46,580 nt of DNA from Acidobacteriota bacterium (lineage in GTDB: Bacteria > Acidobacteriota > Vicinamibacteria > Vicinamibacterales > UBA2999), in assembly GCA_016789705.1 (NCBI GenBank), contig JAEUQR010000140.1:1-46580 (forward strand), written 5' to 3'. Below, one piece after another: positions 1 through 46,580 of this stretch (position 1 is the stretch's first letter; every line of letters begins with the position of its first letter). The notes below the pieces were generated by a model. That model did no database searches. It had not been told where the DNA came from and saw only the letters and a list, made by a program, of their open reading frames with translations. Made by a program: the position numbers and the translations under genes.

Positions 1-542
1 ACATAGGCGTGCGTGACGTCGAGCGGCGAGACGCCGTCGATCCACATCATGGTCGTGGTGGTGTCGCCGACGACGCTGCCCGAACCGCCGGCGTTCGAGG
101 CGGCCACGATGGCGGCGAGGTAGCCGACGTGCACCGTTGGAAAGACGATCTTGGCCACCGTGGCGCCGATGAGCGCGGCGGCGATGTTGTCGAGGAAGGA
201 CGACAGCACGAAGACCAGTCCGAGCAGCGCGAACCCGCCGCCCCACCCCGACGGCAGCACGCGCGGCAGGGCTTCGGGGACGCCGCTTTCCTCGAACTGG
301 CGGGCGAGCAGCGCGAATCCCGTCAGCAGCAGGCCGAGGTTGGCGATGACGACCCACTCGTGCACGAGGTGCGTGCCGAGCCCGGCGAGGCCGGCGCCCT
401 CACGGAAGGGCGAGAACAGCACCTTGTAGAGGGCGATGACGGTGAGGCCCGAGACGGCGACCCTCAGCGTGTGGTGGTGGAAGAGCGCGACGCCGGCGAG
501 CGTCAGGGCGAAGAGCACGAAGTCGATCGGGATCTGTGGCAC
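1..542 (-). CDS. Citrate-transporter/antiporter-like membrane protein (N-terminal part)
   Basis: Read on the minus strand from a GTG at 542, this frame stays open for 180 codons and runs off the window edge, so only the N-terminal part is present. The translation is strongly hydrophobic: a first membrane segment starts at about residue 7 (IDFVLFALTLAGVALF) and further segments follow near 25-40, 60-75 and 100-115. The late stretch contains FLDNIAAALIGATVAK and then SNAGGSGSVVGDTTTTM, a pattern typical of the SLC13/citrate-transporter and Na+/H+ antiporter (ArsB/NhaD) superfamily. It is probably an inner-membrane ion-coupled transporter; substrate and ion cannot be told from this part. It is divergent from hflX, with a good -10 hexamer in the gap. 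The start is a guess, since GTG is the only convenient initiator before the first membrane segment. Confidence 0.7.
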   Translation of the reverse strand, partial: MPQIPIDFVLFALTLAGVALFHHHTLRVAVSGLTVIALYKVLFSPFREGAGLAGLGTHLVHEWVVIANLGLLLTGFALLARQFEESGVPEALPRVLPSGWGGGFALLGLVFVLSSFLDNIAAALIGATVAKIVFPTVHVGYLAAIVAASNAGGSGSVVGDTTTTMMWIDGVSPLDVTHAY

Positions 543-584
543 GCAGGCTCCGCGGATGCCCGCCGACTGGCGGTCAAGTGTGCG

Positions 585-590
585 ATTATA
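585..590 (-). promoter_or_regulatory. Candidate -10 element for the antiporter-like gene
   Basis: A perfect TATAAT hexamer reads on the minus strand, about 42 nt before the GTG at 542. No convincing -35 hexamer lies 16-18 nt upstream, so it is only a candidate for a vegetative promoter. The same AT-rich patch could also serve hflX weakly in the other direction. Confidence 0.35.
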
Positions 591-608
591 CGCTGCAGGA
601 TCCTACCC

Positions 609-1889
609 ATGACCGAACGACGGCTCGCCGCCCGCGAACGCGCGGCGCTCGTCGGGCTCGTCACCGGCGCGATGCGCCGGGCCGACGCCGAACAATCACT
701 CGACGAACTTGCGGGCCTGGCCGAAGCGGCCGGCGCCGACGTGGTCGTGCGCGCGCTGCAGGAACGGCCCACCCCCGACTCCGGCACCTTCATCGGCCGC
801 GGCAAGGCCAAGGCGCTGGCGCTTGCCTGCGCCGAAGCGCGCGCGGAACTCGTCATCGTCGACAACGAACTCACGCCGGCGCAGCTGCGCGAGCTGCAGG
901 ACGTCGTCGGCTGCAAGGTCGTCGACCGCACGCAGCTCATCCTCGACATCTTCGCGAAGCGCGCCCGCACACGCGAAGGCAAGCTCCAGGTGGAGCTGGC
1001 GCAGCTGAAGTACCTGCTGCCGCGGCTCGTCGGCGCCAGTTCGGCCCTCTCGCGCCTCGGCGGCGGCATCGGCACGCGCGGCCCGGGTGAAACCAAGCTC
1101 GAGATGGACCGCCGGCGCATCCGCACGCGGATCAAGGTCATCGGGGACGAGATCGAACAGGTACGCAAGCGGCGCGGGCAGCTCCGTGAGCGCCGCGACA
1201 AGGCCATGGTGCCGACGGTGGCGCTCGTCGGCTACACCAACGCCGGCAAGACCACCCTCTTCAACCGGCTCACGAAGTCGGAGGCCGTGGCCTCCGATGC
1301 GCTCTTCGTCACGCTCGATCCGCTCGTGCGCCGCATGCGACTGCCCGACGAACGCGAACTGCTCGTGTCCGACACGGTCGGCTTCATCGATCGCCTGCCG
1401 CACGCGCTTGTCGCCGCGTTCCGCGCCACGCTCGAAGAAGCGGCGGATGCCGACCTCATCCTGCACGTGATCGACGCGTCACATCCGGAACGCGATCGCA
1501 TGATCGCGGCCGTGATGCGTGTGCTCGAAGGCGTCCACGCGCTCACCGTGCCGCGTTTCGAGGTCTACAACAAGATCGATCAGATGACCGCCGGCGAACG
1601 CGCCGCGCTGGAGAAGGCCGACCCGGCGCGCTTCTGCATTTCGGCGGTGACCGGCGAAGGCTGCGACGCGCTCGTCGAGGCGGTAGCCGCCGCCGTGGCG
1701 CTCGACCGGCAGCGGGTCAGCGTGGACCTCGACCCCGACGACCCGGCCGACCACGAGCGCCTGCGCTGGATCTTCCGGCATGGCCGCGTGGTGTCGCAGG
1801 TTACGATCGGCACGCGGACGCGCATCGAGGCCGACGTGCCGCGCCGGCTGGCCGGGCAGCTCGCGCCGACGGAGACGCCGCGTGCGTAG
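609..1889 (+). CDS. hflX: GTPase HflX (ribosome-splitting GTPase)
   Basis: This 426-aa protein is HflX, a cytoplasmic GTPase of the Obg-HflX superfamily that binds the 50S subunit and splits stalled 70S ribosomes under heat or antibiotic stress. The N-terminal HflX domain (about 1-200) has the glycine-rich stretch GGGIGTRGPGETKLE followed by a basic coiled-coil-like helix. The G domain has G1 GYTNAGKT (residues 208-215), G3 DTVGF, G4 NKID and G5 SAVTGEG. The open frame extends much further upstream, but that part overlaps the divergent gene. The ATG at 609 gives the usual family length and has AGGA at 597-600. The stop overlaps the next gene's start by 8 nt, so the two are probably co-transcribed. 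Confidence 0.95.
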   Translation: MTERRLAARERAALVGLVTGAMRRADAEQSLDELAGLAEAAGADVVVRALQERPTPDSGTFIGRGKAKALALACAEARAELVIVDNELTPAQLRELQDVVGCKVVDRTQLILDIFAKRARTREGKLQVELAQLKYLLPRLVGASSALSRLGGGIGTRGPGETKLEMDRRRIRTRIKVIGDEIEQVRKRRGQLRERRDKAMVPTVALVGYTNAGKTTLFNRLTKSEAVASDALFVTLDPLVRRMRLPDERELLVSDTVGFIDRLPHALVAAFRATLEEAADADLILHVIDASHPERDRMIAAVMRVLEGVHALTVPRFEVYNKIDQMTAGERAALEKADPARFCISAVTGEGCDALVEAVAAAVALDRQRVSVDLDPDDPADHERLRWIFRHGRVVSQVTIGTRTRIEADVPRRLAGQLAPTETPRA

Positions 1890-3219
1890 GCGGCTGACCG
1901 GCGTCGCGGCGCTGCTGACGCTCGCCGTCGCCTGCGCGCCGCCGCCGCCGGTCGTCACCACGCCGGCCACGCCGCAGCACCCGGACTTCGTGTTTCCCGT
2001 CGCGCCCGAAGGCACGCCGAAGGCCACGCTCGACCGGCTGGCGCGCGGCTGGCGTCTGCTCCAGGCCAACGACCTGGCAGCCGCCGACCGAGAGTTCGCC
2101 GCCGTGCTCAGCACGAATCGCGACTTCGCGCCGGCGCGGGCGGCCGCCGGCTACACGGCGCTCGCGCAGGAGCGGGCGGGTGACGCCGTCGCCCAGTTCG
2201 ACGCCGCCTCGCCGGCCGGACGGCCCTACGCACCCGCGCTCGTCGGCCGCGGGCTCGCCCTGCTCGCGCTGACGCGGGACGAGGACGCCCTGGCCAGCTT
2301 CGAAGCGGCGCTCGCCGCGGATGCTGCCGTGCCCCAGCTCGCCGAACGCGTGGCCACGCTGCGTGTGCGCGTCGTGCAGGACCGCATCGGCCGGGCCGAG
2401 CGTGCGGTGGCCGCCGAGCGCTGGGACGAGGCGCGTGCCGCCTATCGCGCGGCAATCGAGGCGTCGCCGGACGCCGCGTTCCTCTATCGCGACCTGGCCG
2501 GTGTCGAACGTCGCGCCGGGCGGCCTGAGACGGCGCTCGAACTGGCGCGGGCGGCGCTCATCTACGACGCCGACGACGCGCGGGCCCACGTCATCATCGG
2601 CGACGTGCTGGCCGAACGGAGCGAGTTCGACGAGGCGCTGGCCGCTTACCGCAAAGCGGCAGCCATCGAGCCGTCGCCCGCGCTCGAGGCGACGATCGCG
2701 CGGGTGCGGGAGCGGGCCCGCGAGGCGGCGCTTCCCGGACAGTATCGTGCGATTCCCGACCGCCCGCAGGCCACGCGTGGTGAACTCGCGGCGCTGCTCG
2801 GCGTGCGCCTGACGGCGCTCGGGCGCGCGACGCAGCGGCAGGTGGTCGTGACCGACGTGCGCGGCCACTGGGCCGAATCGTGGATTCAGACCGTCGCGCG
2901 CGCCGGCGCCATGGAGGTGTATCCCAACTACACCTTCCAGCCGGACGCGCCGCTCCGCCGGCTCGGCCTCGCCGATGCCGTGAGCCGCGTGCTCGCCGTG
3001 CTGCGGCCGGCCGCTGCGGTGGCCGGCTGGGACCAGACGGCAGTCGCGGTGAGCGACGTGCCGGCCGATCACCTGGCCTATCCTGCCGTGCGGCGCGCCG
3101 TGGCCTCCGGCGTGCTTCGCCTCGAGAACGGCGCGTTCAACCTGCTCCGGCCCGTGACGGGCGCCGAGGTGGTGGACGTCGTCACGCGGCTGGCCGCGAT
3201 GGCGGGAGCACGCCGATGA
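1882..3219 (+). CDS. TPR-repeat lipoprotein with C-terminal SLH-like domains
   Basis: The 445-aa product starts at a GTG inside the end of hflX. That start gives a classical lipoprotein signal peptide: basic MRRR, a hydrophobic stretch, then the lipobox LAVAC with Cys near residue 18. After a proline-rich linker, about residues 50-280 are Ala-rich helical repeats with TPR character (for example RAYRAAIEASPDAAFLYRDL). The C-terminal 120 residues look like two S-layer-homology repeats: DVRGHWAESWIQTVARAGAM with a YPNYTFQPDAPL segment, then DVPADHLAYPAVRRAVASGV. It is probably an envelope lipoprotein, possibly anchoring or scaffolding at the outer membrane or periplasm. Exact function is unknown. 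Its stop overlaps the next start by 4 nt (ATGA), indicating an operon. Confidence 0.8.
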   Translation: MRRRLTGVAALLTLAVACAPPPPVVTTPATPQHPDFVFPVAPEGTPKATLDRLARGWRLLQANDLAAADREFAAVLSTNRDFAPARAAAGYTALAQERAGDAVAQFDAASPAGRPYAPALVGRGLALLALTRDEDALASFEAALAADAAVPQLAERVATLRVRVVQDRIGRAERAVAAERWDEARAAYRAAIEASPDAAFLYRDLAGVERRAGRPETALELARAALIYDADDARAHVIIGDVLAERSEFDEALAAYRKAAAIEPSPALEATIARVRERAREAALPGQYRAIPDRPQATRGELAALLGVRLTALGRATQRQVVVTDVRGHWAESWIQTVARAGAMEVYPNYTFQPDAPLRRLGLADAVSRVLAVLRPAAAVAGWDQTAVAVSDVPADHLAYPAVRRAVASGVLRLENGAFNLLRPVTGAEVVDVVTRLAAMAGARR

Positions 3220-3788
3220 GCGAACCCGTCCTCACTCTGGCCAACCAGCTGACGCTGCTGCGTCTGCTGCTCATCCCGGTGTTCGTGCTGGCCGTCGTCT
3301 ATGGCCGCTTCGGCTGGGCGCTCGTGGCGTTTGCCGCCGCCGGCCTCACCGACGCGCTCGACGGGCTCGCGGCGCGGCGGGCCAACCAGAAGACCTCGCT
3401 CGGCGCCTGGCTCGATCCGGCGGCTGACAAGCTGCTGCTCGTGACGACCTTCATCGTGCTGACGCTGCCGAACCTGGGGCTGCCGAACCGCATCCCGCTG
3501 TGGCTCACGATCCTCGTCATCAGCCGCGACGTGGCCATCGTGCTCACCGTGGCCATCGTGAACCTCGCCGTCGGGCCGCGCACGTTCCGGCCCTCGCCGC
3601 TCGGCAAGGCGGCCACGGCGCTCTTCATCGTGACCGGCGTGGTCGTGCTGTTCTTCAACTATCTCGGCCGCACGTCGCCGGTGGTCGATGCCTTCATCTG
3701 GGCCTCGCTCGTCATCACGCTGGCCTCTTCGCTCGACTACGTGCGGCGCATCACCCGCACCGCCCGCCCCGGCGCGCCGCGACCCTGA
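3216..3788 (+). CDS. pgsA: CDP-alcohol phosphatidyltransferase (PgsA-like)
   Basis: This 190-aa inner-membrane enzyme has the complete CDP-alcohol phosphotransferase motif D-G-x2-A-R-x8-G-x3-D-x3-D, visible as DGLAAR followed by GAWLDPAAD (about residues 49-71). The three motif aspartates bind the divalent metals. Around it lie about five to six predicted membrane helices, ending in a basic tail. Length and motif fit phosphatidylglycerophosphate synthase, which makes PGP from CDP-diacylglycerol and glycerol-3-phosphate. The fold is shared with other CDP-alcohol transferases (phosphatidylserine, cardiolipin), so the alcohol acceptor is inferred. It is translationally coupled to the preceding lipoprotein gene by an ATGA overlap. 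Confidence 0.85.
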   Translation: MSEPVLTLANQLTLLRLLLIPVFVLAVVYGRFGWALVAFAAAGLTDALDGLAARRANQKTSLGAWLDPAADKLLLVTTFIVLTLPNLGLPNRIPLWLTILVISRDVAIVLTVAIVNLAVGPRTFRPSPLGKAATALFIVTGVVVLFFNYLGRTSPVVDAFIWASLVITLASSLDYVRRITRTARPGAPRP

Positions 3789-3798
3789 GCGCGCCAGC

Positions 3799-3814
3799 CC
3801 GGCCCTAGGGCCGG
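3799..3814. terminator. Perfect GC palindrome after the pgsA-like gene
   Basis: A perfect 16-bp palindrome (CCGGCCCTAGGGCCGG) sits 11 nt after the pgsA-like stop. It could form a short stable hairpin, but no T-run follows, so it is a possible Rho-assisted terminator or a chance GC palindrome. Confidence 0.35.
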
Positions 3815-3873
3815 CGCCCATTCACTGGTAGTATTTCCGGCGGCGCGACGCCAATATCGAGTTCGGGGGACCC

Positions 3874-5871
3874 ATGGAACGTTCACGGACGAGCGTGCGC
3901 CTGTCGCTCGCGACAGGCCTGATGGTGGCAGGACTAGCGGCGAGTGTGGCCGCGCAGCGAGCGGCGGCTCCGGCGCCGGCGCCCGCGCCGACGCCCGCAG
4001 GGCAGTGGCGGACGTACGGCGGCGATCTCGCCAGCACGCGGTATTCGCCCCTCGAGCAGATCAACGCCTCGAACTTCGGCTCGCTGCGCATCGCCTGGCG
4101 CTTCCGCACCGACAACTTCGGCCCGCGCCCGGAGATCTCGCTCCAGGCCACCCCGCTCTACGCCAATGGCGCGCTGTATGCGGCCGTGGGTACCAGGCGC
4201 GCGGCGGTGAGTCTCGACCCGGCCAACGGGGAGCTGCTCTGGGCGAAGCGCTTCGACGAGCGTCCGCGGACCTTCCCGCGCGGTCTCTCGGGCCGCGGCG
4301 TGGCGTACTGGGAATCGGGCGCCATGAAGCGTGTGTTCATGGTCTCGCCGGGCTACCAGATGCTTTCGATCGACGCCACGACCGGCCAGCTCGATCCCGC
4401 CTTCGGCGCCAAAGGCGTCGTCGACATGCGCCGGCTGCTCGGCTACCCGGTGGAAGACGTCGAGAAGGCCGAGATTGGCCTCCACTCGGCGCCCATCGTC
4501 GCAAACGGCGTCATCATCGTGGGCTCGGCCCACCTCGCCGGCGGCGCGCCGCCGACCAAGGAACACATCAAGGGCGTCGTGATGGGCTTCGATGCCCGCA
4601 CCGGCAAGAAGCTCTGGGGCTTCACGGCCATCCCGGGTCACGGCCAGAAGGGCAACGAGACCTGGCTGAACGAGTCGTGGACCTACACGGGCAACGCCGG
4701 GTCGTGGGCGCAGATGTCGGCCGACGAGGCATTGAATCTTGTCTACGTGCCCGTCGAGGCACCGACCGGCGACTACTACGGCGGGCACCGCCCGGGGAAC
4801 AATCTCTACTCGAGCGGCATCGTCGCCCTCGACATCAAGACCGGCACGATGAAGTGGGCGTTCCAGACCACACACCACGACATCTGGGACTGGGACATGC
4901 CGAGTGCGCCCATCCTGGCCGACATCACCGTGGACGGCAGGGCGATCAAGGCCGTGGCCGTGCCCACCAAGCAGAACTACCTCTACGTCTTCGACCGGAC
5001 GAACGGCTCGCCCGTGTGGCCGATCGTCGAGACGGCCGTGCCCAAGGGCGATCTGCCCGGCGAGTGGTACGCGCCCACGCAGCCGATCCCGAGCAAGCCG
5101 CCGGCCTTCGGCCGTCAGGGCGTCAAGGAGGAAGACCTGCTCGACTTCACGCCCGAGTTGAACGCCAAGGCGAAGGAGTTCGTGAAGGGCTGGCGGATGG
5201 GCAGCATGTGGGAGCCGCCGTCCGAACTGAATCCGGCGGCGGGGAAGATGGGCACGCTGCAGCTGCCCGGGTCGACCGGCGGCCCGAACTGGCAGGGCGG
5301 TTCGATCGATCCGGAATCGAACATCGTCTACATCTACTCGAAGGACGAAGCGACGGCGCTCTCCATGGTGCGCGACCCCAAGCGCTCGAACATGGACTGG
5401 ATCAACGGCGCGGGTGGGGAAGGCGGCCGCCGGCTGGCCATCGACAACCTGCCGATCATCCGTCCGCCCTGGGCCACCATCTCGGCCATCGATCTCAACA
5501 AGGGCGAGATCGTGTGGCAGACCGTGCACGGCGAAACCGACGACGCCGTGAAGAACAACCCGGCGCTCAAGGGCGTGACGATTCCGCGCACGGGCCGCCC
5601 CGGCCGTATTGGCGTGCTCACGACCAAGTCACTCGTCATGGCCGGTGATGCCGGCATGGCGACGCACCCGAACGGGCAGCGGAGCGGCATGTTCCGCGCC
5701 TATGACAAGAAGACCGGCAAGGAACTGGGCGCCGTGCCGCTGCCGGGGCCGCAGACCGGCTCGCCGATGACCTACATGCACGAAGGCAAGCAGTACATCG
5801 TCGTGGCCGTGGCCGGCCAGGGCGCCGCCGCCGAGCTCATCGGCCTGGCGCTGCCCGACGCGCCGAAGTAA
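3874..5871 (+). CDS. PQQ-dependent dehydrogenase (quinoprotein, periplasmic)
   Basis: The 665-aa protein has a Sec signal peptide (about residues 1-27, cleavage after AAQ) followed by an Ala-Pro linker, so the enzyme acts in the periplasm. The rest is an eight-bladed quinoprotein propeller. The start motif WRTYGGDLASTRYSPLEQIN is typical, and propeller docking motifs recur (FDARTGKKLW, LDIKTGTMKW, IDLNKGEIVW). The segment HHDIWDWDMPSAP corresponds to the region carrying the catalytic Asp of PQQ glucose/alcohol dehydrogenases. No CxxCH haem motif is present, so electrons must go to a separate acceptor. The substrate cannot be read from sequence; membrane-type glucose dehydrogenase and polyol dehydrogenases are the nearest relatives by motif. 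Start: ATG with an AG-rich GGGGGA 3 nt upstream. A strong terminator follows. Confidence 0.9.
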   Translation: MERSRTSVRLSLATGLMVAGLAASVAAQRAAAPAPAPAPTPAGQWRTYGGDLASTRYSPLEQINASNFGSLRIAWRFRTDNFGPRPEISLQATPLYANGALYAAVGTRRAAVSLDPANGELLWAKRFDERPRTFPRGLSGRGVAYWESGAMKRVFMVSPGYQMLSIDATTGQLDPAFGAKGVVDMRRLLGYPVEDVEKAEIGLHSAPIVANGVIIVGSAHLAGGAPPTKEHIKGVVMGFDARTGKKLWGFTAIPGHGQKGNETWLNESWTYTGNAGSWAQMSADEALNLVYVPVEAPTGDYYGGHRPGNNLYSSGIVALDIKTGTMKWAFQTTHHDIWDWDMPSAPILADITVDGRAIKAVAVPTKQNYLYVFDRTNGSPVWPIVETAVPKGDLPGEWYAPTQPIPSKPPAFGRQGVKEEDLLDFTPELNAKAKEFVKGWRMGSMWEPPSELNPAAGKMGTLQLPGSTGGPNWQGGSIDPESNIVYIYSKDEATALSMVRDPKRSNMDWINGAGGEGGRRLAIDNLPIIRPPWATISAIDLNKGEIVWQTVHGETDDAVKNNPALKGVTIPRTGRPGRIGVLTTKSLVMAGDAGMATHPNGQRSGMFRAYDKKTGKELGAVPLPGPQTGSPMTYMHEGKQYIVVAVAGQGAAAELIGLALPDAPK

Positions 5872-5893
5872 CCTGCGTCACATCGACCATCGA

Positions 5894-5927
5894 CGGGACG
5901 TCTTCCACGCGGAGGGCGTCCCGTTTT
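5894..5927 (+). terminator. Strong intrinsic terminator of the PQQ dehydrogenase gene
   Basis: An almost uninterrupted 13-bp stem (outer arms CGGGACG 5894-5900 and CGTCCCG 5917-5923, inner arms CTTCC and GGAGG, a few G-T wobbles) closes a 4-nt ACGC loop and is followed directly by TTTT. It begins 22 nt after the stop codon. Confidence 0.85.
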
Positions 5928-6250
5928 CGTGTACGAGCAATCCTCTGGAGGGCGCCGGCGATGGGGTGTCCCCCTGCCGGTCCCGGCTCCGCAGGCCGTC
6001 ACCCGACTTGCGGGGGCGAGTGTCGGCGGAAGCGTGGGGCCCCCGGCGGTGGTGCGCGACGCGCTGCACGCGTCGCCGCTGTGCCTGAACACCCCACGCG
6101 GACTTCGGCGCCTCCTCGTCGTGTGACGTCTTACGCTTGCGCGGCCCGCTGCGCAGGGCCCGTCAGAGGGACACCCCATCGCCGGCGCTTCGCCACGAGG
6201 GCGTCAGCACGTCGGTACGGCCGGTGACATTCGTCAGGCGATGCGACGTT
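5928..6250. repeat. Gene-free region with large nested inverted repeat (5952-6188)
   Basis: No credible gene lies between the PQQ dehydrogenase terminator and the convergent small membrane protein gene. The region holds a 21-bp perfect inverted repeat, GCGCCGGCGATGGGGTGTCC plus C at 5952-5972, with its complement at 6168-6188. Inside it are two more concentric inverted pairs: CGTGGGG 6033-6039 with CCCCACG 6092-6098, and GCGACGCG 6056-6063 with CGCGTCGC 6069-6076 around a 5-nt loop. All three pairs share a centre near 6066-6070, so one strand could fold into a single long imperfect hairpin. This resembles a non-autonomous mobile element (MITE) or a structured intergenic repeat. I see no clear target-site duplication and no transposase. 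Confidence 0.6.
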
Positions 6251-6490
6251 TCAGCCGCCGCTGCGAGCCCCGAGCACCTCCACGGCCACTGCCAGCACCT
6301 TCACCAGGTAGACGGCGCTCACGCCTGCGGCCAGCCAGACCAGCGGCGCCCGGCGGGGAGGGGACGCAGGTCCCGTCTCGGCTGGCCGTGGCGTCAGTCG
6401 CCTGCGAGCCAGCGCTCTCGCACGCGTCGCGCGCACCGGGGATGGATCGGCGTCAGGCAGCGCCGCGAGGCGCTCCAGCAGATCGTTCAT
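6251..6490 (-). CDS. Small single-span membrane protein, possible anti-sigma partner
   Basis: This 79-aa protein has a charged, Arg-rich N-terminal half (MNDLLERLAALPDADPSPVR and following) and one predicted membrane helix at about residues 49-72. Its start overlaps the end of the ECF sigma gene by 4 nt, so the two are translationally coupled. A short cytoplasmic region followed by one membrane span, directly after an ECF sigma gene, is the layout of minimal anti-sigma factors. However, no zinc-binding HxxxCxxC motif is present, so that role is inferred from context. No homologue is recognised. Confidence 0.65.
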   Translation of the reverse strand: MNDLLERLAALPDADPSPVRATRARALARRRLTPRPAETGPASPPRRAPLVWLAAGVSAVYLVKVLAVAVEVLGARSGG

Positions 6491-7074
6491 GGTTCGACCT
6501 CCTGCCAGACGGCGGCGTTCTTCGCCACGTCACGGTCGAGTGCGCGCGCGAGTGCTTCCCGCGCTCGGTGCAGACGCTGGCGCAGGGCCTGAGGCGTGAT
6601 GCCACAGACAACTGCTGCGTCTGCCGGTTCAAGTCCTGCGACGCCGACGAGCAGCAGCACCTCGCGTGCCGCCAGCGGCAGCGTCGCGATGGCGCGTTCC
6701 AGGCGGCGTTCGAGTTCGTGGCCGGCCGTTTCTTCGAACGGCGATGTGCGAGGCGCGTGATACGGCCAGAGTCCCATCAATCCCGCCGCCGTCGAGTCCT
6801 CGAGCAGGCGCGAACGCACGTAGCTCACATGGAGGTTGCGCGCCACGGTGAAGAGCCAGGGGCCGAGTCGCGTCTCCGGCTGCAGGCGGGGGGCGTGACG
6901 CACGAGGCGCATCCAGACCTCGTCCAGCAGGTCTTCGGCGGCATCACGCCGGCGGGCGAGGCGCAGCAGGAACGTGAACAGCCGCCTGTTGAACGCGGCG
7001 TGGACGGCGTCGAACGCGTCGGCGTCGCCGGCCCGCAGGCGCTCAACGAGTGTCAGTTCGGTCTCTCGGTCCAC
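6487..7074 (-). CDS. ECF-type RNA polymerase sigma factor
   Basis: This 195-aa protein is a sigma-70-family factor of the extracytoplasmic-function type. Region 2 (about residues 10-75) includes DAFDAVHAAFNRRLFTFLLR, AAEDLLDEVWMRL and the -10 recognition helix near GPWLFTVARNLHVSYVR. Region 4 (about 135-185) has LPLAAREVLLLVGVAGLEPA and the helix-turn-helix GITPQALRQRLHRAREAL. There is no sigma region 1 or 3, as expected. It starts at a GTG (7072-7074) and is divergent from a membrane protein gene, with a perfect palindrome between them. The next gene encodes a small membrane protein that may control it. The signal and target promoters are unknown. Confidence 0.92.
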   Translation of the reverse strand: MDRETELTLVERLRAGDADAFDAVHAAFNRRLFTFLLRLARRRDAAEDLLDEVWMRLVRHAPRLQPETRLGPWLFTVARNLHVSYVRSRLLEDSTAAGLMGLWPYHAPRTSPFEETAGHELERRLERAIATLPLAAREVLLLVGVAGLEPADAAVVCGITPQALRQRLHRAREALARALDRDVAKNAAVWQEVEP

Positions 7075-7098
7075 GCAGACAGTAACGCGCGAGCGGTC

Positions 7099-7122
7099 GC
7101 GGCGTGACAGCTGTCACGCCGC
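7099..7122. promoter_or_regulatory. Perfect 24-bp palindrome, candidate operator
   Basis: Half-site GCGGCGTGACAG is followed immediately by its exact reverse complement. The centre TGACAGCTGTCA lies 37 bp before the sigma factor start and about 62 bp before the plus-strand membrane protein start. A perfect dyad in a 98-bp divergent promoter region suggests a dimeric repressor or activator site. The cognate regulator is not evident. Confidence 0.6.
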
Positions 7123-7172
7123 CCCAGGCCACGCGTTGTTGGTAGCAGCATCACGCTCGTCTGGAGGCTCCC

Positions 7173-7520
7173 ATGGACCTGCTCCGCAATGCCAGTCTGT
7201 TCGCCCGTCTGTCGCTCGCGCTCGCCTTCGTTCCACTCGTCATGGCCGTGGTCTACGCCGTCCGGCCAACCGAGCGCCATCTAGCGTTGATGCGGCCGTT
7301 GTCGCTCGCCGGACTCTTCGCGGCGTTGTCGGGCACGGTCCTCGGCCTCATGAACGCGCTCATGCCTTTGTGGCGACAGGGCTTCGGGCCGGAGGCGTAC
7401 AAGATCGTCGCTGTAGGAGTCGCCGAGTCGCTGGTATCGGCGTTCGTCGGCTTCGCCTGCCTGACGGCGGCCTGGCTGCTCGTGGCCTTGGGCATGGGGC
7501 GCACCACTGAAGGCGTCTGA
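7173..7520 (+). CDS. Hypothetical membrane protein with about three helices
   Basis: The 115-aa product is almost all membrane-spanning: predicted helices lie at about residues 11-30, 42-65 and 77-106, with a short loop carrying PLWRQGFGPEAYKI. It has a good ribosome binding site (GGAGG at 7163-7167, 5 nt before the ATG). It is divergent from the ECF sigma operon and shares its palindrome-containing control region, so it may be co-regulated. The general look (small hydrophobic helices rich in Ala, Gly and Leu) recalls MotA/TolQ/ExbB fragments, but I see no diagnostic motif and assign no function. Confidence 0.75.
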   Translation: MDLLRNASLFARLSLALAFVPLVMAVVYAVRPTERHLALMRPLSLAGLFAALSGTVLGLMNALMPLWRQGFGPEAYKIVAVGVAESLVSAFVGFACLTAAWLLVALGMGRTTEGV

Positions 7521-7540
7521 GCCATCCCAAGGATGGACGC

Positions 7541-8476
<936 letters not shown>

Positions 8477-8502
8477 GGGGACGGACCTGTGAGGAAGAGA
8501 CG

Positions 8503-9945
8503 TCAGTGCGCCGGACGGTGCGAGAAGATGCCGCGCACCGCCGTCAGCCAGATGATCTTGAGGTCGAGCGAGACCGACCAGTTCTCGATGTAGTAGAGGT
8601 CGTACTCGATGCGCTTCTCGAGCGACGTGTTGCCGCGCCAGCCGTTCACCTGCGCCCAGCCGGTGATGCCGGCCTTGACCTTGTGGCGCAGCATGTACTG
8701 CGGGATGCGGTGCTTGAACTGCTCGACGAAATACGGGCGTTCGGGCCGCGGCCCGACGATCGACATCTCGCCCTTGAGCACGTTGACGAACTGCGGCCAT
8801 TCGTCGAGATCCATCTTGCGCAGCCAGCGGCCCACACTCGTCGCCCGCGAGTCTTCCTCGTCGGCCCAGACCGGGCCGGTGTCGTCCTCGGCGTCGATCG
8901 GCATGGTGCGGAACTTGTAGACCTTGAAGGGCCGGCCGTCGAGGCCCATGCGTTCCTGCGAGTAGAACACGGGACCGCGCGAGCTGCGTTTGATGAGCCA
9001 GGCGATGACGATGCCGGGCACCACCATGATGGCCAGGGCGAGCACCGAAATGACGATGTCGATCGCGCGCTTGATGATGGCGTTCAGGCCCTGCAGCGGC
9101 ACGTCGTTGACGTTGATGACCGGCAGCCCGTCGAGATCTTCGAGGCGGGCCCGCAGGGCGATGAACTGCAGCAGGTCGGGCACGACCTTGACGTCGATGC
9201 ACTCGCGGCTGGCGCCCTCGACGAGGTCGAGCATCTTGACGTGCTCTTCCATCGGCAGGGCGACGTACAGATGGTCGACCTGCTCGCGTACGGCGATCTC
9301 GGGCGCCTCGGCGAGCGTGCCGAGCAGCGGCACGCCGCGGTAGCCGAGGTGGTCGCCGCCGGCGCGATCGTCCACGAACCCCACCACGACGTAGCCGAGC
9401 TCGCGGTGTTCGAACATGCGGTCAGCCACCATGCGCCCGAGTTCGCCCGACCCGGCGATCATAATGCGGCGCAGCCCGAGACCGGCCGTCCAGCGGCGTT
9501 CCATGAACTCGCGGACGCACTCGCGGGCGAGGTAGCCGAGGATGATGGTGCAGACGAGGAAGATGGCCCAGACGAGCTGCGAAATCTCGTAGGTGCCGCG
9601 CGTCTTGATGTGGTCGGGGACGTAGTAGGCCTGGAAGTACAGGGTGCCGACCACGCCGATGACGACGGCGAAGATGCTGCCGACGAGCACGTTGAAGAAG
9701 TCGTCGATACGCGAGCGGCCGCGGCGGAGGCGGTAGAGGCCCTGCAGGTGGAAGCCGATCGGCACGATGGCCGCCACGAACGGCAGCACGTCGATGTACT
9801 GCGCGAGCGGCGGCTGGCCCTTCGTGACGGGGAAGAGCCCGGTCTCGAAGCGGATGAGATATGCGAGCACGAAGGCGACGATGCCGATCGAGGCATCCGT
9901 GAGCACGTGCAGCGCGACGAGCAGGCGTTTGAAGCGTTTTACCAC
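8503..9945 (-). CDS. Undecaprenyl-phosphate sugar phosphotransferase (WcaJ/PssY type)
   Basis: This 480-aa inner-membrane enzyme starts glycan assembly by transferring hexose-1-phosphate, usually glucose-1-P from UDP-glucose, to undecaprenyl phosphate. Four N-terminal membrane helices (about 10-31, 50-72, 88-108, 120-143) are followed by a CoA-binding-like Rossmann domain ([20 protein letters not shown], about 165-185). The catalytic bacterial sugar transferase domain begins with a re-entrant helix at about 285 ([20 protein letters not shown]) and contains [33 protein letters not shown] and RPE. Its GTG start overlaps the preceding glycosyltransferase stop by 7 nt. Five glycosyltransferase genes precede it in the same operon, supporting exopolysaccharide or O-antigen-like glycan synthesis. 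Confidence 0.93.
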
Positions 9946-11054
9946 CGCGTGCCCCCGGGCGCCGCGAGCACTTCATCGACGGCGTGGCGGAACTCGGCGC
10001 GGAAGCGGGCGTGGCTGAAGCGCTCCGCGTTGGCGCGGATGCGGGCGCTGTCCCACGGCCGCGAGGCCGCGTGCGTGAGGGCGGCGGCCCAGGCTTCGAC
10101 CGAGTCGTCGGCCACGAGCAGGCCGGTCTCGCCGTCGAGCACGGTTTCAGTGGCGCCGCCGCGTCCGAGGGCCACCACGGGGCGGCCCGTGGCCTGCGCT
10201 TCGACCGGCACGATGCCGAAGTCTTCCTCGCCGGGCAGCAACACCGCCGCGGCGGTGCGGTAGGCGGCCCGCACGGCCTCGTCGTCGAGGCGGCCGAGCA
10301 GCCGCACCCCCGGCCCCTTCGCCGCCCGTGCCTCGAGCAGCGCGCGCTCCGGGCCGTCGCCGATGATGTCGAGCGGCACTCCGGCGTGGTGGGCGGCGTC
10401 GATGGCGACTTCGAGGCGCTTGTAGGGGACCAAGGCGGATACGATGACGAATGTCGCGCCAGGCGCCGCGGCGCCGGGCGTGAAGTACTCGGTGTCGACC
10501 GGCGGATAGATGACGGCCGATTCACGATTATAGTACAGCGCGATCCTCCGCGCAACATATTGAGAAATAGCGAGATAGCGGCTGGCGCGCGTGGACGTCC
10601 GCTGGTCCCAGCGGGCTATCCGGGTCATCACCGGCCGCAGCACGGCGCTCATCGCGCGGCCGACCTTTTCCGGGCCGAAGTAGGCGTCGAACTGGTCCCA
10701 CGCATAACGCATCGGCGTCAGGCAGTAGCAGAGGTGGGGCACACCCTCCGGCACGATGACGGATTTGGCCACGCAGTGGCTGCAGCTCACGACCAGGTCG
10801 AAGCCGCGGAAATCGAGCCGCTCGATGGCCGCCGGAAAGAACGGCAGGTAGTGGCGGTACGCCCGGCGCACGAACGGGAAGTGCTGCGTGAAGGCCGTGT
10901 GGATGCGGCGGCGCTCGATGAGCGGCGACACCGAGCCCGGGAGGTGCACCAGCGTGAAGAGCTCGGCGTCCGGGAACACCTCGCAGAGTCGCTCCAGGGC
11001 CTTCTCACCGCCGCGCATGCCGGTGAGCCAGTCGTGCACGAGGGCGACACGCAT
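9939..11054 (-). CDS. Glycosyltransferase family 4 (WbaZ-like)
   Basis: This 371-aa GT-B fold enzyme begins [20 protein letters not shown], the start typical of GT4 mannosyl- or glucosyltransferases related to WbaZ. It carries LCYCLTPMRYAWDQ and the C-terminal nucleotide-sugar motif GEEDFGIVPVEAQATGRPVV, with the E-x7-E pair (Glu of EDFG and Glu of VEAQ) that binds the donor. It has no membrane segments and is probably a peripheral cytoplasmic enzyme. The ATG at 11054 overlaps the upstream stop by 1 nt (TGATG), so the genes are translationally coupled. Donor and acceptor sugars cannot be told from sequence. Confidence 0.88.
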   Translation of the reverse strand: MRVALVHDWLTGMRGGEKALERLCEVFPDAELFTLVHLPGSVSPLIERRRIHTAFTQHFPFVRRAYRHYLPFFPAAIERLDFRGFDLVVSCSHCVAKSVIVPEGVPHLCYCLTPMRYAWDQFDAYFGPEKVGRAMSAVLRPVMTRIARWDQRTSTRASRYLAISQYVARRIALYYNRESAVIYPPVDTEYFTPGAAAPGATFVIVSALVPYKRLEVAIDAAHHAGVPLDIIGDGPERALLEARAAKGPGVRLLGRLDDEAVRAAYRTAAAVLLPGEEDFGIVPVEAQATGRPVVALGRGGATETVLDGETGLLVADDSVEAWAAALTHAASRPWDSARIRANAERFSHARFRAEFRHAVDEVLAAPGGTRW

Positions 11055-12169
11055 CACGCCGCCCCCAGGACCTCGCGGTAGACGGCGAGGGTATCGGCGG
11101 CGGCGCGTGCCCACGAGAACTCCCGCGCGCGGGCCCGCCCCCTGGCGATGAGCTGCTGGCGCAGCGGCTCGTCGGTGACGGCGCGGCGGATGCCCTCGGC
11201 AATCGATGCCACGTCATAGGGATCCACGAGCACTGCCGCGTCGCCGGCCACCTCGGGCAGCGACGACAGGTTGGACGTCACGACCGGCGTCTCGTTGGCC
11301 ATCGCCTCGAGCGGCGGCAGCCCGAAGCCTTCGTAGAGCGACGGAAAGACGAACGCGCGGGCCAGGCGGTAGAACGTGACGAGCGTCGCCGCCGGCTGGA
11401 AGCCGAAGAAGCGGACGTGTTTGTCGAGACGGTGCCGGTGTACCGCCTGCCGCAGGCCCGGATGTTTCGACGTTTCGTCGCCGATGACGACGAGCTTCAG
11501 ACCCTCGGGACCATCGGCGCGCATCGACGCGAAGGCGGCGATGAGCCGCTCGAGGTTCTTGTGCGGTTTGATGTTGCCGACGTAGAGCACGAACGGGTGG
11601 TCGAGCTGGAAGCGCTGGCGCACGCGGTCCATCGCGTCGGCGTCGGGGGCGGCGGCGAAGCGGGCGTCGAGTCCGTTGTGCACGACCACCACCTTCTCGG
11701 GCGGCACGCCCGTGTAGTGGAGGATGTCGCGCTTCGAGGCGTCCGAGACCGTCAGTACGCGATCGGCCTTGCGCGCCGCCAGGCGGATCATCGCGTGCGC
11801 GTAGGCGAACGCCGCCCGGCTCGGCAGGTACTCGGGAAAACGCAGGTGGATGCAGTCGTGAATCGTGACCACCGTGCGGCAGCGCGTGAGCGGGGGCAGC
11901 ACATAGTGCGGCTCGTGCAGCAGGTCGGCCCCGGCCCGTGCCGCCGCCATCGGCACCCGCCACTGCTCGGCGAGGGAGTACGGACGGCTCGTCTCGACGA
12001 CGGCGCGGAAGTTGGGGCCGGCCGCGGCGGCCGCGGCCGCATCCTCGGGTTTCGTGAGCAGCACGTACTCGGCCTCGTGATCGAGGCGGCCCAGTTCGGT
12101 CACGAGGTTGCGGATGTAGGTCCCGATGCCGAAGTCATGGAGCTTTCGGGCGTCGAGGACGATCCGCAT
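11054..12169 (-). CDS. Glycosyltransferase family 4
   Basis: This 371-aa GT-B enzyme begins [20 protein letters not shown], the donor-independent glycine loop of GT4 enzymes. It contains [15 protein letters not shown], the hinge [15 protein letters not shown] and the donor-binding [17 protein letters not shown], with both conserved Glu residues. A possible earlier ATG at 12193 would overlap the previous gene. The ATG at 12169 is preferred because GGGAG lies about 5 nt before it and it fits the family start. It lies 13 nt after the GT2 gene stop. Specificity is unknown; Ala-rich loops near residues 45-55 are just compositional. Confidence 0.88.
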
Positions 12170-12182
12170 GGTCTCCCGCAGT

Positions 12183-13007
12183 TTATCGGACATCGATGCC
12201 GCGACGCTGCAGCCACCACACGAGCAGCGGCGCCCAGAGGGGGTGGTGCTTGCGGTAGAAGGCGACGTGACTCTCGCGCCGCCGTCGTTCGGTGGCGGCC
12301 GGCGCCGAGGCGCCCGAGCGGCCGCGCAGGTGGCGCACGGTGGCGGCGGGCACGAAGAGCACACGGCGGTGGCGGGCGCGGATGGCCGCGCACAGGTCCA
12401 CGTCCTCCGTGTACATGAAATAGCGCTCGTCGAGCAGTCCGACCGCTTCGAGATCGGCGCGGCGGGCGAGCAGGCAGGCGCCGCTGACCCAGTCGCGCGG
12501 TCCCGGCCGGGACGTCTCGCGCGCCACCCGGGCCACCGCCCACGCCGCGTCCGCGTCGTAGGCGCGCACGAGGCGACGCTGCGTGAACTCGGCCCAGGGA
12601 CCGATCATCGGGCCGAACGACAGCTCGGGGCGGTCGGCGGCATCGACGAGCCGAGGACCGGCGATGGCGGCCGTGTCGTCGGCGGCGAGCGCGTCCACAA
12701 GCGTCTGGAGCGCGCCGGGCGGTACCTCCGTGTCGGGGTTGAGCAGCAGCACGAACTCGCTCGACGTCGCGCGGATGCCGAGGTTGTTCGCGCGCGCGAA
12801 GCCGAGGTTGCCGCCGGCGTCGAGGGCCTGCACCGTCGGCCACGCGGTGCGCAGCCACGCGAGTGTGCCGTCGGACGACTGGTTGTCGACCACCGTGATC
12901 GTCGTCGGGCCGGGCCGCGTGGCCGCGGCGAGGCCGCGCAGGCAGCGGTCGAGGTCCGCGCGCACGTTGTAGCTGACGATGACGATGGCGAGGGAGCGCT
13001 CAGGCAC
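12183..13007 (-). CDS. Glycosyltransferase family 2 (rhamnosyltransferase-like)
   Basis: This 274-aa GT-A enzyme shows the GT2 start LAIVIVSYNVRADLDRCL, VVDNQSSDGT with donor-binding Asp residues, NLGFARANNLGI, and the metal-binding LLLNPDTEVPPG (DxD equivalent). It also has ACLLARR and DERYFMYTEDVDLC, the catalytic-base region typical of dTDP-rhamnosyltransferase relatives. A short amphipathic C-terminal segment (PLWAPLLVWWLQRR) may hold it to the membrane. It starts at a GTG that overlaps the preceding gene's end by 8 nt. It probably adds one sugar to the lipid-linked repeat unit; the sugar is not determinable here. Confidence 0.88.
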   Translation of the reverse strand: MPERSLAIVIVSYNVRADLDRCLRGLAAATRPGPTTITVVDNQSSDGTLAWLRTAWPTVQALDAGGNLGFARANNLGIRATSSEFVLLLNPDTEVPPGALQTLVDALAADDTAAIAGPRLVDAADRPELSFGPMIGPWAEFTQRRLVRAYDADAAWAVARVARETSRPGPRDWVSGACLLARRADLEAVGLLDERYFMYTEDVDLCAAIRARHRRVLFVPAATVRHLRGRSGASAPAATERRRRESHVAFYRKHHPLWAPLLVWWLQRRGIDVR

Positions 13008-14085
13008 CGGCGGCCTCCTCGAGACAGCCGAGCACGCGCCGCGCCGTGTCCGCCCACTGATAACTCGCGAGCACCGGCGCCGCTTCGGCCCGGTAGCGCG
13101 CGTGCAGGGCGGCGTCGTCGATGAGCGCCGCCATCGCGGCGGCCACGTCGTGCGTCAGCGTCGGGCCGTCGGTCACGCGCCACGCGGAGGCGCCGTAGAT
13201 CTCGCGAGCCACCGCCGTGTCGAGCACGATCGGCACCGCCCCGTGCGCCATCGCCTCGAGCGGCGTGAACCCGAAGCCCTCGTAACGCGAGAGGAACACG
13301 AACACCGCGGCGGCGCCGTAGAGGTCATCACGCGTCGCATCGTCCACCCAGTCGCGCAGTCGCGCCCGATCGTCGAGCCCGCGGGCGGCGAGCGCCGCGG
13401 CGAAGTCCACTCGCGGCGTCGTCCGGTTGGCGCCGACAATCTCCAGGCGCGCCTCGGGACGCGTCGCGGCGACCCGGGCGAACGCCTCGATGAGCACGTC
13501 GAGACGCCGCCGCTGGAAGAGCGATCCCACGAAGAGCACGATCGGGGCGCGCGGGCCCGCCGGCGCCGTCGCCGGCGGTCGCACCCCGAGGTAGACGACG
13601 CGTAGGCGTGCCGGGTCCACGGCCGTGTGCCGCACCACTTCGGCGCCGGAGAACGCCGATGGCACCAGCACGAGCCTGGCGCGGCGCGCCGACCACGCGG
13701 TGACGAGGCGGCGCCGCATGCCTTCACGCCACGCGAACCATTCGGGATGCGCGAAGAATGACACGTCGTGGATGGCGACCACGGTCGGCGCCGGCGCGGC
13801 GAGCGGGGCCGTGTAGCCGGGGGCGAAGACCACGTCCGGCCGGTCGCGGCCGAGCGCGCGCTGGAAGTCCCACTGCTCCCAGCGGGTGCCGCCGTGGCCT
13901 GGCGCGACATGCACCGTGGCCTCGAGGCCCGGCGGCACGAGCGTGGGCATCGTGTGCGCGTAGAGCCGCAGCGTATGGCGGCGATCTACGCCCGTGGCCT
14001 GCCACTCGCGGAGCAGCTCCGACAGGTACCGCCCGACGCCGGTCGGATGTCCGGTCAGCTCGCGTGCGTCGATCGCGATTCGCAT
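13000..14085 (-). CDS. Glycosyltransferase family 4
   Basis: This 361-aa GT-B enzyme begins MRIAIDARELTGHPTGVGRY and has TVVAIHDVSFFAHPEWF, the linker VLFVGSLFQRRRLDVLIEAF and the donor motif FVFLSRYEGFGFTPLEAMAH, with the two conserved Glu residues. It is a paralogue of its two GT4 neighbours at 11054-12169 and 14085-15230. The open frame continues far upstream through the preceding gene, but the ATG at 14085 both matches the family start and overlaps the upstream TGA by one base. Sugar specificity is unknown. Confidence 0.88.
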   Translation of the reverse strand: MRIAIDARELTGHPTGVGRYLSELLREWQATGVDRRHTLRLYAHTMPTLVPPGLEATVHVAPGHGGTRWEQWDFQRALGRDRPDVVFAPGYTAPLAAPAPTVVAIHDVSFFAHPEWFAWREGMRRRLVTAWSARRARLVLVPSAFSGAEVVRHTAVDPARLRVVYLGVRPPATAPAGPRAPIVLFVGSLFQRRRLDVLIEAFARVAATRPEARLEIVGANRTTPRVDFAAALAARGLDDRARLRDWVDDATRDDLYGAAAVFVFLSRYEGFGFTPLEAMAHGAVPIVLDTAVAREIYGASAWRVTDGPTLTHDVAAAMAALIDDAALHARYRAEAAPVLASYQWADTARRVLGCLEEAAGA

Positions 14086-15230
14086 CAGCCGCGCTCCGCC
14101 CGCGCCGCGAGCGCAGCCCGGTACGCGTCGAGGGTCGCCGCCGCCGTGTCGGACCAGCGGTACCGCGCCGCCTGCGCCAGCCCGCGCGCGGCCAGGTCGC
14201 GCATCCGGCTGTCGTCGCTGCAGGCGTCGAGCGCAGCCGCCCAGGCGTCCGGCGCTGCCAGCGCGGCGAAGAGTCCGGCCTCGCCGAGCACCTCGGGCAG
14301 CGCGCCGACGGGAGTCGCGACGACGGGCACGCCGCAGGCCATGGCCTCGAGTGCGGGCAGGCCGAAGCCCTCGTCGAGCGATGGCACGACGACGGCGCGG
14401 GCATCGGCGTAGAGGGCGCGGCGATCGGCCTCGCTCACATAGCCCGTCACCGTCACGTGCGCGGTGAGCGGCGCGCGCGTGGCGCGGGCCACCCATTCGG
14501 CGCCGCCGGCGCCGAGGCCACCGGCGAGGACGAGTGGCGGCAGGTCTCTGCGGCGCGCGAGCAGCAGTTCGTAGGCATCGAGCAGCAGGCCGACGTTCTT
14601 GCGCGTCTCGAGCGTGCCCAGAAAGAGCAGCGTGCGGCCGGTGGAACTGCCGCGGGCCGCGCGCACCTCGGCGGCCCAGCCGGGGGCGCCGAGCGGCGTC
14701 GCCGTGACGCGCTCGGGCGCGACGCCGAGCGCGCCGGTGACGAGATCGGCCGCGTAGTGTGAGCCGGCCACCACGTGGTCGGCGCGCTGCACGTGGTCGC
14801 GGACGAGCGCCGTGAAGTCGCGTTGCGCCGCGCCGTGCACGGCCGACGGCTGCGTGAGGAAGTAGAGGTCGAAGACGGTCACGACGCGGGCGGCCGCGCT
14901 TGCGGGCAGCAGGAGCGGCGTCGGCGAATGCACGACGTCCTGCGGGCCGGCGAGCCACTCAATCGCCGGCCAGCCGCGGTGGTGCCAGCTCCACGTCAGG
15001 GCGGCGACCGGAATCTGCCGGTCGACGACGCGCACGCCGGGCAGTTCGGCTATGGCGTCGGGGCGGACGCGGTCGCGCCAGGAGGAGGAGAAGATCGTCA
15101 GCTCGAGCGCAGCGCCGGCGCCCGCCGTGAGAGCGCGCGCCAGCTCATGCACGTATTCGCCAATGCCGGTTCGAGCCCGAAGCGCCGGGCGGTAGTCCAC
15201 GAGCACGCGCACGCCCGTGGACGGTACCAC
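14085..15230 (-). CDS. Glycosyltransferase family 4, first gene of the polysaccharide operon
   Basis: This 381-aa GT-B enzyme has RVLVDYRPALRARTGIGEYV near the start, VVTVFDLYFLTQP in the first domain and the donor motif VPSLDEGFGLPALEAMACG in the second. The linker reads LLFLGTLETRKNVGLLLDAY. The frame is open further upstream, but the GTG at 15230 has GGAGGT only 4 nt before it and is my chosen start; a GTG six codons later is the alternative. It leads the seven-gene minus-strand operon and is divergent from ugd. It probably builds the exopolysaccharide repeat unit on undecaprenyl diphosphate. Confidence 0.86.
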   Translation of the reverse strand: MVPSTGVRVLVDYRPALRARTGIGEYVHELARALTAGAGAALELTIFSSSWRDRVRPDAIAELPGVRVVDRQIPVAALTWSWHHRGWPAIEWLAGPQDVVHSPTPLLLPASAAARVVTVFDLYFLTQPSAVHGAAQRDFTALVRDHVQRADHVVAGSHYAADLVTGALGVAPERVTATPLGAPGWAAEVRAARGSSTGRTLLFLGTLETRKNVGLLLDAYELLLARRRDLPPLVLAGGLGAGGAEWVARATRAPLTAHVTVTGYVSEADRRALYADARAVVVPSLDEGFGLPALEAMACGVPVVATPVGALPEVLGEAGLFAALAAPDAWAAALDACSDDSRMRDLAARGLAQAARYRWSDTAAATLDAYRAALAARAERG

Positions 15231-15269
15231 CGACACCTCCACGGCGGCAAGTCCTTGTGGTTCAGCATG

Positions 15270-15299
15270 TTGACAGCAATCTCGGTCGGGTGGTACCGT
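15270..15299 (+). promoter_or_regulatory. Sigma-70-like promoter of ugd
   Basis: A perfect -35 hexamer TTGACA (15270-15275) is followed after 18 nt by TACCGT (15294-15299), which keeps the key first, second and last bases of the -10 hexamer. The predicted start of transcription lies about 48 nt before the ugd ATG. No equally clear promoter is seen for the divergent glycosyltransferase operon. Confidence 0.55.
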
Positions 15300-15353
15300 G
15301 ATGTGTTTGCGCGAGTGCACCTAGGCGACTCGCCGGCGCTTCCGGGGGACTGC

Positions 15354-16649
15354 ATGAAGGTCGCGGTTGTGGGCACGGGGTATGTGGGGCTCGTCGTTGG
15401 CGCGTGCCTGGCGGAGAGTGGCAACGACGTCATCTGTGTGGACAAGGACGAGGCCAAGGTCCGGATGCTGCGGCGTGGCAAGAGCCCGATCTACGAGCCC
15501 GGCATCGAGGATCTCCTGCGTCGCAACAAGGCCGAGGGCCGGCTCGTCTTCACGACGGATCTGGCGAAAGCCGTCCGCCAGTCCACCATCATCTTCATTG
15601 CCGTCGGCACGCCGCAGGGCGAGGACGGCTCGGCGGACCTCCAGCACGTGCTGGGCGTGGCCCGCGACATCGCCCGCGCGATGAACGGTTACAAGGTCAT
15701 CGTCGACAAGAGCACCGTGCCGGTCGGGACGGCGGAGCGCGTCCGCGACATCGTCCGCCGCGAGACCACGCACCCCTTCAGCGTCGTCAGCAATCCCGAG
15801 TTCCTGAAGCAGGGCGCGGCGGTCGACGACTTCATGAAACCCGACCGCGTGGTCATCGGCGCCGAGGATCCGAAGGCCGCCGAGCTCATGGTGGCCCTCC
15901 ACAAGCCGTTCACCCGCACCGGCGCCCCGATCATGGTGATGGACTGCGCGAGTGCCGAGCTCTCGAAGTACGCCGCCAACGCGATGCTGGCGACCAAGAT
16001 CTCGTTCATGAACGAGATCGCCAACGTCTGTGAAGCCTACGGCGCCGACGTCGACCGCGTGCGCCAGGCGATGGGCACCGACCGCCGCATCGGGCCGGCG
16101 TTCCTCTTCCCGGGCGTCGGTTACGGTGGCAGCTGCTTCCCGAAGGACGTCAAGGCGCTCGTCAAGTTCTCGGCCGACAAGAAGTACGACTTCAAGATCC
16201 TGAAGGCCGTCGAGACGGTCAACGAACTGCAGAAGCGCATCCTGTTGAAGAAGATGGAGTCGCACTTCGGCACGCTCAAGGGCAAGACGATCGCGGTCTG
16301 GGGCCTGGCCTTCAAGCCGAAGACCGATGACATGCGCGAGGCGCCGGCCATTCCGATCATCAAGACCCTGCTCGAGAAGGGCGCGAAAGTGCAGGCGCAC
16401 GATCCGGAGGCGATTCCGACGGCGAAGGGCCTCTTCAAGAGCGGCGTCACCTACACCGCGCGCAATTACGACGCGCTCAAGGGCGCCGATGGCCTCGCCA
16501 TCCTCACCGAATGGCAGGAGTTCCGTGAGCCGGACTTCCAGAAGATGCGCAAGCTGCTCAGGAATCCGGTCATCTTCGACGGGCGCAACATCTACCAGCC
16601 CGCCCAGATGAAGGAGCTCGGCTTCACTTACTACTCGATCGGGAGGTAG
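15354..16649 (+). CDS. ugd: UDP-glucose 6-dehydrogenase
   Basis: This 431-aa cytosolic enzyme oxidises UDP-glucose to UDP-glucuronate with two NAD+. It shows the N-terminal NAD motif GTGYVGLVVGACLA (residues 7-20) ending in acidic Asp30, VDKSTVPVGT, NPEFLKQGAAVDDF and the active-site segment GVGYGGSCFPKDV with catalytic Cys261. The C-terminal UDP-binding domain has WGLAFKPKTDDMREAPA. The ATG at 15354 has GGGGGA 4 nt before it. Its product feeds the UDP-glucuronate decarboxylase gene at 7541-8476, and galE follows after 2 nt, so this is the sugar-nucleotide supply arm of the polysaccharide locus. Confidence 0.97.
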   Translation: MKVAVVGTGYVGLVVGACLAESGNDVICVDKDEAKVRMLRRGKSPIYEPGIEDLLRRNKAEGRLVFTTDLAKAVRQSTIIFIAVGTPQGEDGSADLQHVLGVARDIARAMNGYKVIVDKSTVPVGTAERVRDIVRRETTHPFSVVSNPEFLKQGAAVDDFMKPDRVVIGAEDPKAAELMVALHKPFTRTGAPIMVMDCASAELSKYAANAMLATKISFMNEIANVCEAYGADVDRVRQAMGTDRRIGPAFLFPGVGYGGSCFPKDVKALVKFSADKKYDFKILKAVETVNELQKRILLKKMESHFGTLKGKTIAVWGLAFKPKTDDMREAPAIPIIKTLLEKGAKVQAHDPEAIPTAKGLFKSGVTYTARNYDALKGADGLAILTEWQEFREPDFQKMRKLLRNPVIFDGRNIYQPAQMKELGFTYYSIGR

Positions 16650-16651
16650 GC

Positions 16652-17649
16652 GTGGCGCGCGTGCTCGTCACCGGGGGCGCCGGCTACATCGGCAGCCATA
16701 CGGCCAAAGCGCTCAGCAAGGCCGGCCATGCCGTGGTCGTGCTCGATGACCTGTCGGCGGGCCACGTCGAAGCCACGCGTGGCCTGCCGCTCGTGCGCGC
16801 CCGGGTGCACGACACGGCCGCCGTGCGCGCGGCGCTCGTCGAGCACCATATCGACGCGGTCATGCACTTCGCGGCCTGGCTCGCCGTCGGCGAGTCGGTG
16901 CGGCTGCCCGGCAAGTACTACGAGAACAACCTCACGGGCTCGATCCGGCTCCTCGACGCCATGGTGGCGGAGGGCGTGGGCCGGATCGTCTTTTCGTCGA
17001 CGTGTGCGATCTACGGCGAGCCGCAGGCCCTGCCGCTCACCGAAGACCACCCGAAGGCGCCAGTGAACGCCTACGGCGAATCGAAGCTCGCCGTGGAGCG
17101 GGCGCTCGGGCACTACGACACGGCCTACGGCCTCAGGTCGATCGCGCTGCGCTACTTCAACGCGGCCGGCGCCGATCCAGACGGCGAACTCGGCGAAGAC
17201 CACGATCCAGAGATCCATCTCATTCCGCTCGCCATCGCGGCGGCGCGGGGCGGGAAGGAGCTGAAGGTCTTCGGGCAGGACTATCCGACACCCGACGGGA
17301 CGTGCCTGCGTGACTACGTGCACGTCGCCGATCTCGCCGACGCCCATGTGAAGGCGCTGGCGGCACTCGAGGCTGGCGCCTCGTCCACGCAGTACAACGT
17401 CGGCACCGGGCGGCCGTGGTCGGTGAAGGAAGTCATCGACACCGTGGGCCGCGTGGTGGGTGCGCCGGTCGCGTGGTCGCCGGCGCCGCGTCGCGAGGGG
17501 GACCCCTCGGCGCTCTACGCGGCCAGTGCGCGCACACAGGCCGAACTCGGCTGGCGGCCGCGCCTGAGCGACCTCGAGACGATCGTGACGCATGCGGCGG
17601 CCTGGCATGCCGCACATCCCGGAGGTTATCGGTCCCCCCAGGACCGCTG

Positions 17650-17650
<1 letters not shown>
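16652..17650 (+). CDS. galE: UDP-glucose 4-epimerase
   Basis: This 332-aa extended SDR interconverts UDP-glucose and UDP-galactose. It shows the NAD motif GGAGYIGSH (8-16), MHFAAWLAVGESV, the catalytic Ser115-Ser116-Thr117 and Tyr141-x3-Lys145 (YGESK), plus LRYFNAAGADPDGELGEDH and DGTCLRDYVHVADLADAH, both hallmarks of GalE. It starts at a GTG 2 nt after ugd, and its TGA overlaps the next ATG (TGATG). UDP-galactose is a likely precursor for the adjacent glycosyltransferases. Confidence 0.96.
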
Positions 17651-19413
<1,763 letters not shown>

Positions 19414-19449
19414 CCATCGGGCGAGGCACAGAGGAGAGGCGGACGGCGC

Positions 19450-20337
19450 ATGATGAGAAGCATGACCGGGTTTGCGGCGGCGACCGCGGACGACCCGCGC
19501 GGCACGGTGTCGGTCACGATCCGGACGGTGAATCACCGGTTCCTCGACCTGCAGCTCCGCCTGCCGCCGGTGCTCGCCGACCTCGAGCCGCGCGTGCGCG
19601 CGCTCGTGCAGCGCGGCCTGGCCCGCGGCCGTGTCGAACTGCAGGCGTCGGTGCAGGCGCGCGGCGCCGCGGCGCCCGTGGTGGAACTGAACGAGAGCTT
19701 CGTCACCGCCGTGACGTCGGCCATCGAAGTGGCGCGCGCCGCCGGGCTCGTCCAGGGCGCGCTCACGCCGGGTGACCTGCTGCGCCTGCCGCAGGCGCTG
19801 GCCATCCGCGAGCGCAGCGCCGAGGCCGAGACCGGCGCCGGCTGGGCCGAGGCGCTCGAATCGGTCGTGGGCAGCGCCGTCACCGCCCTCGACGACATGC
19901 GCTCGCGCGAAGGGGCGCTGCTCAAGACCGACCTCGGCGCCCGCAAACGCACCCTCGTGACGCTCATCGACGCCGTCGTCGTGGCGGCCGAGGCCGGACG
20001 CGTGCAGCTCGAGGCGCGCCTCCTCGAACGGGCCCGCGACCTGTCGGCGTCGTTGCCGATCGACCAGGCGTCGCTCGCGCAAGAAGTGGTGCGCGCCGCG
20101 CAGCGGTCGGACATCAGCGAAGAGGTCACGCGGTTCCGCGCCCACCTCGAACACTGGGACGCGCTCACCGACGGCGACGAGCCCTGCGGCCGGAAGCTCG
20201 ACTTCCTGCTGCAGGAGATGAACCGCGAGATCAACACCATCGGCAGCAAGGCCGACGGGCTCCAGGTGTCGGAGCACATCATCGACGTCAAGGCCGAACT
20301 CGAACGGATGCGGGAGCAAGTGCAGAATGTCGAGTAA
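19450..20337 (+). CDS. yicC: YicC-family endoribonuclease
   Basis: This 295-aa protein is the YicC/YloC family RNase, whose E. coli member is linked to cleavage of the sRNA RyhB. The start MMRSMTGFAAA and the segment TVNHRFLDLQLRLP are the family signature, and the C-terminal DUF1732 region shows CGRKLDFLLQEMNREINTIG and a helical ending. It lies 36 nt after the ABC exporter and overlaps gmk by 11 nt. The yicC-gmk pairing is common across bacteria. Two candidate ATGs (19450 and 19453) are adjacent. Confidence 0.92.
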   Translation: MMRSMTGFAAATADDPRGTVSVTIRTVNHRFLDLQLRLPPVLADLEPRVRALVQRGLARGRVELQASVQARGAAAPVVELNESFVTAVTSAIEVARAAGLVQGALTPGDLLRLPQALAIRERSAEAETGAGWAEALESVVGSAVTALDDMRSREGALLKTDLGARKRTLVTLIDAVVVAAEAGRVQLEARLLERARDLSASLPIDQASLAQEVVRAAQRSDISEEVTRFRAHLEHWDALTDGDEPCGRKLDFLLQEMNREINTIGSKADGLQVSEHIIDVKAELERMREQVQNVE

Positions 20338-20962
20338 GCGCGGCCTGCTGTTCGTCATCTCGGCGCCGTCAGGCACCGGCAAGACCACGCTGGTCGAGCG
20401 GCTGGTCCAGATCCTGCCGAACCTGCGGATGTCGCGGTCCTACACGTCGCGCGCGATCCGCGCCGGCGAGCGCGAGGGCGTGGACTATCATTTCATCACC
20501 CGCCAGGCGTTCGAGGGCATGGTGGCCGAGAACGCGTTCGTCGAGTGGGCGGATGTCTTCGGCAACCTGTACGGCACGGCGGCGGCCGACGTCGAGTCGA
20601 TGCTGGCCGGCGGCCAGGACGTCGTGCTCGTCATCGACGTCCAGGGCGCCCGCCAGGTGCGGCAGCGCGGCACCGACCACACGGCGGTATTCGTGATGCC
20701 GCCCTCCTTCCAGGTGCTCGAGCGTCGCCTGCGCGGGCGCAGCACCGAACCCGAAGCGGCGCTGCAGCGACGGCTCGAAACGGCGCGGGCCGAGGTGTCG
20801 AGCTACCGCGAGTACGACTACGTCGTCGTCAACGACGATCTCGAGTCCACGGTCGTGCGGCTGCAGGAGATCATCGCCGCCGAGCGCTCGCGCGTGCATC
20901 GCATGACGCGTGTCGCCGATGCGGTCGTGCGCACGTTCTTCACCGAGGCGCCGCGGCCCTGA
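20327..20962 (+). CDS. gmk: Guanylate kinase
   Basis: This 211-aa enzyme phosphorylates GMP to GDP. The P-loop SAPSGTGKTT is near residues 12-21. The GMP-binding segment has SRSYTSRAIRAGEREGVDYHF, and the lid and adenosine-binding region follow with VLVIDVQGARQVR and RLRGRST. Length and motifs are standard. It overlaps yicC by 11 nt and is followed 19 nt later by coaBC. In many bacteria rpoZ sits between gmk and coaBC, but here there is no room for it. Confidence 0.96.
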   Translation: MSSKRGLLFVISAPSGTGKTTLVERLVQILPNLRMSRSYTSRAIRAGEREGVDYHFITRQAFEGMVAENAFVEWADVFGNLYGTAAADVESMLAGGQDVVLVIDVQGARQVRQRGTDHTAVFVMPPSFQVLERRLRGRSTEPEAALQRRLETARAEVSSYREYDYVVVNDDLESTVVRLQEIIAAERSRVHRMTRVADAVVRTFFTEAPRP

Positions 20963-20981
20963 CCGCCGGCGGGAGGGCAGC

Positions 20982-22199
20982 ATGGCACGGATCACGGTGG
21001 GCGTGAGCGGCGGCATCGGCGCTTACAAGGCGGTCGAGGTCGTGCGCGGTCTCCAGAAGAAGGGCCACGACGTCACCGTCGTGATGACGAATAGCGCCCG
21101 CCGGTTCGTCGGCGAGCTGACCTTCGAGGCGATCACGAAGCGGCGCGTCGTGTCGAGCCAGTGGGCGCCGGGCCTGAACGCCGACATCGAGCACATCGCG
21201 CTCGCCACCGCGTCCGACCTGCTGCTCGTGGTGCCGGCCACGGCAAACACGATTGCCCGTTTCGCGCAGGGGCTGGCCGACGATTTCCTGAGCTCGCTCT
21301 ACCTCGCCACGACCGCGCCGGTGCTGCTCGCGCCGGCCATGAACACCCACATGCTCGAACACCCGGCCGTGGCGGCCAATCTCGCGTCGCTCGCGGCGCG
21401 CGGCGTGCGCTTCGTGCAGCCGGGTGAGGGCTACCTGGCCTGCGGCTGGGTGGGGAAGGGGCGGCTCGCCGAACCGGAGGAGATCGTCGAGACGGCGCAC
21501 GCCCAGCTCACTGGCACGGCGTCGCTCGCTGGTCGCTCGGTGCTCGTCACGGCCGGCCCGACGTTCGAGGATCTCGACCCGGTGCGTTTCATCGGCAACC
21601 GGTCGAGCGGCAGGATGGGTTATGCCGTGGCGGCCGAGGCCGCGCGCCGCGGCGCCGCGGTCATCCTCGTGACCGGGCCGACGCACCTCGACCCGCCGGC
21701 CGGGGTCTCCGTGGTGCGCGTGCGCAGCGCCGCCGATATGCATGCCGCGGTGATGGCGCACGTGGCCGACGTGCAGGCCGTGGTGATGGCCGCGGCCGTC
21801 GCTGACTACACACCGGAGTCGGTGGCCGCGCAGAAGGTGGCGAAGGCGGACGGCGGCTGGACGGTGCCGCTCACCCGCACCGTCGATATCCTGGCCGCGC
21901 TCGGCCGGCTGCCGTCGCGGGCCGAGGGCCGCCCGGTGCTCATCGGCTTCGCGGCCGAAACCCACGACGTGCTCGATCACGCCGAGGCCAAGCGGGCGCG
22001 CAAGGGCGTCGATCTCATCGTCGCCAACGACGTCGCGCAGCCCGGCGCCGGCTTCGAAGTGGACACGAACGTGGTGACGTTCCTCGAGGCCCGGGGCCGC
22101 GAGACGCTGCCCCTCATGACCAAGGCGGACGTCGCCGTGCGCCTCGTCGATCGGCTCGAACGCCTGCTCGGCGTGCCGCCGGTGGCCGGCCGCCCATGA
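20982..22199 (+). CDS. coaBC: Bifunctional phosphopantothenoylcysteine decarboxylase / synthetase
   Basis: This 405-aa protein carries both halves of coenzyme A biosynthesis. The N-terminal CoaC flavoprotein (about 1-180) has [29 protein letters not shown] and the substrate clamp [11 protein letters not shown]. The C-terminal CoaB ligase (about 185-405) has [32 protein letters not shown] and [12 protein letters not shown]. It makes phosphopantetheine from phosphopantothenate, cysteine and CTP. The ATG has a good GGGAGGG ribosome binding site 4 nt upstream. Its stop overlaps the UDG start (ATGA). Confidence 0.96.
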
Positions 22200-22966
22200 C
22201 ACGTGACGATCTGGCCGCGCACCTCGACTACATGCGCGAACTCGGGGTGCAGGGCGTCAGCCGCGCCGCCGAGTGGCGTACGCGCGTGGAGGCGCCAGCG
22301 GCGGCCGATGCCGCGCCGGCGTCAGGAGAGACCGACGACATGCCCCTCGAAGAGCCGCACGTCACGACCGCCCCCGACCTGCCGGCCGCCGCCGCGGTGA
22401 CCCTCGCGCCGGCCGAGGCGCTGGCCGCCCTCCGCCACGAGATCGGTCCGGCCTGCACACGCTGCAAGCTGCACACGCTCGGCCGCCGCCAGGTCGTCTT
22501 CGGCGTCGGCAATCCGCAGGCGCGCCTGATGTTCGTCGGCGAGGCGCCGGGAGAGGACGAAGACAAGCAGGGCGAACCGTTCGTCGGCCGGGCCGGCCAG
22601 CTCCTGACCAAGATCATCGAAGCCATCGGCATGACGCGCGAGCAGGTCTACATCGCCAACGTCATCAAGTGCCGGCCGCCGGGCAACCGCAACCCCGAGC
22701 CCGACGAGGTCATGACCTGCGAGCCGTACCTCTTCGAGCAGCTCGGCATCATCCGGCCGACGATCGTCGTCGCGCTCGGCAAGTTCGCCGCGCAGTCGCT
22801 GCTGCGCACGACCGAACCCATCACGAAGCTCCGCGGCCGCGTGTTCGAGTGGCGCGGCGCGTCGCTCATTCCCACGTTCCACCCGGCGTACCTCCTCAGG
22901 AATCCCCCCGCGAAGCGCGAGGTGTGGGAAGACATGAAGAAGGTGCGCGAGCTGCTCCAGGGGTAG
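22196..22966 (+). CDS. Family-4 uracil-DNA glycosylase
   Basis: This 256-aa iron-sulfur enzyme removes uracil from DNA for base-excision repair. After a low-complexity N-terminal extension (about 1-75), the family-4 UDG core shows the motif [20 protein letters not shown] (from residue 115) and HPAYLLRNP near the end. The four cysteines expected for the 4Fe-4S cluster are present: Cys87, Cys90, Cys159 and Cys175 ([20 protein letters not shown]). It overlaps coaBC by 4 nt. The N-terminal extension seems unstructured and its purpose is unknown. Confidence 0.93.
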
Positions 22967-23126
22967 CAGGCCGTGGTGGACGTCCCGACGGCATTCGACC
23001 GATGGTGCATCACCGCGCGCTTCGTTGCTCCGCCTTCGAATACAGGTCGGTATTCTCAGTTGTCGCGCCTCGCGATCGGCGCGCCCCATCGGTCTCGGTG
23101 CTCGCCGGGACTTCCACCACGGACTG
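22967..23126. repeat. Nested inverted repeat filling the udg-priA gap
   Basis: The outer arms (22967-22987 and 23106-23126) match at 19 of 21 positions; their core is CCGTGGTGGA. Two inner pairs are concentric: GACCGATGG 22997-23005 with CCATCGGTC 23086-23094, and GAATAC 23038-23043 with GTATTC 23050-23055. All centre near 23046. The element begins right after the UDG stop and ends 7 nt before the priA start, and could form one long hairpin. The frame has no convincing gene. It may be a repetitive palindromic or MITE-like element; I cannot check copy number. Confidence 0.6.
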
Positions 23127-23133
23127 CTAGGCC

Positions 23134-25398
23134 GTGAGCCGGATCGTGTCGGTGGCCGTGCCCGTGCCGGCGCTCGACGTGCTGACCTACCGCTGGCCGG
23201 AGGGTGCGCCGGCCCCGGTCGTCGGCGCGCGCGTCGACGTGCCGCTCGGCCCGCGGCGTCTGACCGGCATCGTCGTCGCCACCGACATCACTCCCGATCC
23301 GGCGATGAAGCTGCGGGAGGTGCTCGCCGTGCGCGACGAGACCGCCTTCGTGCCGCCGGCGCTCGTGACCCTCGCCACGTGGGTGGCCGACTACTACGTG
23401 GCCGGGCCCGGCGACGTGCTGACCTCGGCGCTTCCGCCGCGCGTCCTGACCGGTGATGTGACGACGTTCAAGCGGCGCCGCGTCGCGCGCCTCACCGCAC
23501 TCGGCGCCGATGCCGCGGCGCGGGTCGCGGTGGACCCGGCGTGTCTGTCGCCCGCCGACGCCGGGGCGCCGCGCCTCGGCGCGCGTCAGCGCGAGGCACT
23601 CACGCTCCTGGCGGGTGTGCCGGCGGGCCTGCCGGCTTCGGTGCTGGCCGGGCGCGGGGTGTCGTCGGCCACGCTCACGCGGCTCGTGCAATGCGGCTTC
23701 GTGGCCATCCATCACGAGGCGGTGAGCCGCGACCCCTTCGCGGCCCACGCGTCAGTCCTCGACGACAGCGGTCCGCCCGTGCTCACCGGCGAACAGCGTG
23801 CCGCGCTCGACGTACTCGAACCGCTGGCCGATGCCGCGGCCTACCGTGTGGCGCTGCTCAAAGGTGTCACCGGCAGCGGCAAGACCGAGATCTACCTGGC
23901 GCTGGCCGATCGCATGCGTCGTCAGGGCCGTCGCGCCCTGCTGCTCGTGCCCGAAATCGCACTCACGCCGGCGCTGGCCGGGCGCGTGCGCGCGCGGTTC
24001 GGCGAACGCGTGGCGATTCAGCACAGCGGGCTCTCGGACGGCGAGCGGCACGATCAGTGGCATCGCGTGCGCGCCGGCCAGGTCGACGTCGTCGTCGGCA
24101 CGCGTTCGGCTGTCTTCGCGCCGTTCGCCAGCGTCGGCCTCATCGTGGTGGACGAAGAGCACGACACCTCCTACAAGCAGGACGAGATGCCGCGCTACCA
24201 CGGCCGCGATGTCGCCATCGTCCGCGGCCGCCAGCAGGACGCGCTCGTCGTGCTCGGCTCGGCGACGCCGTCGCTCGAGTCGTTCCACAACGCGCAGCGT
24301 GGCCGCTACACGCTCGTCTCGCTCGAGCGCCGCGTCGCCGACCGGCCGATGGCCGACGTGCACGTCGTGAACATGCGCGAGGAGTGGGCGGCGGCGGGCG
24401 CCGACGTGACGCTGAGCCGCGTTCTCATCGAGGGTATCGAGCAGCGACTCGCCGCCGGCGAGCAGGCGCTCGTGCTCCTGAACCGCCGCGGCATCTCGTC
24501 GGCGGTGCTCTGCCGCCAGTGCGGCAACACGATCGAGTGTCCCCACTGCAGCGTCTCGATGACCGTGCACGGCACCGGCCGGCGGGCGCGCGCGCGCTGC
24601 CACTACTGCGATTTCGCGCAGGCGGTGCCGGAGGCGTGCCCGCAGTGCGCCGCGCCATACCTCGAACACCTCGGCGTCGGCACCGAGCGGGTCGAGCAGG
24701 ATCTCGCGGCGCGGTTCCCCGCGGCCCGCATCGGCCGCGTCGATCGCGACACGGTGTCGACGCGCGGCAGCCTGACAGCCATCCTCGCGAGGTTCGGCCG
24801 CCGTGAACTCGATGTGCTCGTCGGCACGCAGATGATCGCCAAGGGGCACGATTTCCCATTCGTCACGCTGGTCGGCGTCGTCTCGGCGGATGTCGGTCTC
24901 GGCCTGCCAGACTTCCGCGCCGCCGAACGGACCTTCCAGCTCATCACCCAGGTGGTGGGCCGCGCGGGCCGCGGCGAGCGGCGCGGCGAGGCCTGCGTGC
25001 AGACGTTCTTTCCCACGCACTACGCCGTGCGCTGCGGCTGCGCGCAGGACTATGCGACCTTCGTCACGAAGGAACTCGAGTTCCGCACGGCGCTGCGGTA
25101 TCCACCGGTGACGGCGATGATCAACGTGGTCGTGCGCGGCACCACGCTCGAGCAGGCGCTCGACGCGGCCGGCGCGCTGGCCCGCGAGGTCGCCCGCGGC
25201 ATCGCCGGCCGGCCGATTGCGCTGCTCGGTCCGGCGCCGGCGCCGCTCATGAAGCTGCGCGGCGAGCACCGCGCGCAGTTCTTCGTGAAAGGCGGCGATC
25301 GCGGGCTGATGAACGCGGCCGTGCGCGGGGCGCTGGCGGCGCACCCGGCGCTCGCGCGACGCACGTCGATCGACGTCGATCCCGTCAGCATGCTCTGA
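23134..25398 (+). CDS. priA: Primosomal protein N' (replication restart helicase PriA)
   Basis: This 754-aa superfamily-2 helicase restarts collapsed replication forks. An N-terminal DNA-binding domain (about 1-105) has the expected VAVPVPALDVLTYRWPEG start and DVLTSALPPR. The helicase core has Walker A GVTGSGKTE (about 243-251), DEEHDTSYKQDE (motif II, about 338) and GSATPSLES. The zinc-binding region has eight cysteines: CRQCGNTIECPHC and CHYCDFAQAVPEACPQC. Motifs VGTQMIAKGHDFP and VVGRAGRG follow. It uses a GTG start at 23134. It lies alone after the udg gap that contains a nested inverted repeat. Confidence 0.96.
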   Translation: MSRIVSVAVPVPALDVLTYRWPEGAPAPVVGARVDVPLGPRRLTGIVVATDITPDPAMKLREVLAVRDETAFVPPALVTLATWVADYYVAGPGDVLTSALPPRVLTGDVTTFKRRRVARLTALGADAAARVAVDPACLSPADAGAPRLGARQREALTLLAGVPAGLPASVLAGRGVSSATLTRLVQCGFVAIHHEAVSRDPFAAHASVLDDSGPPVLTGEQRAALDVLEPLADAAAYRVALLKGVTGSGKTEIYLALADRMRRQGRRALLLVPEIALTPALAGRVRARFGERVAIQHSGLSDGERHDQWHRVRAGQVDVVVGTRSAVFAPFASVGLIVVDEEHDTSYKQDEMPRYHGRDVAIVRGRQQDALVVLGSATPSLESFHNAQRGRYTLVSLERRVADRPMADVHVVNMREEWAAAGADVTLSRVLIEGIEQRLAAGEQALVLLNRRGISSAVLCRQCGNTIECPHCSVSMTVHGTGRRARARCHYCDFAQAVPEACPQCAAPYLEHLGVGTERVEQDLAARFPAARIGRVDRDTVSTRGSLTAILARFGRRELDVLVGTQMIAKGHDFPFVTLVGVVSADVGLGLPDFRAAERTFQLITQVVGRAGRGERRGEACVQTFFPTHYAVRCGCAQDYATFVTKELEFRTALRYPPVTAMINVVVRGTTLEQALDAAGALAREVARGIAGRPIALLGPAPAPLMKLRGEHRAQFFVKGGDRGLMNAAVRGALAAHPALARRTSIDVDPVSML

Positions 25399-25429
25399 GC
25401 CGCGCTCGCGCGGCCGCGGCACTGGCTCA
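25396..25429. terminator. Candidate bidirectional hairpin between priA and the S2P gene
   Basis: TGAGCC (25396-25401) and GGCTCA (25424-25429) form an inverted repeat containing both convergent stop codons, with a CCGCG/CGCGG pair nested at its left. There is no T-run, so termination activity is a guess. Confidence 0.3.
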
Positions 25430-26398
25430 ACGCGCCGCGCCGGACAGCGGCGGCGGGGCCTCGCGTTCGACGACTTCGATGGGCGCCGGGGTGAAGCAGA
25501 GCGCGAAGACGAGCACGGCAGCGACGGCCAGCGCGAGGCGGCGGCGGCCGAGCGGCACGAGGTCGTTCGCCGTCGGCGGATGCGACGGCCCGGCCACGAA
25601 CAGCACGACCACGACGAGGGCGGCCCACGTGATCCAGCTGCCCGACACGAGCGTGAGGGCGAGGATGACGGCGGCGCTCGCCAGCGTGATCCACCGCGCC
25701 CTCGCGCCGAAGACCGCGTAGGCCACGTGCCCGCCGTCGAGTTGGGCCACCGGAAAGAGGTTGAGCGCGGTGGCCAGCAGTCCGAACCACGCCGCAATGC
25801 CCACCGGATGCAGGTGCAGCAGCTGATCGCCCGGCAGCGAGCCCCAGAGCGCGTGTTCGGCCGCCTGGTAGATGAGTGGCTCGCCGAGCGCGATCATCTC
25901 GACGTGGGTGGGCATCGGCACCGGCCGCGACAGCCAGAGCCCCAGTACGAGCAGCGGGACCGCTACGACGAAACCCGCGAAGGGGCCGGCGGCACCGATG
26001 TCGAAGAGCGCCCGCTTGTGCGGAATGACGTCGCGAATGCGGATGAAGGCGCCGAAGGTGCCGGTGAGCGGCAGGGGCGCCGGCAGGAAGTAAGGGAGCG
26101 AAGCGTCGACGCCGTAGCGCCGGCAGGCGACGTAGTGTCCGGCTTCGTGTGCGCCGAGGATGGCCAGCACCGAGACGCTGAACCACAGGCCGCCGAACCA
26201 GAATCGCGCGCCGGTCAGCGGCAGCACGGGGGGCGCCTGCCCGACGTCCGTGAGGAAGCCCAAGTAGTGCCAGCCCCCGAAGAACGTCGTCACGACGAAG
26301 GTGGCGAGCAGGCAGCCGCCGTGCACGAGCCAGCGGCGCAGGGGCCACGCCGGATCGACGGGCGGGGGAGGCACCGGTAGCACGGGATCCGGAAACAT
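25427..26398 (-). CDS. Site-2 protease family membrane metalloprotease
   Basis: This 323-aa polytopic membrane protein has the zinc motif HEAGH (residues 84-88) inside a hydrophobic helix and the second metal-ligand motif LDGGH (220-224) in ALNLFPVAQLDGGH, the pair that defines M50/site-2 proteases. About eight helices are predicted. There is no PDZ domain, unlike RseP, so it is a minimal S2P. These enzymes usually cut anti-sigma factors or other membrane proteins within the bilayer; its substrate here is unknown. It follows an HU/IHF gene on the same strand after 15 nt, so the two are probably co-transcribed, and it converges on priA. Confidence 0.88.
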   Translation of the reverse strand: MFPDPVLPVPPPPVDPAWPLRRWLVHGGCLLATFVVTTFFGGWHYLGFLTDVGQAPPVLPLTGARFWFGGLWFSVSVLAILGAHEAGHYVACRRYGVDASLPYFLPAPLPLTGTFGAFIRIRDVIPHKRALFDIGAAGPFAGFVVAVPLLVLGLWLSRPVPMPTHVEMIALGEPLIYQAAEHALWGSLPGDQLLHLHPVGIAAWFGLLATALNLFPVAQLDGGHVAYAVFGARARWITLASAAVILALTLVSGSWITWAALVVVVLFVAGPSHPPTANDLVPLGRRRLALAVAAVLVFALCFTPAPIEVVEREAPPPLSGAAR

Positions 26399-26413
26399 CG
26401 GCCGGCCGGCGGC

Positions 26414-26683
26414 TTATCCGATGTTCTGCAGGTCTTTGCCGGGCTTGAACCGGATGGTCCGGCCGGGGGGAATCTTCACTTCACGACCGGTGCGGGGGTT
26501 TCGACCGATGCCGCGTTTGCGCGGCTTCACCTGGAAGACGCCAAATCCCCGCAGCTCAATGCGTTCACCGCGCTGCATCGAGATACGCATGGCGTCGAAC
26601 ACCGCGTCGACGGCCAGCTCCGCCTTCACTTTGGTGATCTCGGCCAGCCGCGAGACCTCATTGACGATGTCGACCTTGATCAT
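26414..26683 (-). CDS. HU/IHF-family DNA-bending protein
   Basis: This 89-aa protein belongs to the HU/IHF family of small dimeric nucleoid proteins. The start MIKVDIVNEVSRLAEITKVK, the beta arm core RGFGVFQVKPRKRGIGRNPR and the tail TGREVKIPPGRTIRFKPGKD are the full family pattern. It cannot be assigned confidently to HU or IHF, though ELRGFG and the PGR/FKPGK tail lean to IHF-alpha type. The frame is open upstream, but the ATG at 26683 begins the conserved helix. A near-consensus promoter 34-62 nt upstream suggests strong, constitutive expression. Confidence 0.93.
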   Translation of the reverse strand: MIKVDIVNEVSRLAEITKVKAELAVDAVFDAMRISMQRGERIELRGFGVFQVKPRKRGIGRNPRTGREVKIPPGRTIRFKPGKDLQNIG

Positions 26684-26716
26684 CGAGCGGCGGGTGACTC
26701 CTCGAAACCGGTAACT

Positions 26717-26745
26717 ATCATAGATAGAGCGACTTACGCTGTCAA
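26717..26745 (-). promoter_or_regulatory. Near-consensus sigma-70 promoter of the HU/IHF gene
   Basis: Reading on the minus strand, TTGACA (26745-26740) is followed by a 17-nt spacer and TATGAT (26722-26717), 11 of 12 consensus bases. Transcription should begin near 26710, giving a leader of about 27 nt. This is the strongest promoter in the window and matches the abundance expected of a nucleoid protein. Confidence 0.85.
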
Positions 26746-26843
26746 TCCCGGCGTTCGCGCCGGCCGGCCGCGTCCCGGATCCGCGGATTTCGGCCTGATC
26801 CCGGCCGGTTCGGGCATCCGGGCACGGTACACTGGGGGTCACC

Positions 26844-28238
26844 GTGCCCCGTCAGCTCCCCATCGTCGTGTTGGTCGGACGGCCCAATGTCGGCAAGTCC
26901 ACGCTGTTCAACAGGATGACCGGCACGCGCCGGGCGATTGTCACACCGATTGCCGGTACCACCCGCGATGCGCTCGCACATCCGGTCCCGGTGGCCGATG
27001 GCGGCTTCCTTCTGACCGACACCGGCGGCATGTTCGGCCAGAGCGCCGACCCGCTCCACGCGCTCGTCGTCGAGCAGGGACAGCGGGCCCTGGCCACCGC
27101 CGACCTAGTCGTGTTCGTCGTGGATGGCCGCGAGGGGCTCGTGCCGGGTGACGAAGACATCGCACAGGCGGTGCGGGCCACGGGCAAACCCGTGCTGCTC
27201 GCCATCAACAAGACCGACGACCGGCGCGCCGCCGCCGGCGTGCTCGACCTCTACCGGCTGGGCTTCGACCCGGTGGTCGAGGTGAGCGCGGAACACGGAC
27301 GCGGTGTGGGTGACCTGCTCGACGAGATCAAGCACCGTCTGCCGGCGCCGGCCGCCGAGGACGATACGCCCGCGAGCGACGAGGCGGCGCGGCACGGGAC
27401 GCATCACCCGGACGAACTGAAAGTGGCCATCGTCGGCCGGCCGAATGCGGGGAAGTCGTCGCTCGTGAACCGGCTGCTGCGCGAGGAGCGCATGATCGTG
27501 TCGCCGGTGCCGGGTACGACGCGCGACCCGGTCGACTCGGTCTTCGCCTGGCACAAGAAGCAGGTGCGTATCGTCGACACCGCCGGGATGCGCAAGGCGG
27601 GCCGCGTGGCCAGTGGCGGCGCCCTCGAATCCCTCAGCGTCATGCTGGCGCGGCGCGCCATCGCGGACGCGGATGTCGTCGTGCTCGTCATCGACGTCGC
27701 CGTCGGTCCGACCGACCAGGACGCCGCGATTGCCGGCGAGGCCGATGCGGCGGGCCGCGGTGTGGTGGTCGCGCTGAACAAGTGGGACCTGCTCCCGGAA
27801 CACACGCACGAAGCGGCCGAGGCGGCGGACGGCGAAGTGCGCCGACGCTTGCCGTTCCTCGACTACGCGCCCATCGTGCACATCTCGGCCAAGACCGGCG
27901 AGCGCACGCCGAAACTGCTCGAGATCGTGGACCGCGTGGCCACCGAACGCCGCAAGCGCGTGCCGACGCCGGCGCTCAACCGCTTCATCGCTGCCATCAC
28001 CGCCGCGCAGCCGCCCGTCTCGGACGCCCGCCGCGCCGTGCGCATTCTGTTCGCCAGCCAGACAGGCGTCGCGCCGCCGACGTTCGTGCTCTTCACGAAT
28101 GTCGCGGCCACGATGCACTTCTCTTACCTGCGGTACCTGACCAACCGGCTGCGCGAGGAATATGGATTCGCCGGCACGCCGATCCGGCTCCATATCCGTC
28201 GCCGCGTGCGCAAAGGCACGGCGCCCGACGGGGCCTGA
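26844..28238 (+). CDS. der: GTPase Der (EngA), 50S ribosome assembly
   Basis: This 464-aa protein has two tandem GTPase domains and a KH-like C-terminal domain, the architecture unique to Der. Domain 1: GRPNVGKST (12-20), TDTGG, NKTD, SAEHGRG. Domain 2: GRPNAGKSS (197-205), VDTAGMRK, NKWD, SAKTGE. It helps mature the 50S subunit. It uses a GTG start with GGGGGT a few nt upstream. A TACACT hexamer ends only 11 nt before the start codon and may be too close for a normal leadered promoter. It is divergent from the HU/IHF gene. Confidence 0.96.
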   Translation: MPRQLPIVVLVGRPNVGKSTLFNRMTGTRRAIVTPIAGTTRDALAHPVPVADGGFLLTDTGGMFGQSADPLHALVVEQGQRALATADLVVFVVDGREGLVPGDEDIAQAVRATGKPVLLAINKTDDRRAAAGVLDLYRLGFDPVVEVSAEHGRGVGDLLDEIKHRLPAPAAEDDTPASDEAARHGTHHPDELKVAIVGRPNAGKSSLVNRLLREERMIVSPVPGTTRDPVDSVFAWHKKQVRIVDTAGMRKAGRVASGGALESLSVMLARRAIADADVVVLVIDVAVGPTDQDAAIAGEADAAGRGVVVALNKWDLLPEHTHEAAEAADGEVRRRLPFLDYAPIVHISAKTGERTPKLLEIVDRVATERRKRVPTPALNRFIAAITAAQPPVSDARRAVRILFASQTGVAPPTFVLFTNVAATMHFSYLRYLTNRLREEYGFAGTPIRLHIRRRVRKGTAPDGA

Positions 28239-28244
28239 TCCCCG

Positions 28245-28253
28245 TGGTATACT
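28245..28253 (+). promoter_or_regulatory. Extended -10 promoter of the MerR-type gene
   Basis: TGG followed by TATACT forms an extended -10 element 50 nt before the ATG at 28303. There is only a weak -35 (CCGACG), as is typical when an extended -10 is present. Confidence 0.5.
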
Positions 28254-28302
28254 GCCACCTCCGTCAGCCGGCGCAGTGCGCGTCGAACGACGGACACGAC
28301 GT

Positions 28303-28749
28303 ATGGCCGCTCCGAAACTCGAGCGCCTCAAGGCCGCGGACGTCTGCCAGATCGCGCAGGTGCAGCCCTATGTGTTGCGCACGTGGGAGGCGGAATTCCC
28401 GGATCTCGGCCAGGTGACGGCCGGGGGGCCACGCATCTACGGTCGCGCGGATGTCGAGCGCGTGCTGAAGATTCGTGAGCTCGTGTATGTCGAGGGGCTC
28501 ACGCTCTCCGGCGCCCGGCGGCGGCTGGAAGAGTCTCGCGACGACGACGGACCGGTGGCAACGGCCGCGGATTTTTCGCTGGTCGACGACACCACCCGGG
28601 CCCGGCTGCAGTCGGTGCGTGAAGGCCTGCAAGGCCTGCTCGCGCTGCTGGAACGGCCGGTGAACGGAGTGCCGTTCGCACTCGTGGCGGCCACGGCCGT
28701 CACCGACCGTCCGGCGGCGGCAAAGCCGGCGCGGCGGGGCAAGCGGTAA
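28303..28749 (+). CDS. MerR-family HTH transcriptional regulator
   Basis: The 148-aa protein has an N-terminal winged helix-turn-helix of MerR type: VCQIAQVQPYVLRTWEAEFP followed by GGPRIYGRADVERVLKIREL and LVYVEGLTLSGARRRLEES. The C-terminal half is short, without the cysteines of metal sensors, so the signal is unknown. This form resembles heterocyst-repressor-like or MerR-like proteins found near tRNA genes rather than metal regulators. It follows der after 64 nt but has its own extended -10 promoter, and tRNA-Pro lies 24 nt downstream, possibly in the same transcript. Confidence 0.87.
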   Translation: MAAPKLERLKAADVCQIAQVQPYVLRTWEAEFPDLGQVTAGGPRIYGRADVERVLKIRELVYVEGLTLSGARRRLEESRDDDGPVATAADFSLVDDTTRARLQSVREGLQGLLALLERPVNGVPFALVAATAVTDRPAAAKPARRGKR

Positions 28750-28773
28750 GACGCGGCGTACGTGCAACACCAA

Positions 28774-28851
28774 CGGGATGTAGCGCAGCCTGGCTAGCGC
28801 GCCTGCTTGGGGTGCAGGAGGTCCCGGGTTCGAATCCCGGCATCCCGACCA
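28774..28851 (+). tRNA. tRNA-Pro (anticodon GGG)
   Basis: This 78-nt sequence folds as a complete tRNA. The acceptor arm pairs CGGGATG with CATCCCG, followed by A73 and an encoded CCA. The anticodon arm is CCTGC-TTGGGGT-GCAGG, giving anticodon GGG (reads CCC and CCU). The T arm is CCGGG-TTCGAAT-CCCGG, and the D arm is GCGC with a 10-nt loop. CCA is present in the DNA. Confidence 0.95.
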
Positions 28852-28908
28852 ACCTCAGACTCTCACGCGGCCGGTTCCACCCCGGACCGGTTCGCGGCCC
28901 GGACATCG

Positions 28909-29307
28909 ATGAACAAGAACGGCATCCTCTCGGTCGTCATCGTCGTCTCGGCGGTCATCCTCATCGGGTTGTGGGCGCTGCGCACCGGCCAGCAGCGCGC
29001 CGGTGCCCGACAGTTCGATTGCGCGTCGGCACCTGATGCGCCCACGGACCTCGCGGCCGAAGCCATCCCGAACACGTCGGCGCGCATGACCTGGAAGGCG
29101 CCGGCCGGCACCGAGACGCCCACGACCTACGTGCTCGAAACGGGCTCGGGCCCGGGCAAGAACGACGTCGCCACCTTCATCATCCCCGGCAACACCACCA
29201 CGACCGATCGCGCCGGCGTGCCCGGCACGTTCTTCCTGCGCGTCTACGCGCGCAACGCCTGCGGCACCAGTTCGCCCTCGAACGAAGTGTCGATCGCCCT
29301 CCAGTAA
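28909..29307 (+). CDS. Membrane-anchored fibronectin type III domain protein
   Basis: This 132-aa protein has an N-terminal signal anchor (MNKNGILSVVIVVSAVILIG, helix about 7-26). It is followed by a single fibronectin type III-like beta domain (about 45-130) with APDAPTDLAAEAIPNTSARM, TWKAPAG, TYVLETGSG and FFLRVYARNACGTSSPSNEV. It is probably an extracytoplasmic binding module; no enzyme motif is seen. It begins 57 nt after the tRNA with a weak ribosome binding site. The frame is open back into the tRNA gene, but that part is noise. Confidence 0.8.
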   Translation: MNKNGILSVVIVVSAVILIGLWALRTGQQRAGARQFDCASAPDAPTDLAAEAIPNTSARMTWKAPAGTETPTTYVLETGSGPGKNDVATFIIPGNTTTTDRAGVPGTFFLRVYARNACGTSSPSNEVSIALQ

Positions 29308-29334
29308 CGCCGGGCCGCCGTCGGCCCCTCACGC

Positions 29335-30408
29335 ATGCCAGGCATCCGCCAGGCCTCCCAGGCGCTGCTCGTGCTCGTGGCGGCTCTGGCCGTCGCGCTG
29401 CCGCGACCCGAGGCGTCCATCGAACGTGTCTACGGCCGCACGTGGTATCCCGTGCTGCAGGCCGCGGTGACGGGCGCGTCGAATCGCCTGCCGATCGCCG
29501 TCTTCGATGCCGCGCTCGTCGGCGCGCTGGCGCTGCTGGTCTGGTGGTGGTGGCGGGCGCTCGGCGCGTTGTGGCGGCGGCGTTCGTGGGCGCCGGCCGG
29601 TCGCGCGGCGGCCGCCACGCTCACGCTGGCCGCGGCCGTCTACCTCTGGTTCCTGACCGTGTGGGGATTGAACTACACGCGTCCGGCCATGGAGGTGCGG
29701 CTCGCGTTGCCCGCCGGCGCCCCAACCGAGGCGGAGGTCGGCGCACTGCTCGACGAGGCCGTGGCCGCGGTCAATGCGCGCTACCTGGACAGCCGCACGG
29801 CGGGCTTCGAGCCGTCCCGCGTCGAGGCCGACGTGGCGCGCGCGCTGCACGCCGTGGAGGCGCGGCAGGGCCGGCCGCGTCCCACCGTGCCGGGCACGCC
29901 GAAGCCCACGCTGCTCGCGCCGTACTTCCGCATGGCCGGTGTGGACGGTCTCACCGCGCCCATCGCCCTCGAGACGCTGCTCAATCCGGATCTGACGGCG
30001 CCGGAGCGGCCCTTCGTGCTTGCGCACGAGTGGGCGCATCTGTCGGGCTACGCGGCCGAGGCCGACGCCAACTTCATCGCCTGGCTCGTGACACAGGAAC
30101 CCGGCACCTCGCCGCGCACCAGCTACAGCGGCTGGCTCTTTCTCGTGGCGGAAGCGGCGCGGCAGGTGCCGTCCGCGAGGCGCCGCGCGTCACTCGACGC
30201 GCTCGCGTCCGGCCCGCGACAGGACCTCGCCGCGATCGCCACGCGGATGGCCTCGCGTGTGGATCTCGTGGAGCGTGTCGGCTGGCGCGTCTACGACTCG
30301 TACCTGCGCTCGCAGGGGGTAGACGACGGCGTGCGCAGTTACTCGCGCGTCATCGAGCTCATCGTGCGGGCGCGCCGTCCGGATGCGGCGCCGCCGGTGC
30401 CACAATGA
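29335..30408 (+). CDS. DUF3810-family membrane protein with HExxH motif
   Basis: This 357-aa protein has membrane helices at about 8-22, 52-75 and 90-112, then WGLNYTRPAMEV, a hallmark of the DUF3810 family. Its extracytoplasmic or cytoplasmic domain carries HEWAH (residues 231-235), with acidic Glu242 nearby (GYAAEADANFIAWL). This is a gluzincin-like zinc motif, so it may be a metalloprotease, though catalysis has not been shown for the family. It starts at 29335, 28 nt after the fibronectin gene, and its stop overlaps the Sua5 start (ATGA). Confidence 0.8.
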   Translation: MPGIRQASQALLVLVAALAVALPRPEASIERVYGRTWYPVLQAAVTGASNRLPIAVFDAALVGALALLVWWWWRALGALWRRRSWAPAGRAAAATLTLAAAVYLWFLTVWGLNYTRPAMEVRLALPAGAPTEAEVGALLDEAVAAVNARYLDSRTAGFEPSRVEADVARALHAVEARQGRPRPTVPGTPKPTLLAPYFRMAGVDGLTAPIALETLLNPDLTAPERPFVLAHEWAHLSGYAAEADANFIAWLVTQEPGTSPRTSYSGWLFLVAEAARQVPSARRRASLDALASGPRQDLAAIATRMASRVDLVERVGWRVYDSYLRSQGVDDGVRSYSRVIELIVRARRPDAAPPVPQ

Positions 30409-31496
30409 GCGCGATGCCGCCGCGCGCCACCCTGCGACTCGTGGTCGATGCTGCGAGCCCCGATCCGTCCGCGATCGCCAGGGCCGCGCGCGTGCTCGCC
30501 AGCGGCGGCCTGGTCGTGTTCCCGACCGAAACGGTCTACGGCCTTGGCGCGCACGCGCTCGATGCGGCGGCCGTCGCCGGCATCTTCGCCGCGAAGGAGC
30601 GGCCGACAACCGATCCGCTCATCGTGCATCTGGCCTCGGCAGCCGACCTGCCGCGGGTGGCGGCCAGCGTGCCGGCCCCCGCGGCCGCGCTCGCCGCCAG
30701 GTTCTGGCCCGGGCCGCTCACGCTCATCGTGCCGCGGCATGCCGACGTGCCGCCCGAGGTCACGGCGGGTTTGCCGAACGTGGCCGTGCGCGTGCCGGCG
30801 CATCCCGTGGCGCACGCGCTGCTGGCGGCGTCGGGTGTGCCGGTGGCGGCGCCGAGCGCCAACCGCTTCTCGCGCCCGAGCCCGACCACGGCGGCGCACG
30901 TGCTGGCCGATCTCGACACGCGTGTGGATATCGTCCTCGACGCCGGTCCGACCGACATCGGCGTGGAATCGACGATCGTGGACTGCACGGTGATGCCGCC
31001 GCTCGTGCGCCGGGCCGGCGGCGTGCCGTTCGACGCGCTGGTGGCGGTGGTGCCAGACGTCACCGTGGCCGACGAGGTCGTGGGGGTGGACCGCGCGCAG
31101 ATTGCTCCCGGGCAGTTGCTGCGCCACTACGCGCCAGCCGCCCGCGTGACGGTGTACGACGCCGCGCCCGCCGCCGGCGTGGCGCGGCTGGCCCGCGAGG
31201 TGCGGCAGTTGACGGCCCGCGGTCTGCGCGTGGGCGTGCTCGCCCCTGACGAGGCGCTCACGGCGCTGGCGCCGGAGATCGCTGCGGCCGCGGCGGCCGG
31301 GCGCGTCGTGGTCGCCACGCTCGGCCCGCGCGACGACGGGGCCGCGGCGGCGCGTGCCCTGTTCGCGGCCCTGCGCGCGCTCGATGCCGGCGGCGCCGAG
31401 GTGATCCTCGCGCTTGGCCCCACCCGCGCCGGGCTCGGCGCCGCGGTGTGGGACCGGCTGCGGCGCGCCGCCGAGGGGCGGATCGTCCCGGCCTGA
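30405..31496 (+). CDS. L-threonylcarbamoyladenylate synthase (Sua5 type)
   Basis: This 363-aa protein makes threonylcarbamoyl-AMP for the universal t6A37 tRNA modification. The catalytic YrdC domain has GGLVVFPTETVYGLGA, AAKERPTTDPLIVHL, PGPLTLIVPR, APSANRFSRPSPTTA and GVESTIVD. It is followed by the extra Sua5 domain, linked by PGQLLRHYAP, so this is the long SUA5 form rather than TsaC. The ATG at 30405 overlaps the DUF3810 stop. The gene converges on the histidine kinase with only 10 nt between stops. Confidence 0.95.
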   Translation: MSAMPPRATLRLVVDAASPDPSAIARAARVLASGGLVVFPTETVYGLGAHALDAAAVAGIFAAKERPTTDPLIVHLASAADLPRVAASVPAPAAALAARFWPGPLTLIVPRHADVPPEVTAGLPNVAVRVPAHPVAHALLAASGVPVAAPSANRFSRPSPTTAAHVLADLDTRVDIVLDAGPTDIGVESTIVDCTVMPPLVRRAGGVPFDALVAVVPDVTVADEVVGVDRAQIAPGQLLRHYAPAARVTVYDAAPAAGVARLAREVRQLTARGLRVGVLAPDEALTALAPEIAAAAAAGRVVVATLGPRDDGAAAARALFAALRALDAGGAEVILALGPTRAGLGAAVWDRLRRAAEGRIVPA

Positions 31497-31506
31497 CGCC
31501 TGCCGC

Positions 31507-32826
31507 TCAGATCGGCAGCGTGAGCGTGGCGCGGCAGCCCACGCCGCCGACACCGGCATCGAGTGTGATCGCGCCGCCGTGCGCTTCGGCGATCTGCCGG
31601 CAGAGCACGAGGCCGATACCGGAGCCGCCGGCCTTGGTCGTGAAGAACGGCACGAAGAGATTCGCCGTCTTCGGTGGACCGGGGCCATCATCGTCCACCC
31701 AGAGGTCCACCCCGCGCGCCGTGCGCTGCCAGCCCACGACGACCCCGCCCGTGCCGCCGGTTTCGAGCGTGGCCTCGGCGGCGTTCTTGAGCAGGTTGAT
31801 GAGCAGTTGCTCGAGCTGATCGCCGTCGGCGCTCACCGTGACATCGGGGCCGGGACGCACCGACACCGGCACGCGCGTCTCGAGGCCGGCCACACGCTGC
31901 AGGAGCGGCTTCAATACGACCGGGGCCAGCCGTGGCGGCGGCAGGCGGGCGAGCCGGGCGTAGGCGGCCGTGAAGCGGCCGAGCGCGTCGGCGCGTGAGC
32001 CGATGACCTGCAGGCCGCGTCTGAGATCGTCGGCCAGATCGGCGGGCGGCGGATCGCGCTGCACGAGCGCATCGAGCGATCCGGCAATCGACTTGATCGG
32101 GCCGAGCGAGTTGCCGAGCTCGTGGCCGATGACGCGGATGAGCCGCTGCCACGCCTGCCGTTCTTCCTCACGCAGCGGGCGGCTGACGTCCGAGACGACG
32201 AGCAGTTCGTGGCGCTGCCCGCCGAGCCGGAAGGTGGTGCGGCGCACGTCCCAGCGGCCGGTGCCGCCGGGCAGGTCCAGGGCGATGACGCCGCGCACTT
32301 CGCCGAACCAGGCATCGAGGCCGAGTGTCTCGGCGGTGTGGCGCAGCAGTTGTTCGGCGGGGCGGCCGAGCAGCCGCTCGCCGGTGCGGTTCACGAGCTG
32401 CAGCCGCCGCTCCGGATCGAAGGCGAAGACCGCGACGTCGATCTGCTCCATGACCGTGCGCAGGAGCGCGGTGGCTTCGACCGCCCCGAGGCGCTGCTCG
32501 TGCAGGGTCTCGGCGAGCGCGTTCACTTCGGTCATCACGTCGCCCAGCGGATCGCCGGCGGCGGAACTGCGGCCACGTATCGAGAAGTCATCTTCGCGGA
32601 GCGCCGCCACGAGGTTGGCCAGCGTCTGGAGCGGCGAGACGATGTGCTGCCGCAGCGCGGCGAGCGCCGCCGCCGAGGTGGCTACGAGCAGGAGCGCCAC
32701 CGTCCACCGCACCTTGGCCGAGTAGTCCCCCGCCCAGAGCAGCACGAGCGTCGCCGCGATCGGCGGCAGCACCGCCACGAGCGCCAGCCCCAGCGCGTGC
32801 TGATCGAAGCGGAGGCGAGGGTGCAT
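31507..32826 (-). CDS. NtrY-like sensor histidine kinase
   Basis: This 439-aa membrane kinase has two helices (about 11-30 and 42-59), a HAMP-like region (60-115), a PAS domain (about 120-220) and a HisKA H-box, GHELGNSLGPIKSIAG, with the predicted phospho-His at residue 235. The HATPase has INLLKNAAEATLE (N-box), VDDDGPG (G1) and GSGIGLVLCRQIAEAHGG. It lacks a large periplasmic sensor domain between the helices, so it likely senses the membrane or cytoplasm. It lies 24 nt after the response regulator on the same strand, so the pair is co-transcribed at the end of the ABC operon. Confidence 0.93.
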   Translation of the reverse strand: MHPRLRFDQHALGLALVAVLPPIAATLVLLWAGDYSAKVRWTVALLLVATSAAALAALRQHIVSPLQTLANLVAALREDDFSIRGRSSAAGDPLGDVMTEVNALAETLHEQRLGAVEATALLRTVMEQIDVAVFAFDPERRLQLVNRTGERLLGRPAEQLLRHTAETLGLDAWFGEVRGVIALDLPGGTGRWDVRRTTFRLGGQRHELLVVSDVSRPLREEERQAWQRLIRVIGHELGNSLGPIKSIAGSLDALVQRDPPPADLADDLRRGLQVIGSRADALGRFTAAYARLARLPPPRLAPVVLKPLLQRVAGLETRVPVSVRPGPDVTVSADGDQLEQLLINLLKNAAEATLETGGTGGVVVGWQRTARGVDLWVDDDGPGPPKTANLFVPFFTTKAGGSGIGLVLCRQIAEAHGGAITLDAGVGGVGCRATLTLPI

Positions 32827-32850
32827 GCAGGGCGGGGATGTCGAATCGTG

Positions 32851-34201
<1,351 letters not shown>

Positions 34202-34212
<11 letters not shown>

Positions 34213-34870
34213 CGACGATCCATCCGTCCTTGAGCTGAATGATCCGGCGGCCGAAGGCGGCGTTGGCCTCCGAATGGGTCACCTGCACGATGGTCGTGCC
34301 CTGCGCGTTCAGCGTCGCGAAGAGTTCCATGATGGCGCGGCCCTGATCCGAGTGCAGGTTGCCGGTCGGCTCGTCGGCCAGGATGATCGACGGATTGGCC
34401 ACGACGGCCCGGGCGATGGCCACGAGCTGCTGCTGGCCGCCCGAGAGCTGGTTGGGATACAGGTCCTTCTTGCCGACGATGTTGAAGCGGTCGAGGATGT
34501 CGGCCACCATGCCCTGGCGGTCGGCCCGCTTCACGTCGCGATAGGAGAGCGGAAGGTCGATGTTCTCGTAGACCGTCAGGTTGTCGAGCAAGTGGTAGCT
34601 CTGGAAGACGAAGCCGATGTGCTGCTTCTGCAGCTTCAGCCGGTCTTTCTGCGAGAGGGCGTGCACCGGCTGGTCGTGCAGCCAGTATTCGCCCTGCCAC
34701 GCCGTGTCGTGCATGCCGAGGATGTGGAGCAGCGTGCTCTTCCCGGCGCCCGACGGGCCCATGATCGACACGAAATCGCCCTGGGCGATGTCGGCCGTCA
34801 CCCGCCGCAGGACGAACGTCTGGCTGACGCCGTGGCGGAAGGATTTCTCGATGTTGGCGAGACGGATCAC
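34202..34870 (-). CDS. ABC transporter ATPase, MacB/LolD class, second copy
   Basis: This 222-aa cytoplasmic ATPase has Walker [10 protein letters not shown], the Q-loop [17 protein letters not shown], the signature [14 protein letters not shown] (Leu where Arg is usual), Walker [12 protein letters not shown] and a switch VTHSE. It belongs to the MacB/LolD-type family that drives mechanotransmission exporters. The start is a GTG at 34870 with no clear ribosome binding site, 13 nt after the first ATPase's stop; the frame is open upstream. No permease (FtsX/MacB) gene lies in this operon, so it must pair with one elsewhere. Confidence 0.9.
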
Positions 34871-34883
34871 GATGCCGGCGCGA

Positions 34884-35588
34884 TCAGGCGAGCGTCGCGA
34901 CGTTGTCCTCGACGACGCGGCCGTCGAAGAGATGGATCGAGCGATCGGCGTGCGCCGCATACCGCGGGTCGTGCGTGACCATGCAGATGGTCGCGCCGCC
35001 GCGGTGCAGTTCGCGGAGCAGGTCCATGACCGCCTCGCCGTTCTTCGAGTCGAGGTTGCCGGTCGGTTCGTCGGCCAGCAGGATCGACGGCTGGCCACCA
35101 ACGGCGCGGGCCACGGCGACGCGCTGCTGCTGGCCGCCGGACAGCTGCGACGGGAGGTGCTTGGCGCGGTGCGCCATGCCGACGCGCTCGAGCGCGGCGT
35201 TGACGCGTTCGCGGCGTTCGTTGGCCTTCATGCCGCGGTAGATGAGCGGCAGCTCGACGTTCTCGAACACGGTCAGGTCGCCGATGAGGTTGAAGCTCTG
35301 GAAGATGAAGCCGATCTCGCGGTTCCTGACGCGCGCCCGCTGCGACATCGGCAGGTCGGCCACCTCCTGGCCGTTCAGCCAGTATTTGCCGTCAGAAGGC
35401 GAGTCGAGCAGGCCCAGAATCGCCAGCAGCGTCGACTTGCCGCAGCCCGACGGGCCCGAGATGGCGACGTACTCGCCCTGCTTGATCTCCATGTGGATGC
35501 CGGACAGCGCGTGGGTCTCGACTTCGTCGGTCAGGAACACCTTCTTGATGCCGTCGAGACGGATGAGGGACTGCATGGCTTCGGACAT
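34884..35588 (-). CDS. ABC transporter ATPase, MacB/LolD class, first copy
   Basis: This 234-aa ATPase has Walker A GPSGCGKST, the Q-loop FIFQSFNLIGDLTVFEN, signature LSGGQQQRVAVARA, Walker [14 protein letters not shown] and switch VTHDPRYA. All ATPase motifs are intact. It is a MacB/LolD-class protein, which powers transport of lipoproteins, peptides or drugs from the periplasmic side. The ATG at 35588 has AGGAG 6 nt before it. It is separated by 96 nt from the HlyD gene and by 13 nt from the second ATPase. It is a paralogue of the next gene but not a recent copy. Confidence 0.93.
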   Translation of the reverse strand: MSEAMQSLIRLDGIKKVFLTDEVETHALSGIHMEIKQGEYVAISGPSGCGKSTLLAILGLLDSPSDGKYWLNGQEVADLPMSQRARVRNREIGFIFQSFNLIGDLTVFENVELPLIYRGMKANERRERVNAALERVGMAHRAKHLPSQLSGGQQQRVAVARAVGGQPSILLADEPTGNLDSKNGEAVMDLLRELHRGGATICMVTHDPRYAAHADRSIHLFDGRVVEDNVATLA

Positions 35589-35605
35589 CGTGGCTCCTAG
35601 TTGGC

Positions 35606-35633
35606 GGGTCCCGGGGCTCGGGTCCCGGGGCTC
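35606..35633. repeat. Two tandem copies of a 14-bp GC unit
   Basis: The unit GGGTCCCGGGGCTC occurs twice head-to-tail (35606-35619 and 35620-35633), followed by a partial GGG. It lies in the 96-nt gap between the HlyD and first ATPase genes. It contains CCCGGG palindromes and could form alternative hairpins in the operon transcript. Confidence 0.8.
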
Positions 35634-35684
35634 GGGAAATACTCTCGTGCGACCACGGCGATCACGCCGGCGTCGCGTGTCGTC

Positions 35685-36947
35685 TCACCGCAACCGCACG
35701 CGGTCGAAGGCGTCCCATGCGGACATGTCCGACAGGACGAGCTGGTCGCCTTCCTTCGCGCCGCCCTTGATCTCGATCGTGTTCACCGAGCTGCGCCCGA
35801 GCTGCACCTGCAGGCGCTGGGCCTCGCCGGTTGCGTCGTCGAGCCGGAACAGGCCCACGGCGCTGTTCTCCTGGCCGAACGCCGGCCGCCCGACATACAA
35901 GACGTTGTCGAGCCGTTCGAGTTCCACGGTGCCGTCCACGGAGAGGTCGGGGCGGGCACCGCGCGGCAGCTCGCCCTCGAGTGCCACGTCCACCGTGACG
36001 GTGCCGTTCTGCGCCGCCGGGTCGATGCGCACGACCTTGCCCTGGATGATGCCGTTGCGCGTGTCGACCTGGGCCACCTGGCCGATCGTGAGGTCGCGGG
36101 CCTGGGTTTCGGCGATCCGCAGCTCGGCCTTGAGGCGCGTCGGGTCGGCGACGCGTGCGACGTTCGTGCCCGGCGCCACCTGCTGGCCCACTTCGACCGG
36201 CACCTGTTCGAGGACGCCCGACATGCCAGCGCGCACGCGGAGCTGATCGACCTGCTGGCGGCGCAGCGCGAAGAGCGTGCGCAGCTGGTCGACGCGCGCC
36301 TGCTGCGCGAGCAGCTGCGCGCGCACACTTTCCTCGGAGACACTGACGCGCTCCTTCTCGAGCTGCGCGCGCGTGCGGAGCGACTCCGAGCGCACGGTGG
36401 ACTGCTTGAGAATGAGGTTCGAGACGAGGCCGTCCTTCGCGAGGTCTTCGTTGACCTCGCGTTCGAGCCGCGCCTGTTCGTAGTCGGCTTCGACGGTGGC
36501 GGCAATCGACTTCTGGTTCAGGCGCTCGGTGTCGAGCCGGGCACGCAGGCTCGCCAGGTCGGCTTCCGACGCGCGCAGCTGGTTTTCGGCCTCGAGCAGC
36601 TGCTGCTGGAGCTGCGGATCGGCGAGTTCGAGGATGACCGTGTCGGGCGTGACCTGCGCGCCCGGTCGCAGGATGATGCGCTCGACGCGGCCCTGGGTGG
36701 CGGAGGGCAGCCAGCGGCGCGCTTCGTCCACCGGGACGAGGGTGCCGAGGCCCCGCACCTGACGCAGCATCGAACCGCGCTTCACCGTGTCCACCCACAC
36801 GGTGGCGCGTTCCACGGTGGGCGCGGCGGGCTTCAGGCGGCCAAGGGTCACCGACACACCAGCCACGAGAAGGGCGGCGGCCACCCCGATGAGGACGCGC
36901 TTGCGCTGTTTCTGCTGGGCTACCGATGCCGGGCGTTGAATGTCCAT
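35685..36947 (-). CDS. HlyD-family periplasmic adaptor (membrane fusion protein)
   Basis: This 420-aa protein has an N-terminal membrane anchor (about 18-36), a lipoyl/barrel-sandwich half, a long coiled-coil hairpin (about 110-240, rich in Leu, Gln, Arg and Glu such as LLEAENQLRASEADLASLRA), then the second lipoyl half GMSGVLEQVPVEVGQQVAPG and a beta-barrel domain. It is the first gene of the export operon and would link an inner-membrane ABC permease to an outer-membrane channel. Neither the permease nor a TolC-like channel is in the window. A sigma-54-like promoter and a dyad lie upstream. The ribosome binding site (AAGGAG) is about 12-13 nt before the ATG, rather distant. Confidence 0.92.
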   Translation of the reverse strand: MDIQRPASVAQQKQRKRVLIGVAAALLVAGVSVTLGRLKPAAPTVERATVWVDTVKRGSMLRQVRGLGTLVPVDEARRWLPSATQGRVERIILRPGAQVTPDTVILELADPQLQQQLLEAENQLRASEADLASLRARLDTERLNQKSIAATVEADYEQARLEREVNEDLAKDGLVSNLILKQSTVRSESLRTRAQLEKERVSVSEESVRAQLLAQQARVDQLRTLFALRRQQVDQLRVRAGMSGVLEQVPVEVGQQVAPGTNVARVADPTRLKAELRIAETQARDLTIGQVAQVDTRNGIIQGKVVRIDPAAQNGTVTVDVALEGELPRGARPDLSVDGTVELERLDNVLYVGRPAFGQENSAVGLFRLDDATGEAQRLQVQLGRSSVNTIEIKGGAKEGDQLVLSDMSAWDAFDRVRLR

Positions 36948-37013
36948 GAACTCGTGTCGCTCCTTAGACGGGGACGCCGGCCGGTTTGGATGGCATCACC
37001 TCGCGAACAATTA

Positions 37014-37029
37014 CTCAAACGGCGTGCCA
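37014..37029 (-). promoter_or_regulatory. Sigma-54-type -24/-12 promoter for the HlyD/ABC operon
   Basis: On the minus strand the sequence reads TGGCACG, four bases, then TTGAG. Compared with the sigma-54 consensus TGGCACGNNNNTTGCW it matches everything except the C and W of the -12 element. It lies 67-82 nt upstream of the HlyD ATG, giving a predicted leader of about 55 nt. The operon itself encodes a sigma-54 activator, which supports it. Confidence 0.65.
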
Positions 37030-37079
37030 CGCGGCTTCTGAGCGAACCTATTGATAGAACGAGGCTTGTGCGCCCGGTG

Positions 37080-37111
37080 TTCCGTGGCCGCCCAATCGGG
37101 CCTGTTCGGAA
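37080..37111. promoter_or_regulatory. Candidate enhancer (activator) dyad for the HlyD/ABC operon
   Basis: Two concentric dyads share the centre 37095.5: TTCCG (37080-37084) with CGGAA (37107-37111), and GCCC (37090-37093) with GGGC (37098-37101). The centre is about 75 bp upstream of the -24/-12 element, the usual position of an NtrC-type upstream activating sequence. Confidence 0.5.
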
Positions 37112-37169
37112 GTGGGACGCGCCGACCGAGCGTGGGACCGGAAAGGCAGGGCACAGGGACATGCGCCGG

Positions 37170-38258
37170 CTAGCCGACGGCGTCACGCCAGAGGTCGGGT
37201 TCGGTCACCCCCTCCGTGGCGATGGCGAGGACGCGCGACGAGCGGGTCAGGCCGAGGGGTTCGAGCGCTGAGGCGGCGTGGAGCGCGAGCACCGCCGCGA
37301 TGCCGGCGGCTCCCGACGTGCCGACCTCGAGCCGGGGATCCGCACCCTCCGGGCGGGCGAGCTGACGCATGGCCGCGCGGCACCAGTCGTCATCGACCGC
37401 GACGCAGGCATCCACCAGACCGTCGAGCGCCGAGAAGGCGAGCGGTGACACCTCGCCGCAGCGCAGCCCGGCCATGATCGTCGTGAGCGGGCCCTCCACG
37501 GCCACGGGATGTCCGGCGCGCGCCGACGCCTGCACGCAGGCCGCACGCGCCGGTTCGACGGCGACGAGCCGTGGCCGGGCGTCGCCGTAGGTCCACGCCA
37601 TCCACGAGGCCACCGCGGCGAGCAGCCCACCCACACCGGCCTGCACGATGACGACGTCGGGCGGACCGTCCGCGCCCCACGCCGCCGCCGCCTCGTCCAT
37701 CACCTGCGTGTAGCCGAGCATGATGTCGCGCGGCACCTGCTCGTAGCCGTCCCACGACGTGTCCGAGACGACGAGACTGCCAGTGGCGGCGGCATCAGCG
37801 GCGGCGAGGCGCACGGCGTCGTCGTAGGTGCCCTCCACGCGCACGACCTCCGCCCCTTCTGAGGCGATGGCGTGCACGCGCGCCGGCGCCACGTCGGCAT
37901 CGAGGAAGATCCGCGCCCGGAGGCCGGCGACGCGGGCCGCGCGGGCCACGGCGCGGCCGTGGTTGCCGGCACTGGCGCAGACGAGCGTGGTCACGCCGGC
38001 GAGCGCCCCGCGAGCGCCGAGGGCATCCACGGCGAATTCGACGCCGAGACTCTTGAACGCCGGCAGCCCGAAGCGTGCCGTCTCGTCCTTGATCCAGAGG
38101 TCGCCCAGGCCGAGCCGCGCCGCCAGCGCCGGCAGCCAGACGAGCGGCGTCGGCGCCACGCGCGTTGTGAAGAAGGCACGCCGGCGCGCATACTCTTCGG
38201 CGGTGAAGAGGCCGGTGGCGCCGGTGCGGCGACTGGCCGCGTGATACAGCGTCAGCAT
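37170..38258 (-). CDS. Diaminopropionate ammonia-lyase-like PLP enzyme
   Basis: This 362-aa fold-type II PLP enzyme resembles DpaL/YgeX, which degrades 2,3-diaminopropionate to pyruvate and ammonia. It matches the segment KDETARFGLPAFKSLG with PLP-lysine Lys69, the phosphate-binding area ASAGNHGRAVARAA, DTSWDGYEQVPRDIMLGYTQ and QAGVGGLL. In E. coli DpaL the residue before GNHGR is Asp120, thought to act on the D-isomer; here it is Ala. So either only L-DAP or another beta-substituted amino acid is used. Threonine dehydratase-like function cannot be excluded. It is divergent from the HIT-like gene and lies upstream of the HlyD operon, separated by a 222-nt control region. Confidence 0.78.
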   Translation of the reverse strand: MLTLYHAASRRTGATGLFTAEEYARRRAFFTTRVAPTPLVWLPALAARLGLGDLWIKDETARFGLPAFKSLGVEFAVDALGARGALAGVTTLVCASAGNHGRAVARAARVAGLRARIFLDADVAPARVHAIASEGAEVVRVEGTYDDAVRLAAADAAATGSLVVSDTSWDGYEQVPRDIMLGYTQVMDEAAAAWGADGPPDVVIVQAGVGGLLAAVASWMAWTYGDARPRLVAVEPARAACVQASARAGHPVAVEGPLTTIMAGLRCGEVSPLAFSALDGLVDACVAVDDDWCRAAMRQLARPEGADPRLEVGTSGAAGIAAVLALHAASALEPLGLTRSSRVLAIATEGVTEPDLWRDAVG

Positions 38259-38271
38259 GGCGGACGCGCCG

Positions 38272-38279
38272 AGTATACC
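38272..38279. promoter_or_regulatory. Shared palindromic -10 candidate between dpaL-like and HIT-like genes
   Basis: The GTATAC palindrome gives TATACT on the minus strand and TATACC on the plus strand. For the minus-strand gene the leader would be only about 7 nt, and -35 elements are weak on both strands. Confidence 0.3.
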
Positions 38280-38319
38280 GACGAACGGGACGGCGCCGCC
38301 GCCGGACCAGGAGCGCGCG

Positions 38320-38937
38320 ATGTCTCATGTGCTGATGCGGGGAAGCGGAGGCCGGGTCTGCCTGCCGGATCCGGCCACGACCATGATCGACCGGGCGGAC
38401 GGCGGCCAGCTCGTCCTGTACCCACCGCGCCGCGTATGGGATCGCACGGCGCTCACGCGTGACGAGCTCCTCGCCTGGCACCTGCTCATCGCCGCGACCG
38501 CCCGCGCCATGCTCGACACGCTGCCGCAGCTCGCCGGCGGCTGCCTCAACTACTGGGATGCGGGGAACTGGGCGCTCAATCCCGCGGCGCAGCCCGTGGG
38601 TCCGAAGGACCCGCGCGCCGCGCGCGTGCTGCATCAGCACCTGTGCGGACGCAGCCCGCAGTCGGCGGACGGGGCGTGGCAATGGGGGGAGTCGCCGTTC
38701 TTTCCGGCCTACGTGGACCGCTTCGCGTGGTCGGCCGGCAAGGCGGCGTTCACGGCCGCGGAGTGTCTGGCGATCGTCGACCGCACGCTCGTCGTCCTGC
38801 GCGACGACTACGCCGAGCCGGACGCTCAGGGCATCCGAAGCGCCGCCTGCGGCGCCTGCGCATATCCCACGCCTCGCGAGGATATCGACCTGGCCACGGC
38901 GCGGTGCCCGGCCTGCCTCGCGCTGACACGCGGCTGA
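38320..38937 (+). CDS. HIT-like protein, putative diadenosine tetraphosphate hydrolase, with zinc ribbon
   Basis: This 205-aa protein resembles database entries called diadenosine tetraphosphate hydrolase. It has the segments NYWDAGNWALNPAAQPVGPK, VLHQHLCGRSP (His105 and His107) and WGESPFFPAYVDRFAW. The usual third His of the HIT triad is not there. The C-terminal tail has CGAC (177-180) and CPAC (196-199), a likely zinc ribbon, which is unusual for HIT proteins. The frame is open to an ATG at 38257, but ATG 38320 has AGGAG 6 nt before it and is preferred. It is divergent from the PLP enzyme and 16 nt upstream of a HAD phosphatase gene, so a phosphate-metabolism pair is possible. Function is inferred. 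Confidence 0.7.
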   Translation: MSHVLMRGSGGRVCLPDPATTMIDRADGGQLVLYPPRRVWDRTALTRDELLAWHLLIAATARAMLDTLPQLAGGCLNYWDAGNWALNPAAQPVGPKDPRAARVLHQHLCGRSPQSADGAWQWGESPFFPAYVDRFAWSAGKAAFTAAECLAIVDRTLVVLRDDYAEPDAQGIRSAACGACAYPTPREDIDLATARCPACLALTRG

Positions 38938-38953
38938 AGGGCCGCACGCGCGA

Positions 38954-39622
38954 ATGGTCCGCCCCGCGCTCGTCGTCTTCGATCTCGTCGGCACCACGGT
39001 GCGCGCCGACGATGCCGTGCCGCGCGCGTTCCTCGCCGCACTCGCCGCTGAAGGCGTGGCGCTCGACGCCGCCGCGCTCGTGGAGGTCCGCGGCGCCACC
39101 AAGCGGCTGGCGCTCGGGCGGCTGCTGCCGCCGGGGCCGGACCACGCGGTGGCGGTCGAGCGCGCCTACGCCGCGTTCACGCGGGCGCTGCGCGAGGCAA
39201 ACCGGCCCGACACCGTCGCGCCCGTGCAGGGCGCAGCCGCCGTCGTGACGGGGCTGCGTCGCGCCGGTGTGCGCGTGGCGCTCAACACGGGTTTCGATCG
39301 TGCGCTCGCCGATCACCTGCTCGGCGTGCTCGGCTGGACGGCGCTGGCGGATGCGGTGGTCTGCGGCGACGAGGTCGCGGCCGGGCGGCCGGCGCCGGAC
39401 CTCGTGCGCGCGGCGATGGCGCGCACCGGCATCACTGACGCGGCGGTGGTGGCGAACGTCGGTGACACGACGCTGGACCTCGGCGCCGGCGCGGCGGCCG
39501 GCGTCGGCTGGAACATCGGCGTGTGGAGCGGCGCGCACGACCGCGCGCGCCTGCTGACCGCGCCGCACACGCATCTCTGCGCGTCGGTCGCCGAGGTGCC
39601 GGCGATTCTCGGCGTCGGCTGA
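38954..39622 (+). CDS. HAD-family hydrolase (phosphonatase-like)
   Basis: This 222-aa protein is a haloacid-dehalogenase-fold hydrolase. Motif I is VVFDLVGTTVRAD, with nucleophile Asp10; the +2 Asp of the classical DxD is replaced by Val, as in the phosphonatase-like clade. Other motifs include ALNTGFDRALADHLL (motif II Thr), AAGRPAPDLV (motif III region) and VGDTTLDLGAGAAAGV (motif IV acidic residues). It may hydrolyse a phosphonate or small phosphate ester. It lies 16 nt after the HIT-like gene and converges on the amidohydrolase with 8 nt between stops. Confidence 0.85.
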   Translation: MVRPALVVFDLVGTTVRADDAVPRAFLAALAAEGVALDAAALVEVRGATKRLALGRLLPPGPDHAVAVERAYAAFTRALREANRPDTVAPVQGAAAVVTGLRRAGVRVALNTGFDRALADHLLGVLGWTALADAVVCGDEVAAGRPAPDLVRAAMARTGITDAAVVANVGDTTLDLGAGAAAGVGWNIGVWSGAHDRARLLTAPHTHLCASVAEVPAILGVG

Positions 39623-39630
39623 GACTCGCC

Positions 39631-40920
39631 TCAGGGCGCGGCAGGCGCGAAGCGGCGGCCGCCGATGTAGATCGCCTCGAGCGCGCGCGTGTGCGTGATG
39701 TCGTCGAGCGGGTTCTTGGCGAGCACCAGGAGGTCGGCCTGCGCGCCCCTCGCGATCGTGCCGATGACGCCCTGCTTGCCCCAGCACGCGGCGGCCGTGC
39801 CGGTGGCCGAGACGAGCGCCTGCATCGGCGTGAGTCCCGCCTGCACCATCATCTCGAGCTCCAGATGCTCGAAGAAGCCCTGGAAGCGGCCGGCGGGACC
39901 GGTGTCGGTGCCGAACGCCACGCGGATGCCGGCGTCGTGCACACGCTTCAGGTTGGCCTTCGCCACCTCGAGACCGGCCTTGTATTTCTGGCCGAGCGCC
40001 CACGGCGGGCTGGCGCGGAACTGCGCCTGGCGGTTGGCGTTCGAGATCTCGCCGGCGAGCGCGGCGTTGTGGCCGCGCCGGAAGAACGGATCGTTCGCCC
40101 AGCTCGGCGTCGACTCGTAGACGTAGGTCGAGACCTCGCGCATGAGCGTCGGGGAGTAGCACTGGTTGCCGCGGCGCATCGCCGCGAGGAAGGCGTCATC
40201 GACCGGCAGGTCGCGCACGCTGTGCGCGATGAACGTATTGCCGGCTTCCGCGAGCGCCTTCGCGTCGGCGAGGTAGAAGATGTGCGCGGCCAGCGTGAGC
40301 CCGGCGGCCTTCGCGCGCTCGAGTGTCGCGCGCCAGGCGGCTTCGGGCATCTTCCTCGACGTGCCGAGGTTGTCGTCCACCCGGATCTTCACGAGGTCGG
40401 GCGCGAGGGCGATGACCTTGTCGGTCTCGACGCGCGCGGCCTCGGCCGTGTCGGTGTAGACGATCGGCCCGGCCACGAACACGCGGGCGCGGGCCGGTGG
40501 CGCGGCGGCCTGTTCGGCGCGCAGCGCGAAGGCATCGGCCTGATCGTCGCCGAGCGAGAACACGGTCGTCACACCGTAGGTGGCGTAGGCGCGCAGCTGC
40601 CGTTCGAGATTGGCGCGCGTGTAGTACTGCGGGCCCGACTTCAGACCGTCCACCGCAGACAGATGGCCGTGGGCGTTGACGATCCCGGGCATGAGCGTCT
40701 TGCCACGCGTGTCGACGCGCGTCGCGCCCTCGGGCACGCGCACGCTCGCCGCGGGCCCGACCTCCGCGATGGTGCCGTCGCGTACGACCACGGTGGCGGA
40801 TTCGATGACCTGGCCGGTGCCGTCGATGACCCGGCCGCCGACGAACGCGGTGACCTGCGCGGCCGCCGGTGTGCAGAACGTGACGAACAGCGCGCCGAGA
40901 ACGATCGCAGTACGTGCCAT
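39631..40920 (-). CDS. Secreted amidohydrolase (imidazolonepropionase/urease-fold family)
   Basis: This 429-aa periplasmic protein has a signal peptide (MARTAIVLGALFVTFCTPAAA) and a metal-dependent amidohydrolase fold. It shows AHGHLS (HxH metal motif), KIRVDDN (possible bridging Lys), AHIFYL, AHSVRD and GTDTGPAG (final metal Asp), with the small beta-sandwich at both ends (VTAFVGGRVIDGTG and LLVLAKNPLDDI). Such enzymes act on cyclic amides, dipeptides or xenobiotics; the substrate is unknown. An ATG at 40947 gives a longer N-terminus, but 40920 yields a cleaner signal peptide and lies after a possible TAGAAT -10. A REP-like hairpin lies upstream. Confidence 0.85.
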   Translation of the reverse strand: MARTAIVLGALFVTFCTPAAAQVTAFVGGRVIDGTGQVIESATVVVRDGTIAEVGPAASVRVPEGATRVDTRGKTLMPGIVNAHGHLSAVDGLKSGPQYYTRANLERQLRAYATYGVTTVFSLGDDQADAFALRAEQAAAPPARARVFVAGPIVYTDTAEAARVETDKVIALAPDLVKIRVDDNLGTSRKMPEAAWRATLERAKAAGLTLAAHIFYLADAKALAEAGNTFIAHSVRDLPVDDAFLAAMRRGNQCYSPTLMREVSTYVYESTPSWANDPFFRRGHNAALAGEISNANRQAQFRASPPWALGQKYKAGLEVAKANLKRVHDAGIRVAFGTDTGPAGRFQGFFEHLELEMMVQAGLTPMQALVSATGTAAACWGKQGVIGTIARGAQADLLVLAKNPLDDITHTRALEAIYIGGRRFAPAAP

Positions 40921-40949
40921 GCGCGCGATTCTAGCAGCGCTCCCCATCC

Positions 40950-40990
40950 TCGGGGACAGGCTCCTTACGCGTTTCGTACGGGACCTGTCC
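40950..40990. repeat. REP-like hairpin (GGGGACAGG / CCTGTCCCC)
   Basis: GGGGACAGG (40950-40958) and its complement CCTGTCCCC (40982-40990) form perfect outer arms. Extended over 18 bases per side, 15 pair, around a CGTTT loop. It sits between the photolyase stop and the amidohydrolase start. The sequence type resembles the REP palindromes moved by REP-associated tyrosine transposases (RAYT) in many bacteria. It could also act as a terminator for the photolyase gene, but without a T-run. Confidence 0.6.
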
Positions 40991-40995
40991 CCCGG

Positions 40996-42465
40996 TCAGA
41001 AGAGGCCGGGCTGCGCGGCGTGGCGCTCGAGGTAGCCCTTGAGCCGGATCTTGCGCGCCGTGTTCTCGGACGACATGTAGCGGATCGTGCCGAACACCGG
41101 ACGCTCCGGCCCCCAGGGCCGATCGTAGCGGCCGAGCGTCCAGAAGATGCCGCTGTAGGAGTTCGGGTCGCGGCCATCCACCGCGTAGCGGTTGTTCAGA
41201 TCGATCATCGTCAGAAGCGCCTGCTCGGGCGATGCCGACCACTGCAGGATCTTCTTACCCCAGAGCATCCGCAGGTAGTTGTGCAGCCGGCCCTCGCGGC
41301 GGAGCTGGCGCTGCGCGGCGTTCCAGATCGGGTCGTAGGTGTCGGCCGCGTCGAGGACGTCATGCGCGTAGAGGGGGTCGCGCGGGTCGGCGGCGTGTTT
41401 GGCGAGCGTCGCCTGCGCCCACGACGGCAGTGACCTGTACTGGTCGTAGTCGTCGCGGTGGGCGCACATGTTGTAGCCGAGCTCGCGCCACGTGACGAGC
41501 TGATCCAGGAAGGCCTCGGCCGCCTGCGAGACGCCCCACCAGCCGGTGCGCGTGCCGCGGCCGACGCGCGGCACGTCGCCGAGCCAGCCCTCACGGGCCA
41601 TCACCGCGTCGAAGACTTCGTAGGCCGAGATGTGTCCGAAGTGCAGGTACGGCGAGAGCCCGCTCGTCACGTCGTCGTCGGGATCGTTGCGGTCTTCGAC
41701 GTAGCGCGACAGCCCGCGCGCGAGGAACACGGCGAGCCGGGCGTGTGCGGCGCGCATGCCGCCGACGAGCACGTCGGCCGGCGCCACGCCGTGATCGATC
41801 GGCAGGGCAGCGAACGCCGCGCGATCCCCGGCCAGCGGCCAGGCCGGCCAGCGAGCCGTCACCACCTCGGAGAGCGCGGGCGCCGCCACGGTGAGCCCGC
41901 CGCCCAGGGGCGCGGGCGCGGGGCGCGCGGCGAGATGACCGGCGAGTGAGTTCTGCACGAAACGGCGGTACGCGTACGCCGTCGGGTAGGCGTGGTCGGC
42001 CGCGCGCAGCGGCAGCAGGCCGTTGCCGTCAACCATGTCCACTCGCACGCGCAGCCGCGTCGCGGTGCGTTCGACCATGCGTGGCTGGAAGAAACCGGGC
42101 ACGTCGTCGGTCACGACGAGGGCCGCCTCCGCGGCGAGGGCCTCGAGCAGTCCGCGGCCCTCGGAGGGACGCCGTTCCACATAGGGAAAATACGTCACTC
42201 CAGGCGCCGCGAACGCGCGGGCGTTGTCGGCCATGCCGTCGATGACGAAGCGATGGAAGCGGGCTGACGCCCACGGATAATCCGCGCGCAGGGGCTCGAA
42301 GACGACCAGGCCAAGCCCGCGCGCGCGGGCTTCGCCCACGGCGTGTTCGAGGGCGAAGTTCCACTGCGCCCGCCGGGCGCCGATCATCCAGTAGAGGACG
42401 TAGCGGCCACCGCCCGAAGGCTGATCGTTCGCCGTGCGTATCCTGAGCGGGGGAATGGCCGTCAT
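40996..42465 (-). CDS. Class II deoxyribodipyrimidine (CPD) photolyase
   Basis: This 489-aa flavoprotein repairs UV cyclobutane dimers using blue light. It has the N-terminal RYVLYWMIGARRAQWNFALE typical of class II photolyases, VVTDDVPGFFQPR, SGLSPYLHFGHISAYEV and a FAD-binding C-terminal domain with LDQLVTWRELGYNM, YDPIWNAAQRQLRREGRLHN, RMLWGKKILQWS and NNRYAVDGRDPNSYSGIFW. These are class II signatures, not class I or cryptochrome. The ATG at 42465 gives the usual family start; an upstream ATG at 42510 is possible. Neither has a strong ribosome binding site. It is divergent from the bacilliredoxin gene. Confidence 0.94.
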   Translation of the reverse strand: MTAIPPLRIRTANDQPSGGGRYVLYWMIGARRAQWNFALEHAVGEARARGLGLVVFEPLRADYPWASARFHRFVIDGMADNARAFAAPGVTYFPYVERRPSEGRGLLEALAAEAALVVTDDVPGFFQPRMVERTATRLRVRVDMVDGNGLLPLRAADHAYPTAYAYRRFVQNSLAGHLAARPAPAPLGGGLTVAAPALSEVVTARWPAWPLAGDRAAFAALPIDHGVAPADVLVGGMRAAHARLAVFLARGLSRYVEDRNDPDDDVTSGLSPYLHFGHISAYEVFDAVMAREGWLGDVPRVGRGTRTGWWGVSQAAEAFLDQLVTWRELGYNMCAHRDDYDQYRSLPSWAQATLAKHAADPRDPLYAHDVLDAADTYDPIWNAAQRQLRREGRLHNYLRMLWGKKILQWSASPEQALLTMIDLNNRYAVDGRDPNSYSGIFWTLGRYDRPWGPERPVFGTIRYMSSENTARKIRLKGYLERHAAQPGLF

Positions 42466-42504
42466 AGGAAGAGACCGCGCACCCGCGCGCCGCGGGCCGT
42501 GCGC

Positions 42505-42566
42505 TATCATTTCACTGTCAGCGCGTCTGTGCGACTCCGTGTTGGACGTCGCCGCGAGTCGCGGCG
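42505..42566 (+). promoter_or_regulatory. Candidate promoter and leader hairpin of the bacilliredoxin gene
   Basis: TATCAT (42505-42510) is a fair -10 element and predicts a leader of about 85 nt. Within that leader CGCCGCG (42550-42556) pairs with CGCGGCG (42560-42566) around an AGT loop. The hairpin ends 23 nt before the AAGGAG ribosome binding site, so it probably does not block it. Confidence 0.35.
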
Positions 42567-42602
42567 TCCCCGGCTCGTCCGTGCGCTCAAGGAGTCCCAT
42601 CG

Positions 42603-43025
42603 ATGATCGTCCAGCGTTACCCCGAACATTTCATCGCTCCGATGCGCGAAGAACTCACGACCCTCGGTTTCGAGGAGCTGCGCACGCCGGACGCGGTGGA
42701 TGCCGCCGTGGCGCGTCCGGGCACGACGCTGCTCGTCGTGAACTCGGTGTGCGGCTGCGCCGCCGGCAAAGCCCGCCCCGGCATCGCGATGGCGCTCAGG
42801 CACGCGACGAAGCCGGCGCAGCTTGCCACGGTGTTCGCCGGCGCGGACCTCGAGGCCACCGAACAGGCGCGCGCGCACATGGCGCCGTACCCGCCCTCAT
42901 CGCCGTCGATTGCGCTGCTCAAGGACGGCAAGGTGGCGTTCATGCTCGAGCGCCGCGACATCGAGGGCCGTCCGGCCGAACGGATCGCCGAGGCGCTGAC
43001 CGCGGCCTTCGACCAGCTCTGCTAG
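42603..43025 (+). CDS. Bacilliredoxin (BrxA/BrxB family)
   Basis: This 140-aa thioredoxin-fold protein has the characteristic CGC motif (Cys50-Gly-Cys52 in NSVCGCAAGKARPG), unlike the CxxC of ordinary thioredoxins. Family members remove bacillithiol from S-bacillithiolated proteins. Whether this organism makes bacillithiol is not shown here, though Acidobacteria are reported to carry bacillithiol genes. It has a good AAGGAG ribosome binding site 8 nt before the ATG. It is divergent from the photolyase, so both may serve oxidative or light stress. Confidence 0.9.
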   Translation: MIVQRYPEHFIAPMREELTTLGFEELRTPDAVDAAVARPGTTLLVVNSVCGCAAGKARPGIAMALRHATKPAQLATVFAGADLEATEQARAHMAPYPPSSPSIALLKDGKVAFMLERRDIEGRPAERIAEALTAAFDQLC

Positions 43026-43046
43026 GCGGGCAGCGGCTTACCCGCC
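43025..43046. terminator. Small convergent hairpin between bacilliredoxin and moaA
   Basis: GGCGGG (43025-43030) and CCCGCC (43041-43046) pair around a 10-nt loop that includes the moaA stop. No T-run; weak evidence. Confidence 0.25.
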
Positions 43047-44054
43047 GCGCGTGTGCATCTCGAGATGCGGATTGCGCTTGAGCGTGCTCACTGGAATGAG
43101 CGGCCGCCGGTCGGGCACGCCGAGCCGCATCTCGGCGCCGCGATCGGTGCGCGCCGTCCAGGTGCCGGTGATGAGCGCGCGAATCTCGTCGTCTGACGCG
43201 CCACCGCGCAGGGGCGCCCGCAGGTCCAGGCCGCGCGTGGCGTAGAGGCACGTGTAGAGCACGCCATCGGCGGTGAGCCGCGCCCGATCGCAGTCGCGAC
43301 AGAAGGGCGCCGTCGTCGAGGCGATGACACCGAACGGCGTGCCGTCCGGCAGCCGGAAGCGATCCGCCGGCGCGGCGTTCTCCTTCTCGGCCGGCGCAAT
43401 CGGCCCGAAGGCATCCGCGATGCGCTCCAGAATCTCGGCGCGGGACACCACCTGCGCCGCCGTCCAGCCGGTGGCGCCGCCGACGTCCATGTACTCGATG
43501 AAGCGGATCTCGCCGCCCTGCCGGCGGGCGAAGTGCACGAGGTCCACGATCTCGTCGTCGTTGACGCCGCGAATGATCACGGTGTCGAGCTTGAAGCCGG
43601 GAAAGGTCTGCGCTGCCGTGCCGATCCCGGCGAGGGTGCGTGTCAGTTCGTCCTGACGCGTCATCGTCACGAAGCGGTCGCGCTGCAGGGTGTCGAGGCT
43701 CACCGTCACGCGTTTCAGGCCGGCGCCCTTGAGCGCGGCCGCGAACGGCCCGAGCAGGATGCCGTTCGTGGTCATCGCCAGATCGCGGACCCCGGCGTGC
43801 CGGGCGAGCGCGGTGACCAGCTCGGGCAGGTTCGTGCGGAGCAGCGGCTCGCCGCCGGTCAGTCGTAGCTTGTCCACGCCAAGCCCCACGAAGAGGGCGA
43901 CCAGCCGGTCGATCTCCTCGAAGGTCAGGACGTCGTGCTTCGGCAGCCAGGCGTACTCCGCCTCCGGCATGCAGTACTGACAGCGCAGATTGCAGCGGTC
44001 GGTGACCGAGAGGCGCAGGTTGCGGAGCGGGCGCTGGAAAGTGTCTCGGACCAT
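43038..44054 (-). CDS. moaA: GTP 3',8-cyclase MoaA (molybdenum cofactor biosynthesis)
   Basis: This 338-aa radical SAM enzyme converts GTP to the cyclic pyranopterin precursor. It has the N-terminal cluster motif CNLRCQYC (Cys21, 25, 28), the SAM segment LRLTGGEPLLR, and the C-terminal second cluster in FCRDCDRARLTADGVLYTC. It ends in Gly-Gly, as needed for the enzyme's GTP cyclisation. The ATG at 44054 is preferred; the frame is open upstream. It is divergent from the NagX-like gene, and converges on the bacilliredoxin gene with 12 nt between stops. No other moa genes lie nearby. Confidence 0.96.
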   Translation of the reverse strand: MVRDTFQRPLRNLRLSVTDRCNLRCQYCMPEAEYAWLPKHDVLTFEEIDRLVALFVGLGVDKLRLTGGEPLLRTNLPELVTALARHAGVRDLAMTTNGILLGPFAAALKGAGLKRVTVSLDTLQRDRFVTMTRQDELTRTLAGIGTAAQTFPGFKLDTVIIRGVNDDEIVDLVHFARRQGGEIRFIEYMDVGGATGWTAAQVVSRAEILERIADAFGPIAPAEKENAAPADRFRLPDGTPFGVIASTTAPFCRDCDRARLTADGVLYTCLYATRGLDLRAPLRGGASDDEIRALITGTWTARTDRGAEMRLGVPDRRPLIPVSTLKRNPHLEMHTRGG

Positions 44055-44096
44055 CGGGGGCGGCAACCCTCTGGATTGTGGCACACTGGCCCGCCG

Positions 44097-45203
44097 ATGC
44101 GCCTGCGATCGCTCGATGTCTTCCGGGGTCTGACGATGGCCGCCATGGTCATCGTGAACAATCCCGGCGACTGGAACGCGGTCTACCCGCCGCTGTTGCA
44201 CGCGGCGTGGCACGGCTGGACGCCGACGGATCTCATCTTCCCGGCCTTCCTCTTCATCGTCGGCGCTGCGATGGCGCTCGGCGCCCCGGAGCGGCTGGCG
44301 CCGGCCACGGTGCTGCGCCGCGGGGCGGTGCTCGTCGGGCTCGGCCTCTTTCTATCGGGCTTCCCGTTCTTCGAACCGTCGCGCTGGCGGATTCCGGGTG
44401 TGCTGCAGCGCATCGGCCTCTGCTACGTCGCGGCGGTCTTCGTCTGGCAGGCGCTGGCGGTGCGCGGCGATGCCGTGGCCACCACCCGGCGTCTCGCCGG
44501 CGCCACCGCGGCATGCCTGCTCGGCTACTGGACGCTCGTCGCCCTCGTGCCGCCGCCGGGAGGCGTGGCCGGCGATCTGACGCCGGAGGGGAACCTCGGC
44601 GCGTGGTTGGACCGCGCGGTCTTCGGCACGCACCTGTGGAAGACCACCTGGGATCCGGAAGGACTGCTGAGCTCGCTGCCGGCGGTCGGCACGACGCTCA
44701 TGGGCGTCGTGGCGGGCGTGTGGATCGGCCGCGCGCGACCGGCCTGCATGGCGCCGTCGCTCGTCACGGCCGGCGCGGCGGCCATGGCCGTGGGCGCCCT
44801 GTGGGATGTGTTCTTCCCGATCAACAAGTCCCTGTGGACGAGTTCCTACGCCCTCTTCACCGGCGGCGTCGCGATGGTCGTGCTGGGCCTGCTGCACCGG
44901 CGGCTCGACGACGGGCGCTCGACGGCCGCGCTCGATCGGCTGACCGCGCCGTTCGTCGTGCTCGGCCGCAACGCGCTCCTGCTGTTCGTCCTGTCCGGGC
45001 TGCTGGCGAAGCTGATGATCGTGCTGACGGTGCCGGGCCCGGCGGGCGCTCCCGTGACGCTGCAGCGATGGCTCTATGACGCGGCCTTCGCGCCACTCGG
45101 ACCGCCCAGGGTGACCTCATTGCTGTATGCGGTGGCGACGCTCGGGATGTTCTATGGTCTGCTCGTCTGGCAGGATCGTCGGCGTCTGTATTGGAGCGTA
45201 TGA
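44097..45203 (+). CDS. NagX-like / heparan N-acetyltransferase-like membrane protein (DUF5009)
   Basis: This 368-aa membrane protein begins MRLRSLDVFRGLTMAAMVIV and has HAAWHGWTPTDLIFPAFLFIV, a signature shared by DUF5009, NagX (a suggested GlcNAc transporter) and human HGSNAT acetyltransferase. About ten membrane helices are predicted. A catalytic His is expected in HGWTPTD. It may transfer acyl groups to an amino sugar across the membrane, or transport one; I cannot choose. It is divergent from moaA and coupled to the next flavoprotein gene through ATGA overlap. Confidence 0.85.
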   Translation: MRLRSLDVFRGLTMAAMVIVNNPGDWNAVYPPLLHAAWHGWTPTDLIFPAFLFIVGAAMALGAPERLAPATVLRRGAVLVGLGLFLSGFPFFEPSRWRIPGVLQRIGLCYVAAVFVWQALAVRGDAVATTRRLAGATAACLLGYWTLVALVPPPGGVAGDLTPEGNLGAWLDRAVFGTHLWKTTWDPEGLLSSLPAVGTTLMGVVAGVWIGRARPACMAPSLVTAGAAAMAVGALWDVFFPINKSLWTSSYALFTGGVAMVVLGLLHRRLDDGRSTAALDRLTAPFVVLGRNALLLFVLSGLLAKLMIVLTVPGPAGAPVTLQRWLYDAAFAPLGPPRVTSLLYAVATLGMFYGLLVWQDRRRLYWSV

Positions 45204-46357
45204 CTCAGGGCATGACAAAACGATCGGTCGTCGTGGTGGGCGCGGGTGTGTTCGGCGCGTGGAGCGCAGTCCGTCTGGCGCGTGACGGCTGGCGCGTCAC
45301 GCTCGTGGACGCCTACGGCCCGGCCAACGGGCGCGCCAGTTCGTCGGATCACTCGCGGGTGATTCGCGCCGGCTACGGCGCCGATGCGATCTACACCACC
45401 TGGGCGATAGAGGCGCTCGCCGACTGGCGGTGGCTGGCCAAGAAGTCGGGCGACAGTCTGGTGGAGGAGTGCGGCGCGCTCTTCCTCGGCGAGCCTGGCA
45501 GCCCGCATCTGGCCGCGACGGCCGCGACCCTCACGGCGTGCGGCGTGACGCACGAGCGGCTCGACGCGGCGGCGGTGGTCAGCCGGTATCCGCAGCTCGG
45601 TGTCATCGGCCTCGGCGACGCGATCTACGAGGCGCGCGGCGGTGTGATCCGGGCCCGGCGCGCCGTGGCGGCGGCCGTGACCACGGCGCGCGCCTACGGC
45701 GTCACCTGTCGCCAGGCACGCGTGCTGCCGCCGGACGAGTCGTCGAGCGCGCCGGTCGTGCGGCTCGCGGACGGCGAGCGGCTCGAGGCGGAGCAGTTCG
45801 TATTCGCATGTGGTCCCTGGCTGCCCGCGCTCTTTCCCGAGGCCGTGGGCGGACGTATACGCCCGACGCGGCAGGAAGTGTTGTACTTCGGCGTGCCGGC
45901 CGGTGACGGCCGATTCGCGATCGACCGGCTGCCCGTGTGGATCGACTTCGCGGCCGGCCTCTATGGCATTCCCGATCTCGACACGCACGGATTCAAGGTC
46001 GGCATCGACCATCATGGGCCGCCGATCGACCCCGACACGGCGGACCGCGTGGTGGGCAGCGATGCGATCGCGACGGCGCGGGCGTTCCTCGCACGGCGCT
46101 TCCCGGCGCTGATGGCGGCGCCGCTCCTCGACGCGCGCGTCTGTCAGTACGAGAACACGACGAGCGGCGACTTCATCATCGATCGCCACCCGCGCTGGAG
46201 CGATGTGTGGATCGTCGGTGGCGGGTCGGGCCACGGTTTCAAACACGGGCCGGCCGTAGGCAAACACGTGACCGACCTGCTCGCGGGCCGCGCCGCCGTC
46301 GAGCCGCGTTTCGCGCTCGCCGGGAAGTCCACGGCTGCGGCGCGCGCCGTCTACTGA
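45200..46357 (+). CDS. Sarcosine-oxidase-type FAD-dependent amino acid oxidase
   Basis: This 385-aa flavoprotein has the dinucleotide-binding start VVVVGAGVFGAWSAVRLARD and acidic Asp (LVDAYG), then SSSDHSRVIRAGYG, the His-rich GIDHHGPPID region and the C-terminal ATP/FAD lock VGGGSGHGFKHGPAVGKHV. The segment RVCQYENTTSGDFIIDRHP aligns with the monomeric sarcosine oxidase site where a Cys binds FAD covalently. The substrate may be an N-methyl amino acid such as sarcosine or N-methyltryptophan, or an unrelated amine. The ATG at 45200 overlaps the preceding stop (ATGA); an ATG at 45212 is an alternative. It converges on the UPF0182 gene with a 7-nt overlap. Confidence 0.88.
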   Translation: MTQGMTKRSVVVVGAGVFGAWSAVRLARDGWRVTLVDAYGPANGRASSSDHSRVIRAGYGADAIYTTWAIEALADWRWLAKKSGDSLVEECGALFLGEPGSPHLAATAATLTACGVTHERLDAAAVVSRYPQLGVIGLGDAIYEARGGVIRARRAVAAAVTTARAYGVTCRQARVLPPDESSSAPVVRLADGERLEAEQFVFACGPWLPALFPEAVGGRIRPTRQEVLYFGVPAGDGRFAIDRLPVWIDFAAGLYGIPDLDTHGFKVGIDHHGPPIDPDTADRVVGSDAIATARAFLARRFPALMAAPLLDARVCQYENTTSGDFIIDRHPRWSDVWIVGGGSGHGFKHGPAVGKHVTDLLAGRAAVEPRFALAGKSTAAARAVY

Positions 46358-46580
46358 GGCCGCGTCTTCGCCAGCAGTTCGAGGAGCTGGCCGAGGCGGC
46401 CGATCTCGTCGCCGTATTTCGCCCAGTCGCCGGCGCGCTGTGCGTCGATGGCGCGCTGGTAGGCGGCCTGTGCTTCGGCGGCCAGTTGCGGCGCGGGCAG
46501 CGCGGCGACGGCCGCCGGCAGCGGCGCGACGGCAGCCGGCGCGGCGGCCGCGCCGGGCAGCGCCCCCGGGACGCCCGCGG
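46351..46580 (-). CDS. UPF0182-family membrane protein, C-terminal end only
   Basis: The visible 76 codons run in from the right window edge to a TAG at 46351-46353. The Ala/Pro-rich linker is followed by AYQRAIDAQRAGDWAKYGDE and IGRLGQLLELLAK, which resembles the C-terminal tail of UPF0182 (COG1615) proteins. These are large proteins with several membrane helices and an unknown role. The N-terminus and start lie outside the window. Its end overlaps the flavoprotein gene's end by 7 nt on the opposite strand. Confidence 0.65.
   Translation of the reverse strand, partial: AGVPGALPGAAAAPAAVAPLPAAVAALPAPQLAAEAQAAYQRAIDAQRAGDWAKYGDEIGRLGQLLELLAKTRPQ

Follow-up and report, generated by a model that had tools for sequence, protein, structure and literature searches.

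A multicopy folded element of Vicinamibacterales as a candidate boundary of exchangeable gene cassettes

Introduction

The window analysed here, a 46.6-kb stretch of DNA from an Acidobacteriota genome of the order Vicinamibacterales, carries a 237-bp palindromic sequence in a gap without genes. In the initial annotation it was put forward as a possible MITE, repeated palindromic unit or structured RNA, which raises the question of what this sequence is and whether it belongs to any known type of mobile element. By definition, a classical MITE has terminal repeats common to its copies and a duplication of its target. As discussed below, the element is not a classical MITE, not an attC site and not a known RNA. 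With about an even chance, in our estimate, it is a solo copy of a family of non-autonomous elements that are recognised by their fold and form the boundaries of exchangeable gene cassettes. It is well supported that a folded element family exists and that its copies pair inward; the recombination mechanism is one that we infer. The element bears on the open questions of where mobile gene cassettes originate and by what route they come to lie outside integrons.

The window copy and its site

The whole element (5952-6188, + strand, oriented so that its core reads GCAGGCC..GAACACCCC..GCT-C) is bounded by perfect 21-bp inverted arms, 5952-5972 being the reverse complement of 6168-6188 at 21/21 positions, exactly as first annotated. 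This is the sole perfect 21-mer inverted repeat with arms less than 300 nt apart in the window, and 8e-5 such pairs are expected at the window's base composition. Extended to 5952-5998 and 6142-6188, the arms match at 85%. The 237-bp region folds into one long imperfect hairpin of -167.9 kcal/mol, versus -137.0 +/- 5.3 kcal/mol for its shuffles (z -5.88; 0/200 as low), and the covariance model match to this copy spans 5955-6190 with 206.8 bits.

The left outer stem arm (5952-5986, +), which begins with the 21 bp of the perfect repeat, has a locus-specific sequence. The right outer arm (6159-6188, +) is self-complementary to it and lies on the cargo side in paired copies. Between them, a conserved core of ~170 nt (5987-6158, +) is exchanged between loci. 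It contains a near-invariant GGGGCCCC (6036-6043, +) at the base of the apical part, an apical hairpin (6048-6086, +) that varies in length and sequence and is missing in divergent order-level relatives, and the most conserved block GAACACCCCACGCGGACTTCGGCGCC (6087-6112, +).

The element sits in a gene-free gap of 380 bp between convergent genes, in agreement with the initial annotation. Upstream, a PQQ-dehydrogenase-like gene (by inspection; 3874-5871, +) has its stop 81 bp before the element start. Downstream, a convergent ORF of 79 aa, inferred by reading the sequence (6251-6490, -), ends at 6251, next to a sigma-factor-like gene (6487-7074). A hairpin at 5894-5926 (+) is an ordinary terminator-like structure of the upstream gene, separate from the element and also found in species that lack it. 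Among the Rfam 15 covariance models, none matches the element, either at its gathering score or with E relaxed to as much as 5; a tRNA gene at 28774-28848 is the sole Rfam match in the window.

On re-inspection, too, no target duplication is visible at the window copy, which is solo and has no partner element. In the orthologous gap of congener G004 the element is absent, and in that of G003 the outer arms alone are found as a 15-bp palindrome, GACGCCGGCGATGGGG-CCG-CCCCGTCGCCGGCGC, with a 3-nt loop, as expected from a deletion between two CCCC runs. The idea that the stem is a pre-existing target palindrome was rejected, since the 3-nt loop of this remnant fits the CCCC-repeat deletion and other empty sites have no such palindrome.

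Copies and distribution

A BLASTN search of the element's own genome assembly (G000; 5.03 Mb, 199 contigs) retrieved about 14 further places with 74-86% identity, which makes 14-15 copies in G000. Among 40 relatives searched with BLASTN, four congeners have 15, 13, 7 and 2 copies, and outside these four only short matches were found. A single copy without covariation, which would have refuted the initial annotation, is thus not what is observed: the element is multicopy, polymorphic for presence and absence and strongly covarying, which supports its reading as a repeated palindromic, mobile-looking unit. Not anticipated in that annotation, most other copies are without the outer-arm sequence of the window copy, and the common part is the interior, 5987-6158. 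The name MITE holds only loosely, as the element is short, non-coding and multicopy, whereas its terminal arms differ by locus and its core is conserved.

An exact search with the 26-base most conserved block matched, in the genome collection, only Acidobacteria MAGs of the genus and contig L124, which is labelled 'actinobacterium', carries a locus of the window's genus and is probably misbinned. No copy was found on plasmids, phages or viral contigs. A covariance model (R1) run on 162 genomes of the order matched 16 of them, which represent 12 of the 86 genera and belong to seven families (f1, f3, f4, f5, f6, f11, f12), including a +/- pair of elements 3.1 kb apart in another family of the order. 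The distant copies are ~195 nt long, without the apical hairpin, and retain GCAGGCC, GCGTGGGGCCCC...CCCCACGCGGA-TTCGG and CGCGGCCTGCTCC. About half of the copies are solo, many of these without cargo. Copies lie mostly 40-110 bp downstream of a stop codon. Five copies at different loci (L057, L064, L051, L052 (4255) and L017 (1748)) have an extra module of ~48 nt, CACCCCACGACGC..GTCCGCGTCGCGGGGGCCCCGG, between the left stem and the core.

Conserved fold and strand

The sequences show a multicopy family with a covarying fold across the order, and inward pairs around low-GC cargo. The outer stem of ~35 bp varies in sequence by locus, yet it is self-complementary in nearly every copy. In an alignment of 41 copies with 62 base pairs (A1), double changes occur in 41/62 pairs and 346 cells are changed on both sides, versus 105 in shuffles that do not retain the relatedness of the copies; against the same kind of control, covariation is 0.366 versus 0.100. 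Pairing is observed in 93% of the cells, versus at most 53% in slid-partner controls. The inner helices covary too, e.g. columns 56-179 (A-U 19, C-G 19, G-C 2). The covariation supports the 'structured' part of the initial annotation. The arms of a palindrome can correct one another via template switching without selection, and the shuffles ignore relatedness; a conserved fold is more safely deduced from the inner helices and from the copies found at the level of the order.

The outer-stem mismatches comprise 50 A.C, which are wobble pairs on the minus strand, versus 11 G.U, which are wobble pairs on the plus strand (26 vs 6 copies; 16 vs 3 loci). The consensus fold is more stable on the minus strand (-117.4) than on the plus strand (-104.4). 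As single-copy folding energies show no significant strand preference, the strand assignment rests on the mismatch counts and the consensus energy, which suggest that it is the minus strand that folds into the functional molecule, be it RNA or single-stranded DNA.

Inward-facing pairs and their cargo

All on-contig pairs (11/11) are oriented + then -, 0.4-3 kb apart, so that each core has its 3' side turned towards the cargo; the further pairs G000:C60/C12 and G004:C294/C283 are interrupted by contig ends. The enclosed islets have a GC content of 0.609, versus 0.693 in their flanks, and the value is lower in 11/11 (p=0.001). Inward-facing pairs repeatedly enclose small blocks of low-GC foreign genes. 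The cargo, in which there are defence-like genes and enzymes, includes an N6_N4 DNA methylase with an Mrr-like domain, TIR_2, FRG, HATPase/histidine kinase, methyltransferase, bPH_1, NUDIX, glyoxalase, L-PSP and many unknown proteins.

In a hand-made scan of 32.8 kb of islets, clear canonical attC sites were present in two islets only (G004:C283 and G003:C327), so integron arrays alone do not account for the islets; the scan of the 46.6-kb window gave none. Islet G001:C29 contains a stretch resembling the intI-attI leader and, as judged by eye, a degenerate hairpin similar to attC. Next to the right arms of several elements (L012 1-400, L058 1-140, L009 1822-1890 and L053) lie the remnant of an IS110-like transposase, recognised by eye, and a common GTTAGGCGGAAGTGTCTAC motif. 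Except for this remnant, no recombinase or transposase was found inside the islets read, and none was tied to the element.

Turnover at loci

The same locus holds different cargo in different species, with presence/absence variation and deletion remnants. Locus b is empty in G002, with genes about 30 bp apart, and has a solo element with an internal deletion in G001; its cargo is a 219-aa ORF in G000, FRG and others in G004, and a 238-aa ORF in L124. In G003:C304 (L186), this locus has a toxin-antitoxin-like pair (by eye), an attC R'' half and a short arm remnant, with no core. At the G003:C146 locus, the element is solo in G003 and double, with differing cargo, in G000 and G001. Neither exact excision nor target duplication was seen, and empty sites diverge beyond the element itself.

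One identical islet appears to be present at two loci with its breakpoints in the elements. The islets of L124 and of G004:C66, a different locus, have 0 mismatches over 1,226 bp, and the right flank of L124 belongs to a locus other than that of G004:C66, with 89-92% identity to its orthologues in G000, G003 and G004. Mismatches are confined to the left core and, in the right element, to the vicinity of the border between core and left arm, which places the probable breakpoints inside the elements. No other single finding hints as strongly that cassettes move between element-marked loci; L124 is a metagenomic contig, and a chimeric join at the repeat might be the cause as well, as it would look identical.

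Stems are locus-specific and cores interchangeable. Stem identity is 0.75 between same-locus orthologues versus 0.51 otherwise, and core identity is 0.840 between orthologues versus 0.839 between paralogues of the same genome, which implies that the stem stays while the core, and the cargo with it, changes. At G000:C196, the cores of the two bookends are 0.93 alike and their stems 0.38. G000:C87 and G003:C19 have the same locus and stem with the core inverted (L013 2102-2270 vs L069 2317-2485), a difference between two species that fits an inversion within the palindrome. The homogenisation of cores could be ordinary gene conversion. Stem families without a core were rejected as separate repeats: matches to the commonest arm with 0-1 mismatch lie in or beside elements or at sites later recognised as element loci, and those with 3 mismatches are near the control level.

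Proposed mechanism

In the proposed explanation, paired elements with inward cores would delimit small cassettes of foreign genes as 'bookends', and intergenic sites marked by an element would be the landing spots where one cassette replaces another. A trans-acting factor would recognise the folded element, probably in the strand complementary to the one presented here, and recombine it, and the ~170-nt cores might double as homology for RecA exchange. Since neighbouring stem arms are direct repeats when stems match, solo copies such as that of the window may be leftovers after loss of the cargo and one bookend. The element may be the end piece or the landing site of a gene-swapping system described in no database. 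A conserved fold is found at either border of small foreign islets, and it remains once the cargo is lost. Together, the covariance model and the inward pairs provide a searchable signature for unknown cassettes, defence genes included, and the element is a concrete substrate for finding the enzyme.

Another possibility, which we hold to be a tentative one, might be a second, integron-like system, in which dispersed inward folded sites, recognised by strand-specific structure, load, swap and unload single-gene cassettes across the order. Its recombinase would be an as yet unnamed one or the integron's own, and its cassettes, defence and metabolic, would pass between chromosomal loci.

Alternative explanations

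The exchange of cores without stems and the breakpoints inside elements might also result from repeat-driven homologous recombination only, in which RecA swaps the DNA between old dispersed repeats and no enzyme recognises the fold; the solo core inverted in the same stem would then be an inversion between palindromic arms. However, the order-wide fold conservation with double changes in helices and the inward facing of every pair are left unexplained, and we consider this reading rather unlikely. Strong covariation, conserved unpaired motifs, the position past a stop codon and the minus-strand bias in wobble pairs and consensus stability would all suit a host gene for a structured RNA, or a host 3'-UTR element, whose link to the cargo is secondary. 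Such an RNA is unlikely, as neither presence/absence variation, truncated copies and 0-15 copies among related genomes nor the repeated inward pairing around foreign genes is expected of it.

An origin from integrons, with the element as a variant attC or attG on which the resident integron integrase acts, would be in line with the occurrence of IntI above the cut-off in G001, G003 and G004 and split in G000 (none in G002), with canonical attC in two islets versus none in the window, with the cargo on the 3' side and with the wobble bias to one strand. Yet this origin is very unlikely: IntI is only mildly associated with the element (11/16 carriers versus 53/146 other genomes of the order, p=0.015, or p=0.06 when each genus is represented by a single genome), it was not found in five element-bearing genomes (G002, G064, G081, G089 and G118), R and L boxes (RYYYAAC / GTTRRRY) are not found at the expected hairpin base of the aligned element, and the second copy is inverted, not direct. 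As for an ordinary MITE moved by a transposase that recognises terminal inverted repeats (as TIME or IMU), the element is short, non-coding and multicopy with terminal repeats, and its pairs around cargo resemble TIME-COMPs (PMC13367494; PMC4133298). Terminal repeats that are 0.51 identical between loci around a conserved interior are the reverse of a MITE, however, and with no target duplication visible, no autonomous parent found and no such transposase in the islets read, this reading is highly improbable.

Comparison with known systems

TIMEs are MITEs defined by a shared Tn3-type terminal repeat, and TIME-COMPs bracket passenger genes. Like these and integron mobilization units, the element is about 240-290 bp, non-coding and non-autonomous, and two copies bracket passenger genes. 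In contrast to TIMEs, its termini vary by locus, its folded core is conserved across the order, and its pairs are seen inward only, on chromosomes, with none found on plasmids. With attC it has in common an imperfect hairpin, a conserved structure, a variable stem, cargo of similar types placed on one side and a possible strand preference; unlike attC, it is without R/L boxes, about 240 nt long, chromosomally dispersed and with an inverted second copy, and no integrase is attached. The attG sites of Loot et al. 2024, as cited in PMC12901181, reportedly serve cassette insertion into genomes outside the integron. As far as that description goes, both concern cassettes at chromosomal sites outside the integron; by description, not by sequence, the element differs as a large conserved fold that is present without cargo too and is paired and inverted.

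The element further resembles REPIN/RAYT systems as a dispersed intergenic hairpin in genomes that also encode Y1 transposases, but it differs in size and in having a conserved core. A RAYT/REP reading was rejected, as no copy lies near the Y1_Tnp genes. These genes are RAYT-like, number one or two per genome and have their own palindromes, e.g. GGGGCCTGTCCCGGGACAGGCCCC (L189-L194). A group II intron or retroelement was rejected too, RVT_1 being found in only 1/5 congeners. An inverse-type chromosomal integron, with intI, an attI-like site and, downstream, a cassette array in which the contigs break, was observed at L142 1-1813 (G003:C315), L141 1-1156, L143 and L144.
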